Positions 1 to 64,000 of a stretch of 64,000 bases of DNA are shown piece after piece; within the stretch, counting starts at the first letter, position 1, and every line of letters starts with the position of its first letter. Below the pieces are notes generated by a model. It saw only the letters and a program-made list of their open reading frames with translations, did not search any database and was not told the origin of the DNA. Both the position numbers and the translations under genes were made by a program. The stretch is from Halobacillus sp. Marseille-P3879. GTDB lineage: Bacteria; Bacillota; Bacilli; Bacillales; Halobacillaceae. The stretch covers positions 868,001 to 932,000 of the forward strand of contig NZ_OESS01000002.1 in assembly GCF_900240285.1 (NCBI RefSeq), given 5' to 3'.

Positions 1-556
1 CAAGTGTTAACTCCCTTGCATACTCGCAGATTTCATACAGCTCCTCAACCGGAACAACATCCTCATGAGCCGCAATCTGCAGCACAGAGTCAGCAGAAGT
101 ATATACGATTAAGTCACCAGTTTGAACATGATGCTCTCCTAACTCTACAAGGATTTCAGTACCTGATGCCGGCTTGTTCCCAACAACTCCCCGTCCTGTT
201 TTCTCTTTTATTTGATCAAGAATTTCATCCGGAAATCCATCGGGAAATGTCCGAAATGGCTGTTGGATATTCAAACCCATTATTTCCCAGTGGCCCGTCA
301 TTGTATCTTTTCCATTTGAGGCTTCCATCATCGTCGTATAATGAGCCCCCGGGTCGTCAGATGGTTCGATCCCCTTAATCGGGCGGATATTTCCAAGACC
401 CAGTTTTGCCATATTTGGCATTTGAATCCCTTGCATATGTTCGGCTATGTGTCCAAGGGTATTGGCTCCCTTATCATTAAATTTCTCAGCATCGGGTGCT
501 TCTCCAATTCCAACTGAGTCCATAACGATTAAAAACACTCGATTAAATGTTTGCAT
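1..556 (-). CDS. deoB: Phosphopentomutase, N-terminal part (cut by window edge)
   Basis: The reading frame starts at ATG 556 behind a TAGGAGGT ribosome site and stays open to the window edge, giving about 185 codons of a family that is usually near 390-400. Phosphopentomutase interconverts ribose/deoxyribose 1- and 5-phosphates in nucleoside salvage. The N-terminus carries the metal-binding [13 protein letters not shown] segment (about residues 11-23) of this alkaline-phosphatase-fold enzyme, followed by NTLGHIAEH and later [10 protein letters not shown], both typical of DeoB. It lies downstream of xerD in the same direction, as drm follows ripX (xerD) in B. subtilis. The C-terminus is outside the window. 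Confidence 0.93.
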
Positions 557-657
557 AACGATACCTCCTAATGTTTACTTTCCCTAAGCTTGGAAATTAT
601 AGTCTAAAATTATTAGATGTAGGATGTCAGACAACTAAAGAGTGAAAAAAAAGAGAT

Positions 658-1542
658 CTACGCCCTTGGATGATACGAGCGATAGACATCTTTAAGCCTT
701 GTTTTGGTTACATGGGTATAAATTTGGGTAGTTGAAATATCAGCATGACCCAGCATCTCTTGAACCGCCCTTAAATCGGCTCCGTTCTCTAGTAAATGTG
801 TTGCGAATGAGTGCCTTAACGTATGAGGGGTTATTTCTTTCGTTACTCCTGCCTGCTTGGCAACCGCTTTCAATATCTTCCAAAACCCTTGTCGTGACAA
901 CCGTGATCCATGTTGATTTACAAATAGCTCTTCTGTCTGTTTATGTTTAACAAGCTGCCCTCTCGGTCCATTTAAGTAACTTTCCAAAGCTTCTTTCGCC
1001 AGGTCACCAAGAGGAATAATCCTTTCTTTTGAGCCTTTTCCCATACAGCGGACGAATCCCATCGTCAAATGGAGATCACTAACCTTAAGGGTTATCAGTT
1101 CTGTCACACGAAGACCGGTGGCGTATAAAATTTCCAGCATAGCTTTGTTACGGTAAGTTAATGGATCCACCGCCGGTAAGTTCAGCAGCTTATCTACATC
1201 ATCAGAGGATAATATTTTTGGTAATCTTCGTTCTTTTTTAGGTGTTTCAATATGTAGACTCGGATCCTGATTCGTAATTTTTTCACGAACTAAAAATTGA
1301 TGAAAAAGCCGAATTGAAGATAAAAACCGGGCAATCGTAGCCGACGAGCGTCCTTTATCATTTAGCTCATGTAAATACTTCATTATTTGAGTGCGTGACA
1401 CTTGATCCCAATCCTCAATATTTATATCCTGCAAAAATGTGTGATACTGGTTTAAATCTCGTTTATATGAATGAATGGTATTCTGGGATAAGCCCCTTTC
1501 TACTGTTAAATAATGAAAAAAATCTTCTAGGGCAAATTTCAT
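658..1542 (-). CDS. xerD: Tyrosine recombinase XerD
   Basis: This 294-residue tyrosine recombinase would act with a XerC/CodV partner at dif to resolve chromosome dimers. The N-terminal SAM-like DNA-binding domain (about 1-95) is followed by the catalytic domain with all signature residues visible: Arg in ATGLRVTEL (about 146), Lys in [16 protein letters not shown] (HxxR), and [13 protein letters not shown] with the His and the nucleophilic Tyr. An open extension of 16 codons exists upstream, but I chose ATG 1542 because TTAGGAGAG sits nine bases before it and because the longer form would overlap yqzK. Its place between yqzK and deoB matches B. subtilis. Confidence 0.95.
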
Positions 1543-1547
1543 TCTGT

Positions 1548-1775
1548 CTACTCTCCTAATTGAAAGAAAATCGATAAGCGATTGGACCATTCAGACCCCA
1601 CCGGATTCATCACCTTAACCGCTGCCCCCTCAGGAGGGTCATAACGATGGCTCCTTTCATGTTGATCATGAATAATGCGCAGAGCTGCGTAAAACAAGCT
1701 TGTACATATAGTAAATATAATGAGAACCTTTATAATTTCATGAAATTGCTTATTCTTAGACATAGGCTCCTCCAT
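1548..1775 (-). CDS. yqzK: YqzK-like small membrane protein (DUF4227)
   Basis: A 75-residue protein with one hydrophobic segment (about residues 14-33, [19 protein letters not shown]) and a short soluble tail. It lies between fur and xerD, exactly where B. subtilis has yqzK, and its size and profile fit the DUF4227 family. The function is unknown. The stop codon is five bases upstream of the xerD start, so the two are probably co-transcribed and perhaps translationally linked. Confidence 0.8.
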
Positions 1776-1884
1776 AAAGTTTATTTATACAGGATATGTC
1801 CAAAAAACTAGCGATTATACATACAAATTACATTCTAAAATTAACGTACACGATTTTAATGAATTTGTAAATAGAAACCTGTAA

Positions 1885-1923
1885 ACTAACAAAACCGCTA
1901 TGAATACTAGATTCATAACGGTT
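1885..1923 (-). terminator. Rho-independent terminator of fur
   Basis: An inverted repeat (arms near 1893-1904 and 1912-1923, one mismatch, loop about seven bases) is followed on the minus strand by GGTTTTGTTAG. It begins 17 bases after the fur stop codon. Confidence 0.7.
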
Positions 1924-1939
1924 CACCTGTTTTCAATGG

Positions 1940-2401
1940 TTAATTGGATTCATTTGTTACAGCGGCCTTCTGGCAAACTTTACAAACCCCGTGAAAAGTC
2001 AAACGGTGGTCTTTCACTTCAAATCCCCACTGTTTTTCAACTAATTTCTCAACATCGCCTAATAAATCTTCTTCAATTTCTTCTACAGAGCCGCATTCAG
2101 TACACACAAGGTGGTGATGAAAGTGTTCGGCACCTTCCTTGCGCAAATCATAACGTGATACTCCATCTCCAAAGTTAATCTTGTCAACGACTTTAAGCTC
2201 TGATAATAATTCTAATGTGCGATAAACTGTTGCGAGTCCAATTTCGGGTGCTTTCTCTTTTACGAGGAGGTAAACATCTTCGGCACTCAAGTGGTCTGCC
2301 TCATTTTCCAAAAGAACTCTTACCGTAGCTTCACGCTGTGGAGTCAATTTATAACTTTGGGAATGTAACTGTTTTTTTATCCGTTCCAAGCGATGTTCCA
2401 T
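1940..2401 (-). CDS. fur: Ferric uptake regulator Fur
   Basis: A 153-residue Fur-family repressor that senses Fe(II) and represses iron-uptake genes. The winged-helix N-terminus (SYKLTPQREATVRVLL, LATVYRTLELL) is followed by the metal-binding motif HFHHHLVCTEC (about 88-98) and a second Cys pair CKVC near the C-terminus, so both structural zinc CxxC motifs are present. ATG 2401 has GGGAGGG upstream; the longer open frame lacks a better start. Position next to yqzK-xerD points to Fur itself rather than PerR or Zur. A Fur-type box lies upstream (2486-2500). Confidence 0.93.
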   Translation of the reverse strand: MEHRLERIKKQLHSQSYKLTPQREATVRVLLENEADHLSAEDVYLLVKEKAPEIGLATVYRTLELLSELKVVDKINFGDGVSRYDLRKEGAEHFHHHLVCTECGSVEEIEEDLLGDVEKLVEKQWGFEVKDHRLTFHGVCKVCQKAAVTNESN

Positions 2402-2485
2402 CTCGTCGTCCCTCCCTCGTAATTCCAATTTAATTATAATCAGAGAAGGAAAGAGTGTCAAATTAAAATTATTATAAACTATTAA

Positions 2486-2500
2486 TGATAATCATTATTA
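2486..2500. promoter_or_regulatory. Fur box upstream of fur
   Basis: The sequence TGATAATCATTATTA is a 7-1-7 palindrome matching the Bacillus Fur box TGATAATnATTATCA at all but one defined base. It lies 85 bases before the fur start and 12 bases downstream of the spoIIM stop. This suggests iron-dependent autoregulation. The left half is Fur-type rather than the Per or Zur variant. Confidence 0.75.
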
Positions 2501-2511
2501 TTAAATTTTCA

Positions 2512-3150
2512 TTATTTATAAACCCATTTTACTGCCAACTCTAATAATGGATGAGCAATAAACACTTCAATTAAAGAAGCCGAGATAAGAATGAGCAGCA
2601 GGAATCCGAATAACAGACTATATTTTGCAAAGGCCTGTAATATCGGCTGATGGACTCTTTTAATAAACAGCTGCTTGCATAATGTTAAGGAAAATAACAG
2701 GGCCAGGGCCCCGGCAAACAGGTAAACAGGAATGATTACCAGGTTTTGCGGTGCTATAGAAGCTGAAGACAACAGCAGTCCGTACCAGCCCATTTGATTA
2801 ACTAAAAAGCCAACAGAGAAGCCTACTACCAGGCCTTTTATAAATAATAAGACGGTAATAATCGGCATTCCAACGATTGAAATGCCAAGAAGGAAAAGGA
2901 GCAGCATATATTTAAGATGATAAAGTATACTATCTTTCAACAACCCAGTTCGATCAGGACCGCTTCGATCAACCATCTGTTCAAAGAATTGTTTTAAATA
3001 AAAAAACAAATCCTCTTTCTGAACAAAATTCATACTGTTCACAATAATTGCACCAAATACCATCCCCATAATAAACAACACAAATATAAAAGCGAAGATG
3101 CTTATATGGTTGTTGAAATCGCTTTTTACCATTCTTACGCCACGCTGCAT
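2512..3150 (-). CDS. spoIIM: Stage II sporulation protein M
   Basis: A 212-residue integral membrane protein with about five hydrophobic segments (near 15-35, 75-100, 105-125, 130-155, 175-200), fitting SpoIIM. SpoIIM is part of the SpoIID-SpoIIM-SpoIIP complex that remodels septal peptidoglycan and drives engulfment of the forespore. The start FAFIFVLFIMGMVFGAIIVN and the loop with NLVIIPVYLFAGALAL are family-like. The gene lies upstream of fur as in B. subtilis. The start ATG 3150 has AAGG upstream; an internal ATG six codons later is an alternative. Confidence 0.88.
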   Translation of the reverse strand: MQRGVRMVKSDFNNHISIFAFIFVLFIMGMVFGAIIVNSMNFVQKEDLFFYLKQFFEQMVDRSGPDRTGLLKDSILYHLKYMLLLFLLGISIVGMPIITVLLFIKGLVVGFSVGFLVNQMGWYGLLLSSASIAPQNLVIIPVYLFAGALALLFSLTLCKQLFIKRVHQPILQAFAKYSLLFGFLLLILISASLIEVFIAHPLLELAVKWVYK

Positions 3151-3225
3151 CTACCTTCATCCTTTCTCATACGATCTATAACCAATCTATGAGAGCGAAG
3201 TAAAAAGTAGACCAAATAAGAGAGA

Positions 3226-3771
3226 TTATTTTAAACCTCTTAATTTCAGGTAGAGTAAAGCATAAGAAGTCTTGGCATCATGAATACGCTGCTCTTTCTC
3301 TAATTGTTCAGCCTCTTCTAAAGTAAGCTCTATTAATTCCACAAACTCATCTTCATCGCCAGCAATGTTTGTTTCCAGCCTTGAAAGCTGATTCGTATAG
3401 TACACGTTGACTAGTTCATCAGCGAAACCCGGAGAAGTATAAAACGAGTTAATTAGCTCGAGGTGGCTTGACGTATACCCTGTTTCTTCTTCCAGTTCTC
3501 TTCGCGCCGTGACCTTCGGATCTTCTCCTTCTTCTAATTTTCCCGCAGGAATCTCAATGATACTCTTCTCTAATGCTTTCCGGTATTGTTCCACAAATAT
3601 AATTCTGCCATCATCCTTTTGAGCAATTACAGCAACAGCTCCAGGGTGCTTAATAATCTCCCGTTTAGATGTATTTCCATCGGGTAAAGTAACTGTGTCC
3701 ACATTCAAGTGAACGATTTTACCTTTATAAATTTCTTGTGAATCTGTTGTCACTTCTTCAAATTTACGCAT
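3226..3771 (-). CDS. nudF: ADP-ribose pyrophosphatase (Nudix hydrolase)
   Basis: A 181-residue Nudix hydrolase that would split ADP-ribose into AMP and ribose 5-phosphate. The complete Nudix box is visible around residues 77-99 (GKLEEGEDPKVTARRELEEE followed by TGY, matching GX5EX7REUXEEXGU). B. subtilis nudF (yqkG) has the same neighbours. A TTG two codons upstream is possible but only three bases from the AGAGAGGA site; ATG 3771 has nine-base spacing and was chosen. Confidence 0.9.
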   Translation of the reverse strand: MRKFEEVTTDSQEIYKGKIVHLNVDTVTLPDGNTSKREIIKHPGAVAVIAQKDDGRIIFVEQYRKALEKSIIEIPAGKLEEGEDPKVTARRELEEETGYTSSHLELINSFYTSPGFADELVNVYYTNQLSRLETNIAGDEDEFVELIELTLEEAEQLEKEQRIHDAKTSYALLYLKLRGLK

Positions 3772-3863
3772 GAGCAAACATCCTCTCTTTTTATCTAACG
3801 ATAGTTTATCATAGAGAGTGTTATTAATAGAATAAAGGATACTTATTGTAAAGGAGATTTATT

Positions 3864-4784
3864 ATGAATAAGAGACAATTAGGCAGCAGTGATATTTATT
3901 TATCTGAATTAAGTCTTGGCTGCATGTCTTTAGGCAGAGACCCAAAGATCGCGAAGTCCATTATCGATCGAGCCTTAAATGCAGGAGTTAACTATTTGGA
4001 TACAGCTGATCTCTATGATTTTGGGGAAAACGAACGGATTGTGGGAGAAGCTATCAAAGGACGACGCGAAGACTTAATCATCGGTACAAAAGCTGGAAAC
4101 AAATTTACACCGGGAGAACAAGGATGGACATGGGACCCTTCGAAGTCACATATCAAAAGTGCTGTAAAAGACAGCCTCCAGCGCCTCGGAATTGACTACA
4201 TCGATCTTTACCAGCTTCATGGCGGAACGATAGACGATCCTATTGATGAGACTATTGAAGCATTTGAAGAATTGAAACAGGATGGTTTAATAAGAGAGTA
4301 TGGAATCTCCTCCATCCGGCCAAACGTAATTAAAGAGTTTGTGAAAAAATCAAATATCGTCAGCGTGATGATGCAATATAACGCACTGGACCGCAGACCT
4401 GAAGAAGAAATTCTAGAGCTGTTAAATAAAAATTCGATTAGTGTTTTAGCCAGAGGTCCTATGGCCAAAGGAATGCTTTCCTCCCAGGCACAGCAGAAAA
4501 TAAATCAAAAAGGACAGGAAGGTTTTCTTGATTATAGTTTTGAAGAATTAAAAGCTGTAATTGATAAATGGATGGATTATGAAAGCGGAGAACGGACGCT
4601 TGAAGCGTTGGCTCTGCAGTATATTCTTCACCAGGAACCTGTTGCCACTGCAGTATTTGGCGCCAGTTCTGTTAAACAAGTGGAAGAGAATCTCAGCTAT
4701 CTGGAAGCTTCACCTTTGACTGAACAAATTTTTGGTGAAATTCAAGCGATGACAAAACAGCTGACCTATAAAAAACACCGTTAA
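3864..4784 (+). CDS. yqkF: Aldo/keto reductase, YqkF-like
   Basis: A 306-residue NADPH-dependent aldo/keto reductase with a TIM-barrel pattern. The catalytic tetrad is visible: Asp and Tyr in YLDTADLYDFGENE (about 45-58), Lys in IIGTKAG (about 77) and His in YQLHGG (about 118). The substrate cannot be read from sequence. It faces away from nudF, as yqkF does in B. subtilis. AAAGGAG precedes ATG 3864 with good spacing. It sits alone on the plus strand, flanked downstream by a hairpin and a dispersed repeat. Confidence 0.88.
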   Translation: MNKRQLGSSDIYLSELSLGCMSLGRDPKIAKSIIDRALNAGVNYLDTADLYDFGENERIVGEAIKGRREDLIIGTKAGNKFTPGEQGWTWDPSKSHIKSAVKDSLQRLGIDYIDLYQLHGGTIDDPIDETIEAFEELKQDGLIREYGISSIRPNVIKEFVKKSNIVSVMMQYNALDRRPEEEILELLNKNSISVLARGPMAKGMLSSQAQQKINQKGQEGFLDYSFEELKAVIDKWMDYESGERTLEALALQYILHQEPVATAVFGASSVKQVEENLSYLEASPLTEQIFGEIQAMTKQLTYKKHR

Positions 4785-4808
4785 AAAACGCCCGTTTAGA
4801 TGGGCGTT
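4783..4808. terminator. Hairpin terminator, strongest in the minus direction
   Basis: AACGCCC (4787-4793) pairs with GGGCGTT (4802-4808). On the minus strand it is followed by a run of six T, so it can stop transcripts coming from yqkB-yqkE and the repeat. On the plus strand the T-run is weak, so its role as yqkF terminator is less sure. Confidence 0.65.
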
Positions 4809-4813
4809 AAGCA

Positions 4814-5093
4814 GGCTGGGACAAAACTGAATAAATCATAAAATAATCCGAATGATTCTGTAGGGATCAGTTCGGATTATTTATGTTAAAGAGAATTCCC
4901 ACCATCGCTCCGTCAAAATACTTCGCTTTTAAGTGGGCACGGCCTTAAGCTTCCCCGGAAAGCAAAGAGCGCTTTCCTGCGGGATCTTCGGCTCGCGCTA
5001 TTCCCACAGGAGTCGCCGTATTTTGACTACGCTAATGAGCTGCGTTTATACGAAGTTCGTTTTTTGACATCACTGCTTTACTTATGTCCCAGT
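4814..5093 (+). repeat. Structured intergenic repeat, copy 1
   Basis: A non-coding element of about 280 bases bounded by CTGGGACA (4816-4823) and TGTCCCAG (5085-5092). Inside are a perfect 12-base inverted repeat (4841-4852 with 4871-4882), a long-range pair GTCAAAATAC (4912-4921) with GTATTTTGAC (5018-5027), a hairpin GGAAAGC/GCTTTCC (4957-4977), and CCTGCGGG pairing with CCCACAGG. Related sequence recurs at about 12.7, 24.9 and 49.65 kb. It probably folds as RNA or single-stranded DNA; function unknown. Confidence 0.7.
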
Positions 5094-5152
5094 TCCTTTT
5101 TAAAGCTTTTTCAGTGTAAAAAAGCAAAAATAAATAACTTATTCACGAGAAA

Positions 5153-5178
5153 TAAAAAAGCTTGCATGGCCAGCAAGG
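5153..5178 (-). terminator. Terminator of yqkB-yqkE
   Basis: On the minus strand CTTGC (5176-5172) pairs with GCAAG (5165-5161), followed by CTTTTTTATTTC. An outer AGCTTG/CAAGCT pair extends it. It lies about 40 bases after the yqkE stop codon. Confidence 0.65.
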
Positions 5179-5215
5179 GATTACTCTACAAGCTGACTGA
5201 CCACTTATATGGCGT

Positions 5216-5437
5216 TTAATCCTTAAATTTCTTCCAGTCCAGTGCGCTTTCATTTAACAATTCCTCAAAGCTTTTATTGGCTTCACGCTCTTTTTTCTTC
5301 TTTAAGCGTGATTGCCGCTCTTTTTCTTCTTTTTCCTGCTCCTGCTGTTTTAACTCTGTTTTCTTTTTCTGAAGCTGCTTTAAAACATCTCCATTTAAAT
5401 GTTCAGTTAAGTTATTATCTTTATTACGGCTACTCAT
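5216..5437 (-). CDS. yqkE: YqkE-like coiled-coil protein (DUF3886)
   Basis: A 73-residue, very charged protein. Residues 20-55 form a Lys/Glu/Gln-rich helix (KKKTELKQQEQEKEEKERQS) that should be coiled coil, and the tail FEELLNESALDWKKFKD is typical of the DUF3886/YqkE family. Function is unknown. Its ATG overlaps the stop of the HesB-like gene as ATGA, so the two are translationally coupled, in the same pairing as yqkE/yqkB in B. subtilis. Confidence 0.8.
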   Translation of the reverse strand: MSSRNKDNNLTEHLNGDVLKQLQKKKTELKQQEQEKEEKERQSRLKKKKEREANKSFEELLNESALDWKKFKD

Positions 5438-5769
5438 AACGGCACCTCATTTTTTAAAGTTCCTGTAGGTATAACAGGGTTTAAAATTCCTTCAGGGCTG
5501 GATAACCGAAACGTCCCTCTGACTAAATCCAGTTTCATTTCTTTTCTAAAGAAAACGGCTTGCTGTTGATCAATAATAACAGGTAAATCATCATTTTCCA
5601 CCTGCTTATCAGATCTGCTGTTCATATGATTGACTAAACGTATAGTAGGCTGTCCATTAACGCCGCAGCCGAGCCCTTCCGTGTCATAATACAGCCGAAG
5701 CGTGTGGTATTCTTGATCGATCAATGGCTCCAGTTCTTGCCAGGCAGAGTTTGTTATTGTTAACCTCAC
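5434..5769 (-). CDS. yqkB: HesB/IscA-fold protein, YqkB-like
   Basis: A 111-residue protein of the iron-sulfur biogenesis (HesB/YqkB) fold family. The pattern LTITNSAWQELEPL ... YDTEGLGCGVNGQPTI ... is that of YqkB, which keeps the GCG-like turn but lacks the full three-Cys set of IscA, so cluster binding is uncertain. I chose GTG 5769, which has AGAGAGGTG just upstream and gives the family length; the 12-codon upstream extension has no ribosome site. Confidence 0.78.
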   Translation of the reverse strand: MRLTITNSAWQELEPLIDQEYHTLRLYYDTEGLGCGVNGQPTIRLVNHMNSRSDKQVENDDLPVIIDQQQAVFFRKEMKLDLVRGTFRLSSPEGILNPVIPTGTLKNEVPL

Positions 5770-5828
5770 ATAATCACCTCTCTTACAAATATGATATAAA
5801 ATCATAACCGCCGTATCAAAAACTCAGC

Positions 5829-6623
5829 CTATTTTTTATGGAACTGGGATTTTAATAATGATTCAAACAATGATGGGAAAACCTGATAACATTTACTTCC
5901 TATTTCCATCCAAACAGGCAGATTGATTTCGCGTTTCGGTTTAAATAGAGATTCAATAATTATACGAGCCGCCTGGTTAGGGTGAAGCATAATTCGTTCC
6001 ACTGACTTTTGATATTGACCTGAAGGGTCTGCTTGTTGGAAAAAGTTTGTGCTTACGGGTCCCAGATTGACAGTCGTCACATAAACTCCTTTCTGCTCAG
6101 CCTCCATTCGAAGAGCATTAGAAAATCCTATGACAGCATGTTTTACTGCAGAATATACGGCAGATTTAGGTGTTGCTATCTTTCCAGCCTGAGACCCAAT
6201 GTTAATAATATGACCGCTTTTCTGCTGAATTAAATATGGGAGAGTGGAAAGCACCGAACGAAATACAGCCTTTACATTTACATTTACCATTTGTTCGATA
6301 TCCTCCCAGTCCGAATCCTCGAAATTGTTAAACTTCCCAAGGCCAGCATTGTTAATTACGGAATGAAGACAGCCGTGATTTTCGTGTATGGTCTCTAGTG
6401 TTGTTTTCCATACACTATCATCAGATAGATCAGCCTGGTAGCAGTAAACCGGTACATTATATTTAGCTTCAAGTAGTTTTTTAATGAGCATAAGTTTGTT
6501 AATGGAGCGTGATACAATTATGGGTATGCCTCCCTGCCTTGCTGCATGAATGGCCAAGTACATTCCAATTCCATTAGAGGCACCCGTTATTAATATCTTT
6601 TTATTATTTACACGATAGTTCAC
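5829..6623 (-). CDS. yqjQ: Short-chain dehydrogenase/reductase, YqjQ-like
   Basis: A 264-residue classical SDR with an N-terminal Rossmann fold. TGASNGIG (about 14-21) is the cofactor glycine motif, NNAGLG (about 91-96) the structural motif, and Ser in INIGSQAG with YSAVK (about 157-161) the catalytic triad. The substrate is unknown. Start is GTG 6623, whose AGGTG site lies inside the stop codon region of yqjP. The yqjP-yqjQ pair is conserved in B. subtilis. Confidence 0.86.
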   Translation of the reverse strand: MNYRVNNKKILITGASNGIGMYLAIHAARQGGIPIIVSRSINKLMLIKKLLEAKYNVPVYCYQADLSDDSVWKTTLETIHENHGCLHSVINNAGLGKFNNFEDSDWEDIEQMVNVNVKAVFRSVLSTLPYLIQQKSGHIINIGSQAGKIATPKSAVYSAVKHAVIGFSNALRMEAEQKGVYVTTVNLGPVSTNFFQQADPSGQYQKSVERIMLHPNQAARIIIESLFKPKREINLPVWMEIGSKCYQVFPSLFESLLKSQFHKK

Positions 6624-6627
6624 TTAA

Positions 6628-7596
6628 TCACCTGTTTACATAATAATATTTCTGTTCACCCAAATAAGTATACGTTATCAATTGATTCGCTTCTAAGTAA
6701 TCCAATTGGCCAACCGTTTCGGACATCGTCAACCCAAACTGAGAGTGAATATGTCTAGGAAACAATTTTTCACACACTTGATAGGCGGTTATGGATTCTT
6801 CCTTTTCGATCATAGTGAGAACCCTAGCCGCTCTGGCTTCCTGACTTTTCAACCGTTGAGTAATTAACGGTTTCACATGTTCAAAAATTTCACCGTGTCC
6901 CGGGTAGACTTTTTCTATCTCATAGTCTAACAGCTTTTTCATTGAAGCTCGATATTGAAGCAGCGGCTTTGGACGCTCCTTTTGTATGGAAACAGGGGGT
7001 TCTAGCAATGGATTTGAAGAGATATGAGCTAATAGATGGTCTCCTCCGATAAATACTTTATCACTGCTTCGATAAAATGAAATATGACTTTGAGCGTGTC
7101 CCGGCGTCTCAATTACCTCCCACTCCGGGTGTCCTGCAATAGATTTCCCTTCAGTAAGTTCTTGATCTAGAATCCCTGAAGACGTCCATTTCAGTGGTTT
7201 TCTCAAAGTATTAAGTAAATAAAAGAATTCTTCCGGAACTCCTGCCTCCACATACATCGAGCGAAAAAATCTTTCATACCTGTTAAAGAATTCTTCATCC
7301 TGTTCGTACCACGGTTTAAGTAGTGGGTGTCCAGCAACTGCCTTAACGTTGGGAAACTCTTCAACAAGCCCCATATGATCAGGATGATGATGAGTTAACA
7401 CTACTTGATCTATGTCATTCGGTTTAATATTTAACCGTCTGAGCTGCGTTATTAGTTCATCCCTGGCTTCCTCCGTTTTCACACCTGCATCGATTAGAGT
7501 GAGCGTGTTTCCTTCCAGAAGATAACAATGTACATCTCCTACTGCATAAGGAGTGGGAAGTGTTATCTGATGTATCGTATCCTTCATTGTTTTCAC
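6628..7596 (-). CDS. yqjP: Metallo-beta-lactamase-fold hydrolase, YqjP-like
   Basis: A 322-residue MBL-fold hydrolase. The zinc motif THHHPDHMG (about residues 69-77) is complete, with further ligands in ETPGHAQSH and GGDHLL. The C-terminal region (about 240-322) looks like the winged-helix extension of the LACTB2-like group. The natural substrate is not known. GTG 7596 follows GGGGGT by about six bases; an ATG three codons later is the alternative. It ends five bases before yqjQ, so the two form an operon. Confidence 0.85.
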   Translation of the reverse strand: MKTMKDTIHQITLPTPYAVGDVHCYLLEGNTLTLIDAGVKTEEARDELITQLRRLNIKPNDIDQVVLTHHHPDHMGLVEEFPNVKAVAGHPLLKPWYEQDEEFFNRYERFFRSMYVEAGVPEEFFYLLNTLRKPLKWTSSGILDQELTEGKSIAGHPEWEVIETPGHAQSHISFYRSSDKVFIGGDHLLAHISSNPLLEPPVSIQKERPKPLLQYRASMKKLLDYEIEKVYPGHGEIFEHVKPLITQRLKSQEARAARVLTMIEKEESITAYQVCEKLFPRHIHSQFGLTMSETVGQLDYLEANQLITYTYLGEQKYYYVNR

Positions 7597-7684
7597 GTAA
7601 TTACCCCCAAAAGTGAATGGTCATTCATTTGTTTATATTGTAGCATGTTTTAGATCAACATCCTATTGTTTCCATATTAATATC

Positions 7685-7710
7685 AAAAAACCGCCCGATC
7701 AGGCGGTTTT
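7685..7710 (-). terminator. Terminator of the M20 peptidase gene
   Basis: AAACCGCC and GGCGGTTT form a hairpin with loop of six bases, overlapping the yqjN stop codon, followed on the minus strand by a T-run. Confidence 0.85.
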
Positions 7711-9325
7711 ACGAGCGAAACATCTGATGAATCGTTTGCGTCAAAATGAGAGGCAGTTTTTCAAAACTGTAAATTAATTCAAGACGCTCTGTCCATTGGT
7801 GGGGATCCTTTCCTAAAGGTCCAATATTAATAATAGGCATCGTTACAGATTCCATTAAATTTGATGGCAAATTAAACCCTCTGCCTTGAATAGGCATTTG
7901 GGCAACTAACTGTTGAATGGAAGACTTTGTGGAAACAGGTCCGATAAAACTTAAGTCCGACAAACCTGTAAAGTATTCCTGCGTCTGTAGTTCCATACTA
8001 AACTCCTGTCTGGCATAATCCGCTGCATATTGCGAAATCCCCTTAATAAATGGATCATTATGGGAGGAAACAGACGGATAGAAAGGCGGACTATAAAACA
8101 ACACGATCAAAGGAGATATATCTTTACATAGAGCAGCCAAGTCCTGAACTAATGCAGTTGAAAAATCTCTATCCCCCTGATCACGTTGTTTCATTAATAG
8201 GTTCTGTCTTCTTTTCACTTCTTCTTTACCAAAACGAGCTACAGCTTCCTGGTAGAGCTGTTCATATGTTAATACAGTAACATCAGGTTTAAAAGAAGAT
8301 TTCTGATCTTCTTTTAAAAAGAATGACGCTTTTTTATAGTAATGGTCTATGATATTTTTCTTCGCTCTTTCAGCAGCCAGTATTAATTTTTCATTAATTT
8401 CATCTATTGATTGCTTCATGTACAAAACATTATACATAGTTACCGCGGCCTGAGGACTCTGTACCGAATACTCTTCTTTTAAATCTCTTTGCATTAAACT
8501 GATAGGAGGCGGCGTTTTCTCTCCATCTACTTCTTCAATGAAAGCCTCATTTAATTCCAATTCTTTTGCTAAATAACTGATCATTAAGTTAGCATTTAAA
8601 CCACCAAAGGGTTCTCCTGCATGAGTTTCTTTTCCATAGCAGAGGAATCCGGGAAGTGCTTTTCCAATTGAACCGGTATAAAGATAATATGCGGGATCTC
8701 CAGGGTACTTGCTGAACATGGGCTCACCATTAAGTGCAGCTTTGTAAGTAAGTCCAAACTTGTCTTTTAATTTGTCTAATACAGGCAGTGCCGCTAACAT
8801 ACCTTCTGAGTTAACTTCCTCGTCGGGTACCGCAATCAGCAGGAGGTTACCTTTAAACTCTCCTGACATTGCTTTTTCTAAAATTGAAAGCTGTACTGTT
8901 AAACCTGCTTTCATGTCCATCGTACCGCGCCCAAAAATCCATTGCCCTGTTTTTAAATCACGAGCTGCATCCTTTGGAAGAGAGCTTATGTTTTTTTTCA
9001 GCTCCTGTGTTAACTCTTTTGGATAGAAAGCTAAGTTTTCCCATGATCCGTAATCCTGTACCGACACAACGTCAGCATGGGAAATTAATACCACTGTTTC
9101 ACTTATCTCATCCTGTTTTACTAAAGCAGATACAAATTGACGGCCGTCTTCTAATGGATGCAGCATTAAATGTTCAGGATTTTTTTGATAATATTTCTGA
9201 TCGCTTAAAATATAATATAAATACTCAAATATTGCGATCTCCGCATTAGACCCTGTTATACTAGGATATTCCACTAATGAACATAATAAGTCAGTTAATT
9301 GCTCCTTTGTCTGCCACTTATCCAT
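7709..9325 (-). CDS. yqjN: M20-family peptidase, RocB/YqjN-like
   Basis: A 538-residue M20 zinc peptidase of the RocB group, which is linked to arginine/ornithine or other amino-acid breakdown, with the exact substrate unproven. Metal ligands are visible: His in LISHADVVS (about 83), bridging Asp in GRGTMDMKAGL (about 135), and the catalytic Glu pair in PDEEVNSEG (about 170). At about 540 residues it has the extended length typical of RocB. A GTG one codon upstream is possible; both fit the GGAAG site. In B. subtilis yqjN lies near yqjP-yqjQ, supporting the name. Confidence 0.85.
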   Translation of the reverse strand: MDKWQTKEQLTDLLCSLVEYPSITGSNAEIAIFEYLYYILSDQKYYQKNPEHLMLHPLEDGRQFVSALVKQDEISETVVLISHADVVSVQDYGSWENLAFYPKELTQELKKNISSLPKDAARDLKTGQWIFGRGTMDMKAGLTVQLSILEKAMSGEFKGNLLLIAVPDEEVNSEGMLAALPVLDKLKDKFGLTYKAALNGEPMFSKYPGDPAYYLYTGSIGKALPGFLCYGKETHAGEPFGGLNANLMISYLAKELELNEAFIEEVDGEKTPPPISLMQRDLKEEYSVQSPQAAVTMYNVLYMKQSIDEINEKLILAAERAKKNIIDHYYKKASFFLKEDQKSSFKPDVTVLTYEQLYQEAVARFGKEEVKRRQNLLMKQRDQGDRDFSTALVQDLAALCKDISPLIVLFYSPPFYPSVSSHNDPFIKGISQYAADYARQEFSMELQTQEYFTGLSDLSFIGPVSTKSSIQQLVAQMPIQGRGFNLPSNLMESVTMPIINIGPLGKDPHQWTERLELIYSFEKLPLILTQTIHQMFRS

Positions 9326-9408
9326 CACTCGCCACTTCCTTTCATTGACTTATTTTATGTAATCACCCACAATCAAAACGAAACAGCCCTAAAATTGAGG
9401 TGAAAACT

Positions 9409-10155
9409 GTGAAAAAAACTTTAATTTACGCTCATAGAGGGGCCAGCAAACTGGCGCCTGAAAATACAATGGCAGCTTATCAGCTGGCAAGTGAATCTGG
9501 AGCTGACGGTATAGAAATTGATGTTCAGCTCACAAAAGACCGAGTACCCGTTTTGATTCACGATGAAAACGTACGCCGCACCACGAATGGTACAGGTTTT
9601 GTACAGGAGTATACCCTAAATCATATAAAAAAACTGGATGCTGGAAGCTGGTTTTCCACAAAATATTCTGACTGTTCAATTGTAACATTGGAGGAATTTC
9701 TGTGCTGGTTTCAACCAAAAGATATGGTGTTAAACGTGGAACTTAAAACAAATGTCATTGAATACAGGGATATCGAGCAGCTTGTTTATGACGCATTGGT
9801 CCGCCACCACCTCCTTTCTAGAACCGTAATTTCTAGCTTTAATCTAAACAGCGTAAAAAAAATACACGATATTGATGCTGGAGTGCAGACTGCTTTTCTT
9901 ACATCAACAAAGCGGCAGAATTTAGCTAAATTCGCCAGAGAAAACGGAGCGTCCTCTCTACACATTAAACACCGCTTACTCGATAAAAAGCTTCTTCATC
10001 AATGTCATAGAAACAATATGCCAGTACGAGTGTATACGATTAATCGACCCTCCTACATGCAGAAGTGCTATAAGCTCGGCTGTGACGGAATATTTACTGA
10101 TGTACCACACGAAGCTGTAGAGTACCGAACTCGCTTCCAGGAAGAAAACCAGTAA
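9409..10155 (+). CDS. Glycerophosphodiester phosphodiesterase
   Basis: A 248-residue GDPD-family enzyme that hydrolyses glycerophosphodiesters to glycerol 3-phosphate and an alcohol. AHRGASKLAPENTMAAY (about 8-24) holds the catalytic HRG and the metal-binding ENT; EIDVQLTKD and LIHDENVRRTTNG complete the active site. There is no signal peptide, so it is cytoplasmic like YqiK or UgpQ. I start at GTG 9409 because GAGGTG sits six bases before it; a GTG three codons upstream is inside that site. Confidence 0.88.
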   Translation: MKKTLIYAHRGASKLAPENTMAAYQLASESGADGIEIDVQLTKDRVPVLIHDENVRRTTNGTGFVQEYTLNHIKKLDAGSWFSTKYSDCSIVTLEEFLCWFQPKDMVLNVELKTNVIEYRDIEQLVYDALVRHHLLSRTVISSFNLNSVKKIHDIDAGVQTAFLTSTKRQNLAKFARENGASSLHIKHRLLDKKLLHQCHRNNMPVRVYTINRPSYMQKCYKLGCDGIFTDVPHEAVEYRTRFQEENQ

Positions 10156-10368
10156 AAAATAATTTTGAGAGAGTTTTATCCAAACAATCAGCCGGGATAT
10201 GAATAAGAGAATTATCTAATGTGGAACTTCTTATTTAAAGGTGAATAAAAAGGATTATTATCCATAAATCCTGCTTATTACCCTGATACATACGATCAGA
10301 AGCAAAGGGGAAATGAAGTGTATCTACGTGTTTACGGTGGTATGATAATTAGAAAGGGGGATACATAA

Positions 10369-11286
10369 ATGGAACTATTTTTTTTAGGTACAGGATCAGG
10401 CGTACCTTCTAAAGAACGCAATGTCTCATCTCTTGTTCTTCGTCTGCTTGAAAAAAGCGGAAGAACATGGGTATTTGACTGCGGAGAAGCGACACAACAC
10501 CAAATATTAAGTACAAACATACGTCCAAGAAAAATCGAAAAAATATTTATTACACACTTACATGGCGATCACATTTATGGATTACCCGGGTTATTGAGCA
10601 GCCGTTCTTTTCAAGGCGGTGAAGCTCCAGTAACGGTTTATGGTCCCACCGGCTTAAAAGATTATATTGAAGTGAGCTTGAAAGTGAGCGGAACCCGCTT
10701 AAAATACCCTCTTTACATTGAAGAGGTGGAAGAGGGTTTTCTTTTTGAAGATGAGGCTTATGAAGTTAAAGCTATTAAACTGCAGCACGGCCTTGAAAGT
10801 TATGGGTACCTAATTAAAGAGAAAGACAAACTGGGAGAACTCCTGCCTTCCCGGCTTACTGAACTAGGAATTCAACCAGGACCCATCTATCAAAAAATCA
10901 AAGAACAGGAAACCACCACTCTTGATAATGGACAAGTAATCAATAGAGAAGACGTAATCGGTCCTCCAAAAAAAGGGAAACAAATTGCTATCCTTGGTGA
11001 CACTCGTTATCTACCTAACCTGAAAGAAAAGTTAAAGAATGTGGATCTGCTTGTGCATGAAGCTACATTTGCCGGAGAAGAAGAAGCCATGGCCCATGAC
11101 TACTTTCATTCAACCGTTAAACAGGCAGCCCGGCTGGCTCTGCAGGCTGATGTTAAGGAATTAATACTAACTCATATTTCTTCTCGCTATCACGGAGAGG
11201 CAGTAAAGCAATTAGAGCAGGAAGCAAAGACAATCTTTAAAAACACTACGATAGCTTTCGATTTCTATCAGCACACTGTTAAATAA
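10369..11286 (+). CDS. rnz: Ribonuclease Z
   Basis: A 305-residue tRNA 3'-processing endonuclease of the metallo-beta-lactamase fold. The N-terminal strand [25 protein letters not shown] zinc motif (about 62-68), the exosite arm region after residue 150, GDTR and the C-terminal LTHISSRY are all in the expected order for bacterial RNase Z. AAAGGGGG precedes ATG 10369. It starts a plus-strand pair with the aldehyde dehydrogenase 17 bases downstream. The 213 bases upstream hold a likely promoter (TATGATAAT near 10340) and nothing else evident. Confidence 0.93.
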
Positions 11287-11303
11287 ATAAGGAGGTCTCT
11301 TCT

Positions 11304-12665
11304 ATGCATCCCCTGGTAAAGTTACAAAAAGACTGGTTTAAGGAAGGTCATACAAGAAGTTATGAATTCAGGAAAGAGCAGCTTAAGAAAATTAAAAAGA
11401 TGCTAGTAACTTTTGAAAAGCCAATACTGCAAGCTCTTAAATTTGATCTCGGTAAATCGGAGCACGAAGCCTACACTTCAGAGATTGCATTTTTAAAAAA
11501 AGAAATTGATGATCATATGAAGCATTTAAAGGAATGGATGGAGCCAGTCCGCGTTAAAACACCTATAACACACACCGGCTCTAAAAATTTTATTATTAAA
11601 GAACCATACGGAACTGCCCTTATTATTGCACCATGGAACTATCCCATCCAGCTTGCGCTCGCCCCTGTCATTGGAGCGGTTGCCAGCGGGAACACAGTTA
11701 TTATAAAACCTTCTGAGCTCACTCCGACCGTATCGTGGGTGATCAAACGGATGATTGAACAATACTTCCCTCCTCACTATATAGCCGTTCTTGAAGGCGA
11801 TAAAGAAGTCACCGAGGAGTTGATGGATCAACCCATTGATTATGTATTTTTCACAGGAAGTGTACCTGTGGGTAAAAAGATAATGGAACAGGCCAGTAGA
11901 AGACTTATCCCTGTAACATTAGAACTTGGCGGAAAGAGTCCTGCAATTGTCCATAAAGATGCAAATATTGATCTGGCTGCCAAACGTATAGCCTGGGGTA
12001 AATTCCTTAATGCAGGCCAAACATGTATTGCTCCTGATTACCTGTATATTCACCACGAAGTAAAAGAGGATTTCATAAGAGCGCTTAAAAAGTACATTAT
12101 TGAATTCTATGGTGAAGAGTCTCTGCTCAATCAAGACTTCGTAAAAATAGTCAACCGTTCACACTTTGACCGGGTATCATCTTATCTTGATGAAGGTCAT
12201 ATTCTGATCGGCGGCCGGGTGGATTCTAGAAACCTTCGCATAGAACCAACCGTAATGGATCAAGTAACCTGGACAGATCAAGTGATGCAGGAAGAAATCT
12301 TCGGTCCAGTACTTCCTCTGCTGACATATGCCGAGTTAGATGAAGTCATTAATCAAATTAATGAAAAACCTAAACCTCTTGCCCTGTATTATTTTGGTGA
12401 AAACGAAGAACAGCAGGAAAGAGTCACTCACTCTATTTCATTTGGCGGCGGCTGTATAAATGACACCCTTTTTCATATTTTGAATTCACACCTTCCGTTT
12501 GGCGGAGTTGGGGAAAGCGGAATTGGCAGTTACCATGGAAAGGCAAGTTTTGATACATTTTCACATGAGAAAAGCATGCTGAAGCAAACGACTAAATTCG
12601 ATCAAAATATTCGGTATCCCGGTTCAAAGCTGGGTCTAAAAGCTGTTAAAGCTTTAATGGGATAA
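11304..12665 (+). CDS. Aldehyde dehydrogenase, class-3/YwdH-like
   Basis: A 453-residue NAD(P)-dependent aldehyde dehydrogenase. LELGGKSPAIV (about 206-216) carries the general-base Glu and NAGQTCIAPDY (about 235-245) the nucleophilic Cys. The short length and C-terminal LPFGGVGESGIGSYHG motif place it with the coniferyl/fatty-aldehyde-type (ALDH3) enzymes such as YwdH. Substrate is not predictable. AAGGAGG precedes ATG 11304. It is probably co-transcribed with rnz. Confidence 0.88.
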   Translation: MHPLVKLQKDWFKEGHTRSYEFRKEQLKKIKKMLVTFEKPILQALKFDLGKSEHEAYTSEIAFLKKEIDDHMKHLKEWMEPVRVKTPITHTGSKNFIIKEPYGTALIIAPWNYPIQLALAPVIGAVASGNTVIIKPSELTPTVSWVIKRMIEQYFPPHYIAVLEGDKEVTEELMDQPIDYVFFTGSVPVGKKIMEQASRRLIPVTLELGGKSPAIVHKDANIDLAAKRIAWGKFLNAGQTCIAPDYLYIHHEVKEDFIRALKKYIIEFYGEESLLNQDFVKIVNRSHFDRVSSYLDEGHILIGGRVDSRNLRIEPTVMDQVTWTDQVMQEEIFGPVLPLLTYAELDEVINQINEKPKPLALYYFGENEEQQERVTHSISFGGGCINDTLFHILNSHLPFGGVGESGIGSYHGKASFDTFSHEKSMLKQTTKFDQNIRYPGSKLGLKAVKALMG

Positions 12666-12675
12666 TACTAATGAA

Positions 12676-12941
12676 GCTGGGACATAAGTAAATAACTGAC
12701 GTAAAAAACGAAATATAAGTATTGAATCGTCTAAGATTATTAGTCAAAATGCTTAAGACTCCTGTGGGATCAACACGACTCAAAGATCCCGCAGGAATAT
12801 ACGCTCTTTGCTCTCAAAGGAAGCTTAAGGCCGAGCCCAGTTTGACGAATCGGCTGAATGCTATCCTGGCGTATAAACAATCCGAGCTGATTTCAATAGA
12901 ATCAATCAGATTATTTTATGCTTTAATCAGGTTTGTCCCAC
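12676..12941 (-). repeat. Structured intergenic repeat, copy 2 (inverted)
   Basis: A 266-base non-coding element bounded by CTGGGACA (12677-12684) and TGTCCCAC (12934-12941). Read on the minus strand it aligns with copy 1: GGCCTTAAGCTTCC, GCAAAGAGCG, then TCCTGCGGGATC pairing with GATCCCACAGGA, then a GTCAAA-type outer arm. An open frame runs through it into the next gene, but no start signal supports coding. Confidence 0.7.
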
Positions 12942-13135
12942 TCCACCCCTTCCTATTACCAATAAAATATATGCTAAATCAGCTTTGCTTTTACCTTATC
13001 CCCCCCGGTGTGTGCAGCACCGCTTATCTGGTTGAAACGTCACAAATTTGTACAATTTTCCCCTTCAGCTTTTATAATAGATATGTGAGTGTCCCAGTCG
13101 TTAATTTTAGTTTATATAGGAGGTCCCTTACCCTT

Positions 13136-13447
13136 ATGGAAAGAAAAGAAATCGAACAGTACATAATTGAGAAATACCGTCAGGATGAGGATCAGATGAT
13201 TCTCGTTTTTGCCCAATGGTGTATTAATCACAGTCTTGATCCTGTAATTCTGTATACAGAGGCTTATCCTTATCAAAGTAAAAATGAAAAGCTGTATGAA
13301 GCCATAGAAAAAACCGTTTCGAGAAGTGAATCAGAGTATATCCCTGATGAATCTATAATTGAAATTTTATCCATATTTGATAATAACGAGCTTGCTTTTA
13401 TAGTAAATGAATATATTGCCCAAAGGCATACAAACGGCAATAACTAA
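13136..13447 (+). CDS. Conserved-looking hypothetical protein
   Basis: A 103-residue acidic soluble protein that I do not recognise. A strong TATAGGAGG lies ten bases before ATG 13136; the frame is open much further upstream but that part lies in repeat copy 2. The sequence is rich in Glu, Ile and Tyr and predicted largely helical, with no membrane segment or known motif. It stands alone between the repeat and ppc. Confidence 0.6.
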   Translation: MERKEIEQYIIEKYRQDEDQMILVFAQWCINHSLDPVILYTEAYPYQSKNEKLYEAIEKTVSRSESEYIPDESIIEILSIFDNNELAFIVNEYIAQRHTNGNN

Positions 13448-13576
13448 AGCGTTTTCAATTATCATGTATTAATCCAATTCATTTGACTATCCAAAAAATT
13501 CTGATAACATAATTAAAATATGAGTCACGGTAGGTAAACCGTGGTAATCACAAAGATTATACAGGATGGTGAAAAC

Positions 13577-16336
13577 GTGACATTACAAACAAAAAATAAC
13601 GATCATACGACACCGCTTCGCCGGGACGTAAACTTACTAGGAAATATGCTAGGTGAAATTCTTGTCCATCACGGTGGAGAAGAACTGCTTAACAAAGTGG
13701 AATCAATACGAAAACTCACGAAAGATTTAAGGAAAAATCAAGAGACGGAGACTTATAACAATTTAAAACAAGAAATCTCCAGATTGGAGCCTCCTATTCG
13801 CTCTCAAGTAATCCGGGCATTCTCTATTTACTTTCATCTCGTTAATATTGCGGAACAGAACCACCGAATCCGCAGGCGCAGGGAGTACCAATTACGAGAA
13901 GATCATGGGGTTCAGCCTTATTCCTTGGAGAGCGCTGTAACCAACCTGAAAGAGAATAATGTCGACAAAGAGGTCATTCAAAATGTTTTAAACGACTTAT
14001 CATTAGAGTTGATAATAACAGCGCACCCTACAGAAGCAACGAAACGAACAGTACTTGAAATTCAAAAAAGAATTGCCAACATATTAATTAAACTGGATCA
14101 TCCTCAGCTGACAGAACAAGAAAGAGCCAATATTGAAGAAAGCCTCTTTAACGAAGTCACCGTTCTTTGGCAGACAGATGAGCTTAGACACCGTAAACCA
14201 ACTGTTATGGATGAAGTGAGAAACGGATTATATTACTTTGATCAAACACTTTTTGATGTGCTGCCAGACATTCATCAAGAACTTGAAAACCGTTTAGAAG
14301 AAGTATATCCAGCAGAAAAATGGTCTGTACCTAATTTTCTTCACTTTGGCTCCTGGATTGGAGGAGACCGGGATGGAAATCCAAATGTGACTCCTGAAAT
14401 TACATGGTCTACATTAGAAAGTCAGCGTAAGCTGGTTTTGAAAAAGTATGATGCTGTCTTAGTTGAATTAATGAAAAGATTCAGCCATTCTACTACCCGG
14501 GTAAATATTAGCGAAACTTTCCTGGAATCGGTGCAGTCAGAAGAAACGTCAATTCCAAAAGATAAACGCTGGCGCGTGGAAACTGAATTATACCGCCGTA
14601 AGTTTGCAATCATTCTTGAGCGCCTGCGACAAGTAGGCAAGTCTGATGTAGGTTACAAAACGGCTGATGAACTATTAAGTGACTTAGAGGAAGTACAAGA
14701 GAGCGTACACTATCATCACCCTACAAAGCGTGAGCTTAAAATGCTGAAGAAGCTCATCAGACAGGTAAAGCTGTTTGGCTTTCATTTAGCTACTTTAGAT
14801 ATTCGAAACCATAGCGGAGAACATGAAACCGCAATAACCGAACTGTTACAAAAAGTGGGCATCACAGAAAATTATTCCGCGTTAAGTGAAAGTGAAAAAG
14901 TAGATCTGCTCGAACGAGTACTAAAAGACCCACGCCCCATTTCACTATTAAATGAAGATTACTCTGAAGAGACACAAGAAATGCTTCATGTTTTCCAGTT
15001 GATTAGAGAAGCTCATAAAGAATTTGGGGAGCGGTCCATCCAAGTCTATTTAATCAGTATGACTGAATCGGCAAGTGACTTACTTGAGGTTCTTCTATTA
15101 GCTAAAGAAGCAGGTATTTATAGACTTCACGCCGACGGTAAAGTAGAAAGCAGCCTGGACGTTGCCCCATTACTCGAAACTGTAGACGATTTAAAAGCAG
15201 GTCCTGAAATATTAAAAACCCTATTCTCCATGGATGTCTATAATAAACATTTAAATGCACGAGGCAATGACCAGGAAATCATGCTCGGCTACTCAGATGG
15301 AAGTAAAGACGGAGGGACTTTAACGGCGAATTGGAGACTATACAAGGCGCAGCAGGAAATCCATGAAATGGCGAAAGAATATAATATCAGTCTAAAGTTC
15401 TTCCATGGACGGGGCGGATCTCTTGGCCGTGGAGGCGGACCATTGAATCGCAGCATAGCTTCTCAACCCGTTGAAACGCTGGGCGACGGAGTTAAAATTA
15501 CTGAACAGGGAGAAGTGCTATCCTCTCGTTATTTGTTAACTGATATTGCCTACCGCAGTCTCGAGCAGGGAGTCTCTACTCTGCTTGAAGGTGCCGCTCA
15601 CGTTTCAAGAGAAACTGAGCAGGCTACAAGCTGGGAAGCCCATTGGGAACAAGTAATGGAGGATGTTGCCAACACTTCTTTAGAAAAGTATCAATCTCTT
15701 GTTTTTGCAGACAAAGATTTCTTAACATATTTTAATGAAGTTACTCCTCTCCAGGAAATTAGTGAGTTAAATATCGGCTCACGTCCAATGAAGCGGAAAG
15801 ACAGCACTAAATTTGAGAATCTGCGCGCGATCCCCTGGGTGTTTGCCTGGACTCAAAACCGTCAGCTCCTGCCAGCATGGTATGCAGCTGGAACCGGGCT
15901 TGCAGAGTACGCGGACCAAAGTGAAGAAAACCTCTATAATTTACAGCAAATGTATATAAACTGGCCTTTCTTCCGTTCAACGATTGATAATTTACAAATG
16001 GCGCTTACAAAAGCAGATATGCACACAGCAAAAGAATATTCCGCACTGGTAAATAGTCAGGAAATGGGTGAACGCATCTTCCAAAATATTATTGATGAAT
16101 ATAATACGACTAAAGAGATTCTTCTTAAGATCACAGGTGACAATGAACTGCTTGATCATCAACCTACGATACAAGAATCTGTTCGTTTGCGTAACCCTTA
16201 CGTGGATCCCTTAAATTTCTTGCAGGTTGATTTGATTAAAGAACTTCGCGAGCTTGATGAAACTGATGAAGAGTTATTAACGGAAGTTTTGCTTACGATC
16301 AGCGGCATTGCAGCAGGCCTCCGAAATACTGGTTAA
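13577..16336 (+). CDS. ppc: Phosphoenolpyruvate carboxylase
   Basis: A 919-residue PEP carboxylase that makes oxaloacetate from PEP and bicarbonate to refill the TCA cycle. Catalytic landmarks are all present: ITAHPTEATKR (about 145-155, catalytic His), GYSDGSKDGG (about 568-577), the glycine loop FHGRGGSLGRGGGP (about 609-622) and the C-terminal RNTG ending. GTG 13577 gives the usual length and has GGTG upstream; twelve further codons upstream to GTG 13541 are open. Having ppc next to no biosynthetic partner suggests a single-gene unit. Confidence 0.95.
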   Translation: MTLQTKNNDHTTPLRRDVNLLGNMLGEILVHHGGEELLNKVESIRKLTKDLRKNQETETYNNLKQEISRLEPPIRSQVIRAFSIYFHLVNIAEQNHRIRRRREYQLREDHGVQPYSLESAVTNLKENNVDKEVIQNVLNDLSLELIITAHPTEATKRTVLEIQKRIANILIKLDHPQLTEQERANIEESLFNEVTVLWQTDELRHRKPTVMDEVRNGLYYFDQTLFDVLPDIHQELENRLEEVYPAEKWSVPNFLHFGSWIGGDRDGNPNVTPEITWSTLESQRKLVLKKYDAVLVELMKRFSHSTTRVNISETFLESVQSEETSIPKDKRWRVETELYRRKFAIILERLRQVGKSDVGYKTADELLSDLEEVQESVHYHHPTKRELKMLKKLIRQVKLFGFHLATLDIRNHSGEHETAITELLQKVGITENYSALSESEKVDLLERVLKDPRPISLLNEDYSEETQEMLHVFQLIREAHKEFGERSIQVYLISMTESASDLLEVLLLAKEAGIYRLHADGKVESSLDVAPLLETVDDLKAGPEILKTLFSMDVYNKHLNARGNDQEIMLGYSDGSKDGGTLTANWRLYKAQQEIHEMAKEYNISLKFFHGRGGSLGRGGGPLNRSIASQPVETLGDGVKITEQGEVLSSRYLLTDIAYRSLEQGVSTLLEGAAHVSRETEQATSWEAHWEQVMEDVANTSLEKYQSLVFADKDFLTYFNEVTPLQEISELNIGSRPMKRKDSTKFENLRAIPWVFAWTQNRQLLPAWYAAGTGLAEYADQSEENLYNLQQMYINWPFFRSTIDNLQMALTKADMHTAKEYSALVNSQEMGERIFQNIIDEYNTTKEILLKITGDNELLDHQPTIQESVRLRNPYVDPLNFLQVDLIKELRELDETDEELLTEVLLTISGIAAGLRNTG

Positions 16337-16342
16337 CTTTTC

Positions 16343-16370
16343 ACCCGGGCTTTTTAGCCCGGGTTTTTTA
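16343..16370 (+). terminator. Terminator of ppc
   Basis: ACCCGGGCT pairs with AGCCCGGGT across a short T-rich loop and is followed by a run of T, six bases after the ppc stop codon. Confidence 0.92.
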
Positions 16371-16439
16371 TGTGCTTCGTATATTTATCTGCTCCTGAAT
16401 CACAATAGAGAGAAATCACTTATTACAGGAGGAAATAAA

Positions 16440-17054
16440 ATGGAACAGCAAGTACCAAACACCAATCCACAACCTTCAGAAAGTATGCCTTCCGCTGTAA
16501 GTCATGGAGGACATGAACTATTTGATGCCCATGAAGTTATATCATCCGTCATTAGCTTACTGGATCACTATCAGATCTATGAACAACATATGCAGGACTC
16601 AGAACTAAAGCAAATTGCTTCCCGCCAGTCACAGTTCTTAACAGAGCTTTATAATATTATGGTGGAATGTTTACAGACTGGAAGTAAACCTGCTCAATCG
16701 ACTCACATTTATAAAATGGAACAAAACAATGACGTGGTATACGGTATGAAGCCAAGTCAGCCTAAAAAGCCGAATCAATCAATTAGTGAGATCTCCGATG
16801 AAGGTTTGTCTGCCTATATGTTAGGTCAAGCCAAAAGTTTGGCTTCTTTAATGTCTATGACAGCCCTCGAAGTAACAAATCCAGTATTACGAAGAGTGAT
16901 TGCTGACAGTGTTCCTAACCTGATCGAAATGAGTTATGAAATTTTCCTATATCAGAATAAACATGGTTATTATCAGGTTCCACAGCTTGCTCCACAAGAT
17001 CTTTCCCAAATGACGCACAGCTATGAATCAGCTCCAGATCAAGGAATCCATTAA
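16440..17054 (+). CDS. CotF-like spore coat protein
   Basis: A 204-residue protein with the helical CotF/ferritin-like arrangement: a Gln/Pro/Ser-rich head (1-25), a helix pair around 30-75 (HEVISSVISLLDHYQIYEQH), a linker, and a second pair around 118-175 (YMLGQAKSLASLMSMTALEV) ending in a Tyr/Gln-rich tail. This is the layout of the family that includes coat protein CotF and YhcQ-type proteins of the spore surface. A strong ACAGGAGG precedes ATG 16440. A longer open frame overlapping the ppc end is ignored. The exact role in the coat is inference. Confidence 0.72.
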   Translation: MEQQVPNTNPQPSESMPSAVSHGGHELFDAHEVISSVISLLDHYQIYEQHMQDSELKQIASRQSQFLTELYNIMVECLQTGSKPAQSTHIYKMEQNNDVVYGMKPSQPKKPNQSISEISDEGLSAYMLGQAKSLASLMSMTALEVTNPVLRRVIADSVPNLIEMSYEIFLYQNKHGYYQVPQLAPQDLSQMTHSYESAPDQGIH

Positions 17055-17060
17055 AAATAT

Positions 17061-17113
17061 GCCCCACCGGTGATTAGAAAGTAGTTAAAAATCGGTGGGG
17101 CTGTATGTTTTTT
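17061..17113 (+). terminator. Terminator of the CotF-like gene
   Basis: GCCCCACCG (17061-17069) pairs with CGGTGGGGC (17093-17101), followed by TGTATGTTTTTT. It also separates the gene from the convergent DUF4003 gene. Confidence 0.85.
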
Positions 17114-17121
17114 CTCTGCTT

Positions 17122-18099
17122 TTACGAATTAGATGCATTTGCTGCAGCAGCTGCTCCGATCATTCCTGCCATCATTGCGGCTTGCTGAGCCTGCATTATA
17201 GCCTCCATTGTTGTAAATAAACCTGTTTCGACTACACTTGAATTCTTCAATTTCTCACTCACCGTTAAATTAACAGCTGTTTTGGTATTAATATCTTTTT
17301 GCCATTTAAAATGTTTCGAACGGTCTAAATCGTTCTTTATCGACTGGATGACTTCTAACTCATTCCCTCCTTGATCTATCAGAGAGAGGAGTCCTATTTC
17401 AGGATAGAGGATGCTTTTAGGCTTTATTGAGATCTGCTTTAACTGATCATAGACTTGTACAGCCCGATTAATTAAAACATCCTGATCGTGCTGCGTATCC
17501 AGAGATAAGACGTGACTTAAAAATTGCAGGTGATTCCCTTTAGTAAATTGATTTCGACTCAACTTCCTGTAGAAATACTCCACTCTATTCACAATTTCAT
17601 CTACTTCTCCGTCTAATTCAGCTAATAGGACTGCTAAAGGATAATCCTCATTTGTCGTTAAGATGGGATGCTCTTTTTTCATCTCTTTAAATATATACTT
17701 TGCTCGTTTGATTTGATCCTGCGTTGTACCTATGCGATTATCGGTGAGGATAATTAGTGCAGCAATATACGTGAAGTTCCCTTTTTTAAATCCATTTTCC
17801 ACAAGTTTATCGTAGAGATTTACCAGATCATAAAATTTATCTTCTGGATCATCAAACGTAATATCCATTAATGCAGCTACCGTAAAACGTAAATTCGACT
17901 TAAGAGGAGAAAAAATACTCGCTTCTTTTTTAATAAAATCGCTCAACTCTTTAAAGCGAATGATAGAAAACGGGCGCTCGTGCATTACATAGACAGAGGC
18001 GGACATCATTAGCACCTTATTATCTGTCCATTTTAACCCTTCATCCATTTCATAAAATATGCTTTTATATTTTTCCAAATCGTTAACAGCAGACTCCAT
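17122..18099 (-). CDS. DUF4003-family protein
   Basis: A 325-residue soluble, mainly helical protein fitting DUF4003, a Firmicute family of unknown function. It has repeated TPR-like helix pairs (for example DPEDKFYDLVNLYDKLVENG and NGEVDEIVNRVEYFYRKLS-type segments) and a C-terminal Ala/Met-rich tail (about 300-325, QAQQAAMMAGMIGAAAAANA). AAAGGATG precedes ATG 18099. It is a single-gene unit. Confidence 0.65.
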   Translation of the reverse strand: MESAVNDLEKYKSIFYEMDEGLKWTDNKVLMMSASVYVMHERPFSIIRFKELSDFIKKEASIFSPLKSNLRFTVAALMDITFDDPEDKFYDLVNLYDKLVENGFKKGNFTYIAALIILTDNRIGTTQDQIKRAKYIFKEMKKEHPILTTNEDYPLAVLLAELDGEVDEIVNRVEYFYRKLSRNQFTKGNHLQFLSHVLSLDTQHDQDVLINRAVQVYDQLKQISIKPKSILYPEIGLLSLIDQGGNELEVIQSIKNDLDRSKHFKWQKDINTKTAVNLTVSEKLKNSSVVETGLFTTMEAIMQAQQAAMMAGMIGAAAAANASNS

Positions 18100-18171
18100 T
18101 TTTCCACATCCTTTAATGCAGTTTACTATAGATACGAGCAGTACTACTTGAACGTTTCACCATATTCAAGA

Positions 18172-18206
18172 AAAAAGCATATAGAGTAATGGAACTCTAC
18201 ATGCTT
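18172..18206 (-). terminator. Terminator of floT
   Basis: AAGCATATAGAGT (18176-18188) pairs with ACTCTACATGCTT (18194-18206) with one mismatch, followed on the minus strand by TTTTTTCTTG, ten bases after the floT stop. Confidence 0.85.
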
Positions 18207-18215
18207 AATTTTGAT

Positions 18216-19718
18216 TTATTTTGTTTCATTAGAGGATTCTTCCTCCTGCTTCACCGCTTCTTTACTACTGTCCCCTGATTCTTTCTCTTTGGTTGCTGAG
18301 ACTTCCTCAAAGTGATTTTCATTTACTGAATTGAAGTCATTAACATTGCCTCTTGAAACATAGCTTTCAAGCATTGCTTTTAAATCCATACCGGTCGTCT
18401 CTTTTAAAGATTCTTGTATACCCAGCATCGTAGAGGTTACACTGTTTGCTATTTTTGAGGAGCCTCCCTGAGCATTGGAATCTCCCATGTCAATAACCTT
18501 CATGTCTTTAATTTGTGACAATGGTGCTGATATCTTCTCTGCATATTCAGGCAGAATACTGATCAACATTTCTACAATAGCAGCTTCTCCGTAATGTTCC
18601 ATTGCTTTAGCCATTCGTTCTTTAGATTCCGCTTCTGCCATACCGCGCTGTCGGATGACTTCTGCTTCAGATTCCCCTTTAATTCGTTCTGTATCTGCTT
18701 CAGCTTCCGCCCGTTTAGTTACTTCATATGCTTCAGCATCAGCAATTGAACGACGACGTTTGTTTTCTTCTTCTTCTAATTCTACTCCTCTTTGCTTTTC
18801 TATGTATTTAACCTTGAGTTCCTCTTCTTTGATTTGTTGAGCGAGCTTCTGCCGCTCCAGCTCACCGGCTTGATTCGCATTTTCTTTGGCACGATTTGTC
18901 TCTTTTTGAAATTCTGCTTCTTTAATATCTTTTTCCTTCGTAGATTCTGCAACGGCAGTCAGACGGCGGTTTTCTTCATCCTGAGCTTCCTGGTCATTCT
19001 TAGCCTGATAGATACGTGTTTCTTTAGTAGCATCTGACTCAGCCATGTTTGCTTTCTTTTGAACCTCAGCAATATGCGGACGGCCCAGGGCGTCAATATA
19101 TCCATTTTCCTGATCAACGTCTTCTACATCATTTAAAGCAAAAGACGTGATTTCAAAGCCCATTCCCTTTAAATCCGATTCGGCTATTTTTTTCACCTGT
19201 GTGTTAACTTCTTTAAAGTCATTATAAATTTTTTCAATAGGTAAAGAAGCTATGATTGAACGTAGATGACCATTTAGTACATCCTTCAATTCAGATTCTC
19301 GTTCACCTTGTTTCTTACCTAAAAACTTCTCGGCGAAATTTGCCATAATTTCGAGTTCGCTTCCTATACTAATGACTGCTGTGCTCGCTACGCGCACCGG
19401 AATTCCTTCCTTCGTATAGGCCTTTTCAGAATTAACCTGCAGCTGAAAGGAAGTCAAGTCAATCGGTGTTGCTGTCTGGAACATCCGCAAACGATAACCG
19501 CCGCCTCTAATAATTTTTACAGAACGTCCATTATCATCTTCGAAAACATTTTTCTCTTGCTCAGGATCCCCAAGCTTTGGCCCGGTAACAATTAACGCTT
19601 CATTGGAGCTGGCCGTTTTGTAGCGCAAGCGAAAAATAACGTAAGTAAGAAGCCCCCCTACAACAGCGACACCGCCGAGAACGATTAGAATAATGACAAA
19701 TAAAGTACTTTCCAGCAA
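18216..19718 (-). CDS. floT: Flotillin-like protein FloT
   Basis: A 500-residue flotillin that scaffolds functional membrane microdomains. One membrane segment (about 5-28) is followed by the SPFH/PHB domain (about 50-230) and a long Glu/Ala/Lys-rich coiled coil (about 230-370, for example KRAEAEADTERIKGESEAEV), then an acidic Ser/Glu tail. Length matches B. subtilis FloT (YuaG). Start is TTG 19718 with AAAGGGG eight bases upstream. No NfeD-type partner gene is adjacent, unlike the yuaF-floT arrangement. Confidence 0.92.
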   Translation of the reverse strand: MLESTLFVIILIVLGGVAVVGGLLTYVIFRLRYKTASSNEALIVTGPKLGDPEQEKNVFEDDNGRSVKIIRGGGYRLRMFQTATPIDLTSFQLQVNSEKAYTKEGIPVRVASTAVISIGSELEIMANFAEKFLGKKQGERESELKDVLNGHLRSIIASLPIEKIYNDFKEVNTQVKKIAESDLKGMGFEITSFALNDVEDVDQENGYIDALGRPHIAEVQKKANMAESDATKETRIYQAKNDQEAQDEENRRLTAVAESTKEKDIKEAEFQKETNRAKENANQAGELERQKLAQQIKEEELKVKYIEKQRGVELEEEENKRRRSIADAEAYEVTKRAEAEADTERIKGESEAEVIRQRGMAEAESKERMAKAMEHYGEAAIVEMLISILPEYAEKISAPLSQIKDMKVIDMGDSNAQGGSSKIANSVTSTMLGIQESLKETTGMDLKAMLESYVSRGNVNDFNSVNENHFEEVSATKEKESGDSSKEAVKQEEESSNETK

Positions 19719-19830
19719 AGTTACATCCCCTTTTCTTTTAATTATCCATTGTCCTTATGAAAAAAATGGATTCATTATTACATAACGATTACAACCTTAC
19801 AGAAGTTTCAGTAATTTTTCAATTCTCCTA

Positions 19831-19876
19831 AAAAAAACAGCTTGTAGAGAAACATAGATTTTCTCTACAAGCTGTT
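19831..19876 (-). terminator. Terminator of putR
   Basis: CAGCTTGTAGAGAAA (19839-19853) and its complement (19860-19874) form a perfect 15-base stem, followed on the minus strand by eight T. One of several terminators in the window sharing an AGCTTGYAGAG stem. Confidence 0.92.
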
Positions 19877-19898
19877 CACCTTACTATAAAAAGGAGAT

Positions 19899-21161
19899 TT
19901 ATAATGCTTCCATGTAACGCTGATAATAAGCTTCTACATTATTCAGCAGCAGAAGTTCAGTATAAATATAACTCTTCATGTTAAAATCATTAAAATCGAT
20001 GTTGGTCAGCTCCTGAATTTGTTTGATTCGATAGTTCAATGTATTAGGATGGATAAATAATTGGCTTGCAGTCTGTTTGCCTTTTCCGTTATTTGCCAAA
20101 TAGACCTCTAACGTTCTGAGTAGATTAGTCTGCTTTTCCGTATCATTCTGAATGAGTTTAAGAAGATCTTCACTGTAATAATCCTCTGAACTATTTTTTT
20201 CATAAAGGGCTGCCAGGTAGCGATAAATACCTAGTTTCGCAAACTCCCTCGGCATCGTTTCAGGGCGAGGAGTAATAAAGTTTGCAGTTTCAATAACCTC
20301 TAGAGCTTCAAGGAAACTCTTTCTTAAGTGATAAAGGGTTGTATACTCCTTCCCTACTCCAATAAGAAAATGATAAAATTCTTCTTCTCCTGTTTCATAT
20401 TTTACCTGATCGATTAATCTTCTGGCTATTTCCCGGGAAGAAAACTCTTCATGTATAAAACCGTTGATTACAATGATAATTTGAAACTCTGTCTTTAAAA
20501 ACTGCATTTGACTTCTTTCCGGGGAATGCCGAATTATTTTCTCCAGGTAATCAAGCATGTATTTATGCTTCGGAGTTGTAATTGAGAAAGCAGAAACCGA
20601 AAAACGTTCCGGCAATGCCAGCTTAGCTAGAGAGGCATCATGTCTAATTTGACTCTCGCTCCCGTATTCATGATGCAGCAGCTTCCAAATCAGTTCTTCT
20701 TTACGGCCTTCTTTCGCGTTCGCTTTCGCATACACATCATAAATTAATTTGCCGATATGAGGTGTTATTTCTTCGAGAAAGGTAAGCTCCTCGTCTTTAA
20801 GCAGCTGGTCTGACTCCTGAACCCAAACATACCCCATTGTATGCCCCAGGTGCTGAGCAGCAATTACTATTCGCTGATGAAAGCCTAATTCTTCGATTGG
20901 ATGAACACGGATAGGATCAGGACGTTTTTCCAGGCGTTGAACGATCCCCTCTTTTTTTAGGCGGTCGATAATAAAAATAGGACATTTCTTAGAGAGGATG
21001 GTTTTCTGCTGTGTTTGATCAAATTCATCAAATGACGAACTGTACGAAATCAGTTCAAAGTTCTTATTTTCAATAATAACTGGTTTCTTTAATCTTGAAC
21101 TGATCAGTTCAGTAGCTTTATGAACATCTTCAACTTGAAATATTAACTCTTTTACTTCCAT
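19899..21161 (-). CDS. putR: PucR-family regulator, PutR-like
   Basis: A 420-residue transcription activator of the PucR/CdaR type. The C-terminal HTH_30 domain is clear (about 350-410, TASQLFIHPNTLNYRIKQIQ), after a central GGDEF-like region and an N-terminal sensing region. The neighbouring genes for proline breakdown make it the likely PutR, which activates put genes when proline is present. ATG 21161 is eleven bases after GGAAAGG; a TTG three codons earlier is too close to it. Confidence 0.82.
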   Translation of the reverse strand: MEVKELIFQVEDVHKATELISSRLKKPVIIENKNFELISYSSSFDEFDQTQQKTILSKKCPIFIIDRLKKEGIVQRLEKRPDPIRVHPIEELGFHQRIVIAAQHLGHTMGYVWVQESDQLLKDEELTFLEEITPHIGKLIYDVYAKANAKEGRKEELIWKLLHHEYGSESQIRHDASLAKLALPERFSVSAFSITTPKHKYMLDYLEKIIRHSPERSQMQFLKTEFQIIIVINGFIHEEFSSREIARRLIDQVKYETGEEEFYHFLIGVGKEYTTLYHLRKSFLEALEVIETANFITPRPETMPREFAKLGIYRYLAALYEKNSSEDYYSEDLLKLIQNDTEKQTNLLRTLEVYLANNGKGKQTASQLFIHPNTLNYRIKQIQELTNIDFNDFNMKSYIYTELLLLNNVEAYYQRYMEAL

Positions 21162-21281
21162 ATCAATCAATACCTTTCCAGGTTGTCAGTGTATGACTAT
21201 GTAACCATTATTATATCGATTAATGATAGAAAGCAAAAGAAAAAGAGCTCCCTTTTATGGAGAGCTCTTTTGAATGTTCTA

Positions 21282-22829
21282 TTAATACATTTCCGAAATG
21301 GTTTTAGCCTGCATGTGAAGAGCCAGATAATCAGGTCCGCCGGCTTTAGAATCAGTACCAGACATTTTGAAACCGCCAAATGGCTGATAACCTACAATTG
21401 CACCTGTACAGTTTCTATTAAAATACAGATTACCCACATGGAAATCACGTTTCGCCTTTTCTAAATGATCACGATTATCAGAGATAACCGCCCCTGTTAA
21501 ACCATATTCTGTATTATTCGCAATCTCGATCGCTTCATCAAAGTTCTCAGCTTTTGTGAAACAAACGACGGGCCCGAAAATTTCTTCCTGCTGCATACGG
21601 GATTTCGGTGCCAGATCTGCGAAGACTGTTGGTTCTATAAAGTACCCTTTGGAATCGTCACCTTTACCACCTGTAATAAGGCGCCCTTCATCCTTGCCAA
21701 TTTCAATATAGCTCATAACTTTATCAAACGCGCCCTGATCGACCACAGGTCCCATGTAAACATTCTCTTCAGAAGCGTTACCAACAGTTAATTTTTCCGT
21801 TCGTTCTTTTACCATTTCAAGGAGCTCATCATACACATCTTTGTGTACAACTGCTCTTGATCCTGAAGAGCACTTTTGACCTGAGAAACCAAAAGCAGAC
21901 ACAATTATCGCTTCAGCTGCTGTTTCAAGATTGGCTTTATTATCAACCACTACTGTATCTTTCCCGCCCATTTCAGCAATGACCTGTTTAATGTGTGTTT
22001 GACCTTCCTTTATTTCCGCTGCCCGTTTTAGGATACGGGTTCCCACATCACGTGAGCCTGTAAAAGAAATTAACGCTGTCTTTGGATGATCAACTAAATA
22101 ATCACCAACTTCTCCACCGCTCCCAGGTACAAAGTTAAGAACACCCTTAGGCAGACCTGCTTCTTCTAAGACTTCAACAAACTTAGCAGCAATCACCGGA
22201 CTGTTGCTGGCAGGCTTCATTACAACGGTACTTCCAGTAACGAGAGGAGCAACCGTGGTTCCTGCCATAATAGCGAAAGCCAAGTTCCAAGGTGGTATAA
22301 CAACAGCTACACCGGTGGAAGTATAAATATAACGGTTTTGTTCGCCTGGACGACTTTCGATCGGCTTACCGTCCTTAAGTTCAATCATTTGACGGCCATA
22401 ATATTCTAGAAAGTCAATCGCTTCAGCCGTATCCGCATCAGCTTCTTTCCATGGCTTACCTACTTCATATACGAGATAAGCAGAGAATTCATGCTTACGT
22501 CGACGAATCATACTTGCTGCCCGGAAAAGGACTTCTGCACGAGCGCGTTCATCCCATTTTCTCCAATCTTCAAACGCTGTAGAAGCTGCTTGTATTGCTT
22601 TTTCCGCAATTTCCTGATTCGCTTTTGAAACCGTACCTACTACCTCTTTCGTATTTGCCGGGTTAGTGGATACAATTTCCTGATCTGTTCGGATTCGTTC
22701 CCCATCCACCAGCAGATCATGCTTTTGCCCAAGCTCATTTTTTACTTTTTTTAACGCTTCTTCAAATGCTTTTTTATTTTCCTCGACTGTAAAATCTGTA
22801 AACGGTTCATGCTTGTATGGAGTAACCAT
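21282..22829 (-). CDS. putC: Delta-1-pyrroline-5-carboxylate dehydrogenase
   Basis: A 515-residue aldehyde-dehydrogenase-superfamily enzyme that oxidises glutamate semialdehyde to glutamate. EMGGKD (about 286) has the general-base Glu, [12 protein letters not shown] (about 315-326) the nucleophilic Cys, and [12 protein letters not shown] plus [15 protein letters not shown] the P5C-specific C-terminal signature. It lies 23 bases downstream of proline dehydrogenase, so this is probably the catabolic PutC/RocA acting in series with it. Confidence 0.93.
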
Positions 22830-22852
22830 AGTTAAATTCCCCTTTCAAATAA

Positions 22853-23770
22853 TTATTTACTAAAAATTCCCTTTATAGCAAAGGCAATGTTTGCCGGTCT
22901 TTCCGCTAAACGTCTCATAAAATATCCATACCAATCTTCGCCATACGGTAGATAAACGCGAACCGTATACCCTTCTTTAACCAACTGCTTTTGAGTTTCA
23001 TTACGCATGCCGTATAACATCTGAAATTCAAATTGGTTCCTGGATAATTTTAGTTCGTCCTCGAGTTGTTTCGTATATTCAATCATGGCATCATCATGAC
23101 TTGCTACTGCCGTATAGTGGCCGTTTTCTAAATTTTTTTTAATTAAGCGCTTTAAATTTGAATCGACCATTTCCTTCTCTACGAATGCCACTTTACCTGA
23201 TTCCTTATAAGCTCCTTTAACAAGTCGCAAATAAGGGTTGTACGAGTTAAGATCGTCAAGGTCTTCATCCGAACGATAAAGATAGGATTGAATCACAGTT
23301 CCTAAGTTTTTGTGTTTTTCCTTCAACGCTTTATAAATCTCTAATGTGGAACCACATCTTGATGAGTCTTCCATATCAATAGTGACTGTGATTCCTTTTG
23401 ACTCAGCTTCAGTTAATATCCGCTCCATGTTTTCCATAACAAGATCCTGGCTGATATCAAGCCCTAATGATGTTAACTTCAAGGAAACCTCTGAACCTAG
23501 TTGGTGCTTATCGATTAAACGAATTGTATCTACACATTCATTTGCACGATCTTTAGCCTCTGCTTCAGATGTCACAAATTCTCCCAGATGATCAACCGTT
23601 ACTTGTAATCCATCATGGTTAAGCTGCTTTATAATTGGTATTGCCTGGCTAAACGTTTCTCCTCCTACAATCTTGTCAGCTCCAAAGCTTGTTCCAAACC
23701 GCTTGGCAAAGCGATCCAATACTTTGTTATTGGAAAGGTATAAGAAAAAGTTCTTACTTATGGCTTCCAA
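22853..23770 (-). CDS. putB: Proline dehydrogenase
   Basis: A 305-residue FAD-dependent proline dehydrogenase (TIM barrel) that yields P5C. Landmarks include TVDHLGEFV, VSLKLTSLGLD, TIDMEDSSRCG, SYLYRSDEDL, LRLVKGAYKE and the C-terminal YLPYGEDWYGYFMRRLAERP, the substrate-binding motif. The best match to family length is TTG 23770 with AAAGGGTG upstream; GTG codons just before it are alternatives. Proline catabolism may also matter for recycling the osmolyte proline in a halophile. Confidence 0.92.
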   Translation of the reverse strand: MEAISKNFFLYLSNNKVLDRFAKRFGTSFGADKIVGGETFSQAIPIIKQLNHDGLQVTVDHLGEFVTSEAEAKDRANECVDTIRLIDKHQLGSEVSLKLTSLGLDISQDLVMENMERILTEAESKGITVTIDMEDSSRCGSTLEIYKALKEKHKNLGTVIQSYLYRSDEDLDDLNSYNPYLRLVKGAYKESGKVAFVEKEMVDSNLKRLIKKNLENGHYTAVASHDDAMIEYTKQLEDELKLSRNQFEFQMLYGMRNETQKQLVKEGYTVRVYLPYGEDWYGYFMRRLAERPANIAFAIKGIFSK

Positions 23771-23944
23771 GATCACCACACCCTTTCTTTTATACATTCA
23801 AACCATGTGGATCAATTGTAATAGATATAATTATTTGATCTATTACGAAAATTATAACGATTTATGACATACCCTGACAACGTGGCATTCCCACAAACAT
23901 TATAACTTCTCATTGTGCTTCTAACACAATAGTGAATAATCACA

Positions 23945-23976
23945 CAAAAAACCGTCACTCTACACATGACGGTTTA
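23945..23976 (-). terminator. Terminator of tnrA
   Basis: AACCGTCA and TGACGGTT form a hairpin overlapping the tnrA stop codon, followed on the minus strand by TTTTTTGTGTG. Confidence 0.88.
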
Positions 23977-24282
23977 TAACTTTTTCATATTAAATTGGGC
24001 GTTAAGCTGTCCTTGAATCATATTATCCCGGACTTCACGTTTCTTAGTCTCGTTTAACAACTCCTGCTTAATTTCATATGTTTGAACCCCTTCTTCACGC
24101 TTATCTGCAATTTCCATTAATAGTTCAATGTCAGCGAACGAGTACTTTCTCGTCCCTCTTTCTGTACGTTCCGGAAAAATTAACCCTCTTGATTCATAGT
24201 ACCGAATCATACGGCAGGATAAGCCTGTGATTTCATTCACAATTCCGATTGTAATGACTTTCTTATCTTTATAAGAAGACAT
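23974..24282 (-). CDS. tnrA: Nitrogen regulator TnrA (MerR/GlnR family)
   Basis: A 102-residue MerR-type regulator. Residues 5-75 match TnrA closely ([43 protein letters not shown]-type wing, [10 protein letters not shown]). The C-terminus [15 protein letters not shown] is the TnrA tail that binds feedback-inhibited glutamine synthetase, and separates it from GlnR. TnrA activates or represses nitrogen genes during nitrogen limitation. It follows a small gene by 25 bases, and a perfect TnrA box lies upstream of that gene. Confidence 0.92.
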
Positions 24283-24306
24283 AATTTACTCCTTTAACCA
24301 CCAAGA

Positions 24307-24543
24307 TTATTTAACCCTACGATTGATCCATGTCAATTGATTATGTTCCGTTAAGGCTTTAAGCTGACTGACTGTTAAAGAGCATGAATGGCGGGCTGAA
24401 GGCTCTAACAGCTCAGCCTCTACCAGCTTGTTTATATAATGCTGTTTTATTTCATGCATGGCACTTCGCAGCTGATTAGGTTCTGAAACTTCCATAATCC
24501 AATTATACTCCTCATTAGTCTGATACTTTTTTGATTGTTCCAT
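24307..24543 (-). CDS. Small protein upstream of tnrA
   Basis: A 78-residue protein behind a very strong AAGGAGGA site. I do not recognise it with confidence. The central part (IKQHYINKLVEAELLEPSAR then SLTVSQLKALTE) recalls the helix-turn layout of small Fur-regulated basic proteins (FbpA-like), but this is weak. It sits between the TnrA box and tnrA, in the same direction, so it should be expressed with tnrA under nitrogen limitation. B. subtilis has no gene in this position. Confidence 0.6.
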   Translation of the reverse strand: MEQSKKYQTNEEYNWIMEVSEPNQLRSAMHEIKQHYINKLVEAELLEPSARHSCSLTVSQLKALTEHNQLTWINRRVK

Positions 24544-24642
24544 TTATATTCCTCCTTCAAATTGACCTTATGAACAGGACTACGATAAAATGGAAAACAA
24601 TAGCATTCCTCCAGCCTACTGCCTCTCTTTTTCTGTGTTGTA

Positions 24643-24700
24643 AGTATAAGGTTAGAGGAAATTTTTAAAAATGTCAGTTGTTATGTAAGAAAATCTAACA
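24643..24700 (-). promoter_or_regulatory. TnrA box and promoter of the tnrA operon
   Basis: TGTAAGAAAATCTAACA at 24684-24700 fits the TnrA/GlnR consensus TGTnAnAwwwTnTnACA at every defined base. A TATACT -10 element lies at 24648-24643 on the minus strand, putting the box centre roughly 55 bases before the start, close to the position of activating TnrA sites. This supports positive autoregulation. No gene lies downstream in the plus direction for several hundred bases. Confidence 0.8.
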
Positions 24701-24829
24701 CAAAATTCTGCAAATTAAAACTTATATGTAAGGAATAGTGACATATACCTAAAAAACAACTCCCATTACAGAGGTCACTGAAAAAATTCTTTCTAATCTA
24801 GAAGAGCTTATAAAGTTTGTTGTTGCTTC

Positions 24830-25040
24830 TTTCGAATCGCTTGTCGGTGGATGCTAGCCGCGGGCACGGCCTCAGCTAACTTGGTCAAGAAGATCACTTG
24901 ACCATGTGGATCTTCGGCTTGCGCTGTTCCCGCAGGATTGTAGCGAAGAATAGCGAGTTGAACCTAGACACGGATATGAGACTGCCTCACCTTCGGGTCT
25001 CCCGAGCATGCGTGTACACGGATCGAGGGCGATACTCACC
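24830..25040 (+). repeat. Structured intergenic repeat, copy 3
   Basis: A GC-rich non-coding stretch in an AT-rich gap. Its core (24858-24938) shares GGGCACGGCCT and GGATCTTCGGCTYGCGCT with copy 1, then TTCCCGCAGGA. The hairpin GGTCAAG/CTTGACC (24883-24903) stands where copy 1 has GGAAAGC/GCTTTCC, so the pairing is kept while bases differ. The part after 24960 (hairpin-rich, around GAGACTGCCTCACC) has no counterpart in the other copies here. Confidence 0.65.
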
Positions 25041-25075
25041 GTTGATCTAAAGTGAATGATGAAGCTCATGGGGAA

Positions 25076-25147
25076 TAAGAGGGGGAGTACCCTCTTAAGA
25101 TCAAAAGATATAGGCGGGTTGAACGAAGAAATCGTTCAACCCGCCTA
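25076..25147 (-). terminator. Tandem hairpins after the carbonic anhydrase gene
   Basis: A perfect 16-base stem (25111-25126 with 25132-25147) is followed on the minus strand by TATCTTTTGATC and a second stem TAAGAGGG/CCCTCTTA (25076-25097). They lie 75 bases downstream of the carbonic anhydrase stop. The first could also work in the plus direction. Confidence 0.75.
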
Positions 25148-25222
25148 CATTTTTACACATCACTTGAAATCGTGCAGTTCTTCAGTGGCCTCCACATTAC
25201 ATGAGTTGTTTTTTTACTGTCT

Positions 25223-25783
25223 TTATTGATATCCGTTAACCAGCTTGTCTAACCTTCCTGTTTCAGGATCAATAATTAAACCGTGTACAGGAATGCCTTC
25301 CGGTAACAGCGGATGGTTATGGACGGTTGCCACACTTTGTTTAACACTGTCTTCTACACTGCTAAATCCCTGTAAAAATTGATCCAACTCGACTCCAGAA
25401 TAATCCAGAGTATTCAGGGTGTCATTCTGAATGCCTCGATCTCTCATTTTGCTTAAAATGCCTTCAGATTCAAGACTTGCCATCCCACAGTCATAATGTC
25501 CGACGATACACACCTCTTCAGCACCTAATTCATAGATGGCCACAAGTATACTTCTCATTATACTGCCAAACGGATGAGAAACTACGGCACCGGCCGTCTT
25601 TACAATTTTTACGTCTCCATTCCTTACGTTCATCGCCTTAGGCAGTAACTCTACTAACCGCGTATCCATACACGAAACGATCACCAGCTTTTTGTTAGGA
25701 AGCTTGCCCCGCTGATATTTCTCATACTCTTTCTTTTCAACAAACTCTTCGTTGTGAGCCATAATTTCGTCTAACAATTTCAC
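25223..25783 (-). CDS. Beta-carbonic anhydrase, YtiB-like
   Basis: A 186-residue beta-class carbonic anhydrase that interconverts CO2 and bicarbonate. Zinc and catalytic residues are visible in SCMDTR (about 37-42) and GHYDCG (about 97-102). Similarity through to the ending VHGLIIDPETGRLDKLVNGY makes it the YtiB type. GTG 25783 is eight bases after TAGGAG and gives the family start (KLLDEIM); the GTG three codons upstream overlaps that site. Confidence 0.9.
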   Translation of the reverse strand: MKLLDEIMAHNEEFVEKKEYEKYQRGKLPNKKLVIVSCMDTRLVELLPKAMNVRNGDVKIVKTAGAVVSHPFGSIMRSILVAIYELGAEEVCIVGHYDCGMASLESEGILSKMRDRGIQNDTLNTLDYSGVELDQFLQGFSSVEDSVKQSVATVHNHPLLPEGIPVHGLIIDPETGRLDKLVNGYQ

Positions 25784-26236
25784 TTCATCCACTCCTATCC
25801 ATTCTATTCCTGGCTTTGTAAAAACATTAGTATTGATAATCTCTTCCTTAAGTACGGCCTCTGTCAGAGGAGGTAAAACGTAACTGCAGACTTACAGTTT
25901 TTCTATGGGCCCTCTAAAACACGCTTATATTTTTTCCTTCTCCACATCCGGGTAGTTAAATACCTTTCTTTGAAATAATCAACACCAGCTTTTACTTTAG
26001 CCATTTCTTTAATACTAGCGTTCTCTATGAAAATTGAAAAGTGTTAACTCTTGTTTTAAAGAATAAACCTTTTTTCACATAACAAATTAGGTCTTTTTCT
26101 TCGTTTTACAATAAAAAACAAGGGAATATGTATCGTAAGTGTTGCAACTATCTCAGTTACTACATAACGTTTATTCCGGCCATTCATCCTTTTAATGCAC
26201 TTAATCAGAAGAATTATTATTTAAAGGAGGAATACG
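25784..26236. other. Gap of about 450 bases upstream of the subtilisin gene
   Basis: AT-rich and mostly featureless. On the minus strand a 31-codon frame (about 26005-25910; reads MAKVKAGVDYFKERYLTTRM then a basic tail) looks codon-like but has no ribosome site; it may be the remnant of a gene. No promoter for the protease could be fixed with confidence. Confidence 0.4.
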
Positions 26237-27253
26237 ATGAGTAAGATCCGATTAATCCCCTATGAGGTTGATGAAATTGTTGAAGTTTCTTCCGAGACGC
26301 CCGAAGGAGTAAAGATGGTTCAAGCTCCGGAAATATGGGACCGGGCAGACAGGGGTAGCGGAAATGTAATTGCAATTATCGATACCGGCTGTCAGATCGA
26401 TCACCCTGATTTAAAAGAGAGAATTATTGATGGAAGGAATTTTACCTCTGATTATGAAGGAGATAGTGGGAATTACAACGATAACAACGGACACGGAACC
26501 CATGTAGCCGGAACAGTTGCCGCTTCTTCTGCGAATGAAGATGGAATTCTGGGCGTGTCTCCAAAAGCGGATATTCTAGTCGCTAAAGTTCTGAGTGAAG
26601 ATGGGAGCGGTGAATACCAGTGGATTATTGACGGCATTCACTATGCCATCGACTGGGAGGGGCCTAACGGAGAAAAAGTAAGAGCCATATCCATGTCCCT
26701 CGGCGGTCCGAGTGACGTCCCTGAACTGTATGAAGCAGTTAAGAGAGCAGTTGATGAAGGAATCCCTGTTGTATGCGCCGCAGGTAATGAAGGGGATGAT
26801 CGTCACGAAACCGATGAATTCGCTTATCCCGGAGCGTACAATGAAGTGATTCAGGTAGGTGCGATTAATTTTAACAAAGAAATTGCTCCGTTTAGTAATA
26901 CGAACGATGAAATTGATATAGTTGCTCCCGGGGTTAATATATTATCAACTTATCTGGACAGCAAGTATGCTAAACTCTCCGGAACTTCGATGGCTACTCC
27001 ACATGTTTCCGGGGCACTTGCTTTAATTACTAAAATTGCGGAAGACCAATTTGACCGCAAATTAACCGAAGCAGAGCTTTACGCACAACTCGTAAGGCGT
27101 ACAATTCCTCTTGGTTATCCTAAATCAGCAGAAGGAAACGGTCTGCTCGCCCTGGCCATCCTTGATCAATTTGAACAGTTATTTAAAGCCTTTAATACTT
27201 CTTTCAATATACCAAGACAAAAAGAAAAAGCCGGCTCGGCCAAGAAATCCTGA
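26237..27253 (+). CDS. isp: Intracellular subtilisin-type serine protease
   Basis: A 338-residue subtilase without a signal peptide. The catalytic triad is visible: Asp in [10 protein letters not shown] (about 50), His in GHGTHVAGT (about 87) and Ser in GTSMATPH (about 251). The N-terminal RLIPYEV is the LIPY/F propeptide motif that blocks the active site in intracellular subtilisins until cleaved. These proteases turn over cytoplasmic proteins, mainly in stationary phase. AAAGGAGG precedes ATG 26237. Confidence 0.93.
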
Positions 27254-27261
27254 TACAATAA

Positions 27262-27297
27262 ACAGCCGCCTGTGGATGTTTACAGGCGGCTACTTTT
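27262..27297. terminator. Bidirectional terminator between isp and dinB
   Basis: GCCGCCTGT (27265-27273) pairs with ACAGGCGGC (27282-27290), with T-rich sequence on both outer sides. It overlaps the dinB stop codon and serves both convergent genes. Confidence 0.88.
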
Positions 27298-28534
27298 TGT
27301 AATCATCAAGAAAATCTTTCTGAAAGCTGGTTGTTATTTTTGGTTCCTGAAAATCTTTTAATGAGCGGAATGTATCGTTCCCATATTTTTCTGTCAAACT
27401 TTCCATCACTTTATAAAGCTTTTCTTTACTTGCGTATTGTTCAAAACTAAAAAGGTCAAGCTGTTGGGTCGCCTCTGACTTCTCTGCTAATTCTTGTACC
27501 GTCACACCCAGCAGTCTAACAGGCTTCTGATTCCAATGCTCATCGAATAACTGCATAGCTATATAAAACAACTCATCTGACGATCCGATATATTCAAGCT
27601 GCTGTTTACTTCTTGTAATTGTTTTTCGATCATGGTAACGAATCGTAATCTGGACGTTTTTTGCGACCACACTTTTATTTCTCATTCTTAATTCTACTTT
27701 ATTAGTCAGCCGCCTGAATACTCTGCGGATTTCATTATCCTCCGTAGTATCTTCCGCAAGTGTAGTAGAAGTCCCAATACTCTTAAACTCATGAACAGCA
27801 TCAGGATCCACAGGACGTTCATCTATCCCATTCGCTCTATTTAGAAGTCTTTCCCCATTGACCCCGAGAAGCTGCTTTAATTCTACAGGTGAGTGACCAG
27901 CCAAATCCCCAATGGTATTGACTCTGATTTTTCTTAATTTCTCAGCAGTCTTTTCACCTACCCCATACATATTTTCAATTGGTAAAACCCATAGTCTCTC
28001 CGGCAGATCACGTTTGCGCAGGACTGTGATCCCCATTGGTTTTTTCATATCGGAAGCCATTTTGGCCAAAAATTTATTTGGTGCTATACCTATGCTGCAG
28101 GGTAAATCTAATTCGTCAATAATTCTTGACTGAATTCTTTCGGCAATTTCAAGAGGGGATCCCTGGTCTTCACATTCTGTAATATCAAGATACCCTTCAT
28201 CAATGGAAACCGGCTGAACGAGGTCAGTAACATCAGCGAGTATTTTGAACATTTCTTTAGAAGCAGTACGATAACGATCAAATGTAGGTCGCCTCACAAT
28301 TAAATTCGGACAGAGCCGCTTTGCTTCTCCAACCGGCATGGTTGTTTTTACACCGAATTTCCTTGCTTCATAGCTGCTGGTTACAACTATTCCTCTTCGC
28401 TCTTCAGGGTTCCCAGCAATAGCCAATGGTTTTCCTTTAAGCTCAGGGTGATATGCCATCTCAACCGAAGCATAGAAACTGTTCATATCGACGTGAAAAA
28501 TAACCCGCCCATTTTTTGGATACCACTTTGACAT
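27290..28534 (-). CDS. dinB: DNA polymerase IV (Y family)
   Basis: A 414-residue translesion polymerase. HVDMNSFYASVE (about 14-25) and SIDEGYLD (about 110-117) hold the catalytic acidic residues, followed by thumb and little-finger domains. QLDLFSF (about 375-381) is a consensus sliding-clamp binding motif. The place near yqjE-yqjD corresponds to polY1 (yqjH) of B. subtilis. A LexA-type box overlaps its promoter, pointing to SOS control. Confidence 0.92.
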   Translation of the reverse strand: MSKWYPKNGRVIFHVDMNSFYASVEMAYHPELKGKPLAIAGNPEERRGIVVTSSYEARKFGVKTTMPVGEAKRLCPNLIVRRPTFDRYRTASKEMFKILADVTDLVQPVSIDEGYLDITECEDQGSPLEIAERIQSRIIDELDLPCSIGIAPNKFLAKMASDMKKPMGITVLRKRDLPERLWVLPIENMYGVGEKTAEKLRKIRVNTIGDLAGHSPVELKQLLGVNGERLLNRANGIDERPVDPDAVHEFKSIGTSTTLAEDTTEDNEIRRVFRRLTNKVELRMRNKSVVAKNVQITIRYHDRKTITRSKQQLEYIGSSDELFYIAMQLFDEHWNQKPVRLLGVTVQELAEKSEATQQLDLFSFEQYASKEKLYKVMESLTEKYGNDTFRSLKDFQEPKITTSFQKDFLDDYKK

Positions 28535-28553
28535 CGTTACCCTTCCCTTTCTT

Positions 28554-28576
28554 CGAACGTTCGTTCTCTTATTGTA
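28554..28576 (-). promoter_or_regulatory. SOS (LexA/DinR) box and -10 element of dinB
   Basis: CGAACGTTCGTTCT (28554-28567) fits the Bacillus SOS box CGAAC-N4-GTTCG with one mismatch. TACAAT at 28576-28571 on the minus strand is a likely -10, so bound LexA would cover the start point. The ATG follows 20 bases later. Confidence 0.72.
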
Positions 28577-28659
28577 ACATAAGAACAGACACGTTTACTA
28601 CATGGCGTCCAGGGGTCTCGAGAACTTGATTGTTGGTCGCTGCGTGTTTAAACAGGTAC

Positions 28660-28700
28660 AAAAAAAGCTTGCAGAGTTAACAATGGTTTCTCTGCAAGCT
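28660..28700 (-). terminator. Terminator of the M20 peptidase yqjE
   Basis: AGCTTGCAGAG (28666-28676) pairs with CTCTGCAAGCT (28690-28700), followed on the minus strand by seven T. Shares its stem sequence with other terminators in this window. Confidence 0.9.
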
Positions 28701-28715
28701 GAACATGACTGTGAA

Positions 28716-29843
28716 TTACTGACTGGCAGCTTCTTCTATAATTGCGGTTACGAACTCAGCAACCTTTACTAATTCAGATACGGGTATTTTTTCATTAGTA
28801 GTATGAATTTCTTCATATCCCACTGCAAGGTTTACAGTAGGTATATCGAAACCTGCTATAATATTAGCATCACTGCCGCCGCCACTTGTTAACAGCTCGC
28901 TCTCCCGTCCTATTTTGGCTGCAGCTGCTCTTGCTACCTCTACAACCTGATCTCCTGCTTCATGCTTAAAGCCGGGATACATAACCTCGATGTTTAGATC
29001 AACTTCTCCTCCCATCTCTTCTGCAGTTTCGTTAAACGCTTTTTTCATTTTATCCACTTGCTTTTCCATTTTCTCTGGTATCAACGAGCGGGCTTCAGCA
29101 AGAATTTCCACGTAATCGCATACAATGTTTGTCTGTTTTCCGCCTTCGAACCTTCCGATGTTAGCTGTCGTTTCTTCATCGATTCGTCCAAGCGGCATTT
29201 TAGCAATCGCTTTAGAAGCAAGGGTAATCGCAGATACGCCTTTTTCAGGAGCTACCCCGGCGTGGGCAGTCTTTCCTTTCACCTTTGCTAGAATCTTTGC
29301 CTGGGTGGGAGCAGCTACAATGATGTTTCCTACCTTGCCGTCACTGTCAATAGCATAACCGTATTTCGCTTTTAAATGTTTAGATTCCAGCGCCTTCGCA
29401 CCAACAAGTCCGCTTTCTTCGCCTACCGTTATAATAAACTGCAGATCGCCATGCTCGATGTTCTGCTCTTTTAGACTGCGAACAGCTTCAATTATTGCTG
29501 CAATACCAGCTTTATCATCTGCGCCTAATATCGTCGTGCCGTCCGTTATTACATATCCATCTTTAACCTCAGGTTTAATGTCGTTTCCCGGAACCACAGT
29601 ATCCATATGGGAAGTAAAGTAAATAGGCTCTACATCACTTTTCGAACCTTTCAAATTACAAATTAAGTTCCCTGCACCATGGCCCGTTTTTTCCTTCGCT
29701 TCATCCTCTATAACTTCAAGACCTAATTCATTAAATTTCTTTTTAAGGACTTCTGCAATTTCAGCTTCAAATTTTGTTTCCGAATTTACTTGAACCAATT
29801 CTAGAAATTCATCCAGCAGCCGTTCTTTATTAATTGAGACCAT
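28716..29843 (-). CDS. yqjE: M20/M42-type peptidase, YqjE-like (PepT-like)
   Basis: A 375-residue zinc aminopeptidase/deacylase of the tripeptidase-T-like group. Metal ligands are visible in FTSHMDTVVPG (His about 78), LGADDKAGIAA (Asp about 110), VGEESGLVGA (Glu pair about 143), and a C-terminal His in IHTTNE. It probably cleaves small peptides in the cytoplasm. AAGGAGT precedes ATG 29843. It lies upstream of dinB and downstream of yqjD, as in B. subtilis. Confidence 0.86.
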   Translation of the reverse strand: MVSINKERLLDEFLELVQVNSETKFEAEIAEVLKKKFNELGLEVIEDEAKEKTGHGAGNLICNLKGSKSDVEPIYFTSHMDTVVPGNDIKPEVKDGYVITDGTTILGADDKAGIAAIIEAVRSLKEQNIEHGDLQFIITVGEESGLVGAKALESKHLKAKYGYAIDSDGKVGNIIVAAPTQAKILAKVKGKTAHAGVAPEKGVSAITLASKAIAKMPLGRIDEETTANIGRFEGGKQTNIVCDYVEILAEARSLIPEKMEKQVDKMKKAFNETAEEMGGEVDLNIEVMYPGFKHEAGDQVVEVARAAAAKIGRESELLTSGGGSDANIIAGFDIPTVNLAVGYEEIHTTNEKIPVSELVKVAEFVTAIIEEAASQ

Positions 29844-29910
29844 TACCTTAACTCCTTCCTATGTAACAAACTTCACTTTGTACGTTAGCCGAACAAGGCT
29901 GGCCTGTCAA

Positions 29911-31458
29911 TTAAAGCGGTATGTTACCATGTTTTTTATACGGACGCTCTTCTTGTTTGTTTTTCAGCATGTCCAACGCCTTTATTAACGTGATTCTCGT
30001 TTCTCGAGGATCGATGACATCATCAATCATCCCAAGGCCGGCAGCAACGTAAGGATTAGCAAACTTTTCACGGTATTCATTAATTTTGGATTGTCTTGTC
30101 TCTTCGGGTGAGTCGCTGTCGCGTATTTCTTTAGCAAAAATAATATTCGCTGCTCCTTCCGGCCCCATTACCGCAATCTCCGCATTAGGCCACGCGTACA
30201 CCAGGTCAGCCCCGATTGATTTACTGTTCAATGCCACATATGCTCCACCATAAGCCTTTCTGGTGATTACTGTTAACTTAGGAACAGTTGCTTCTGAGTA
30301 GGCATATAAAATCTTAGCACCGTGTCTTATAATCCCACCATGCTCTTGTTTGATTCCAGGGAAGAAGCCTGTCACATCTTCAAAAGTAATCAGAGGAATA
30401 TTAAAAGAATCACAAAAACGAATGAACCGAGCTGCCTTGTCACTTGAATCTATATCTAAACCGCCAGCCATATACTTTGGCTGGTTACAAACTAGCCCCA
30501 CAGGCTGACCTTTCAATCTGCCAAAACCAACTACTATATTTCTGGCGAAGTCTTTATGGATTTCAAAAAAACTATTTTCATCCACCACTTCATCAATAAT
30601 AGTTCTAACATCGTATGGACGTATCGGGTCAAATGGAATTTTGTCAGTTAAATCCGGACGGTAGTCATCCGACTCTTCTACTTCTGTTATGGGAGGCCGT
30701 TCCTTACTATTCTGAGGTAGATATTGCACTAGATTTCTTACAGTAGCTAAAGCTTCTGCTTCATTTCCTGCTTTAATATGGGCATTACCGCTTAACGTAT
30801 TATGAACGTCTGCCCCTCCTAAGTCTTCAGATGATATTTTTTCGCCTGTTACGGTTTCAATTACTTTAGGACCCGTAATAAACATTTGAGAAGATTTTTC
30901 AACCATAATGACAAAATCCGTAATAGCAGGCGAATAAACAGCTCCACCTGCACAAGGGCCCATTATAACGCTGATTTGGGGTATAACACCGGAGTAGATG
31001 GAATTTCGATAAAAAACCTGGCCATAGCCATCCAGGGAGGAAACCCCTTCCTGGATCCTAGCACCGCCGGAATCATTTAAGCCAATGAATGGAGTGCCAT
31101 TCTTTACTGCCAAATCCATAACTGCAGCAATTTTCTTCGCATGCATCTCTCCAAGGGCTCCCCCGAAAACTGTAAAATCCTGCGCAAATAAATAGATAGA
31201 TTTGCCATGGATCTTACCGTAGCCCGTGACAACACCTTCCCCAGGAGCCTCTTTCCCATTCATCCCAAAATCCTCATGACGGTGTTCGATAAAAGGATTT
31301 AATTCTACAAAAGAGCCATCATCTACAAGATAATCAATTCTCTCTCTGGCTGTCCACTTGCCTTTTTCGTGCTGTTTCGCAATCCGTTCATCTCCCCCGC
31401 CCAATTGAACTTGACGGCGTTTATCATAAAGCTCGTTAATCTTATCGTAGATGTCCAT
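29911..31458 (-). CDS. yqjD: Propionyl/acyl-CoA carboxylase, carboxyltransferase subunit
   Basis: A 515-residue carboxyltransferase beta subunit that moves the carboxyl group from biotin to an acyl-CoA, probably propionyl-CoA given the methylmalonyl-CoA genes beside it. Crotonase-type halves are clear: the GGALGEMHAKK, DSGGARIQEG and GPCAGGAVYSPA motifs in the N-domain, and QEHGGIIRHGAKILYAY and KAYGGAYVALNSK in the C-domain. ATG 31458 (or GTG just before) follows AGGAGG; the longer frame would run into the upstream gene. No biotin carboxylase subunit is in the window. Confidence 0.9.
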   Translation of the reverse strand: MDIYDKINELYDKRRQVQLGGGDERIAKQHEKGKWTARERIDYLVDDGSFVELNPFIEHRHEDFGMNGKEAPGEGVVTGYGKIHGKSIYLFAQDFTVFGGALGEMHAKKIAAVMDLAVKNGTPFIGLNDSGGARIQEGVSSLDGYGQVFYRNSIYSGVIPQISVIMGPCAGGAVYSPAITDFVIMVEKSSQMFITGPKVIETVTGEKISSEDLGGADVHNTLSGNAHIKAGNEAEALATVRNLVQYLPQNSKERPPITEVEESDDYRPDLTDKIPFDPIRPYDVRTIIDEVVDENSFFEIHKDFARNIVVGFGRLKGQPVGLVCNQPKYMAGGLDIDSSDKAARFIRFCDSFNIPLITFEDVTGFFPGIKQEHGGIIRHGAKILYAYSEATVPKLTVITRKAYGGAYVALNSKSIGADLVYAWPNAEIAVMGPEGAANIIFAKEIRDSDSPEETRQSKINEYREKFANPYVAAGLGMIDDVIDPRETRITLIKALDMLKNKQEERPYKKHGNIPL

Positions 31459-31463
31459 CACTA

Positions 31464-32276
31464 TCAGTCCTCCTGCTTTGGTTGACAAAGTTCATATAAA
31501 ACTCCATTCGCTGCTTTTGGATGGAGAAAAGCGATTTGAGTTTGATGAGCTCCCTCTTTAGGGGCATCATGGATTAATGAAATGCCTTCCTCTCTATATT
31601 GTTTCAATCTTTCATGAATATCATCCACCTCTAATGCGATGTGGTGGACGCCTTCACCCTTTTTTGTAATGTACTGGTGAATCGGTGAATCGTCGCTTGT
31701 AGGCTCCAGCAACTCAATCCTCGATTCACCTATAGTAAAGAACGCCACTTTAACTTTTTCGGATTTAACTTCTTCCACAGCTTCTAAAGTCAGCCCTAGC
31801 GTGTTTTGATAGAAAGGAAGCGTCATGTCTATACTCTGTACAGCGATTCCAATATGCGCCACCTTCTTAGGCGCTGCCCTTGTTTCATGATTCATCATTT
31901 GTTTAATATAAATGGCAATTGCCTCAGTAGGAGATCCGCTTGTGAATATTTTTGCTACACCTTTTTCCTCTAAAAAAGGGATATCCTCAGCAGGAATAAC
32001 ACCTCCGCCAATGACAGGTATGTCTTCCGCCTGTTCAGCGGCCAGTGCTTCTACTACTTTTGGAAATAATGACTTATGGGCGCCGGATAATGAAGAGAGG
32101 CCAACTACGTCAACATCTTCCTGAACAGCGGCTCTCGCGATTTGGACAGGAGACTGTCTCAAACCAGTATATATAACTTCCATCCCATGATCTCTTAATG
32201 CCTGTGCAATAATTAACGCTCCACGGTCATGCCCGTCCAGGCCTGGCTTGGCGATTAGTACGCGTATTGGTTTCAT
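31464..32276 (-). CDS. Fusion: methylmalonyl-CoA mutase B12 domain + methylmalonyl-CoA epimerase
   Basis: A 270-residue two-domain protein. Residues 1-130 are a cobalamin-binding domain with the B12 ligand motif DGHDRG (14-19), SLSGAH and GGGVIP, as in the small subunit of split methylmalonyl-CoA mutases. Residues 135-270 are a VOC-fold methylmalonyl-CoA epimerase (VAHIGIAVQSID, GVHHIALEVDDI, GVLYELCQP with the metal ligands). It starts 17 bases after the mutase large subunit and overlaps closely with the carboxyltransferase, so one transcript covers the pathway. B. subtilis YqjC resembles only the epimerase half. Confidence 0.88.
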   Translation of the reverse strand: MKPIRVLIAKPGLDGHDRGALIIAQALRDHGMEVIYTGLRQSPVQIARAAVQEDVDVVGLSSLSGAHKSLFPKVVEALAAEQAEDIPVIGGGVIPAEDIPFLEEKGVAKIFTSGSPTEAIAIYIKQMMNHETRAAPKKVAHIGIAVQSIDMTLPFYQNTLGLTLEAVEEVKSEKVKVAFFTIGESRIELLEPTSDDSPIHQYITKKGEGVHHIALEVDDIHERLKQYREEGISLIHDAPKEGAHQTQIAFLHPKAANGVLYELCQPKQED

Positions 32277-32293
32277 TGTAACGTCATCCTTTC

Positions 32294-33952
32294 CTACATG
32301 GCCGTATATTCTCCAAATTCATCTCTAAGAATGTTTGCAATTTCCCCGACTGTCGCATAAGCTTTCACTGCTGATACAATATGAGGCATAACGTTTTCAT
32401 TTGTCCTGGCTGCTATTCTTAAAGCCTTTAAGCAATCGTTTACTTTCTCCTCTTCACGGGATAATCTGACCTCTTTCGTACGTTGAATCTGGTTTTGCTC
32501 CAGCTGTTCGTCCACCTTTAATAAATCCGGATTGATTTCCTCTTCCAATTTGTACTCATTTAAGCCAACGATAATATCCTCTTTTGATTCAATACGTTTT
32601 TGGGCATCATAAGCTGTTTGATGAATTTCCCTCTGCATGTATCCTTCTTCAACGGCCTGCACAGCTCCGCCCATTTCTGAAATTCTTTGAAGATATTCAT
32701 TCACCTGCTCTTCGATTTGGTCTGTTAGCGCTTCCACATAATAAGAGCCGCCTAAAGGGTCAATCGTATCCGCTACTCCGCTTTCCTGCGCAATAATCTG
32801 TTGAGTTCTTAATGCAATACGCGCTGAATCTTCAGTGGGAAGCGCGAGAGCCTCATCCCTGGAATTAGTGTGCAGGCTTTGAGTCCCACCCATTACCGCC
32901 GCCAGTGCCTGGATGGTTACTCGCACAATATTATTATCGGGCTGCTGGGCTGTCAGGGTACTTCCTCCGGTTTGAGTATGAAACCTCATCTTCCAGCTTT
33001 TCGGATTCTCAGCCTTATAATGCTCCTTCATTATTCTGGCCCAGATTCTTCTCGCCGCACGAAATTTTGCAGCCTCTTCAAAAAACTGATTGTGAGCATT
33101 AAAGAAAAAAGCCAGTCTTGGTGCAAATTGATCAACCTTCAGCCCCGCTTCGATCGCGGCGTCAACGTAAGCCATTCCATTCGCAATTGTAAAGGCTGCC
33201 TCCTGTACTGCTGTCGACCCTGCTTCTCTAATGTGGTACCCTGAAATACTAATCGTATTGAACTTCGGCAGATTTTGCTGACAATAGGCAAAAATATCTG
33301 TGATTAACCTCATGGAAGGCTTAGGTGGATAAATGTATGTACCCCTTGCAATATATTCCTTTAAAATGTCATTTTGAATCGTCCCTGTCAGTGCCTCCGC
33401 TTTCACACCCTGCTTCTCACCGACAGCAATATACATTGCAAGCAGGATCGAAGCAGGAGCATTTATCGTCATAGAGGTACTTACTTCATTTAATGGAATC
33501 TGATCAAACAGAACTTCCATATCTTTCAAAGAATCAATCGCTACCCCTACTTTTCCAACTTCGCCCTCAGCCATAGGATCATCAGAGTCATATCCTATTT
33601 GAGTGGGAAGATCAAAAGCAACAGAAAGACCAGTCTGTCCTTGATCTAACAAATAACGAAATCTTTTATTTGTCTCACTTGCAGATCCAAATCCAGCGTA
33701 TTGACGCATGGTCCAGTAGCGGCTGCGATACATGGTAGGCTGGATGCCTCTAGTGTACGGATATTGGCCTGGATAGCCTAATTGCTTATCATATTGCTCT
33801 GTATTACTGTCTTCTGGTGTATATAAGGCATTAATATCAATATCGGAGCTTGTATGAAACTGTTTTTTGCGCTCAGGAAATCGCTGTGTAGTTTTTTGCA
33901 CATCCCTTTCCCATTTCTCCTTCTTATGCTGTGATTTTGATGTATCACCCAT
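32294..33952 (-). CDS. mcmA: Methylmalonyl-CoA mutase, large (catalytic) subunit
   Basis: A 552-residue catalytic subunit that isomerises methylmalonyl-CoA and succinyl-CoA. The TIM barrel is clear ([20 protein letters not shown] near 78-97, [24 protein letters not shown] near 350), and it ends without the B12 domain, which here is in the next gene. This is the split form known in archaea and some Firmicutes. AAAGGGGG precedes ATG 33952. With the carboxyltransferase and epimerase it forms the propionate-to-succinyl-CoA route. No MeaB-type chaperone gene is nearby. Confidence 0.93.
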
Positions 33953-34124
33953 CTGTCTGCCCCCTTTAGTAATCCCCTACGTTAAGCATACCAGAATTAA
34001 AGCGCTTACGTTTCAAAAAATTAGTAGAATTCATAATACTATTTTAATTCATTTCTCGCCCTTGTCCAATTGTTTAATATCATTTAAAATGTTTGTAGTA
34101 GGAGACAAAGGAGGTTATAAAACC

Positions 34125-34256
34125 TTGGCTAATCAAAATCAACCCACAAAAAAGAAAAAGTCTAAACGAGAAAAACGCATGAAATTTATCATTTATTTGA
34201 TGATTCTGTCCATGTTTCTTTCTTCTCTTCTCGCCGGAGCTTCTTTCTTTTTATAA
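34125..34256 (+). CDS. prli42: Prli42-like membrane miniprotein
   Basis: A 43-residue protein starting at TTG 34125 behind AAAGGAGGT at nine-base spacing. It has a Lys/Arg-rich N-terminus (KKKKSKREKRMK) and one membrane helix (FIIYLMILSMFLSSLLAGAS, about 21-40). This is the layout and sequence style of Prli42, the miniprotein that anchors the stressosome to the membrane in Listeria. It is easily missed because of its size and TTG start. The assignment is from memory of the family and synteny, not a search. Confidence 0.72.
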   Translation: MANQNQPTKKKKSKREKRMKFIIYLMILSMFLSSLLAGASFFL

Positions 34257-34269
34257 TAATTGTTCTTTT

Positions 34270-34293
34270 AAGCCTGTACTGCAGGCTTTTTTA
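34270..34293 (+). terminator. Terminator of the Prli42-like gene
   Basis: AAGCCTG and CAGGCTT form a stem with a short loop, followed by six T, 13 bases after the stop codon. Confidence 0.88.
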
Positions 34294-34354
34294 TATAGCA
34301 TCTGAATTAAACTACGGTACTTCTTCTGCTTTTAACTGTTCCTTCTTTTACAAA

Positions 34355-34383
34355 CAAAAAACCGAGCATAATTTTGCCCGGCT
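34355..34383 (-). terminator. Terminator of the L,D-transpeptidase gene
   Basis: CCGAGCA (34362-34368) pairs with TGCCCGG (34375-34381) allowing one G-T pair; the minus strand continues with TTTTTTG. It overlaps the stop codon of the gene. Confidence 0.8.
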
Positions 34384-34898
34384 TAAATTCCCATCCATTT
34401 ATTTATGTGCTCTTTTTCCCAGTTTTCGTAAACCTTCTCGAAATCAGTATCTTCCTTCGTAATGACAATATCCGTCCCTTCTTCAACAATGGAATACAGC
34501 TTCTCTACTTGTTCATTTTCCATTCGGATGCACCCGGCTGACACTGCTTTCCCTATGGAAGAAGGATCATTTGTACCATGAACGCCGTAAATTCTTCCAT
34601 CCGTACCTTTCGCGTCAAAACCAATCCAGCGGCTCCCAAGGGGATTCTCGGGGTCACCACCCGGGATATCTTTCTTTCGATAATAAGGATCAATCGCTTT
34701 CACCCTGAATGTGAATTCCCCTTCAGGAGTAAGCTCTTCTGTTCTTCCAGTAGCTACTTGCGATTGAAAGACTTTCTCTCCATACTGATAAGCAGCAAGT
34801 TCATTATTTGATTTATTAACTATCACTAAAGTTTCATCCGTGACGGCGGGAGGGATAAATAAGACTGCCAATGCAAAAAACATATTAAGGAAAAGCAT
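34383..34898 (-). CDS. L,D-transpeptidase (YkuD family)
   Basis: A 171-residue exported protein: hydrophobic signal-like segment 1-19, then a YkuD domain. The signature VHGTNDPSSIGKAVSAGCIRM (about residues 116-136, His, Gly and nucleophilic Cys) is intact. Such enzymes form 3-3 peptidoglycan cross-links or act on spore cortex or cell wall. The domain starts directly after the signal, without a LysM module. AAAGGATG precedes ATG 34898. Confidence 0.88.
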   Translation of the reverse strand: MLFLNMFFALAVLFIPPAVTDETLVIVNKSNNELAAYQYGEKVFQSQVATGRTEELTPEGEFTFRVKAIDPYYRKKDIPGGDPENPLGSRWIGFDAKGTDGRIYGVHGTNDPSSIGKAVSAGCIRMENEQVEKLYSIVEEGTDIVITKEDTDFEKVYENWEKEHINKWMGI

Positions 34899-34942
34899 CG
34901 TTTGTTCATCCTTTTTTCAAAGTATGCCTCTCCGATTTAAGG

Positions 34943-35893
34943 TTATACATCGCTTTTCTTAAAGGAACGTTTAATAATGAGATACTGTTCGATCTCGTTT
35001 AACAGATGAAACAGACTTGCCCTTTTCTCAAATTCTTCTCTGGTTGCCGGTAAATCGTCCTCACGGAAGTCCTCACGCATTTCCTTTAATTTCTGCAAAT
35101 AAATAACGGCTGTATTGCCGGGATGAATTCCCTCCGATAACTCATCAAAAAACTTTGCAATGACTTGAGCATGCTTGTTGTCCCCCCAAAGTCTTGTAAC
35201 GAGTGGCAGCATACGCTCTAACAATTCAAATTGCTTCGTCCGCATATGGAAATAATGATAATATTTGTTGTGGGTGCGCAACAAATGATTCTCCACATCG
35301 CGGAATGATAAAGACTTTGCTTCTTCTAACAGTGCTGCTGTATCCGTAAGCTCCTTACCAGCCCAACCTTCATTTCCGTCACGGAGAAATCCGGCAATTT
35401 CTTTAAGGATCGTCGAGAAGTTCTCTTCCACTTCTGTTTGATAATTTTCAAGCTTTCCTTCTAAACTCGGCATATACAAATTGAGCAGCAATGCTGTACC
35501 GATCCCAACAATTATTAATAAAAATTCATTGAGAATGATACTCCATCCGATTGGTTCCGATATAAATAAATGAAGGATAATTACCGAGCTTGTTACAATA
35601 CCAGGAGTAATTTTCAGCCAGACGGTTGTTGGAATAAAGGCAAATAACATGAGTCCAATAGCTAATGGATTATATCCAATTAATTCAAAAAACAGAAAAG
35701 AAAAAACAATCGCAACCATACATGCTGAAAAGCGATGCCACGCCGATAATATCGAACGTTTTCTCGTTATTTGTATACACAATATTGTTAATATCCCTGC
35801 TGAAGCAAAATTTTCAAGCTCTAATAGCATTGCGATCCAAATCGCAACCGGCGTTCCTACTGCCGTTTTGATTGTGCGATAACCAATCTTCAC
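34943..35893 (-). CDS. yqjA: YqjA-like membrane protein (aromatic acid exporter/FUSC type)
   Basis: A protein of about 316 residues with an N-terminal block of about five membrane helices (about residues 5-150) and a soluble helical C-terminal domain, the half-size aromatic-acid-exporter (ArAE, DUF939) plan of B. subtilis YqjA. Transport function is unproven. I start at GTG 35893 because AAGGTGG lies upstream; TTG three bases earlier or ATG at 35920 are alternatives. Position between yqjC and yqiW is conserved. Confidence 0.78.
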   Translation of the reverse strand: MKIGYRTIKTAVGTPVAIWIAMLLELENFASAGILTILCIQITRKRSILSAWHRFSACMVAIVFSFLFFELIGYNPLAIGLMLFAFIPTTVWLKITPGIVTSSVIILHLFISEPIGWSIILNEFLLIIVGIGTALLLNLYMPSLEGKLENYQTEVEENFSTILKEIAGFLRDGNEGWAGKELTDTAALLEEAKSLSFRDVENHLLRTHNKYYHYFHMRTKQFELLERMLPLVTRLWGDNKHAQVIAKFFDELSEGIHPGNTAVIYLQKLKEMREDFREDDLPATREEFEKRASLFHLLNEIEQYLIIKRSFKKSDV

Positions 35894-35975
35894 CAATTCA
35901 TTCCACCTTAATTTAACCATTCTACAAAAAAGAGGACCTTTGCATAACAAAGATCCCCATTTCTGGTAGTGTTAC

Positions 35976-36407
35976 TTATACTTCTTCACAATATTCCTCA
36001 AACTGCCGTTGTAACTTTGCAATGACTTCCATCGGTTCAAATCCTTCAATATCATGTCGCTCTACCATTGTTTGAATCTTACCGTCCTTTAGTAAAGCAA
36101 AAGAAGGGGAGGAAGGAGGATATCCTTCGAAATACTCACGAGCTCTTTCTGTGGCTTCGCGATCCTGACCGGCAAACACAGTAACAAGCTGATCCGGGCG
36201 TTTATCGTAATGCACTGCATGAGAAGCAGCAGGGCGTGCCACCCCGCCAGCACAGCCACAGACTGAGTTAATCATGACCAGTGTTGTCCCATCTTTATTT
36301 AAAGCGGCATCCACTTCTTCTTTTGTAGTAAGTTCAGTGTAACCAGCCTCTGTAATTTCTTCACGGGCTTTCGTTACCACATCGTTCATAAAAATATTGA
36401 AATCCAT
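35976..36407 (-). CDS. brxB: Bacilliredoxin BrxB (YqiW)
   Basis: A 143-residue thioredoxin-fold protein with the CGC active site in SVCGCAGG (about 54-61). Bacilliredoxins remove bacillithiol from mixed disulfides on proteins after oxidative stress. Long matching stretches ([29 protein letters not shown]-like) make the YqiW assignment firm. ATG 36407 is the start closest to the family; an ATG three codons earlier overlaps the AAGGGG site. It follows the bkd operon as in B. subtilis. Confidence 0.93.
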
Positions 36408-36484
36408 ATAGATCATGGCCCCTTTTCTTAGTACTACACACAGTTTACCAATATTTAAGCAGCCTTTCAATTCAAAGAACATAA

Positions 36485-36511
36485 TAAAACCCCTGCATGA
36501 AGCAAGGGGTC
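36485..36511 (-). terminator. Terminator of the branched-chain 2-oxoacid operon
   Basis: GACCCCTTGC and GCAGGGGT form a stem with one bulge and small loop; on the minus strand TTTTATTAT follows. It starts right after the E2 stop codon and precedes brxB, so brxB may be mainly transcribed separately. Confidence 0.75.
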
Positions 36512-36517
36512 AAAATT

Positions 36518-37804
36518 TTAATAGACAGAGGTATGTTCTTTAGTCATATTCTCAAGGATTTCTTTCACTCGGGCTAAGAAATTGCCTGCTACGAGGCCAT
36601 CCAGAACACGGTGGTCTAAAGATAAACAAAGGTTGACCATGTCACGGGCCCCAAACATCCCATCCTGAAATACAGGTCTTTTTACAATCGATTCTACCTG
36701 CAATATCGCTGCCTGGGGAGGATTGATAACACCCATGGATTGTACTGATCCGAACGATCCTGTGTTGTTCACAGTAAAGGTTCCGCCTTCCATATCCTTG
36801 GAAGTAAGTTTACCCTGTCTAGCTTTGCCGGCCAGAGTTGTTATATCTTTCGCGATCCCTTTAATGCTTTTTTCATCAGCGTCTTTAATAACCGGCACAA
36901 AGAGCTCGTTTTCCTTCGCGACAGCGATGTTCAGATTAATCGCTTTCTTCTGAATAATCTTATCTCCGGCCCAGGTGCTGTTTAACTGTGGATACTCCTT
37001 TAAGGCTTGAGCAACAGCTTTAACAAAGAAGGCAAAAAAGGTTAGGCTGTATCCTTCCTTCTCCTTAAACTGGCTTTTTAAGGAATTTCTTAATTCTACG
37101 AGGCCGGTGACATCCACTTCCACCATCATCCAGGCGTGGGGGATTTCTGTCGTTGATTTCACCATATTTTGGGCAATTGCTTTACGCACGCCGGTAACTG
37201 GAATTTCACTATCCCCTTCATCCGTACTTATACTACCCGCAGCAGTCCCCGCACCGGCTGAATCGCTTTTCTCCGGTTTTGGTTCTTCTGGTGAAGGAGT
37301 TGGAATCTCCCCTCTTTCAATTATTTTTTCAAGGTCTTTTCTCGTAATACGTCCCCCGCGTCCAGAACCTTCTACGAGATTTAAGTCGATGTCATGTTCC
37401 TGAGCCAGTGTCATTACTGCAGGAGAGTAACGTTTCTTGCTCCCTTGTTCCTTAGTTGAAGTCTTTTGCTTGACGGGCTGTGAAGGTTGTGAGGTTTCCT
37501 TATCCTGTGTGTCCTCTTCAACAATTTCTTTTTCTACAGGGGATTCTTCTTCACTTCCAGCACCTTCAATTTCGATATAGCACATCAGCTCACCAACTTC
37601 AATTGTATCATCCTCTTGAGCGATTAATTCTTTTATCGTACCGGTATAGGATGATGGCACCTCAGCATTCACTTTATCTGTCATAACCTCTGCTATGGGA
37701 TCGTACTTATTTACTTTGTCACCAGGCTGTACAAGCCAGGAACTGATCGTCCCTTCTGTAACACTTTCCCCAAGCTGAGGCATATTGATTTTTTCCAACC
37801 CCAT
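36518..37804 (-). CDS. bkdB: Branched-chain 2-oxoacid dehydrogenase E2 (lipoyl acyltransferase)
   Basis: A 428-residue dihydrolipoyl acyltransferase. Lipoyl domain at 3-78 with the lipoylated Lys in VMTDKVNAEVPS (about 44), a Pro/Glu/Ser-rich linker, an E3/E1-binding domain around 125-160 (RYSPAVMTLAQEHDIDLN), a second linker, and the catalytic domain with SLDHRVLDG (about 395-403). It transfers branched acyl groups to CoA, feeding branched-chain fatty acid synthesis. Last enzyme gene in the operon. AGGAGG precedes ATG 37804. Confidence 0.94.
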   Translation of the reverse strand: MGLEKINMPQLGESVTEGTISSWLVQPGDKVNKYDPIAEVMTDKVNAEVPSSYTGTIKELIAQEDDTIEVGELMCYIEIEGAGSEEESPVEKEIVEEDTQDKETSQPSQPVKQKTSTKEQGSKKRYSPAVMTLAQEHDIDLNLVEGSGRGGRITRKDLEKIIERGEIPTPSPEEPKPEKSDSAGAGTAAGSISTDEGDSEIPVTGVRKAIAQNMVKSTTEIPHAWMMVEVDVTGLVELRNSLKSQFKEKEGYSLTFFAFFVKAVAQALKEYPQLNSTWAGDKIIQKKAINLNIAVAKENELFVPVIKDADEKSIKGIAKDITTLAGKARQGKLTSKDMEGGTFTVNNTGSFGSVQSMGVINPPQAAILQVESIVKRPVFQDGMFGARDMVNLCLSLDHRVLDGLVAGNFLARVKEILENMTKEHTSVY

Positions 37805-37822
37805 GGGAACGCCTCCTCTACA

Positions 37823-38806
37823 TTAAAATTCCGCTAAATCTCTCATAGCTTTTTCTACTTTATCAGGATTCATCATAAAGTATTTTTCCATCGTAGGTGC
37901 ATATGGCATAGAAGGAACGTCCGGCCCTGCTAACCTTTTAACCGGAGCATCCAATTCAAATAAACAATTCTCACTAATAATTGCTGACACTTCTGAGATA
38001 ATTCCGCCTTCTTTATTATCCTCAGTAACGAGCAGTACCTTGCCAGTCTTTGAAGCAGCTTCTATAATAGCTTCTTTATCAAGGGGGTACACTGTTCGCA
38101 AGTCAACTACATGGGCTTCTATCCCGTCCTCGGCCAGTTTCTCTGCTGCCTGTAAAGCGAAATGGACACACAATCCATAAGTAATCACCGTGATATCCGA
38201 ACCTTCCCGTTTCACATCCGCTTTACCAATTGGGAGGGTATAATCTTCATCCGGTACTTCGCCTTTAATCAAACGATAGGCTCTTTTATGTTCGAAAAAT
38301 AGAACAGGGTCATTGTCGCGGATAGAAGCTTTCAGCAATCCTTTTACGTCGTATGGTGTAGAAGGCATGACGATCTTTAACCCTGGTTGATTAGCAAATA
38401 CCGCTTCTACTGACTGAGAGTGATAAAGTGCTCCATGCACTCCTCCACCATATGGTGCTCTAATCGTCATAGGCACCGACCAGTCGTTATTAGATCGATA
38501 TCTTGTCTTTGCCGCTTCGGAAATAATCTGGTTTACAGCAGGCATAATAAAATCAGCGAACTGCATTTCAGCGACAGGACGCATGCCATACATCGCAGCC
38601 CCAATTCCCACACCGGCTATAGCTGATTCAGCCAACGGTGTATCTAATACCCTTGCTTCTCCAAATTCCTCATAAAGTCCATCAGTAGCGCGAAAAACAC
38701 CGCCGCGTTTTCCCACATCTTCCCCAAGGACAAATACTTTCTCATCACGCTTCATTTCTTCTTTCAAAGCCTGTGTTACCGCTTGAATATAAGATATTAC
38801 AGCCAT
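37823..38806 (-). CDS. bkdAB: Branched-chain 2-oxoacid dehydrogenase E1 beta
   Basis: A 327-residue transketolase-like subunit. GEDVGKRGGVFRATDGL (about 28-44), PLAESAIAGVGIGAAMYGMRP and EMQFADFIMPA are typical E1-beta segments that complete the thiamine diphosphate site with the alpha subunit. It decarboxylates the oxoacids derived from Leu, Ile and Val. It sits 15 bases from E1 alpha upstream and 18 bases from E2 downstream. GGAGGGG precedes ATG 38806. Confidence 0.94.
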   Translation of the reverse strand: MAVISYIQAVTQALKEEMKRDEKVFVLGEDVGKRGGVFRATDGLYEEFGEARVLDTPLAESAIAGVGIGAAMYGMRPVAEMQFADFIMPAVNQIISEAAKTRYRSNNDWSVPMTIRAPYGGGVHGALYHSQSVEAVFANQPGLKIVMPSTPYDVKGLLKASIRDNDPVLFFEHKRAYRLIKGEVPDEDYTLPIGKADVKREGSDITVITYGLCVHFALQAAEKLAEDGIEAHVVDLRTVYPLDKEAIIEAASKTGKVLLVTEDNKEGGIISEVSAIISENCLFELDAPVKRLAGPDVPSMPYAPTMEKYFMMNPDKVEKAMRDLAEF

Positions 38807-38820
38807 AGTTTTTCCCCTCC

Positions 38821-39813
38821 TTACTCTTCATAGACATAGTGCAACGCAGATTCAGCTTCAGCATAAGCAGCGCTTTCTGCATAATCAGTAGCTTCATTGA
38901 CAATTTGATCTAACTCTATATTGAGTTCCTCTTCCTTATCCTCGGTTAAAATCCCCTGATCTCTCAAATATTGAGCAAAGGTAAAAATAGAATCCTTCTT
39001 CTTTGCTTCATCTACTTCTCCGCGTTCACGGTACGTACGATCATCGTCGTCACTTGAATGAGGAGTCAAACGATAAGAGACTGCTTCAATCAAAGTAGGA
39101 CCTTCTCCTTTTCTCCCTCGATCGGCTGCTTCCTTTACCACTTCATAAACAGCTAGCGGGTCGTTACCGTCAACGGTATGACCAGGCATGCCATACCCGA
39201 TTGCACGGTCTGACACTTTTTCACAAGCTAATTGTTTAGAAACAGGAACGGAAATCGCATATTTATTATTCTCAACCATAAAAATGACAGGAAGTTTATG
39301 AACACCTGCAAAATTGGCCCCTTCGTGAAAATCACCCTGATTAGAGGAACCTTCTCCAAAGGTAACTAAAGAAACAAATTCTTTGTTCTCCATCTTTCCA
39401 GCCAGTGCTATACCGACAGCATGAGGTACCTGGGTAGTAACGGGCGATGAGCCTGTTACGATTCGGTTTTTCTTCTGCCCGAAGTGGCCTGGCATTTGTC
39501 TTCCACCTGAGTTAGGATCTTCTGCCTTTGCAAACCCCGATAACATTAAATCTTTGGCCGTCATACCGAAGGCAAGTACAACTCCCATGTCGCGATAGTA
39601 TGGAAGTGCGTAATCCTTTTCCCGATCCAGAGCAAATGAAGCTCCAACTTGTGCAGCTTCCTGCCCCTGACAAGAGATGACAAACGGTATTTTGCCGGCT
39701 CTGTTTAAAAGCCACATTCTTTCATCAATTTTGCGTGCCAATAACATTGTACGGAACATATCCAGTACTTCGTCATCATTTAAACCCAGCGATTTATGAC
39801 GATTTTCAGCCAC
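38821..39813 (-). CDS. bkdAA: Branched-chain 2-oxoacid dehydrogenase E1 alpha
   Basis: A 330-residue E1 alpha subunit. GEGSSNQGDFHEG is the ThDP/Mg-binding motif (about 153-165), with the phosphorylation-loop region SVPVSKQLACEK and YRLTPHSSDDDDRTYR towards the C-terminus. Start is GTG 39813 with AAAGGAGG upstream. It lies within the tightly spaced operon between lpdV and E1 beta. Confidence 0.94.
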   Translation of the reverse strand: MAENRHKSLGLNDDEVLDMFRTMLLARKIDERMWLLNRAGKIPFVISCQGQEAAQVGASFALDREKDYALPYYRDMGVVLAFGMTAKDLMLSGFAKAEDPNSGGRQMPGHFGQKKNRIVTGSSPVTTQVPHAVGIALAGKMENKEFVSLVTFGEGSSNQGDFHEGANFAGVHKLPVIFMVENNKYAISVPVSKQLACEKVSDRAIGYGMPGHTVDGNDPLAVYEVVKEAADRGRKGEGPTLIEAVSYRLTPHSSDDDDRTYRERGEVDEAKKKDSIFTFAQYLRDQGILTEDKEEELNIELDQIVNEATDYAESAAYAEAESALHYVYEE

Positions 39814-39833
39814 AGGAATCCCTCCTTTAATAA

Positions 39834-41255
39834 TTAACCGTGAATTTGATTTCCATCAACAGCCATGGCAGATTCACCAATTGCTTCGCTTAGTGTCGGA
39901 TGAGGATGAATGGTTTCAGCAATCTCCCAGGGAGTAGCATCAAGAACTTTAGCCAGTCCCGCTTCAGTTATCATATCTGTCACATGAGGACCTACCATAT
40001 GAACCCCCAGCAGGTCATCACTGTGTTTATCTGCAATAATTTTTACAAACCCTTCAGATTCTCCAAAAACAAGTGCCTTCCCATTTGCCTTAAATGGAAA
40101 CCTGCCTACTTTCACCTCATACCCTTGATCTTCGGCCTGCTTTTCTGTTAAACCAACACTTGCCGCTTCTGGATTAGAGTAAATACAACTTGGTACCTGG
40201 TCATAATTAATAACGTGCGGGTTTTTATCAGCCATATGTTGCACCGCTGTAATCCCTTCATGAGAAGCAACATGTGCCAGCTGCATCCCACCGATAACGT
40301 CGCCGATAGCATAGATGTGTGATTCCTTTGTTTGATAATATTTGTTTGTTTGAATCACACCATTATCCAATTCAATATCTGTATTTTCAAGTCCGATGTT
40401 TGTTACATTCGCCGAACGGCCGACAGAAACGAGCATACGATCGGCTTCAAAAGTATACGTTTCCCCATTAGATTCACCCTGAATAACAACGTTTCCGTCT
40501 ATCTTCAGGCTTTCGGATAACACACGAATATCTGTTATTACTGTAATCCCTTTTTGTTTCATATGTTTCATAATTTCCTTTGAAATATCTTCATCTTCTG
40601 TCGGCAAAATAGTTGGTAAATATTCGAGTACAGTAACTTCAACTCCAAAATCAGCCAGCATCGATGCCCATTCAATACCAATTATGCCCCCGCCGACAAT
40701 AATAATCGAATCAGGGAGATCCTGCATGTTGAGTGCTTCATCTGAAGTCATAACATAACTGCCATCTACTTCAAGTCCGGGCAGCGTTCTAGGAGAAGAG
40801 CCCGTTGCTATTAATACATTTTTCGGAATAAGCATTTCATTTTCTTCTCCGTTATTCAACTCCACGGAGATTGTTCCTGCTGAAGGAGAAAAAATAGATG
40901 GTCCTAATATGCGGCCAAATCCTTCATATATATCAATTTCCCCTTTTTTCATTAAACCCTGTACACCTTTATGTAATGTATCTACTATCGCTTGCTTGCG
41001 CTCCTGAACCTTAACAAAATTGAGCACAGGAGAATTAGTTTCTACACCGAACTCTTCGGCTAGCTGGGTCTGGCGGAAGACCTCTGCACTTCTAAGCAAT
41101 GCTTTAGAAGGAATGCATCCACGATGTAAGCATGTTCCTCCCATTTTCCCTTTCTCTACAACTGCAACTTTTAAACCTAGCTTGGAAGCGCGGATAGCTG
41201 CTACATATCCACCTGTACCTCCACCCAGTACAACTAAGTCATATTCTTCTGCCAT
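39834..41255 (-). CDS. lpdV: Dihydrolipoyl dehydrogenase E3
   Basis: A 473-residue flavoprotein disulfide reductase dedicated to this complex. FAD motif GGGTGGYVAAIRASKLG (about 11-27), redox disulfide in GGTCLHRGCIPSK (about 40-52), NAD motif GGGIIGIEWA, and the C-terminal HPHPTLSEAIGE holding the catalytic His-Glu pair. It re-oxidises the lipoyl arm of E2. It is placed before the E1 genes, as lpdV is in B. subtilis. Confidence 0.94.
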   Translation of the reverse strand: MAEEYDLVVLGGGTGGYVAAIRASKLGLKVAVVEKGKMGGTCLHRGCIPSKALLRSAEVFRQTQLAEEFGVETNSPVLNFVKVQERKQAIVDTLHKGVQGLMKKGEIDIYEGFGRILGPSIFSPSAGTISVELNNGEENEMLIPKNVLIATGSSPRTLPGLEVDGSYVMTSDEALNMQDLPDSIIIVGGGIIGIEWASMLADFGVEVTVLEYLPTILPTEDEDISKEIMKHMKQKGITVITDIRVLSESLKIDGNVVIQGESNGETYTFEADRMLVSVGRSANVTNIGLENTDIELDNGVIQTNKYYQTKESHIYAIGDVIGGMQLAHVASHEGITAVQHMADKNPHVINYDQVPSCIYSNPEAASVGLTEKQAEDQGYEVKVGRFPFKANGKALVFGESEGFVKIIADKHSDDLLGVHMVGPHVTDMITEAGLAKVLDATPWEIAETIHPHPTLSEAIGESAMAVDGNQIHG

Positions 41256-41272
41256 TCTTCTCGACTCCTTTT

Positions 41273-42358
41273 TTATTCAGCAAAGTTTGGATAATGTTTA
41301 GGAAGTTCCTGTTTATTTAAAACACGCAGCGTCCCTTCATTTAACGCTTCAAGTTCATTTTCTCCAGGGTAAATAAGGACATCCGATATCCAGCTTACTC
41401 TCTTAGAAATAGCTTCAGTAAAGGCTTTTCCATAAGCAAGTCCGCCCGTTAATGCTATAGCATCCACGTTTCCTTCAAGAACCGCACTCATACTGCCGAT
41501 TTCTTTAGCAATTTGATAGGACATTGCCTCATAGATTAATTTAGCTTTTTGATCACCGTGATCGATCATCTTCTCTACTTCCACTCCATCATTAGTATCG
41601 AGATAAGCCATCAACCCGCCATGACCAACCAGTTTTTTCATGATTTCTTCCCTATAGTACTGACCTGAGAAACACATGGAAACAAGATCTCCAGCCGGTA
41701 CCGTTCCTGCTCTCTCCGGGGAAAAAGGACCATCTCCGTGAAGACCATTATTCACATCGATCACTTTACCGTCCGCATGGGCGCCGATTGTAATTCCTCC
41801 ACCCATATGAGTGACAATGAGCCGTGATTGATTGTATGACTTACCTAAGTCTTCTGCAGTCCTCCTGGCAACAGCTTTCTGGTTTAACGCATGGAAGATA
41901 CTTTTGCGCGGGATTTCCGGAACGCCTGAAATGCGGGCGATTTCTTTTAGTTCATCAACGACAACCGGGTCAACGATATAAGCTTTTACGTTTAACTCTT
42001 TAGCAATCTCATTAGCAATGATACCGCCTAAATTCGAAGCATGTTCACCATTATACCCATTTCTTAAATCCTCAAGCATGGCTTCGTTGACTTCATACGT
42101 ACCCCCCTCTATCGGACGCAGTAACCCCCCGCGTCCACAGACGGCACTTAAACTGGCTATATCGATACCTGCTTGATCTAATTCACTTACTATAACATTT
42201 TTCCTAAAGTCATACTGATCGATGATTTGATTAAATTCATTAATTTCTTCAGAAGAATGACGAATCGTCTTTTCGAAAACTGCCTCAGTGTTATCAAATA
42301 CACCAATTTTTGTAGACGTGGAACCAGGATTAATCACTAATATACGATGTTTCTGCAA
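41273..42358 (-). CDS. buk: Butyrate (branched-chain acyl) kinase
   Basis: A 361-residue acetokinase-family kinase that converts acyl phosphate plus ADP to the acid and [17 protein letters not shown] (about 10-23), [12 protein letters not shown] and [11 protein letters not shown] are the expected phosphate and nucleotide-binding motifs. With Ptb it harvests ATP from isobutyryl-, isovaleryl- and 2-methylbutyryl-CoA. The start is TTG 42358, eight bases after GGAGGG. Confidence 0.93.
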
Positions 42359-42378
42359 AACCTTTACCCTCCATTGAC

Positions 42379-43473
42379 CTATCTTCTGCTCAATATGTGA
42401 TGACCGTTTTGTAAGAATTGACTGCGGGACTGGCGCATGGATTCAATTCGCTCTTCAGCCATTCGATCGGCAGCTTTATAAGTAGGGATATGATCACGTC
42501 TTGAGATTTCAAATACTCTGGTAACATTATCATAGATCGTTTCTACTCGTTTCATAGCTCTGTCTTTATTATAACCATGCAGTTCATCTGCAACATTAAT
42601 GACTCCACCTGCGTTTATAACATAGTCAGGTGTGTATACAACACCTTTTTCATGTAAAAGATCGCCATGCCGCGTTTCTTTAAGTTGGTTATTGGCAGCT
42701 CCAGCTATAACTTTTGCCTTGATTTGAGGAATGGTGTCATCGTTAATTGTAGCACCTAAGGCACACGGTGCATAAATATCGCAATCGACAGCGTAAATTT
42801 CCTCCGTACCTACAGCTTCCGCCCCAAAATCATCAACCGCTTTCTGAACAGCTTCTGCATTGATATCGGTAACTATCAGCTTAGCACCTTCTTCATGAAG
42901 GTGTCGACATAAGTGGTAAGCTACATTCCCGACACCTTGTACGGCAACAGTTTTGCCCTCAAGTGAATCATTGCCGAAACCTTCCTTTGCTGCCGCTTTC
43001 ATACCTCGATAAACTCCGTAGGCCGTTACTGGAGATGGATTTCCGGAAGAACCAAATGCAGGCGAGATCCCTGTAACATAGTTTGTTTCTTCATGAATTA
43101 AGTCCATGTCCTGCACAGTAGTTCCAACGTCTTCAGCTGTAATGTAGCGGCCGTTTAGTCCCTGGATGTAGCGGCCGAATGCTCGAAACATCGCTTCATT
43201 TTTATCCTCGCGCGGATTTCCGATAATTACAGTCTTTCCTCCGCCTAGATTAAGTCCAGCTGCTGCATTTTTATATGTCATGCCCTTAGCTAAACGCAAA
43301 GCGTCTTCAATGGCTTCTTCTTCACTTCCATAAGTCCACATACGGGTACCTCCAAGAGCTGGTCCCAGAGTCGTATCGTGAATAGCTATAATCGCTTTTA
43401 AACCGGATGCTTCATCGTGGCACATTACTAATTGCTCGTAATCATACTGACTCATATACTTAAATATTTCCAT
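42379..43473 (-). CDS. bcd: Leucine (branched-chain amino acid) dehydrogenase
   Basis: A 364-residue Glu/Leu/Phe/Val dehydrogenase that deaminates Leu, Ile and Val to 2-oxoacids for the complex downstream. [10 protein letters not shown] (about 37-46), the catalytic Lys in [20 protein letters not shown] (about 64-83), and the NAD motif [12 protein letters not shown] are visible. GGGAGGA precedes ATG 43473. It lies between ptb and buk. Confidence 0.94.
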
Positions 43474-43489
43474 TTGAAATTCCTCCCGA

Positions 43490-44392
43490 TTATTTACTTG
43501 AATGTACCGCTAATGCTAGAGAATATACTTTGCTCTCTGCCGTATCAGATCTGGATGTAAGTACCACAGGTGCACTCGCTCCGCTTATAACAGCTGCTAC
43601 TTTGCCTTCAGCGAAATACATAAATGATTTATAAAGAGCGTTGGCAACTTCGATTGTCGGGACCATCAAGACATCTGCATTGCCTGCAACGTCTGACTGA
43701 ATTCCTTTTTGTTTAGCTGCTTCATGATTCACTGCATTGTCAAAGGCTAATGGTCCATCTACTATGCATTCCTTAATCTGCCCTCTACGATTCATTAGAG
43801 TAAGAGACGCCGCATCTACAGTTGCCTGCATAGCCGGATTTACGACTTCAACAGCGGCCAAAGGGGCAACCTTAGGCAGTTTCCAGCCTGATTGTACAGC
43901 TACATCGACGGCATTTCGTATGATCTGTGCTTTTTCATCTAAATTTGGAGCGATATTCATTGCAGAATCAGTTAAAAAGATGAGCCGATCCTGACTGGGA
44001 ACTTCAAATAAAGCTACGTGAGATAAAATATTTCCAGTCCTTAACCCATACTGTTTATTTAGTATGGATGTAAGCAGAGTTTTTGTATCAATACTCCCTT
44101 TCATTACAATTTGAGCTGCACCTTCATGGACAGATTTCACCGCAGCAGGTGAGGCTTCTTCCGTTGAGCAGTCTATCATTTGAATTTGATTCTGCTCACT
44201 TAAGTCCAGCTCAATTTCATCAGCTATATGTTGAATCTTACTTTTGCTGCCTGTAAGGATGAAAGAGGCAAGGTTAAGATCCCGAGCCTTTTTAACTGCT
44301 AGCATCACTTCTTTATCAGCTGCCTGTGCTACAGCCACTTTTTTTAATGATTTGTTCTCTAATCTGGTGATCAATTCATTTAGAGATTTCAC
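43490..44392 (-). CDS. ptb: Phosphate butyryltransferase
   Basis: A 300-residue phosphotransacetylase-family enzyme that swaps CoA for phosphate on branched acyl-CoA. Motifs include [20 protein letters not shown] near the N-terminus, [17 protein letters not shown] and [20 protein letters not shown] 44392, seven bases after AAGGGG, gives the family length; the frame is open 50 codons further into bkdR but out of reason. First gene of the catabolic operon, with its promoter expected inside or just after the bkdR 3' end. Confidence 0.92.
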
Positions 44393-44414
44393 ACTTATTC
44401 CCCTTTTTTGCATA

Positions 44415-46484
44415 CTATGAAAATCCTTGCAGATCATCTTTGTCCAGCTGATACTTTTCAAGCTTGTAATACAAGTTACGGATTGAAATTCCAAGCGCTT
44501 TTGCCGTTTTTGTTTTATTGAAATTATGAGTCCTGAAGGCATCTGTTAATAAGCTTTTTTCATATTCATCCACTGCCTCCTGAAGACTCGACCTCTGCCA
44601 GGCGGCTTCCTCGCCAGTATGTGCCGCTTCCGCTTTTATCAATGTCGGAATATGGCTTTTTCTTATCACTTCTTCTGTATGTTCCATAAATATCATTGCT
44701 CGGCTGATAACATTTTCAAGTTCTCGAACATTGCCGGGCCAATCATAATCTTCAAGCTTTTCAAAAGCTTCCCTATCTATCGATATTACGTTTCTGCCGT
44801 AGTCTTCGTTCAGCTTCTTAATTAAGTGATTAATTAAAGGCTCTAAATCTTCTTTTCTTTCCCTTAACGGCGGAATGTAGATTGGCAGGCGGTTAAGCCG
44901 GTAATACAAGTCATCTCTAAACGTTTTACGCATAATTGCTTTCTCAAGGTTTATATTGGTAGCTGCAATCACCCGCACATCTACGACGACAGGCTTTGTG
45001 CCTCCTACCCGGACGATTTCTTTTTCTTGCAGCACCCGGAGAAGCTTGGCCTGCATAGGTAAAGTAAGTTCAGCTATTTCATCTAAAAAAATGCTTCCAT
45101 GATTAGCTTCTTCAAAATACCCTTTCTTGCCTCCCTGCTTTGCTCCTTCAAAGGCACCATCCTCGTAACCGAACAACTCGCTTTCAAGTTGAGATTCTGC
45201 AATGGAAGCGCAATTTACCCGTATGAATTTATTGTGGCTTCGATTACTTTCATTATGAATCGCGTGGGCAAACAGCTCTTTCCCCGTACCAGACTCCCCT
45301 CGAAGAAGGACGGTAGCAGGTGTTTTCGCACCAACTCTTGCTTGTTCCAATGCTATAGTAAGCTCCTGGGAATCCCCGGTAATATCCGCAAATGTATATT
45401 TAGCTTCTAAACTTCTAATAATCTCTCTTGCTCTTTTTAATTCACTTGTTAACGACTGAATCTCTGTGACATCATGTAAAACTCCGACACTGCCTTTTAC
45501 TTTTCCATCTACAATTACAGGAGCTACATTTACTAAGACATCCTTTTTGGACGGCCCTACCTTCATACGTACCCCTCGTACCGGACGTCTTGTATTTAAA
45601 ACTTTCATGTGCATACTTTCGCCTTCAGAAATATCAACCGTCGCCGGCTTACCGATGACTTCATCTTCCTCAAGACCGGTGATTCGTGTGTAAGCAGGAT
45701 TAATCATTAAACCGCTTCCATTTTCATCTACTACCGAAATTGCTTCATCGGAGGAATAAATAATCGCTTCCAGCATCGTTTTAACTTCTTTTAAATCCGT
45801 GATCTCTTCGGCAAGTTCAACAACTTCGGTAATATCTTTAAACACCGCATAAGCTCCAATTGGTTCCTGATCAGTACCGATTAAAGGAATACGGGTCGTA
45901 ATAACTTTCTTGCCGTTTTCAATTTTCAGTTCTTGATTAATTTCTTTCGTTTTTGTCTCTAATAATTGGGGAAGGCCTGAAGCTGGAATAACATCTCTAA
46001 CTTCCCTTCCTATAACTGTTTCCCGCGGTTTTCCTAGAATTTGCTCTCCGCTTTTATTTAAAAAGGAGACCTTTTCATCTCTATCAATTACAATCATTCC
46101 ATCGTGAATACTATTTAAAATCATTTCCTGATTATTCGTCTGCTGTTTCAATTCCTTAAGAAGCGTTTCTTTCTCTTCTAACAGTTCGGAAGTAATATAA
46201 GCGACAGCACCTGGAATTACCACCGTATGCGCAGGACGAGCTGAACGGATTTGTTCAAAAACTTTTTCTTTTCCTGTTGCTTCAATAACAATATCAATAC
46301 CTTTATGTAAAAATGCTCTCCAGTCTTCCCCGGTCGGTATTCCTAACGACTTCGCTTTATCTAAGCCAATGGCGTGCGGGTTTACATCTGTTATGGCGGC
46401 AACAGTCAGTTTCCCTGTTTCCCTTAACAATTTTAAGAGCGCTGTACCACCTTTTCCTGCTCCAACTATTAATACTTTTTTCAT
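44415..46484 (-). CDS. bkdR: BkdR-type enhancer-binding regulator with GAFEGA motif
   Basis: A 689-residue regulator. Domains in order: Rossmann-like NAD(P) domain (1-110, [17 protein letters not shown]), two PAS domains (about 115-235 and 240-355), an AAA+ sigma-54 interaction domain (about 370-600; Walker A GESGTGKE, Walker [10 protein letters not shown]) and a Fis-type HTH ([20 protein letters not shown]). The loop that normally reads GAFTGA and touches sigma-54 reads GAFEGA (45141-45158). ATG 46484 has AGGGTG upstream. It precedes ptb by 23 bases, as BkdR does for the B. subtilis operon. Confidence 0.9.
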
Positions 46485-46526
46485 TGATTTCACACCCTGC
46501 AATTTTTTGCGCAATTTAATCGTACA

Positions 46527-46554
46527 TTATTATGCACATTTTAGCAATAGTCAA
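46527..46554 (-). promoter_or_regulatory. Sigma-A promoter of bkdR
   Basis: TTGACT (46554-46549) and TAATAA (46532-46527) on the minus strand are spaced by 16 bases, about 45 bases ahead of the bkdR start. Confidence 0.65.
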
Positions 46555-46622
46555 CTCTATTTTCAGTTATTCCCCGTTCTGATATACTAATGAAGGATTG
46601 AATCGAAAAAGGAGTATATGAC

Positions 46623-46856
46623 ATGCGGTTAATTGCTTTATTGCTACTTGTAACTCCCGGAATCATCGCGGTAATTGGGATTAAATTAATACGGGATTCT
46701 TTATTTAATGTCTTCCACCCGATATTTTTTCATGTCGTTATCCAGGGCATATTCGGCCTCTTGTGTGTGGTAGGCGGTATTGCATTTATCGGAGGATTTA
46801 TTTTACATCGAGACAGAAAGAGAAATTTAACAAAAGGACGCTTTAAGAAAAAGTAG
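46623..46856 (+). CDS. yqzF: YqzF-like membrane protein (DUF2627)
   Basis: A 77-residue protein with two hydrophobic segments (about 3-22 and 38-62) and a basic C-terminal tail (RDRKRNLTKGRFKKK). Size, topology and position opposite bkdR match YqzF of B. subtilis. Function unknown. AAAGGAG precedes ATG 46623. Confidence 0.82.
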   Translation: MRLIALLLLVTPGIIAVIGIKLIRDSLFNVFHPIFFHVVIQGIFGLLCVVGGIAFIGGFILHRDRKRNLTKGRFKKK

Positions 46857-46880
46857 AGTCACTGTACTCTGCTTTTTTTA
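46850..46880 (+). terminator. Terminator after yqzF
   Basis: AGTAGAGT and ACTCTGCT pair with one G-T, followed by seven T, overlapping the yqzF stop. The next gene starts 26 bases later, so some read-through is likely. Confidence 0.7.
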
Positions 46881-46905
46881 GAGATTTGCAAAGGAGGAAA
46901 CAGCT

Positions 46906-48816
46906 TTGTCATTTTCTTTGGATTTTTACCGATCGCAATATCCATTTGACCTTCTCTCAGACCGGGAATTTAAAGAAATTTTCAACCATGCCGAAGTGAA
47001 AGAGTTCGGCGGCAATGAATTCATTATTCATGAAGATCAGGATGATGATACCATTGATATCCACTTTTTATTATCAGGTTTGGCTAAAAATATTATGCAC
47101 CGTTCAAACGGCCGTCAGCTGTCTGTGAGATTTTACTATCCTGGTGATTTGGTTGGGATAATGATTTTGTTAACGAGTGGGGAGATGAGATTTTCTGTAC
47201 AAGCATTAGAACCTGTGAAGACCCTTTGTTTTAAAAGGGAACCGTTTCTGAAGATTATGTCCAATAATACTCAGTTTTCAAAAGTGGTTATGGACGGGGT
47301 CAGCCACTTAATGAAAAGCTTATACGATGAAGTGAAATTTAAAAGTTCTTCTACCGACGAGGAGGATGACAAAGAATTATATAAAAAGCGAGCAGGGGCC
47401 TATATGGAACAGCCTACTTTTATCCATCCGCAGGAAACGGTTGAAAAGGCTGCACGAATGCTTCAACAGCAGAAGGTAGAGGCCTTACTCGTCAGTGAAG
47501 ACCGTCAGACCTTACTCGGTATGATTGGCTACGGAGATTTGTTAAAAGCTTATTTTGAAAACAACCATAGAGACTCTGTGTATCTCCATATGTCTGAAGA
47601 ACCCTACTCTATAAGTGACCAAGAATTTATCTATGACGCTTTAAGCTATTTAAAGCATCATCCAACTGAGATTATACCTGTTCACCATAAAGATAAAATT
47701 GTAGGAATCCTGCGCCAGTCTTCCTTCTTTACAATCAGTAATTCCGTATATTTTGATTTAACGTATAGAATCTCTAATGCATCGACTCTCAACGAACTAA
47801 AAGACCTGTCCCCGATTTATAATAAACGGTTTCAAGACTTCGTTTCCAGTCTAATTGATGAGAGAATGATGGCTTATGATATTGCTGAATTGATTACGAA
47901 CTACAACGACCGTATTCATAAACAGGTCGTTCAGATTGCAGAGGAAGAAATGATTTCTTCAGGATTGGGAGCGCCGCCGATCAACTATTGCTTCCTCGTA
48001 ATGGGTAGTGAAGGGCGGAAAGAGCAAGCATTTTCAACCGACCAGGACAACGGGATGATATTAGCTGATTACGAAAATATCCGTAATAAAGATCAAATCG
48101 ATGACTACTTTAAGCTACTTGCAGAAAAAATCAATACGATGTTAAACGAATGCGGCTTTCCTTATTGCTCAGGAGGTATTATGGCCAAAGAAGATAAATG
48201 GCGTCAGCAGAAAAATCAGTGGCAGCAAAGCATTGACGAATGGATACGCAAAATGGATGCGGAAGAAATACGCGATTTTACGATCTTTATGGATTTCCGG
48301 CCCATTTTCGGGGATTTTTCTCTGGCTTACGACCTAAAAAAACATGTGACAGCACGTGTCCAACGTTCTCTTGGTCTTCATCAGCTTTTGATGAAGGATA
48401 CATTAAGATTCCGTGTCCCTGTTCAGCCGTTCGGCCGGATTTCAGGTGTAGGAAAAAGGAAGAACTTAAACTTAAAAAAATCAGCCATTATGCAGATTGT
48501 AAATGCCATCCGAATCTACAGCATGAAATATGGAATTGAGAATATTAACACTGTCAGCAGATTGAATGCTTTGTCTGAACAAGAAAGATTTCACCCAAGG
48601 GATGCCGAAAATGCAAAGCTTTCTCTCCATCGATTAATGACTTTAAGGATAAAAGAAAATTTAGAACAGCTTAAGAATAATGAGCCTCTATCGAACGAGT
48701 TAAAGCTGGCAAAATTAAACAGGGAAGAAAGAAAATCTCTCAAAGAAGCTTTGACAATAGCCAAACGATTACAACAGGTTCTCGAGCTGAGCTATAATCG
48801 GAATCGGGTGATGTAA
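46906..48816 (+). CDS. cNMP-binding / CBS / DUF294 nucleotidyltransferase-like protein
   Basis: A 636-residue four-part protein: cyclic-nucleotide-binding fold (about 1-130), paired CBS domains (about 165-280), a DUF294 nucleotidyltransferase domain (about 300-440; GSEGRKEQAFSTDQDNG near 366-382 has the GS...DxD catalytic pattern), and its C-terminal helical domain (to 630). Homologues in other bacteria pair with the same exonuclease type found next. It may sense nucleotides and modify a protein or RNA, but no target is known. TTG 46906 has AAAGGAGGA upstream. Confidence 0.82.
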   Translation: MSFSLDFYRSQYPFDLLSDREFKEIFNHAEVKEFGGNEFIIHEDQDDDTIDIHFLLSGLAKNIMHRSNGRQLSVRFYYPGDLVGIMILLTSGEMRFSVQALEPVKTLCFKREPFLKIMSNNTQFSKVVMDGVSHLMKSLYDEVKFKSSSTDEEDDKELYKKRAGAYMEQPTFIHPQETVEKAARMLQQQKVEALLVSEDRQTLLGMIGYGDLLKAYFENNHRDSVYLHMSEEPYSISDQEFIYDALSYLKHHPTEIIPVHHKDKIVGILRQSSFFTISNSVYFDLTYRISNASTLNELKDLSPIYNKRFQDFVSSLIDERMMAYDIAELITNYNDRIHKQVVQIAEEEMISSGLGAPPINYCFLVMGSEGRKEQAFSTDQDNGMILADYENIRNKDQIDDYFKLLAEKINTMLNECGFPYCSGGIMAKEDKWRQQKNQWQQSIDEWIRKMDAEEIRDFTIFMDFRPIFGDFSLAYDLKKHVTARVQRSLGLHQLLMKDTLRFRVPVQPFGRISGVGKRKNLNLKKSAIMQIVNAIRIYSMKYGIENINTVSRLNALSEQERFHPRDAENAKLSLHRLMTLRIKENLEQLKNNEPLSNELKLAKLNREERKSLKEALTIAKRLQQVLELSYNRNRVM

Positions 48817-49556
48817 TGCTTCCCATTGACTTACAAATTTTAAAATATATTTTCTTTGAAAAACCGATCTATTATTATAAGATACGCCCTTATTTAAATA
48901 GTGATATTCATAAGGAATTGAATTTACTCATCCAGAAATATGAGAAACCAAATATCAAAAACGAAAGCCTGCTTGACATGGATTACACCATTTTCGACCT
49001 AGAAACAACAGGTTTTATACCAGAAATCGGACATGAAGTGATTTCCATCGGAGCAATAAGAATGAAGGGAAAAGATACACTGCACAGCACGACTTTCTAC
49101 AAACTCGTACAACCAATCCGGCCAGTCGGGCGCCAAACATTAAAATTGACTGGTTTGAAAAAAGATCAGTTAAACCAGTCAGAATCGTTTCTAGACGTTT
49201 TTAAGGAGTTTCTCCACTTTAGTGAAGGCTCTGTGCTGGTGGCCCACCCAGCTAAATTCGATATGCGTTTTGTGCAAACAATGCTTAAACGCTGGAAACT
49301 CCCTGAACTAGATACACCGGTGATTGACTCCCAAAAGCTTGCAAAGTTTCTGTTTCCTGATGAGAAGCCGCAGCTTGACCCGCTGTTGAAAAAATTTAAT
49401 ATTACTAAACGCACCAGACATCATGCCCTTAACGATGCAGTTATGACCTCGGAATTGTTCGGGTACTTCCTACAGGAGCTAACCCTCAAACAAGATCGTA
49501 CTTTTGAAGAGCTGAAGCACCTACTATATCAACATCAAAAAGCGAGAAACACTTAG
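48816..49556 (+). CDS. DEDDh 3'-5' exonuclease, PolC/DnaQ-like
   Basis: A 246-residue exonuclease. Residues 56-215 form the DnaQ-like domain: FDLETTG (Asp and Glu, about 60-66), HPAKFDMRF (Asp, about 146), and RHHALNDA (His and Asp, about 202-209). A helical 55-residue head precedes it. The start overlaps the previous stop as TAATG, so the two proteins are translated together and probably work together. Confidence 0.85.
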   Translation: MLPIDLQILKYIFFEKPIYYYKIRPYLNSDIHKELNLLIQKYEKPNIKNESLLDMDYTIFDLETTGFIPEIGHEVISIGAIRMKGKDTLHSTTFYKLVQPIRPVGRQTLKLTGLKKDQLNQSESFLDVFKEFLHFSEGSVLVAHPAKFDMRFVQTMLKRWKLPELDTPVIDSQKLAKFLFPDEKPQLDPLLKKFNITKRTRHHALNDAVMTSELFGYFLQELTLKQDRTFEELKHLLYQHQKARNT

Positions 49557-49565
49557 GTTTCTCGC

Positions 49566-49607
49566 CAGCTTGTAGAGAAACCCCGTGTTTTTCAGCAAGC
49601 TTTTTTG
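49566..49607 (+). terminator. Terminator of the exonuclease operon
   Basis: AGCTTG (49567-49572) pairs with CAAGCT (49596-49601), followed by six T. Just before it, around the stop codon (49542-49566), lies another perfect hairpin GCGAGAAAC/GTTTCTCGC. Confidence 0.75.
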
Positions 49608-49614
49608 TGTTCAT

Positions 49615-49740
49615 GGGCAGGCGAATACCCACTCACTTTCCGCGGACGACCGCCCGAGGCTCCTCGTGAAACCCACACTGCGGGGTCTCGGATCGCTCGT
49701 TTTTCCGCAGGAGTCTCGCAGTATTCGCCCGCCCGTAACT
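49615..49740 (+). repeat. Structured intergenic repeat, copy 4
   Basis: GGGCAGGCGAATAC (49615-49628) pairs with GTATTCGCCCGCCC (49721-49734), 13 of 14 bases. Inside are GAGGCTCCTC, CTGCGGGGTCTCGG and CCGCAGGAGTC, matching the CCTGCGGG/CCCRCAGGAG part of copies 1-3. Its arms differ from copy 1 but the fold is the same. Open frames across it are not supported as genes. Confidence 0.65.
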
Positions 49741-49759
49741 GAAAAAGACTCTCCTTTAC

Positions 49760-50005
49760 CTAGCTTACCCTGTCTCGGTGAAGGACAATCTTTTTCATGG
49801 TCTGACAGGCAGCTGTCAGTAATACCTGTTCCCGGACATTTTCTTTTCAACGCAAACGACAATAACGCAGCCCGTGAAGTTCTTTGGAATCTGCGAAGCT
49901 ACGCTCAATTTTCTCTTTTTTCATTCGATAAATCCATTTGCCCTCATTAGATAATGCTTTTTATTTTGGGTACATGTCGCAAGATGGGGGCATTCCTTAG
50001 AGTGA
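49760..50005 (-). pseudogene. Degenerate IS1182-type transposase C-terminus
   Basis: Minus-strand translation gives MFHSKECPHLATCTQNKKHY near 50005-49945, then after a frame change KWIYRMKKEKIERSFADSKE, LHGLRYCRLR, an in-frame TGA, then KENVREQVLLTAACQTMKKI, ending at TAG 49760. This is the zinc-finger and C-terminal catalytic part of an IS1182-family transposase (ERSFAD with the final Glu region). The frameshift/deletion and stop mean it is dead. The N-terminal part is absent. It lies directly beside repeat copy 4. Confidence 0.75.
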
Positions 50006-50078
50006 AACATGACTAACACCGCCTTAGAGAGTTCTTACCTATAGTGTACGAAATTAACGCAGTGAAAAATGGAAGTTC

Positions 50079-50119
50079 CATAAAAAAATAAAGACTGCCG
50101 AGACTTTCTCGACAGTCTG
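50079..50119 (-). terminator. Terminator of the aspartokinase gene
   Basis: AGACTGcCGAGA (50092-50103) and TCTCGaCAGTCT (50107-50118) pair with one mismatch; the minus strand continues TTTATTTTTTTATGG. It lies 36 bases after the gene. Confidence 0.85.
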
Positions 50120-50120
50120 A

Positions 50121-50144
50121 GCGAGAAACACTTAGGTTTATCGC
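50121..50144 (+). repeat. Second copy of the exonuclease-end hairpin
   Basis: This 24-base sequence repeats 49542-49565 with a single change (second arm GTTTATCGC instead of GTTTCTCGC). The two copies enclose terminator, repeat copy 4 and the dead transposase, 579 bases apart. Confidence 0.75.
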
Positions 50145-50154
50145 CTTAGTTTAA

Positions 50155-51501
50155 TTAGAAAAATGCACGATATAATGATTGTACGGCCCGATTTAAATCA
50201 TCATCTTTAATCCCAAACATCATAGAAACTTCAGAAGACCCCTGGTTAATCATATCGATATTAACGCCAGCATCCTTAAATGCTGTTGAAGCTTTACTGG
50301 CTACGCCTATTGCTTCATTCATACCTTCACCAACGATCATTATCATGGCCATATTTCTTTCAATAGAAATGGTATCTACGTTTAATTCTGTTAAGATTCG
50401 CTTTTTAACTATTTCTTCCTTCTCTTCAGAAAGCTGATGATCTCTAATAATCACAGACATATCATCAATTCCTGATGGTGCATGCTCAAACGAAATGCCT
50501 TCCTCTTCAAGTATTTGAAGTAATTTACGGCCAAATCCAACTTCCCGGTTCATTAAATACTTACTTACGTATAAATTTAAAAACCCTGAGTCACTTGCGA
50601 TTCCAGCCACATGTCCTTCTCTTTCAGGAAGTTCTGCAACAATCATAGTGCCTTCGCCGTCCGGATTATTCGTATTTTTAATACACACAGGAATCTTTTC
50701 TTTAAAAGCCGGTATTAAGGCTTCATCGTGAAAAACAGAGAAACCGGCATAAGATAGTTCTCTCATTTCACGGTATGTTAGAGATTTTAACTCTTTAGGC
50801 TGTTCAACAATCATCGGATTAACGCAGAATACAGAGTCAACGTCTGTAAAGTTCTCATAAAGATCTGCTTTCATGCCTGCCGCAACAATTGAGCCGGTAA
50901 TATCAGAACCTCCGCGTGAAAAGGTAACTAAATCCCCGTCCAGCGTAAATCCAAAGAAACCAGGTATAACGAGTACACCGGCTTTGTCTCTTAATTTAAA
51001 TAAATGCTCAAAACTTTCATCAAGCACAAGGGCGCCGCCTGGTTCATCACTTACAAATATACCGGCATCTTTCGGATTAACATAAGAAGATTCCAGTTCC
51101 CTTGCGTTTAAGTAAGCACTTAATATCAATGCCGTGCCGTCTTCGCCACAAGACTTAAGAGCATCCATACCACGTTTTACATCTGTTTCTAAAATTTCAC
51201 AAGCATCATCAATACGTTTCTGAATGGTGTTGATAATAGAATGGTCTAATTCCAGTTCTCTAATAATAGATGCAAAGCGTTCAATCACCTGATCATAAAT
51301 GGCTTTATTTTTTACTTTCACTTGCACAGATTCTCCAAGGGCAATAAGAAGATCGGTTGTTTTCGTATCCTTGGAGTGCCTTTTACCAGGAGCAGAAACG
51401 ACAATTGCCTTCCTCTGGGGATCTGCTTTAATAATTTCTGAAACTTTTCTTAATTGATTCGCATCGGCAACTGAGCTGCCGCCGAATTTTACTACTTTCA
51501 T
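50155..51501 (-). CDS. Aspartate kinase
   Basis: A 448-residue aspartokinase of the monofunctional, lysine-type (ThrA/LysC/YclM) class, first step to Lys, Thr, Met and, in halophiles, ectoine. KFGGSSVADA (4-13) binds substrate, SRGGSDITGS (about 200-209) is the catalytic/ATP region, and two ACT domains follow from about 300 (GIASDSGFLNLYVS, MIMIVGEGMN). AGGGAGTTG precedes ATG 51501. No lysine riboswitch is seen upstream; ACT-mediated feedback is expected. No other pathway gene is adjacent. Confidence 0.92.
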   Translation of the reverse strand: MKVVKFGGSSVADANQLRKVSEIIKADPQRKAIVVSAPGKRHSKDTKTTDLLIALGESVQVKVKNKAIYDQVIERFASIIRELELDHSIINTIQKRIDDACEILETDVKRGMDALKSCGEDGTALILSAYLNARELESSYVNPKDAGIFVSDEPGGALVLDESFEHLFKLRDKAGVLVIPGFFGFTLDGDLVTFSRGGSDITGSIVAAGMKADLYENFTDVDSVFCVNPMIVEQPKELKSLTYREMRELSYAGFSVFHDEALIPAFKEKIPVCIKNTNNPDGEGTMIVAELPEREGHVAGIASDSGFLNLYVSKYLMNREVGFGRKLLQILEEEGISFEHAPSGIDDMSVIIRDHQLSEEKEEIVKKRILTELNVDTISIERNMAMIMIVGEGMNEAIGVASKASTAFKDAGVNIDMINQGSSEVSMMFGIKDDDLNRAVQSLYRAFF

Positions 51502-51548
51502 TTGTACAACTCCCTGTTATGATGAACTAAAGTGTCTAATAATTAAGA

Positions 51549-51557
51549 ATTGTACCA
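51549..51557 (-). promoter_or_regulatory. Extended -10 promoter of the aspartokinase gene
   Basis: TGGTACAAT on the minus strand is an extended -10 element about 50 bases before the start codon. A palindrome-like GATGAAATACAAATTCATC lies just upstream (near 51573-51591) and could be an operator. No convincing -35. Confidence 0.45.
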
Positions 51558-51980
51558 TAATCTGTCGAGAAGATGAAATACAAATTCATCATATTTTTAC
51601 TCAATCATAATTAAGACGGTCTCTCTATATAACTTTTTTAATTTAATTTCTTCTAAATTAAAAACAGTGTCCGCTACTAATTAAATAATTGTGTACGTGG
51701 AAGGTTTTAATGAAATTTCGTTAAAAAGTATTCTTAAATAACAATTTTGAATTGCACGGAAGTACTTTACAAATAAAGACGGTGGTTGATGATTCACATA
51801 TTTCATTTAGGAATTAAAATTTTCCACAAAAAAACCTCCTATAAATTGAGTGGGGTTTCCAAATCTTCTCAATGAATAAGAGATTAAAAACTGTTGGAAT
51901 AACACTGGTGTTTTATCGGTTTAAAATAATTTTTATTATTCACCAGTGACAACATATTAATCAATCATGAGTTCTATGAA
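51558..51980. other. AT-rich gap between aspartokinase and the spo0A fragment
   Basis: No gene is supported. An inverted repeat CACTGGTG/CACCAGTG (51903-51910 with 51941-51948) encloses a second one (AATAAT TTTT ATTATT), and an imperfect hairpin near 51826-51858 is followed by seven T on the minus strand. The latter is a candidate terminator for spo0A transcripts. Confidence 0.45.
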
Positions 51981-52172
51981 TTAAGACGCTTTGTGCTCTA
52001 ATCTTAAGCGGTCAGCTACCATCGCTATAAATTCGCTGTTTGTCGGTTTTGCTTTTGTAGAGGAGATTGTATAGCCAAATAAAGATGAAATTGCTTCAAT
52101 ATTTCCTCGGTTCCACGCCACTTCTATGGCATGACGGATAGCTCGTTCTACCCTCGAAGCCGTAGTATTATA
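51981..52172 (-). pseudogene. spo0A: spo0A 3' fragment (last 63 codons) at a prophage junction
   Basis: Minus-strand translation gives [20 protein letters not shown] then [40 protein letters not shown] and KAS before TAA. This is the C-terminal end of Spo0A, nearly identical to B. subtilis, covering the recognition helix and dimer end of the DNA-binding domain. There is no start; just upstream the frame reads ACT, then TAA (52178-52176), and phage DNA follows. The neighbours bkdR and yqzF show this is the true spo0A locus. Codons about 1-204 must lie beyond the prophage, outside the window, if present. Confidence 0.93.
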
Positions 52173-52180
52173 AGTTTAAA

Positions 52181-52199
52181 ACCCGTCTATTCATCGGGT
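52181..52199 (-). terminator. Weak hairpin at the attachment end
   Basis: ACCCG and CGGGT pair across a nine-base loop, followed on the minus strand by TTTAA and then the spo0A fragment. It could stop phage transcripts at the boundary. Confidence 0.45.
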
Positions 52200-52201
52200 A
52201 A

Positions 52202-52295
52202 TTTATTGGTATGATTTTAGATGTTTATTGGTCACTTGCGTAACCTATTTATAGAATAGACTATATTGTAGTAACTTGCAATAACTAATAGACTA
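52202..52295. repeat. Three pairs of short direct repeats next to the junction
   Basis: TTTATTGGT occurs at 52202-52210 and 52224-52232, ACTTGC plus TAAC at 52234-52244 and 52274-52285, and AATAGACTA at 52255-52263 and 52287-52295. They lie within 125 bases of the spo0A junction, before the first phage gene. They could be integrase or excisionase arm sites. Confidence 0.5.
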
Positions 52296-52353
52296 ATAAA
52301 AATACGCTATATAATAAGGAAGAAACACAAAAAACTAGTCAAGAATTGAGTAG

Positions 52354-52638
52354 TTACTTTGATACTCTCTCATTTACTTTATCTTTTATGATCGTTAGAA
52401 GTTTTATCACTTCAGCAAAACCTATAATCAATAAGCCAGATACCAATGTAGGAAGAAACCAAATTAAGAATATATTCCAATCAACTACATAAGTTATATC
52501 TGCCATATACAAAGCAACTATAATACCTAACGCAATTTCTAATCCTCCAACCCAGAACAATACCTGTGAAATACTACTGGGGTTTGGTTCTTGTATTCCA
52601 AAATGCGGCTCTACTGCCTCTTCGTTTCTTTCTTCCAT
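52354..52638 (-). CDS. Small two-helix membrane protein, phage
   Basis: A 94-residue protein not recognised. Two hydrophobic segments (about 24-46 and 57-82) follow a Glu-rich head. ATG 52638 has GGAGAG at eight bases; an upstream ATG is too close to its own site. It is the last prophage gene before the spo0A junction and is separated by a 98-base gap from the pilin-like pair. Confidence 0.6.
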   Translation of the reverse strand: MEERNEEAVEPHFGIQEPNPSSISQVLFWVGGLEIALGIIVALYMADITYVVDWNIFLIWFLPTLVSGLLIIGFAEVIKLLTIIKDKVNERVSK

Positions 52639-52736
52639 ATGTGTCACTCTCCCCATTCCTTATTTTGTTAATTATTCACTCTATTCTAAGGAAAGAAAGG
52701 GTATTCCTTCATTATTCTTATTTTATCAATCAATTT

Positions 52737-52946
52737 TTAATTTGTTATTACAATCATTCCCCCATAAAGGAATACTCCAATGACCCCTAATTTAGCTAAA
52801 CCTTTGCTAACCATATTCAGAAATGCATATACTCCTATTGATACACCCACCAAGAGAGGGGATACTGTAATATACTCCGCCAAGAGATCAGTCATTCCCT
52901 CTTTTGCCCTTCCAACAATCCACTCCGTTACAATACCCATCTTCAT
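52737..52946 (-). CDS. Small membrane protein next to pilin-like protein
   Basis: A 69-residue protein with a long hydrophobic stretch (about 26-67, SPLLVGVSIGVYAFLNMVSK onward). Its ATG overlaps the stop of the pilin-like gene as TAATG, and AAAGGAGTG lies upstream, so both are made together. Not recognised; could be a second subunit of a membrane channel or pore. Confidence 0.6.
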   Translation of the reverse strand: MKMGIVTEWIVGRAKEGMTDLLAEYITVSPLLVGVSIGVYAFLNMVSKGLAKLGVIGVFLYGGMIVITN

Positions 52947-53317
52947 TAAGACACTCCTTTCATGGCATCCACCAAGATATTCAACACCATTGGAGTCATC
53001 ATGACTAACACATAACCTAATCCAGCACCTTGCATCATTGAGAAGCCTTTCTCTTTATTACCAATCATAATAAATAAAGCTCCGCCTAATACCACAACCA
53101 TTGCAACTGGATAAGCCATAGCCTGAACTAAGCCTATTAATGGATCGAATGCTTTTACAACTGAGTTATACATTTGATCTGAACTTTGAGCAAATACTGG
53201 CTTTGCTGTGAAAAATGGTGCTACAGCTAAAGGAGCTAATGAAATGCCATGAAATTTAGTCTTTGCCTTGTAACTACCGTCCATAAACTCACCAAACTTA
53301 TAAGTCTTCGTTTTCAT
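52946..53317 (-). CDS. Pilin-like (VirB2/TrbC-type topology) membrane protein
   Basis: A 123-residue protein with a signal-like segment (about 25-45, LAPLAVAPFFTAKPVFAQS, cleavage likely after FAQ or nearby) and two membrane helices (about 66-85 and 92-115). This is the layout of VirB2/TrbC pilins of conjugation systems; sequence identity was not established. It is 11 bases downstream of the replication-relaxation gene. Confidence 0.55.
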   Translation of the reverse strand: MKTKTYKFGEFMDGSYKAKTKFHGISLAPLAVAPFFTAKPVFAQSSDQMYNSVVKAFDPLIGLVQAMAYPVAMVVVLGGALFIMIGNKEKGFSMMQGAGLGYVLVMMTPMVLNILVDAMKGVS

Positions 53318-53328
53318 GTGAATCCCCC

Positions 53329-53919
53329 TTAGATAAAGTCAGTATTTAAATACACATCTGCGTCTAAACCTTCGCATAATTCCAGCAACTTATTTCTCCT
53401 GTATTCTGTTGTGGTCATCCAAATTATCTTGGGTACGTTGCGAAATGCGTTACGTTCAATTAAACGCCTATACTTATCTATTTTCGTTCGATTCTTTTTC
53501 ATTGTCTGTGTATTATCGACTTCGACAATGAAATACCTGTTATCTAATTGAAAGATTGCATCAGGCACAACTGTTATCTTTCCTAATTTAATACGCATCT
53601 CATTTTCCCATGTCTCAGGGCTACCATAAGCAACATACAAAGCGTTTCTCATCAAGTAATGATTAATATTCCCAGTTTTTTTACGTACCTTGTCACACTC
53701 AACTCTAGAACGTCCCTTACTGTTCAGGTAGTAGATGTTCTGACCATCTTTAAAAGTGTTGAGATAAGGGCTCATTCGTTGCAATACTTTCTGAGCGTTA
53801 CGGTCACTTTTTAGATCATGTAAGACTTGTAATTGTCCCCTAGTCATATAGTCAAGCTTTTTCAAGGATAAGAGTATCTGTTCTTCCCTCTCCATTCTCT
53901 TTGCCTTGTTCTGATCCAT
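53329..53919 (-). CDS. Replication-relaxation family protein
   Basis: A 196-residue protein. An N-terminal winged helix (about 10-60, MTRGQLQVLHDLKSDRNAQK) is followed by a nuclease-like alpha/beta core (VVPDAIFQLDNRYFIVEVDN, about 117-136, with the D...EVD pattern), as in the replication-relaxation (Rep_relax) proteins of phages and mobile plasmids. It overlaps the FtsK-like gene by 68 bases. Its ribosome site and start codon are duplicated in tandem just upstream. Confidence 0.72.
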   Translation of the reverse strand: MDQNKAKRMEREEQILLSLKKLDYMTRGQLQVLHDLKSDRNAQKVLQRMSPYLNTFKDGQNIYYLNSKGRSRVECDKVRKKTGNINHYLMRNALYVAYGSPETWENEMRIKLGKITVVPDAIFQLDNRYFIVEVDNTQTMKKNRTKIDKYRRLIERNAFRNVPKIIWMTTTEYRRNKLLELCEGLDADVYLNTDFI

Positions 53920-55147
53920 GGTGTTCCCCCTTTACATGGTGTTCCCCCTTTGACCGAATCATAATATGCGGCTTAATAATCCTCTCAATATCTTTTTCTT
54001 TAATGTAGGGAGTTTGTGTAGTATGATTTTTAACTCTTCTGAATATTGCTCTTCCTTCAATCTCTGGAATCTCCTCAGCCCCACCTTCATCTAATACGGC
54101 TCTACTTTGCACATTGGTTTCTAATCGAAAACACAATCTTACACCGACATTTGCACGTACCTGCGAAGGCAGAGTCTCATTTGTAGGGTATTGAGTTGCA
54201 TAGATCAGTCTGTAACCTGCCGACCTACCACGTCTTGCAATATCTACAACTATATCCCTGCTTTCATCATCGAGACTTGCTGCCTCATCAATAACAATAA
54301 AATCACGTTCTTTTTGTCCTGCCCTTTTAATATCTTTTATGCCATTCTCAAACAACCAATCTAATTTCTTTTCCATGTCCTTTTGAATATTTTCTAATAT
54401 TCGCTTTGCTTCCTTAGTGCTTCTCCCAAAATTATTAGTTTGTTTTAACCCTTTGAAAGTGCCTAGTTCGGAGCCTCCCTTTAAATCGATCAAATTAAGC
54501 CTTACCTTGTCAGGTTGGTTCTTGACTAAAACAGAAATCAAAAGTTTTAAAAAGTCTGATTTTCCAAAACCTGTTGCACCAGCTACAATCATGTGGGGTC
54601 TTTTCTCAAAGTCATGAGTCATTAATTTATCCAATGTATATCCAACTGGTACTTTCCACCCTTTAACACTCTCCATCATTTCATCACTATAGGGATACAT
54701 AGTTTCAAGTCCCTTATCGTAAACCCTAAATTTCAGCATTCCGTCATATTCCATTTCTATATGTTTATCTAATTTAATACGGTTGTTAGCAATGTTTCTG
54801 ATTTGCTTTAATACATCCTTTTTCCAATTGATACTTTTCAGGTTAGACAAATTAAAATCTGACTGACTCTTATTATTTAGTCCATCGATGAACAGTTGTT
54901 TCTTTTCCTCAAAATCATTGAACGATAAGCCAAGTGGAATTTTATAAACATACTCGGTATAATTTTCCTTCCTCGTTTTTCGATAAATCCGAATCCCCTT
55001 TTTCACCTTATTTTCTCGGACAAACAATCCTGAACTGTCTGCGATTTTCTGGATCTTCGCATGATCATTTGAGTTTTTGTTCTGATAAAAATAAGTCCCT
55101 CCGACCACAGCTAACATACTTGCAGATGAAGCAATCTCAAAGAGCAA
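53852..55147 (-). CDS. FtsK/SpoIIIE-type DNA-translocating ATPase, phage
   Basis: A 431-residue protein: a short N-terminal hydrophobic segment (about 5-22) and a FtsK/SpoIIIE ATPase domain with Walker A GATGFGKSDF (about 186-195), Walker B DFIVIDEAAS (about 284-293) and a downstream YATQYPTNETLPSQVRAN sensor region. It lacks the gamma domain of FtsK. Such proteins in phages and integrative elements move DNA or act as coupling proteins. Start TTG 55147 has AAAGGGGTG upstream. The C-terminus contains a short HH-rich duplication (GEHHVKGEHHG) caused by a DNA repeat. Confidence 0.82.
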   Translation of the reverse strand: MLFEIASSASMLAVVGGTYFYQNKNSNDHAKIQKIADSSGLFVRENKVKKGIRIYRKTRKENYTEYVYKIPLGLSFNDFEEKKQLFIDGLNNKSQSDFNLSNLKSINWKKDVLKQIRNIANNRIKLDKHIEMEYDGMLKFRVYDKGLETMYPYSDEMMESVKGWKVPVGYTLDKLMTHDFEKRPHMIVAGATGFGKSDFLKLLISVLVKNQPDKVRLNLIDLKGGSELGTFKGLKQTNNFGRSTKEAKRILENIQKDMEKKLDWLFENGIKDIKRAGQKERDFIVIDEAASLDDESRDIVVDIARRGRSAGYRLIYATQYPTNETLPSQVRANVGVRLCFRLETNVQSRAVLDEGGAEEIPEIEGRAIFRRVKNHTTQTPYIKEKDIERIIKPHIMIRSKGEHHVKGEHHGSEQGKENGEGRTDTLILEKA

Positions 55148-55383
55148 ATCGCCACCCCTTTCAAGGTATCTTGATAAAGATAGTTGCTGTTCAAGCGAAT
55201 TTTGATAAAGGTTATGGATTCAGTCATATCAACAACTTTGAAATTCGCATAGATGTTACATTGCCGTATTTGAAAACGTATATGCCTAAGTATAGTAATT
55301 GCATAGGTTGTCCTATGACAAATTAGTTCTAATTTATTAAAGGGAAAAGTTGATTTATGTAGAAGTAGTATGCAGGTGATAAT

Positions 55384-55575
55384 ATGGAATGTAATTTAAA
55401 TGAGTGGATAAACAAACGTGGGTATAAGAAAAAATGGCTTGCCTCTCAAATAGGCGTAAGTGGAAATGTTCTTTCAAGATGGTGTAATGGGAGAAGCGAA
55501 CCATCATTAAGAAATGCTTTAATGCTTGCAGAATTATTGGAGTGTAATGTTGAGGACTTATTCAAATTGAAATAA
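55384..55575 (+). CDS. XRE-family small HTH regulator
   Basis: A 63-residue Cro/CI-type protein. The HTH is clear (about 17-45, KWLASQIGVSGNVLSRWCNG then SEPSLRNALMLAELL). AGGTG lies eight bases before ATG 55384. It is divergent from the FtsK-like gene, and the 236 bases between hold their promoters. It may regulate the right-end transfer-like genes rather than the main lysogeny switch. Confidence 0.8.
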   Translation: MECNLNEWINKRGYKKKWLASQIGVSGNVLSRWCNGRSEPSLRNALMLAELLECNVEDLFKLK

Positions 55576-55577
55576 AA

Positions 55578-55607
55578 AAACCCTACACCTAATGAAAGAT
55601 GTAGGGG
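55578..55607 (-). terminator. Terminator facing the XRE gene
   Basis: CCCTACA (55581-55587) pairs with TGTAGGG (55600-55606); on the minus strand seven T follow. It blocks minus-strand transcripts from running into the XRE gene. Confidence 0.75.
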
Positions 55608-55954
55608 AAAATAGGATTAAAAGGGTGATTCACTTTACATCTCACTAAATTGTGTAGATGTGTGGTATGGAGAAATTATTTCCATTGTAGTATATATTTT
55701 CTTTTTTGTGTAGAAGTAATAAAGCATAAGGTATATTTTTACACTTTCTTTACTTCCTTTATTTTTCTACCCTGTATGACAGGCAGTTTATAAGCAAGTA
55801 TATGGGCCGTTTCTGCAAATACGATTTCCAAACTAGCGTACTGGAGAAAACTTATCAATTGATACCGCAGCTCTTTAAATTGTCTAGACTTCTTGGGGTT
55901 AATTTTGGGGATTTGTAACGAATACAAAGAAGAGAATGTATGAGAGATATCATA
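55608..55954. other. Phage intergenic stretch
   Basis: AT-rich. TGTAGAAGTA followed by RTA occurs here (55709-55721) and again just upstream of the XRE gene (55358-55370), and could be an operator pair. A 72-codon minus-strand frame (55957-55739) lacks a usable ribosome site and begins at a terminator T-run, so it is not called. Confidence 0.4.
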
Positions 55955-56002
55955 CAAACAAAAATAAGCCCCTCACGTTTTACTTGGTGTAGGGCTTATT
56001 AC
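55955..56002 (-). terminator. Terminator of the toxin-antitoxin operon
   Basis: AATAAGCCC (55992-56000, reverse) and GGGCTTATT pair with a long loop; TTTGTTTG follows on the minus strand. It lies about 50 bases after the toxin stop codon. Confidence 0.75.
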
Positions 56003-56050
56003 TAAGTCTTCTTTTATCCAAAGGAGAAAACTTTCTAAGTGTATTATTCT

Positions 56051-56461
56051 TTATAAAGAATTTCTTTGTCGAACTGTTGTTTCTATGTATCTAACTTGAG
56101 TAACGGGGTTTTGCGCACTATATTTAGTGTACTCATTTACGAGCCGTGAAAGTTCTGAAGAATCAATAGGTGACCTTCTCTTGTAAATTGACTTATGCAA
56201 ATCCTCAAAATAATCAATGGTATATAATTCATCCATTTTTATAAATGATGGTGCATCAAGAGGAGGATTAAAATTATTTATTCTTTCATTAGAAGGAAAT
56301 AATAATTTCCTCTCTTTTCCTCTTATAGATGAAACATTTAATAAATCTAGAGATGAATTATTATAATTCTCAATTACAAGAAAAGGTCTTTTATAATTAC
56401 ATGGGGTTCCGTTAGCAAAGGGTAAACTTAGTACAAGAGCGTGGCCTGCTATAATCGGCAT
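56051..56461 (-). CDS. Putative PemK/MazF-like toxin paired with Panacea antitoxin
   Basis: A 136-residue protein. LSLPFANGTPCNYKRPFLVI (about 12-31) followed by LDLLNVSSIRGK has the beta-barrel pattern of PemK/MazF ribonucleases (strand, RP, VI, SS). The rest is atypical, so the toxin fold is inference. Its ATG overlaps the stop of the upstream antitoxin as TAATG, the usual layout for a toxin-antitoxin operon. Confidence 0.62.
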   Translation of the reverse strand: MPIIAGHALVLSLPFANGTPCNYKRPFLVIENYNNSSLDLLNVSSIRGKERKLLFPSNERINNFNPPLDAPSFIKMDELYTIDYFEDLHKSIYKRRSPIDSSELSRLVNEYTKYSAQNPVTQVRYIETTVRQRNSL

Positions 56462-57126
56462 TAGGAGATTATAACTCCTTGTTGCTCATCAAATGTTAGA
56501 GTGTAAGCCTCATCTGGACAACCTAAATTTTCTAACATCGAAAGAAGCTCTTCGTTTAACGTTATTTCATCAGGATCATAATAAAAAGTTACCCCATTAA
56601 CTACCTCTGATACTTTTGAAGTATCATAATCATCATATGCTTCCAGCATTTGCTTTACTTTCTTCACGTCACCCATGAAAATTCCGTCCATTGGTCGAAT
56701 GATGCTTCTTGCAGTTTTATAAATATGTGGTTGTTCTGTTTTTGATTCTCTGTAAGGTATTTGCCAACTACTTAATTCGTGATTAAGGTCTGACAATTCT
56801 TTCGCTGACATTTCACCAAAGATACTAGCTGTTAATTCTAGTGTGTGGGTTACCTCTTCATTTTCAAAAACAAGCATATTTTCAGATTGCTCAATTAAAC
56901 CGTAAAGTGAATCTCTATAGGTCAATCGTACGTCATTAATAACTGTGCCATTTTCGTATGCTCTCATTTCTTCAGCAAACAACAATTTCCCATACTTAGC
57001 AACATGGATAAGTTGGGAAAAATACAATAATTTCTGCAATTTCATGTTTCCATCAAAAGTGTTACGTGGAGAATCTAGATTATTCTTAATAAACCATTTT
57101 GCCACATCAATAGCTTTAGTACTCAT
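56461..57126 (-). CDS. Panacea-domain (SocA-like, DUF4065) antitoxin
   Basis: A 221-residue protein. The N-terminal 150 residues match the Panacea/SocA/GepA domain (AIDVAKWFIKNN, MKLQKLLYFSQLIHVAKYGK, FAEEMRAYENGTVINDVR), a domain known to neutralise many unrelated toxins in PanAT systems. A C-terminal extension (about 150-221) may define toxin specificity. GGGGGT precedes ATG 57126. Confidence 0.82.
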   Translation of the reverse strand: MSTKAIDVAKWFIKNNLDSPRNTFDGNMKLQKLLYFSQLIHVAKYGKLLFAEEMRAYENGTVINDVRLTYRDSLYGLIEQSENMLVFENEEVTHTLELTASIFGEMSAKELSDLNHELSSWQIPYRESKTEQPHIYKTARSIIRPMDGIFMGDVKKVKQMLEAYDDYDTSKVSEVVNGVTFYYDPDEITLNEELLSMLENLGCPDEAYTLTFDEQQGVIIS

Positions 57127-57298
57127 TTTTCTACCCCCTTCTACAATAGTATCATTAAATATTACATTTGTGATTTTAAAAATACTTTAAAGTGAATTTT
57201 TCACCCACTAATCTCTACATTCCCGTTCATATCTTATATTACACTTTTCCCCCTTTCCATAGACCCTATTTCGACAATTAGGTTAAGAATTCCTTCAA

Positions 57299-57637
57299 TT
57301 ATAAAAATATTACGTTAATAATGTCATAAAAATTTAGTTGGATATCATCTTTTTCTTGTTGGTCGATACAGCTTACTTTCTTTGTATCCCCGTTCATACC
57401 TACCACCTTCACAGGTACGTAGGTGTAATTGTGTCCATTATGGTACTTGAGTTCAACAGTTAGATTATCATTCATAGCCATTTCTAACGCAAATGCATGA
57501 TCTTGGATCTGCTGCTCATCCAGTACAGGTTTATCAACTCTGGTTTGTTCCTTATAGACTTCCTGAACCATTTGAACGTGTTCAGGCATCATAAGCGAAG
57601 TCCATTTTTTAGTACCTCGATCATTAATTTCACGCAT
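57299..57637 (-). CDS. YolD-like protein
   Basis: A 112-residue YolD-family protein (RGTKKWTSLMMPEHVQMVQE near 7-26 is the family signature). YolD proteins usually accompany a Y-family polymerase UvrX in phages and on plasmids. Here none is adjacent, so it is an orphan in this window. GGGAGG precedes ATG 57637, and an SOS-type box lies 19 bases upstream of the start. Confidence 0.85.
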   Translation of the reverse strand: MREINDRGTKKWTSLMMPEHVQMVQEVYKEQTRVDKPVLDEQQIQDHAFALEMAMNDNLTVELKYHNGHNYTYVPVKVVGMNGDTKKVSCIDQQEKDDIQLNFYDIINVIFL

Positions 57638-57655
57638 AGTCTACGCCTCCCAACA

Positions 57656-57669
57656 AGAACGGTTGTTCT
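57656..57669. promoter_or_regulatory. SOS (LexA) box upstream of yolD-like gene
   Basis: AGAAC-GGTT-GTTCT is a perfect 5-4-5 palindrome matching the GAAC-N4-GTTC core of Bacillus SOS boxes, directly ahead of the YolD-like gene. Confidence 0.7.
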
Positions 57670-57751
57670 CATTATATCCAAACAGACTAACCTTAATCAA
57701 TAAAATATTCCGTTAGTTATTAATCTATTTTTTAGTAACTTATTCATTTTA

Positions 57752-57760
57752 TGGTAAAAT
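57752..57760 (+). promoter_or_regulatory. Extended -10 promoter of the plus-strand gene pair
   Basis: TGGTAAAAT is an extended -10 element about 28 bases before the start at 57788, so the pair has its own promoter against the direction of the late genes. Confidence 0.6.
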
Positions 57761-57787
57761 AGTCTTACAACAAAGGGGGAAGATGGT

Positions 57788-58006
57788 ATGGAAATAAATT
57801 ATAGAAATGGCGTGTTCTCTGTGGCTGCTGAAGGTGAATACATACTATTATTAAATAAATGTGTTTTTTATCCACAAAACTTTACAGATGAAGATCTTAA
57901 TAATGAAGTGTGGATTCAGTTGGCGAGTAAAAAAGAAGGTTTTTGGAAGGTATGGTTATATAACGGGAAGTTATTATTTGAAAAATTAAGTGAGGTGAAG
58001 TTATGA
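57788..58006 (+). CDS. Small phage accessory protein
   Basis: A 72-residue soluble protein rich in aromatic residues (FWKVWLYNGKLLFEKL). Not recognised. AAAGGGGGAAG precedes ATG 57788. Its last codons overlap the start of the next gene as ATGA, so the pair is coupled. Confidence 0.65.
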   Translation: MEINYRNGVFSVAAEGEYILLLNKCVFYPQNFTDEDLNNEVWIQLASKKEGFWKVWLYNGKLLFEKLSEVKL

Positions 58007-58629
58007 GTGCGGATATATGGATGGTTATTCTAACAGGATTATACGTCTTTCTAACTTATCTTATATTAAAATCAAACAAGCGTATGATCGAAGAGACAAA
58101 GAACATGACTGACGAAACTAAAATTGCCAGAAACATGGCTTATAGACCTGAAGTTATTGGATTTTTTAAGGAAGAAAATAAAGCATTGTATTTCGAAATT
58201 AAAAATATTGGCTCTCGAGTTGCGTTTGATTGCACTTTAAGTTTAGAACCAGGGTTTAATATTTATACTTATTTACCTGAAAACGACTTCATGGATGTTG
58301 AGTCTCCTAACTTAGTAAAACGGATAAAAGTATTAGCTCCTGATCAAAGATTAGAACAATTTGTTGGAGATCATCAGGAGATTTTGAAACACTACAAGAA
58401 TAGTGTTGAATCAAATCCAGATCCAATCAATAATAATGCACTTGATACAAAACTCGTAATTAGGTATTTTGATTACGAAGGAAACTGTTACTCCGAAGAA
58501 TACGAAGTGACTTTATTAGATTATAACAATCACAAAGGTGTTATAAGGCGAGACACACATGACTTAGTGAATGAAATAATTAAGCTGAATAATACGATAA
58601 GTGAGTTGAAATCATTTAGAAGAAAATAA
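58003..58629 (+). CDS. Membrane-anchored phage accessory protein
   Basis: A 208-residue protein with one N-terminal membrane helix (about 5-25, IWMVILTGLYVFLTYLILKS), a short coiled linker, and a soluble beta-rich domain (about 45-175, NKALYFEIKNIGSRVAFDCT) ending in a helix. Not assigned to a family. Such anchored proteins expressed from a prophage often act on the host envelope, for example in excluding other phages; that is inference. Confidence 0.68.
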   Translation: MSADIWMVILTGLYVFLTYLILKSNKRMIEETKNMTDETKIARNMAYRPEVIGFFKEENKALYFEIKNIGSRVAFDCTLSLEPGFNIYTYLPENDFMDVESPNLVKRIKVLAPDQRLEQFVGDHQEILKHYKNSVESNPDPINNNALDTKLVIRYFDYEGNCYSEEYEVTLLDYNNHKGVIRRDTHDLVNEIIKLNNTISELKSFRRK

Positions 58630-58655
58630 CCCCACTAATAAGTGGGGAATTATTT
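58628..58655. terminator. Bidirectional terminator between accessory pair and endolysin
   Basis: CCCCACT (58630-58636) pairs with AGTGGGG (58641-58647) with a four-base loop and T-rich flanks on both strands, serving the two convergent genes. Confidence 0.8.
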
Positions 58656-59772
58656 ATACTTTCCTACCAAACTGACCAGATACGTATCCTCGCTTACCAT
58701 CGTAGATAACTTCCCAATATCCTCTAGGATTATTTTTGCCTTTAACAGAGCCTGAAATATTTACCGTAGCGTTCTTTTTAATTGTTCCGATATTTTTGCT
58801 ACTATTCCTGTCCGGTTTATCCATTACAATTGCAGCGCTGTTAACACCAATAATTTTAATCTTGCCTTTTACTGGACTAGAAGATTTCTTAGGTGTGGCT
58901 GTTTTTGGTGCTGCTGATTTACTTCCTCCACGCATCTTGCTTAGAAGAGATATGTTTTGTGGAGCAGTACCTTTATATCTAGAAATACCATATTTAGCAG
59001 CCAATTTTGCACGATAGTTGAAGCTAGAATCTACTCCAATACTTTTTAGGTATGTAACAATACTTGTTGTTTTCATGTCTCCATTAGAAGCTGGCTTAGG
59101 AGCAGGTTTACTTGCAGTTTCCTTAATTTTAATCTTCTCACCAATTTTAAGTTTTGATGGATCAACAGATGGGTTTAGTTTCTTAAGATCGTCAACAGAT
59201 AATCCTTCGTTTTCATTTGCAATACTCCAGAAAGTATCACCTTGTTGAATAGTGTGAGTAGAAGCACCAGAAGCAGGAACGCTTGCAAATTCTTTTTCGC
59301 CTGAACATACAGCACGGTAGTCAAACTCAGGGCAAGCCTTCCAAGAGTATCCCGGGAATTCATTATGCCCACGAGTACGTTTATAGTTAGGCATATCTTT
59401 CTTCAAACAATCTACAAGTTGTTTTAGTGACCGTTTTTGTGCTTCAGTAGGTTTTTCTGATCTAAAGTCTCCTACAAGGCAAATACCAACAGCGAATTTA
59501 TTTGAGTTACCTACATGATAGCTAAGTACACCTAAGTCATGGTTCCATTCGATTGTACCGTCTTTAAGGATTACAAAGGCATAGGCGATTTCGTGCCATC
59601 CATTTGTATGTACATGATAATTTGCAAAAGAATAGGAGTCTCCTTCTTTTGTCAATGAATGATGAATAGCTATGTCCGTTTTAACGCTGACATCATAAAC
59701 TGGTTGCCAGCCGTTATGAGCAGTCTTCCCACGTAGATCTTTTAACTGGCTTAATTTTTCAAAATGTGCCAT
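58654..59772 (-). CDS. Endolysin: amidase with LysM and SH3-type wall-binding domains
   Basis: A 372-residue N-acetylmuramoyl-L-alanine amidase. An amidase-2/PGRP domain (about 1-155; zinc residues in AIHHSLTKEG, RGHNEFPG and KACPEFDYRA) is followed by a LysM (about 172-216, HTIQQGDTFWSIANENEGL), an XlyA/BlyA-type module (about 234-285, YLKSIGVDSSFNYRAKLAAK) and an SH3b-like domain (about 300-372). It cuts peptidoglycan at lysis. AAGGAGAG precedes ATG 59772. It follows the holin by about 55 bases. Confidence 0.92.
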   Translation of the reverse strand: MAHFEKLSQLKDLRGKTAHNGWQPVYDVSVKTDIAIHHSLTKEGDSYSFANYHVHTNGWHEIAYAFVILKDGTIEWNHDLGVLSYHVGNSNKFAVGICLVGDFRSEKPTEAQKRSLKQLVDCLKKDMPNYKRTRGHNEFPGYSWKACPEFDYRAVCSGEKEFASVPASGASTHTIQQGDTFWSIANENEGLSVDDLKKLNPSVDPSKLKIGEKIKIKETASKPAPKPASNGDMKTTSIVTYLKSIGVDSSFNYRAKLAAKYGISRYKGTAPQNISLLSKMRGGSKSAAPKTATPKKSSSPVKGKIKIIGVNSAAIVMDKPDRNSSKNIGTIKKNATVNISGSVKGKNNPRGYWEVIYDGKRGYVSGQFGRKV

Positions 59773-59828
59773 TATTTATTCTCTCCTTGATTTAAATTTA
59801 AAAAGACTCCCTTAAAAGGAAGCCTTAA

Positions 59829-60320
59829 TCATTTATTCTGGTTATTATTAATACCTGGTTTTTCGTCCGATTTTTCAGAAGCTTTAGTCACTGGCTTTGG
59901 AATAGGAAGCCTTTTTTTGTCTAACTTCTTGACTATGTTATCCTCTTTACCAATTTCATGTATGTATTTTGCAATACCCTTGGGAATTGGAATACCCATT
60001 CTATCTAGATTCTCAAGTATGGAGATTCCTTCATTTCCTATGTAAAAGAATACTGCCATTGTTCTAAATACGGGTGCTCCTGATCCTACGAGTACATCAA
60101 GCATATTCGCTAAAATGATGACTAGAATAAACACTCCTTTCTTAAGAATGCCTCTAAATCCTACTGCACTTTTTAACTGTTTGTTGTAAGCACCTGCAGC
60201 CATTCCAGTAAGAAAATCAATAACCATAAATACTGCTAAAACAGTTAAGGATACATGCCACCCTCCTATAAGGAACGCTGTAATTGTTCCCCCTACTGCC
60301 AAAATCATTTTTAACTCCAT
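59829..60320 (-). CDS. Phage holin (TcdE/holin_4_1 family)
   Basis: A 163-residue holin with three to four hydrophobic segments (about 4-22, 25-45, 63-80, 90-105; for example AVFMVIDFLTGMAAGAYN, the family signature) and a basic, Pro-rich tail. It would permeabilise the membrane for endolysin. ATG 60320 has AAGGGG at nine bases. A second in-frame ATG at 60344 has its own AAAGGAG, giving a longer form with eight extra residues, four of them basic. Confidence 0.86.
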   Translation of the reverse strand: MELKMILAVGGTITAFLIGGWHVSLTVLAVFMVIDFLTGMAAGAYNKQLKSAVGFRGILKKGVFILVIILANMLDVLVGSGAPVFRTMAVFFYIGNEGISILENLDRMGIPIPKGIAKYIHEIGKEDNIVKKLDKKRLPIPKPVTKASEKSDEKPGINNNQNK

Positions 60321-60369
60321 TCTTTTATTCCCCTTCTTAACCATTTTGCTCCTTTGTCTCCTTGTGGGA

Positions 60370-60906
60370 TTACCATGTAATTTCTTTGACTTCTTCAATT
60401 GTCTTTGCATCTTTTACTTGAGGCTCTAAAAAGTCTCGAAACTTTGAAATATTATTTTGCTTATGCATAAGAATAGCTACAGTTAACTCACTCATAATTT
60501 CGGATGTAACAGGTATCCGTGTGTACTCTCCATCTTTTCTCACTGTCCACATGACTTCATCAACGATTCCTTCTTTCAACACTTCCTTTAGATCCCCGAA
60601 GTTTACTTGTGCTTCAAGATCATAAGAAAAATGGTACTCAACTCCATCAATGACATGAAAAAAGCCTGCTAAAATAGCAGACTCACATGCCTTATCTAAT
60701 TCAATTATCTTCTTTTCTTTGGCATCTTTCAGTACCCCACCAGTATCCTTGAACAGCTTTCTGTTTTCGTATTTGTACGCAAATGGAGAGGATAAAACAC
60801 CATGATTTTCTTCGACTTCAATTTCAATGCTGTTATTAGACGATGGAGAAGTTCCCCAACCGTCCACCCTACCATCTTCCAATACTTCTATGTAAATTTT
60901 TTTCAA
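60370..60906 (-). CDS. DUF4376-like phage protein
   Basis: A 178-residue protein between tail fibre and holin. The middle (about 60-115, KKIIELDKACESAILAGFFH then VEYHFSYDLEAQVNFGDLKE) fits the DUF4376 domain found in tail-associated phage proteins. Start is TTG 60906 with AAAGGAG nine bases before. Its exact job is unknown; position suggests tail fibre assembly or attachment. Confidence 0.7.
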   Translation of the reverse strand: MKKIYIEVLEDGRVDGWGTSPSSNNSIEIEVEENHGVLSSPFAYKYENRKLFKDTGGVLKDAKEKKIIELDKACESAILAGFFHVIDGVEYHFSYDLEAQVNFGDLKEVLKEGIVDEVMWTVRKDGEYTRIPVTSEIMSELTVAILMHKQNNISKFRDFLEPQVKDAKTIEEVKEITW

Positions 60907-60923
60907 TCCGTTGGACTCCTTTC

Positions 60924-63296
60924 TTAATAAGATAGTACATACCTTAATACGTTCAAATCTTGAGGTGCTTCCCTGTTTCTGTCATGTCCATTTATTTCCG
61001 TGTCTGAACAATAAACATATTTCATTGAAGTTTCTGGACTTGAAATAGGAGTAGTTCCATTAATACACCACATACCACCTGCTGTTAAATTTGCGAACTC
61101 TTTAGGAACGTGTGTGAATCCCCAATGTGAGTTATCGGCACTTCCTGTATACCCACTCCAAACTAATATCCACCCATTAGGACACTCAGACATTTTCTTT
61201 GAGGGGGTTATTGTTTGGGAAGCCTGCACATACAAAGCTCCCTCCCAAAGAACCCCATAACCTTCTGTACCTATTGGATTACCATTTAAAATAACAACAC
61301 CATCTTGTACTCTTAAAAGGTCGTAATCTTCTGGATTTGTAGAACCCGATTCAACACCATTTTTCAAGAAGTTTAAGCCTTCGCCTCCACCACCAGAATA
61401 ATCATTAAAGAAAAGACCATTTAAACCTACAATGTCAGAGTTATTTAAGTCCATTGCTCCTGCGACATCTTCTTCACTTACATTAGAAGCCCATTTATTT
61501 GCACCAAAACGAAGACGGCTATTAATTAAAAGCTCATTTTGATTAGTTGGAAAGTCGTTTATACCAATAGATTTAAGTATAGGGTCAATAAAAAATAAAG
61601 GCTGTCCCGTGTCCAATTTTTGAGTTATTGTAGTACTGCCTAGTTCATCCATAACTCTGAACTCGAAGTTATAAGCCTTAGTGGAATCTAGTGTTAAGTT
61701 TATTTTTTCGCTTGAAAATTCCCCTCCACTTAAAGTGTGATCTAAGGAAGTCCAAAACCCAAAACCTGTCTCTTCAGAATCCTTGTATCTATACTCAATT
61801 TGATTTATTACATTCTTAGGTTCGTTATCTACACTTAACAAGGAAATGTCACCTTTAAGTTGGACTGTTGTAGTTTCCTCAAATCCATTTAATCTCTTTG
61901 TAGCTGAAACAATTGAAGGATTACTATAAGGAATCACATCTACTGGAATACTTGTAGTTGTAGTAAGACCCCTACTATCCACAGCTTTTACAACAAGTGA
62001 TTGGTCATTATTTGCATCAATTGAACCGAAATCAAATTGCACATCATCACTTGAACTATAGTCAGCATTTTTACTTGTACCTGCTATTGTAGCTGAGTAC
62101 GAAACCATTGAAGCTCCATTTTGAGCAGTTGCTTTTGCAGAAGCAGGAATAGTGACCACAAGGTTAGAATGATTGGAGATTATGTATTGATCGTTTAGTG
62201 TAATATCCTTCGTAGTTTGATTTGTGTCTGCATACGTATAATTTTCTTCAAATATCGGATTACTGTTTCTAACGTTGAAATTAAGTAATTCACTTGTGGT
62301 ACTCCTAACCTTTATGCCATTGTAGAACGTCTCAACTTCAATTGAACCATCTTTACTCTTATCGTTCGGCATCTGATCATATAGACTCGTCTTTTCTGTT
62401 GCATCAGGAGTCCAAGAAAATGAAGAGTCTACATCTGTAAATGTCTTCGTGTATGAACCTAATTTTATTCTTAGATTATGTTCAAAATCAGAATGATCTT
62501 TATCCAGTGTTCCAGAGATTGTATCATCTACATAAACATAATGATCGAACTTGCTATTTGGTTTACTTGCAGACGGTGCTGTTAAAGTACCATCATAATA
62601 TCTGCTACCAATCCAATTGTCTCCATCATATGTTTGAAGAATTACATGGGTTGGTGCGCTTGATCTTCCGTCTAACAGTTCAAAAATATTAGTATTCTGT
62701 AACAAACTGAATGAAGTTGACTTAGAAGTTTCAGAAGTGGATAGCAACACTTGATTTACGTGTTGTTCATCTCCTGATCTATCAAACACATACATTTCAA
62801 CTTCATGCCTAAACCTAGAAGAATACCTTTTAATTGTTATTGTACGGTTACTACCTGCTGTCCAAGATGGACTAGAGGTTAAATGTGACTGTCTTGGAAT
62901 CGTGTTTAATGTAAAGGATTGTTGATCTAAATCAATCCTACCTACCCAACCACTAATATCAACCTCAGCGTCAAAATAACCATCTAATGAAAAATTTCCT
63001 TTACCATCATCGTCATGATTAATTGTAAACTCGTAGGTCTGAATCCATTTCTTCTGATTAGCTTTAAGAGCAGCCATACCACTAGCTGTTCTTGTTACAA
63101 ACGAACCGTTATTATATTGCATTGCACATGTTTTCGTTGCACTTGAGTAAACTGCACCGTAATCATCTCTAGCGATCCAGTACATCTTTGCAGTTACATC
63201 AGATTTATTTCCTGATATGTCTTGAGTTGCAGACCAATCAATTTGTAACCTCCAATGTCCATTTACATTCTTTCCAAAACTACCACTTAACGCCAT
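60924..63296 (-). CDS. Phage tail fibre / minor structural protein (DUF859-like)
   Basis: A 790-residue structural protein. The first about 600 residues fit the DUF859 tail protein of siphoviruses, with repeated beta-rich segments (SGSFGKNVNGHWRLQIDWSA at the start). The C-terminal part (about 620-790) differs in style, with a Gly-rich hinge (DYSGGGGEGLNFL) and a compact end domain that may bind the receptor. AAAGGATAG precedes ATG 63296. Confidence 0.8.
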   Translation of the reverse strand: MALSGSFGKNVNGHWRLQIDWSATQDISGNKSDVTAKMYWIARDDYGAVYSSATKTCAMQYNNGSFVTRTASGMAALKANQKKWIQTYEFTINHDDDGKGNFSLDGYFDAEVDISGWVGRIDLDQQSFTLNTIPRQSHLTSSPSWTAGSNRTITIKRYSSRFRHEVEMYVFDRSGDEQHVNQVLLSTSETSKSTSFSLLQNTNIFELLDGRSSAPTHVILQTYDGDNWIGSRYYDGTLTAPSASKPNSKFDHYVYVDDTISGTLDKDHSDFEHNLRIKLGSYTKTFTDVDSSFSWTPDATEKTSLYDQMPNDKSKDGSIEVETFYNGIKVRSTTSELLNFNVRNSNPIFEENYTYADTNQTTKDITLNDQYIISNHSNLVVTIPASAKATAQNGASMVSYSATIAGTSKNADYSSSDDVQFDFGSIDANNDQSLVVKAVDSRGLTTTTSIPVDVIPYSNPSIVSATKRLNGFEETTTVQLKGDISLLSVDNEPKNVINQIEYRYKDSEETGFGFWTSLDHTLSGGEFSSEKINLTLDSTKAYNFEFRVMDELGSTTITQKLDTGQPLFFIDPILKSIGINDFPTNQNELLINSRLRFGANKWASNVSEEDVAGAMDLNNSDIVGLNGLFFNDYSGGGGEGLNFLKNGVESGSTNPEDYDLLRVQDGVVILNGNPIGTEGYGVLWEGALYVQASQTITPSKKMSECPNGWILVWSGYTGSADNSHWGFTHVPKEFANLTAGGMWCINGTTPISSPETSMKYVYCSDTEINGHDRNREAPQDLNVLRYVLSY

Positions 63297-63315
63297 ACTA
63301 TTTATCTATCCTTTC

Positions 63316-64000
63316 TTAATCAATACTTGGGATGAATGCCAGCCCCTTTATTTCAGGAGAGTCTACAACTACCATCTTTACAGGCTTAATGTTAATTTCT
63401 TTATCAACTTGTACTTTAGACACTTCTGTAACATCGCCATTTAACGTAAATACTTTTTCCATATAAACATTTCCCTCTTCATCTGCTACCTCTGAATACC
63501 CAGAAAACTCTTCAGGTGTGATTGCTGTATAACCTTTAGTATTGAATGAATTAACCTTGATACCGTTCATATCAATCCTTACATTAGTATTGTAAATTTC
63601 TCCATTAGCCATCGACCATTGACGGGGAGAGTCACCTTCGTTGAGCATAATGTTTGTGAAAGTAGCATCAGCATCATTTGACCCTACTCTAAGAGTAATA
63701 TCATCCTCTTGAGCAATAAAGGTTGCTGAATAATATTTATATCCATCTGTATCCACATCGGTTTCAGTGTATTGAGAAAAGGCTCTACGGTCATCATTCA
63801 TGTCACCGTTGTAAACTATCACATAAGCACGATTGTCGGAATTAGTTGCTTTAACATACCAAGACATTGTATATTCTTGACCAGCACTAACCTTAATATC
63901 TTGGTAAAGGTTTACCCAATCCGTACTCTTCTTGAAGTGAAAACCAGAACCAGCACCGATTTTTTTAAGTTCATCGTTTTGAATGGTTTCAGGTGTTCCA
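63316..64000 (-). CDS. Phage tail/minor structural protein, C-terminal part (cut by window edge)
   Basis: The frame is open from the window edge to TAA at 63316, about 228 codons. It contains a carbohydrate-binding-module-like beta segment (YTMSWYVKATNSDNRAYVIV, YYSATFIAQEDDITLRVGSN) and a closing part about NGIKVNSFNTKGYTAI. This layout is typical of the C-terminus of long phage minor structural proteins, such as tail endopeptidase/lysin proteins. The start lies outside. Confidence 0.75.
   Translation of the reverse strand, partial: GTPETIQNDELKKIGAGSGFHFKKSTDWVNLYQDIKVSAGQEYTMSWYVKATNSDNRAYVIVYNGDMNDDRRAFSQYTETDVDTDGYKYYSATFIAQEDDITLRVGSNDADATFTNIMLNEGDSPRQWSMANGEIYNTNVRIDMNGIKVNSFNTKGYTAITPEEFSGYSEVADEEGNVYMEKVFTLNGDVTEVSKVQVDKEINIKPVKMVVVDSPEIKGLAFIPSID

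Follow-up and report, generated by a model that had tools for sequence, protein, structure and literature searches.

The sporulation switch gene spo0A stands intact at one end of a prophage whose other end carries a second copy of the last 63 codons of the same gene. We consider it highly probable that a temperate phage integrates in the 3' part of spo0A and supplies a replacement end, by which the gene is kept full-length. The window, that is, the whole 64,000-nucleotide stretch analysed here, corresponds to C8:868001-932000, C8 being a 1.34-Mb contig in a genome of 4.17 Mb in 9 contigs (labelled G000). What was observed directly comprises both arms of the repeat, the whole spo0A gene with a tyrosine integrase next to it, the native junction, and an integrase lineage associated with spo0A.

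The events behind this arrangement would be as follows. Site-specific recombination would insert a temperate phage into the 3' part of spo0A, with a copy of the spo0A end (193 bp here) present in the attachment site of the phage. The host 5' part would be joined to the phage-borne end to give a full-length spo0A, and the previous end would be displaced to the far side of the prophage. The adjacent integrase would recombine at the repeat, with CCRATAAA-type repeats as its arm sites and a hairpin insulating its gene (int), and a related element, now decayed, would have occupied the site before. spo0A would thereby be whole in the lysogen and after excision alike.

The two ends of the prophage

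The relevant features of the window are listed below in window coordinates.

50155..51501, minus strand: aspartokinase, the native downstream neighbour of spo0A (NF006540, 643 bits; after spo0A in 6/6 congeners fetched)
51811..51979, minus strand: probable remnant of a second spo0A-type integrase, consisting of its decayed leader and first codons, from collinear alignment to the leader of viral locus L147
51980..52172, minus strand: displaced Spo0A 3' end (last 63 codons, stop codon and 1 nt), the attR-side arm of a 193-bp perfect direct repeat
52173..64000, no strand: prophage part inside the window, continuing to the integrase at L013:9067-10053, directly downstream of the intact spo0A
52190..52231, minus strand: three CC(G/A/T)A(T/C)(A/G)AA-type repeats beside the displaced tail (52190-52197, 52202-52209, 52224-52231), probable integrase arm-binding sites
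52946..53317, minus strand: TrbC/VirB2 pilin-like protein (PF04956, 28.8 bits, cut-off 27.9)
53329..53919, minus strand: replication-relaxation family protein (PF13814, 50.1 bits)
53852..55147, minus strand: FtsK/SpoIIIE-type ATPase (PF01580, 69.8 bits)
58654..59772, minus strand: endolysin-like protein with amidase, LysM and SH3 domains
59829..60410, minus strand: holin family protein (PF05105, 127 bits)
60924..63296, minus strand: large protein between holin-side and tail-side genes, a tail or fibre protein by position only, with no Pfam match

Positions 51984-52172 of the window matched the end of Spo0A (TIGR02875 positions 200-262, 115.5 bits). A search of the genome for the Spo0A C-terminal domain returned two places, one complete (C8:960218-960529, minus strand, model 1-104, 153 bits) and one partial (C8:920005-920175, minus strand, model 48-104, 81 bits), the latter being the fragment in the window. 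The initial annotation had recognized here the lone last 63 codons of Spo0A at the syntenic spo0A locus, and the TIGR02875 match together with the aspartokinase neighbour bears this out. The in-frame TAA that it had noted lies one codon (three bases) ahead of the Spo0A homology, and the join that it had placed near 52173 coincides with the point at which DNA identity with the intact gene stops, 52172/52173. The displaced and intact copies are identical at 193/193 bases, starting at codon 195 and ending 1 nt beyond the stop, and the nearest of six congeners compared with the fragment shows 86.5% identity over 192 nt (26 mismatches); the fragment is thus no chance resemblance. The displaced tail is followed by the aspartokinase gene, and the same order, spo0A followed by aspartokinase, is present without the element in each of the six congeners fetched for neighbourhood comparison from the ten in our family-level sample. 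The fragment therefore marks the native junction and, with aspartokinase lying 3' of it, the prophage sits inside the spo0A-aspartokinase junction.

The intact spo0A (257 codons; C8:960194-960967, equal to L013:10194-10967) lies outside the window on the same contig, about 40 kb from the fragment, and its product scored 396.5 bits against TIGR02875 (cut-off 200). Upstream of it are the genes for SpoIVB, RecN, ArgR, TlyA and Dxs, of which SpoIVB, RecN, ArgR and Dxs exceeded NCBIfam equivalog cut-offs and TlyA a subfamily cut-off. Reading beyond position 64000, as had been proposed, thus led to a full-length spo0A next to spoIVB at the far prophage end. Two earlier suggestions, that the prophage cuts spo0A and that sporulation is shut off until the phage excises, do not survive this result, with the intact gene and its upstream spoIVB 40 kb away on the same 1.34-Mb contig. 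The other reading then offered, in which a 3' end comes with the phage itself in the manner of e14 in icd, spo0A stays whole and the fragment is the displaced original end, is the one supported. The further suggestion, that either way the phage state is linked to the sporulation switch, finds no support, since the upstream region of spo0A is kept and the identical tails encode the same protein in the integrated and excised states. With a gene end that the phage would supply, spo0A is complete whether the prophage is present or not. These results indicate that spo0A is not cut and that the insertion is of the e14/icd type.

Between the two copies lie about 40 kb with Pfam matches to terminase subunits, portal, prohead protease, capsid, tape measure, holin and the endolysin-like protein, and the element reads as a tailed-phage prophage, siphovirus-like. 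Near the displaced tail, window positions 52946-55147 hold an ICE-like module of pilin-like, replication-relaxation and FtsK-type genes within this tailed-phage prophage, a gene set more usual in conjugative elements. The IMG/VR contig UViG 2884416301_000002 (39,685 bp) encodes a 100% identical integrase and showed no difference in 10,038 compared bases; it may come from the same genome.

The integrase (PF00589, 104.8 bits) adjoins the att repeat directly after the intact spo0A. Its residues R179, H269, R272, H295 and Y305, which we take to be the R...H-x-x-R...H...Y residues of tyrosine recombinases, are invariant in 9/9 integrases aligned; judged by profile and residues, it is a tyrosine recombinase. 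None of the NCBIfam models reached its cut-off with this protein, the best being of the XerA type (157 of 220 bits). Scanning with the single sequence returned one distant relative among genome contigs and one identical sequence among viral contigs, and its matches among annotated phages, 429 records, were all below 60% identity. Counting from the spo0A stop codon, int could start after 140 nt at the earliest, and an ATG behind a hairpin, at 155 nt, is the likelier start.

An integrase lineage at the end of spo0A

The search of other genomes that had been called for was carried out, and displaced Spo0A tails beside an intact spo0A were found elsewhere in the order as well. On the same contig and strand, 12/397 order-level genomes carry such a tail downstream of the intact gene, at a distance of 2 to 42 kb. 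The underlying Pfam census lists only best matches and misses short tails (G041 and G169 came only via the integrase). Forty census genomes were re-searched, comprising 38 with two or more matches and two with odd single matches (G103, G174); the re-search left out G000, which was already known, and G006, G014, G017, G019 and G021, whose second matches were internal partial matches elsewhere in the genome. In 12/12 tail genomes the gene directly after spo0A, in the same orientation, encodes an integrase of one and the same family. Two of these integrase genes are disrupted, by an inserted gene in G362 and by internal stops in G258, and the match in G419 ends at model position 288 of 328. The split integrase beside spo0A in G362 (L131:5307-8180) is interrupted by a transposase-like ORF of about 550 codons.

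Counted back from the end of the stop codon, the repeat begins at 192 nt in G000, at 133 nt in G189 and at 93-99 nt in the other ten order-level cases. Five further displaced tails were found, with repeats of 53 bp in G041, 65 in G169, 64 in G621 and 160 in G758, all 100% identical, and of 132 bp (92%) in G717; the tail search beyond the first 12 genomes covered these five and also G701, G457, G724 and G819, and in the last four no displaced tail was present in a stretch of 20 kb per genome. Over the 17 repeat pairs we counted 14 synonymous changes, 4 non-synonymous changes and 11 changes at or after the stop codon (1, 2 and 8 of these, respectively, in G717); in G362 the two copies differ by a Met in the intact gene against a Thr in the displaced end. 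All 17 repeats share the stretch from -60 to -7 relative to the end of the stop codon.

We built an integrase profile from nine spo0A-adjacent members and searched it in four overlapping genome samples. Members were found in 13/397 genomes at order level (E 1e-60), 13/398 at class level (1e-50; 10 of them with at least 200 bits), 3/398 at phylum level and 2/44 at family level (G000 and G041, the next best match scoring 158 bits). The spo0A-adjacent lineage is thus present in about 3% of the order-level species sampled (13/397). Across the samples 24 distinct genomes scored at least 200 bits, and in 24/24 the integrase lies beside spo0A or a displaced tail, G362 being counted via its 5' integrase fragment and G523 via a very weak tail match only (10.8 bits). 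Half of them (12/24) were found by the integrase and not by the tail: G041, G169, G457, G523, G595, G621, G701, G717, G724, G758, G786 and G819. Three class-level matches at 176-184 bits (G698, G515, G667) had no Spo0A within 1.5 kb. A full-length spo0A adjoins int in 22/24 occupied genomes, the exceptions being G419, with a frameshift near position 51 of spo0A, and G523, with only the weak tail in the stretch fetched. At two other loci, L143 (G043) and L144 (G091), spo0A is frameshifted at an A-run near codon 195 through an apparent 1-nt loss, which looks like a sequencing error or phase variation.

Scanning viral contigs with the profile gave 28 loci, 26 in the family and two remote. Four of the 26 have more than 150 nt of upstream sequence, and a codirectional Spo0A tail is present in 4/4; the remaining family loci begin close to a contig edge or right at it, and L147, for which 150 nt are available upstream, shows no tail. 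Of ten viral contigs with int beside a tail, six had been fetched by tail queries and are not independent evidence. Three edge-case integrases have a Spo0A tail elsewhere on their contig (L151/L057, L161/L060, L162/L058), and a fourth (L167/L065) has one by a 20-residue match only. An exact-pattern scan of the viral contigs for the attR arm gave no match. A 59-row tree placed the 27 codirectional rows without exception in one 44-row group (support 95/90), which also takes in 16 contig-edge rows and L147. The integrase lineage appears to be specific to spo0A, and offers for comparison a protein-gene attachment site with many occupants, in which the end of spo0A is used without breaking the gene.

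The same tree contains a seven-row group (100/100), six of whose integrases flank the tail on its opposite side and are directed away from it. They form a second integrase group upstream of Spo0A tails (L063, L044, L055, L056, L061, L062), and contig IMGVR_UViG_2879489548_000001 (L063) has both integrase kinds at one and the same tail, the arrangement that two stacked elements would produce.

Crossover, arm sites and leader hairpin

Differences between the two copies bear on which of them is the newcomer. In G284 the copies differ at four sites (-28, -25, -22 and one right behind the stop codon); the single close relative agrees with the displaced copy at 4/4, which is what a newly arrived end on the intact gene would give. 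For G181, the relatives nearest to it, three in number and 90-91% identical upstream, agree with the intact copy at 3/3 coding differences (-58, -55, -52), and three more distant relatives mostly agree with the displaced copy. The two genomes can be reconciled only by a crossover between -52 and -28, which would make the last 9 to 17 codons element-borne; we infer that the crossover probably occurs within the repeat in this interval. The extent of the part common to all repeats likewise implies that the phage-borne coding part may be short. At -19 and -11, where G717 has two amino-acid changes in its displaced copy, both relatives agree with the intact one, a pattern that fits the model only if the displaced copy has drifted, as it may have. 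G189 is mixed, and the identical copies of G000 cannot tell; given that identity and the 26/192 differences from the nearest congener, the phage copy stems from this or a very close species, or has been homogenised. A crossover about 95 nt before the stop codon, at the left edge of most repeats, was also considered, and both the shorter repeats of G041, G169 and G621 and the G181 result spoke against it.

The repeats beside the displaced tail recur in other members. Since the CC(G/A/T)A(T/C)(A/G)AA motif was derived from the same sequences, its enrichment is overstated by the counts, namely 19 occurrences to the left of 12/12 displaced tails (mean 1.0, maximum 4 in 300 shuffles) and 15 in 11/12 spo0A-int gaps (mean 0.45, maximum 4 in shuffles), with none in the G284 gap. 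These CCRATAAA-type repeats on both sides are likely integrase arm sites. A promoter-like match whose second hexamer lay at the repeat boundary was dropped, with 5 found against 4.9 expected in shuffles.

Behind the displaced tail, before the native spacer, the genome carries about 360 nt of DNA in excess of the closest congener. The first ~170 nt of it, 51811..51979, aligned to the L147 leader with a score of 84 (maximum 64 in 200 shuffles) and to this phage's own leader with a non-significant 58 (shuffle maximum 60); this stretch ends in a Shine-Dalgarno-like sequence, GTG, five more codons and a stop. Behind the displaced tail, G258 has an integrase fragment (model 6-48, 33 bits) and G189, G261 and G419 have similar hairpins. 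The decayed leader is probably what remains of an earlier, related occupant. Some 220 nt, window positions 51588-51810, between decayed leader and native spacer, had no convincing match in the sequences compared.

We compared the folding of a fixed window, set around the 70 nt that precede int, with that of shuffles. A hairpin with z < -3 was obtained in 20/22 loci (median -5.1), the exceptions being G000 (-2.70) and G595 with a decayed integrase (-0.75), and the controls, the final 75 nt of spo0A and an internal stretch of int, gave 0/22 each. Twenty examples folded singly had z from -3.3 to -8.5, values biased by windows picked around the hairpin. By eye, its 3' arm holds a purine-rich Shine-Dalgarno-like stretch followed by a T-run. 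RNAalifold returned no consensus structure (zero pairs), probably owing to variable loop lengths, as the MAFFT alignment does not register the stems. The first possible int start precedes the hairpin in several genomes, which makes the true start uncertain. A transcript from spo0A could form the hairpin, so that termination or hiding of the start would be expected; whether it insulates int from spo0A transcription we would put at about an even chance.

The simple alternative, and the first mechanism we considered, is that spo0A transcription reads into int and that the element can excise once the host is committed to sporulation. In every member seen int points the same way as spo0A, in 10/12 order-level cases it could start as early as 86-165 nt past the spo0A stop (G362 and G258 being disrupted), and the native spacer stands behind the displaced tail, not behind the intact gene. 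The strong hairpin and T-run between the two genes nevertheless made insulation likelier and point to it rather than to coupling, which we regard as unlikely. We find somewhat more doubtful still an elaborate version, in which the spo0A-dwelling lineage would sense sporulation: the leader hairpin would hide the int start, a condition of early sporulation would open it, and the element, bearing the last ~9 to 17 codons of Spo0A, would excise or move before the spore forms. Were this true, the element-borne Spo0A end would be an open route for elements to alter the regulator. How elements are kept silent downstream of a gene under developmental control can be tested clearly at the spo0A site.

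Other origins of the fragment fare worse. A segmental duplication or assembly artefact abutting the prophage could account for the perfect 193-bp identity, which an assembler could produce, but other genomes show this anatomy too, with repeats of differing length and copies that mismatch, the integrase lineage is tied to the site and the fragment lies at the native aspartokinase junction; we hold this to be very improbable. Equally improbable is a phage-encoded regulator made of the Spo0A effector domain, such as does occur on phages in gut viromes (excerpts of PMC10294663), for the fragment starts inside the domain, has a stop codon just ahead of it and copies the end of the resident gene. 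Interruption of spo0A with developmental restoration, as with skin/sigK or SPbeta/spsM, is suggested by the resemblance of the fragment alone to the 3' part of a split gene and by such elements in later sporulation genes (excerpts of PMC10747680 and PMC4191935), yet it is practically negligible given the complete gene at the other end of the same prophage and beside int in 22/24 occupied genomes.

Comparison with known systems

Truncated spo0A homologues carrying the effector domain are described from gut viromes (PMC10294663, in part), and the Spo0A C-terminal domain is listed as enriched on gut mobile elements (PMC6907783, in part). Compared with those homologues, att tails start later, at model position 182 or beyond, and only complete the host gene. 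Viral loci fetched by Spo0A queries gave 31 rows of tails starting from position 182 or later inside the contig, 14 edge-starting, 29 effector-domain-only and 4 full-length rows, some contigs giving two rows; the effector-domain-only proteins at L072, L073, L075, L077 and similar loci start at about position 123-148. Among annotated phages the tail matched 13 records and full Spo0A 138, the best being unannotated fecal contigs. Virus collections therefore hold two kinds of Spo0A pieces, att tails that complete a host gene and effector-domain genes that may act, which surveys need to separate; part of the enrichment on gut mobile elements could be att tails.

Several sporulation gene-intervening elements use serine recombinases, unlike the tyrosine recombinase at spo0A. 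In the sections of the papers cited, elements with site-specific recombinases lie inside sporulation genes in skin/sigK, SPbeta/spsM, vfbin/spoVFB and yin/yabG (PMC10747680) and in gin/gerE (PMC5595907). The spo0A element shares with the skin/sigK type a sporulation gene and a recombinase; those elements split the gene and excision rebuilds it, whereas spo0A is unsplit and intact at the far prophage end, so that the target gene is not interrupted.

According to excerpts of PMC11658703, terminator T1 at the left end of Tn916 insulates element genes from host transcription at the integration site. The spo0A element likewise has a terminator-like hairpin between the host promoter and its own genes; insulation is demonstrated for T1 and may occur here, and unlike T1 the hairpin also holds in its 3' arm a Shine-Dalgarno-like stretch before int.

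A literature search with most subscription journals outside its coverage, and several sources available in part, found no report of spo0A as an attachment site. The nearest parallel is e14, which integrates in the 3' part of icd, supplies a replacement 3' end and leaves the displaced duplicate opposite (PMC6379469, in part). In both systems the 3'-end repeat is present at both element ends, with a full-length ORF on one side and a headless fragment on the other. In contrast to e14/icd, the target here is the master regulator of sporulation, the two copies in G000 are identical where with e14 the protein changes conservatively, and the integrase lineage recurs in many genera. Tail-replacing integration is thus a known kind of event, spo0A is a target for which we found no report, and the breadth of the lineage is the new part.
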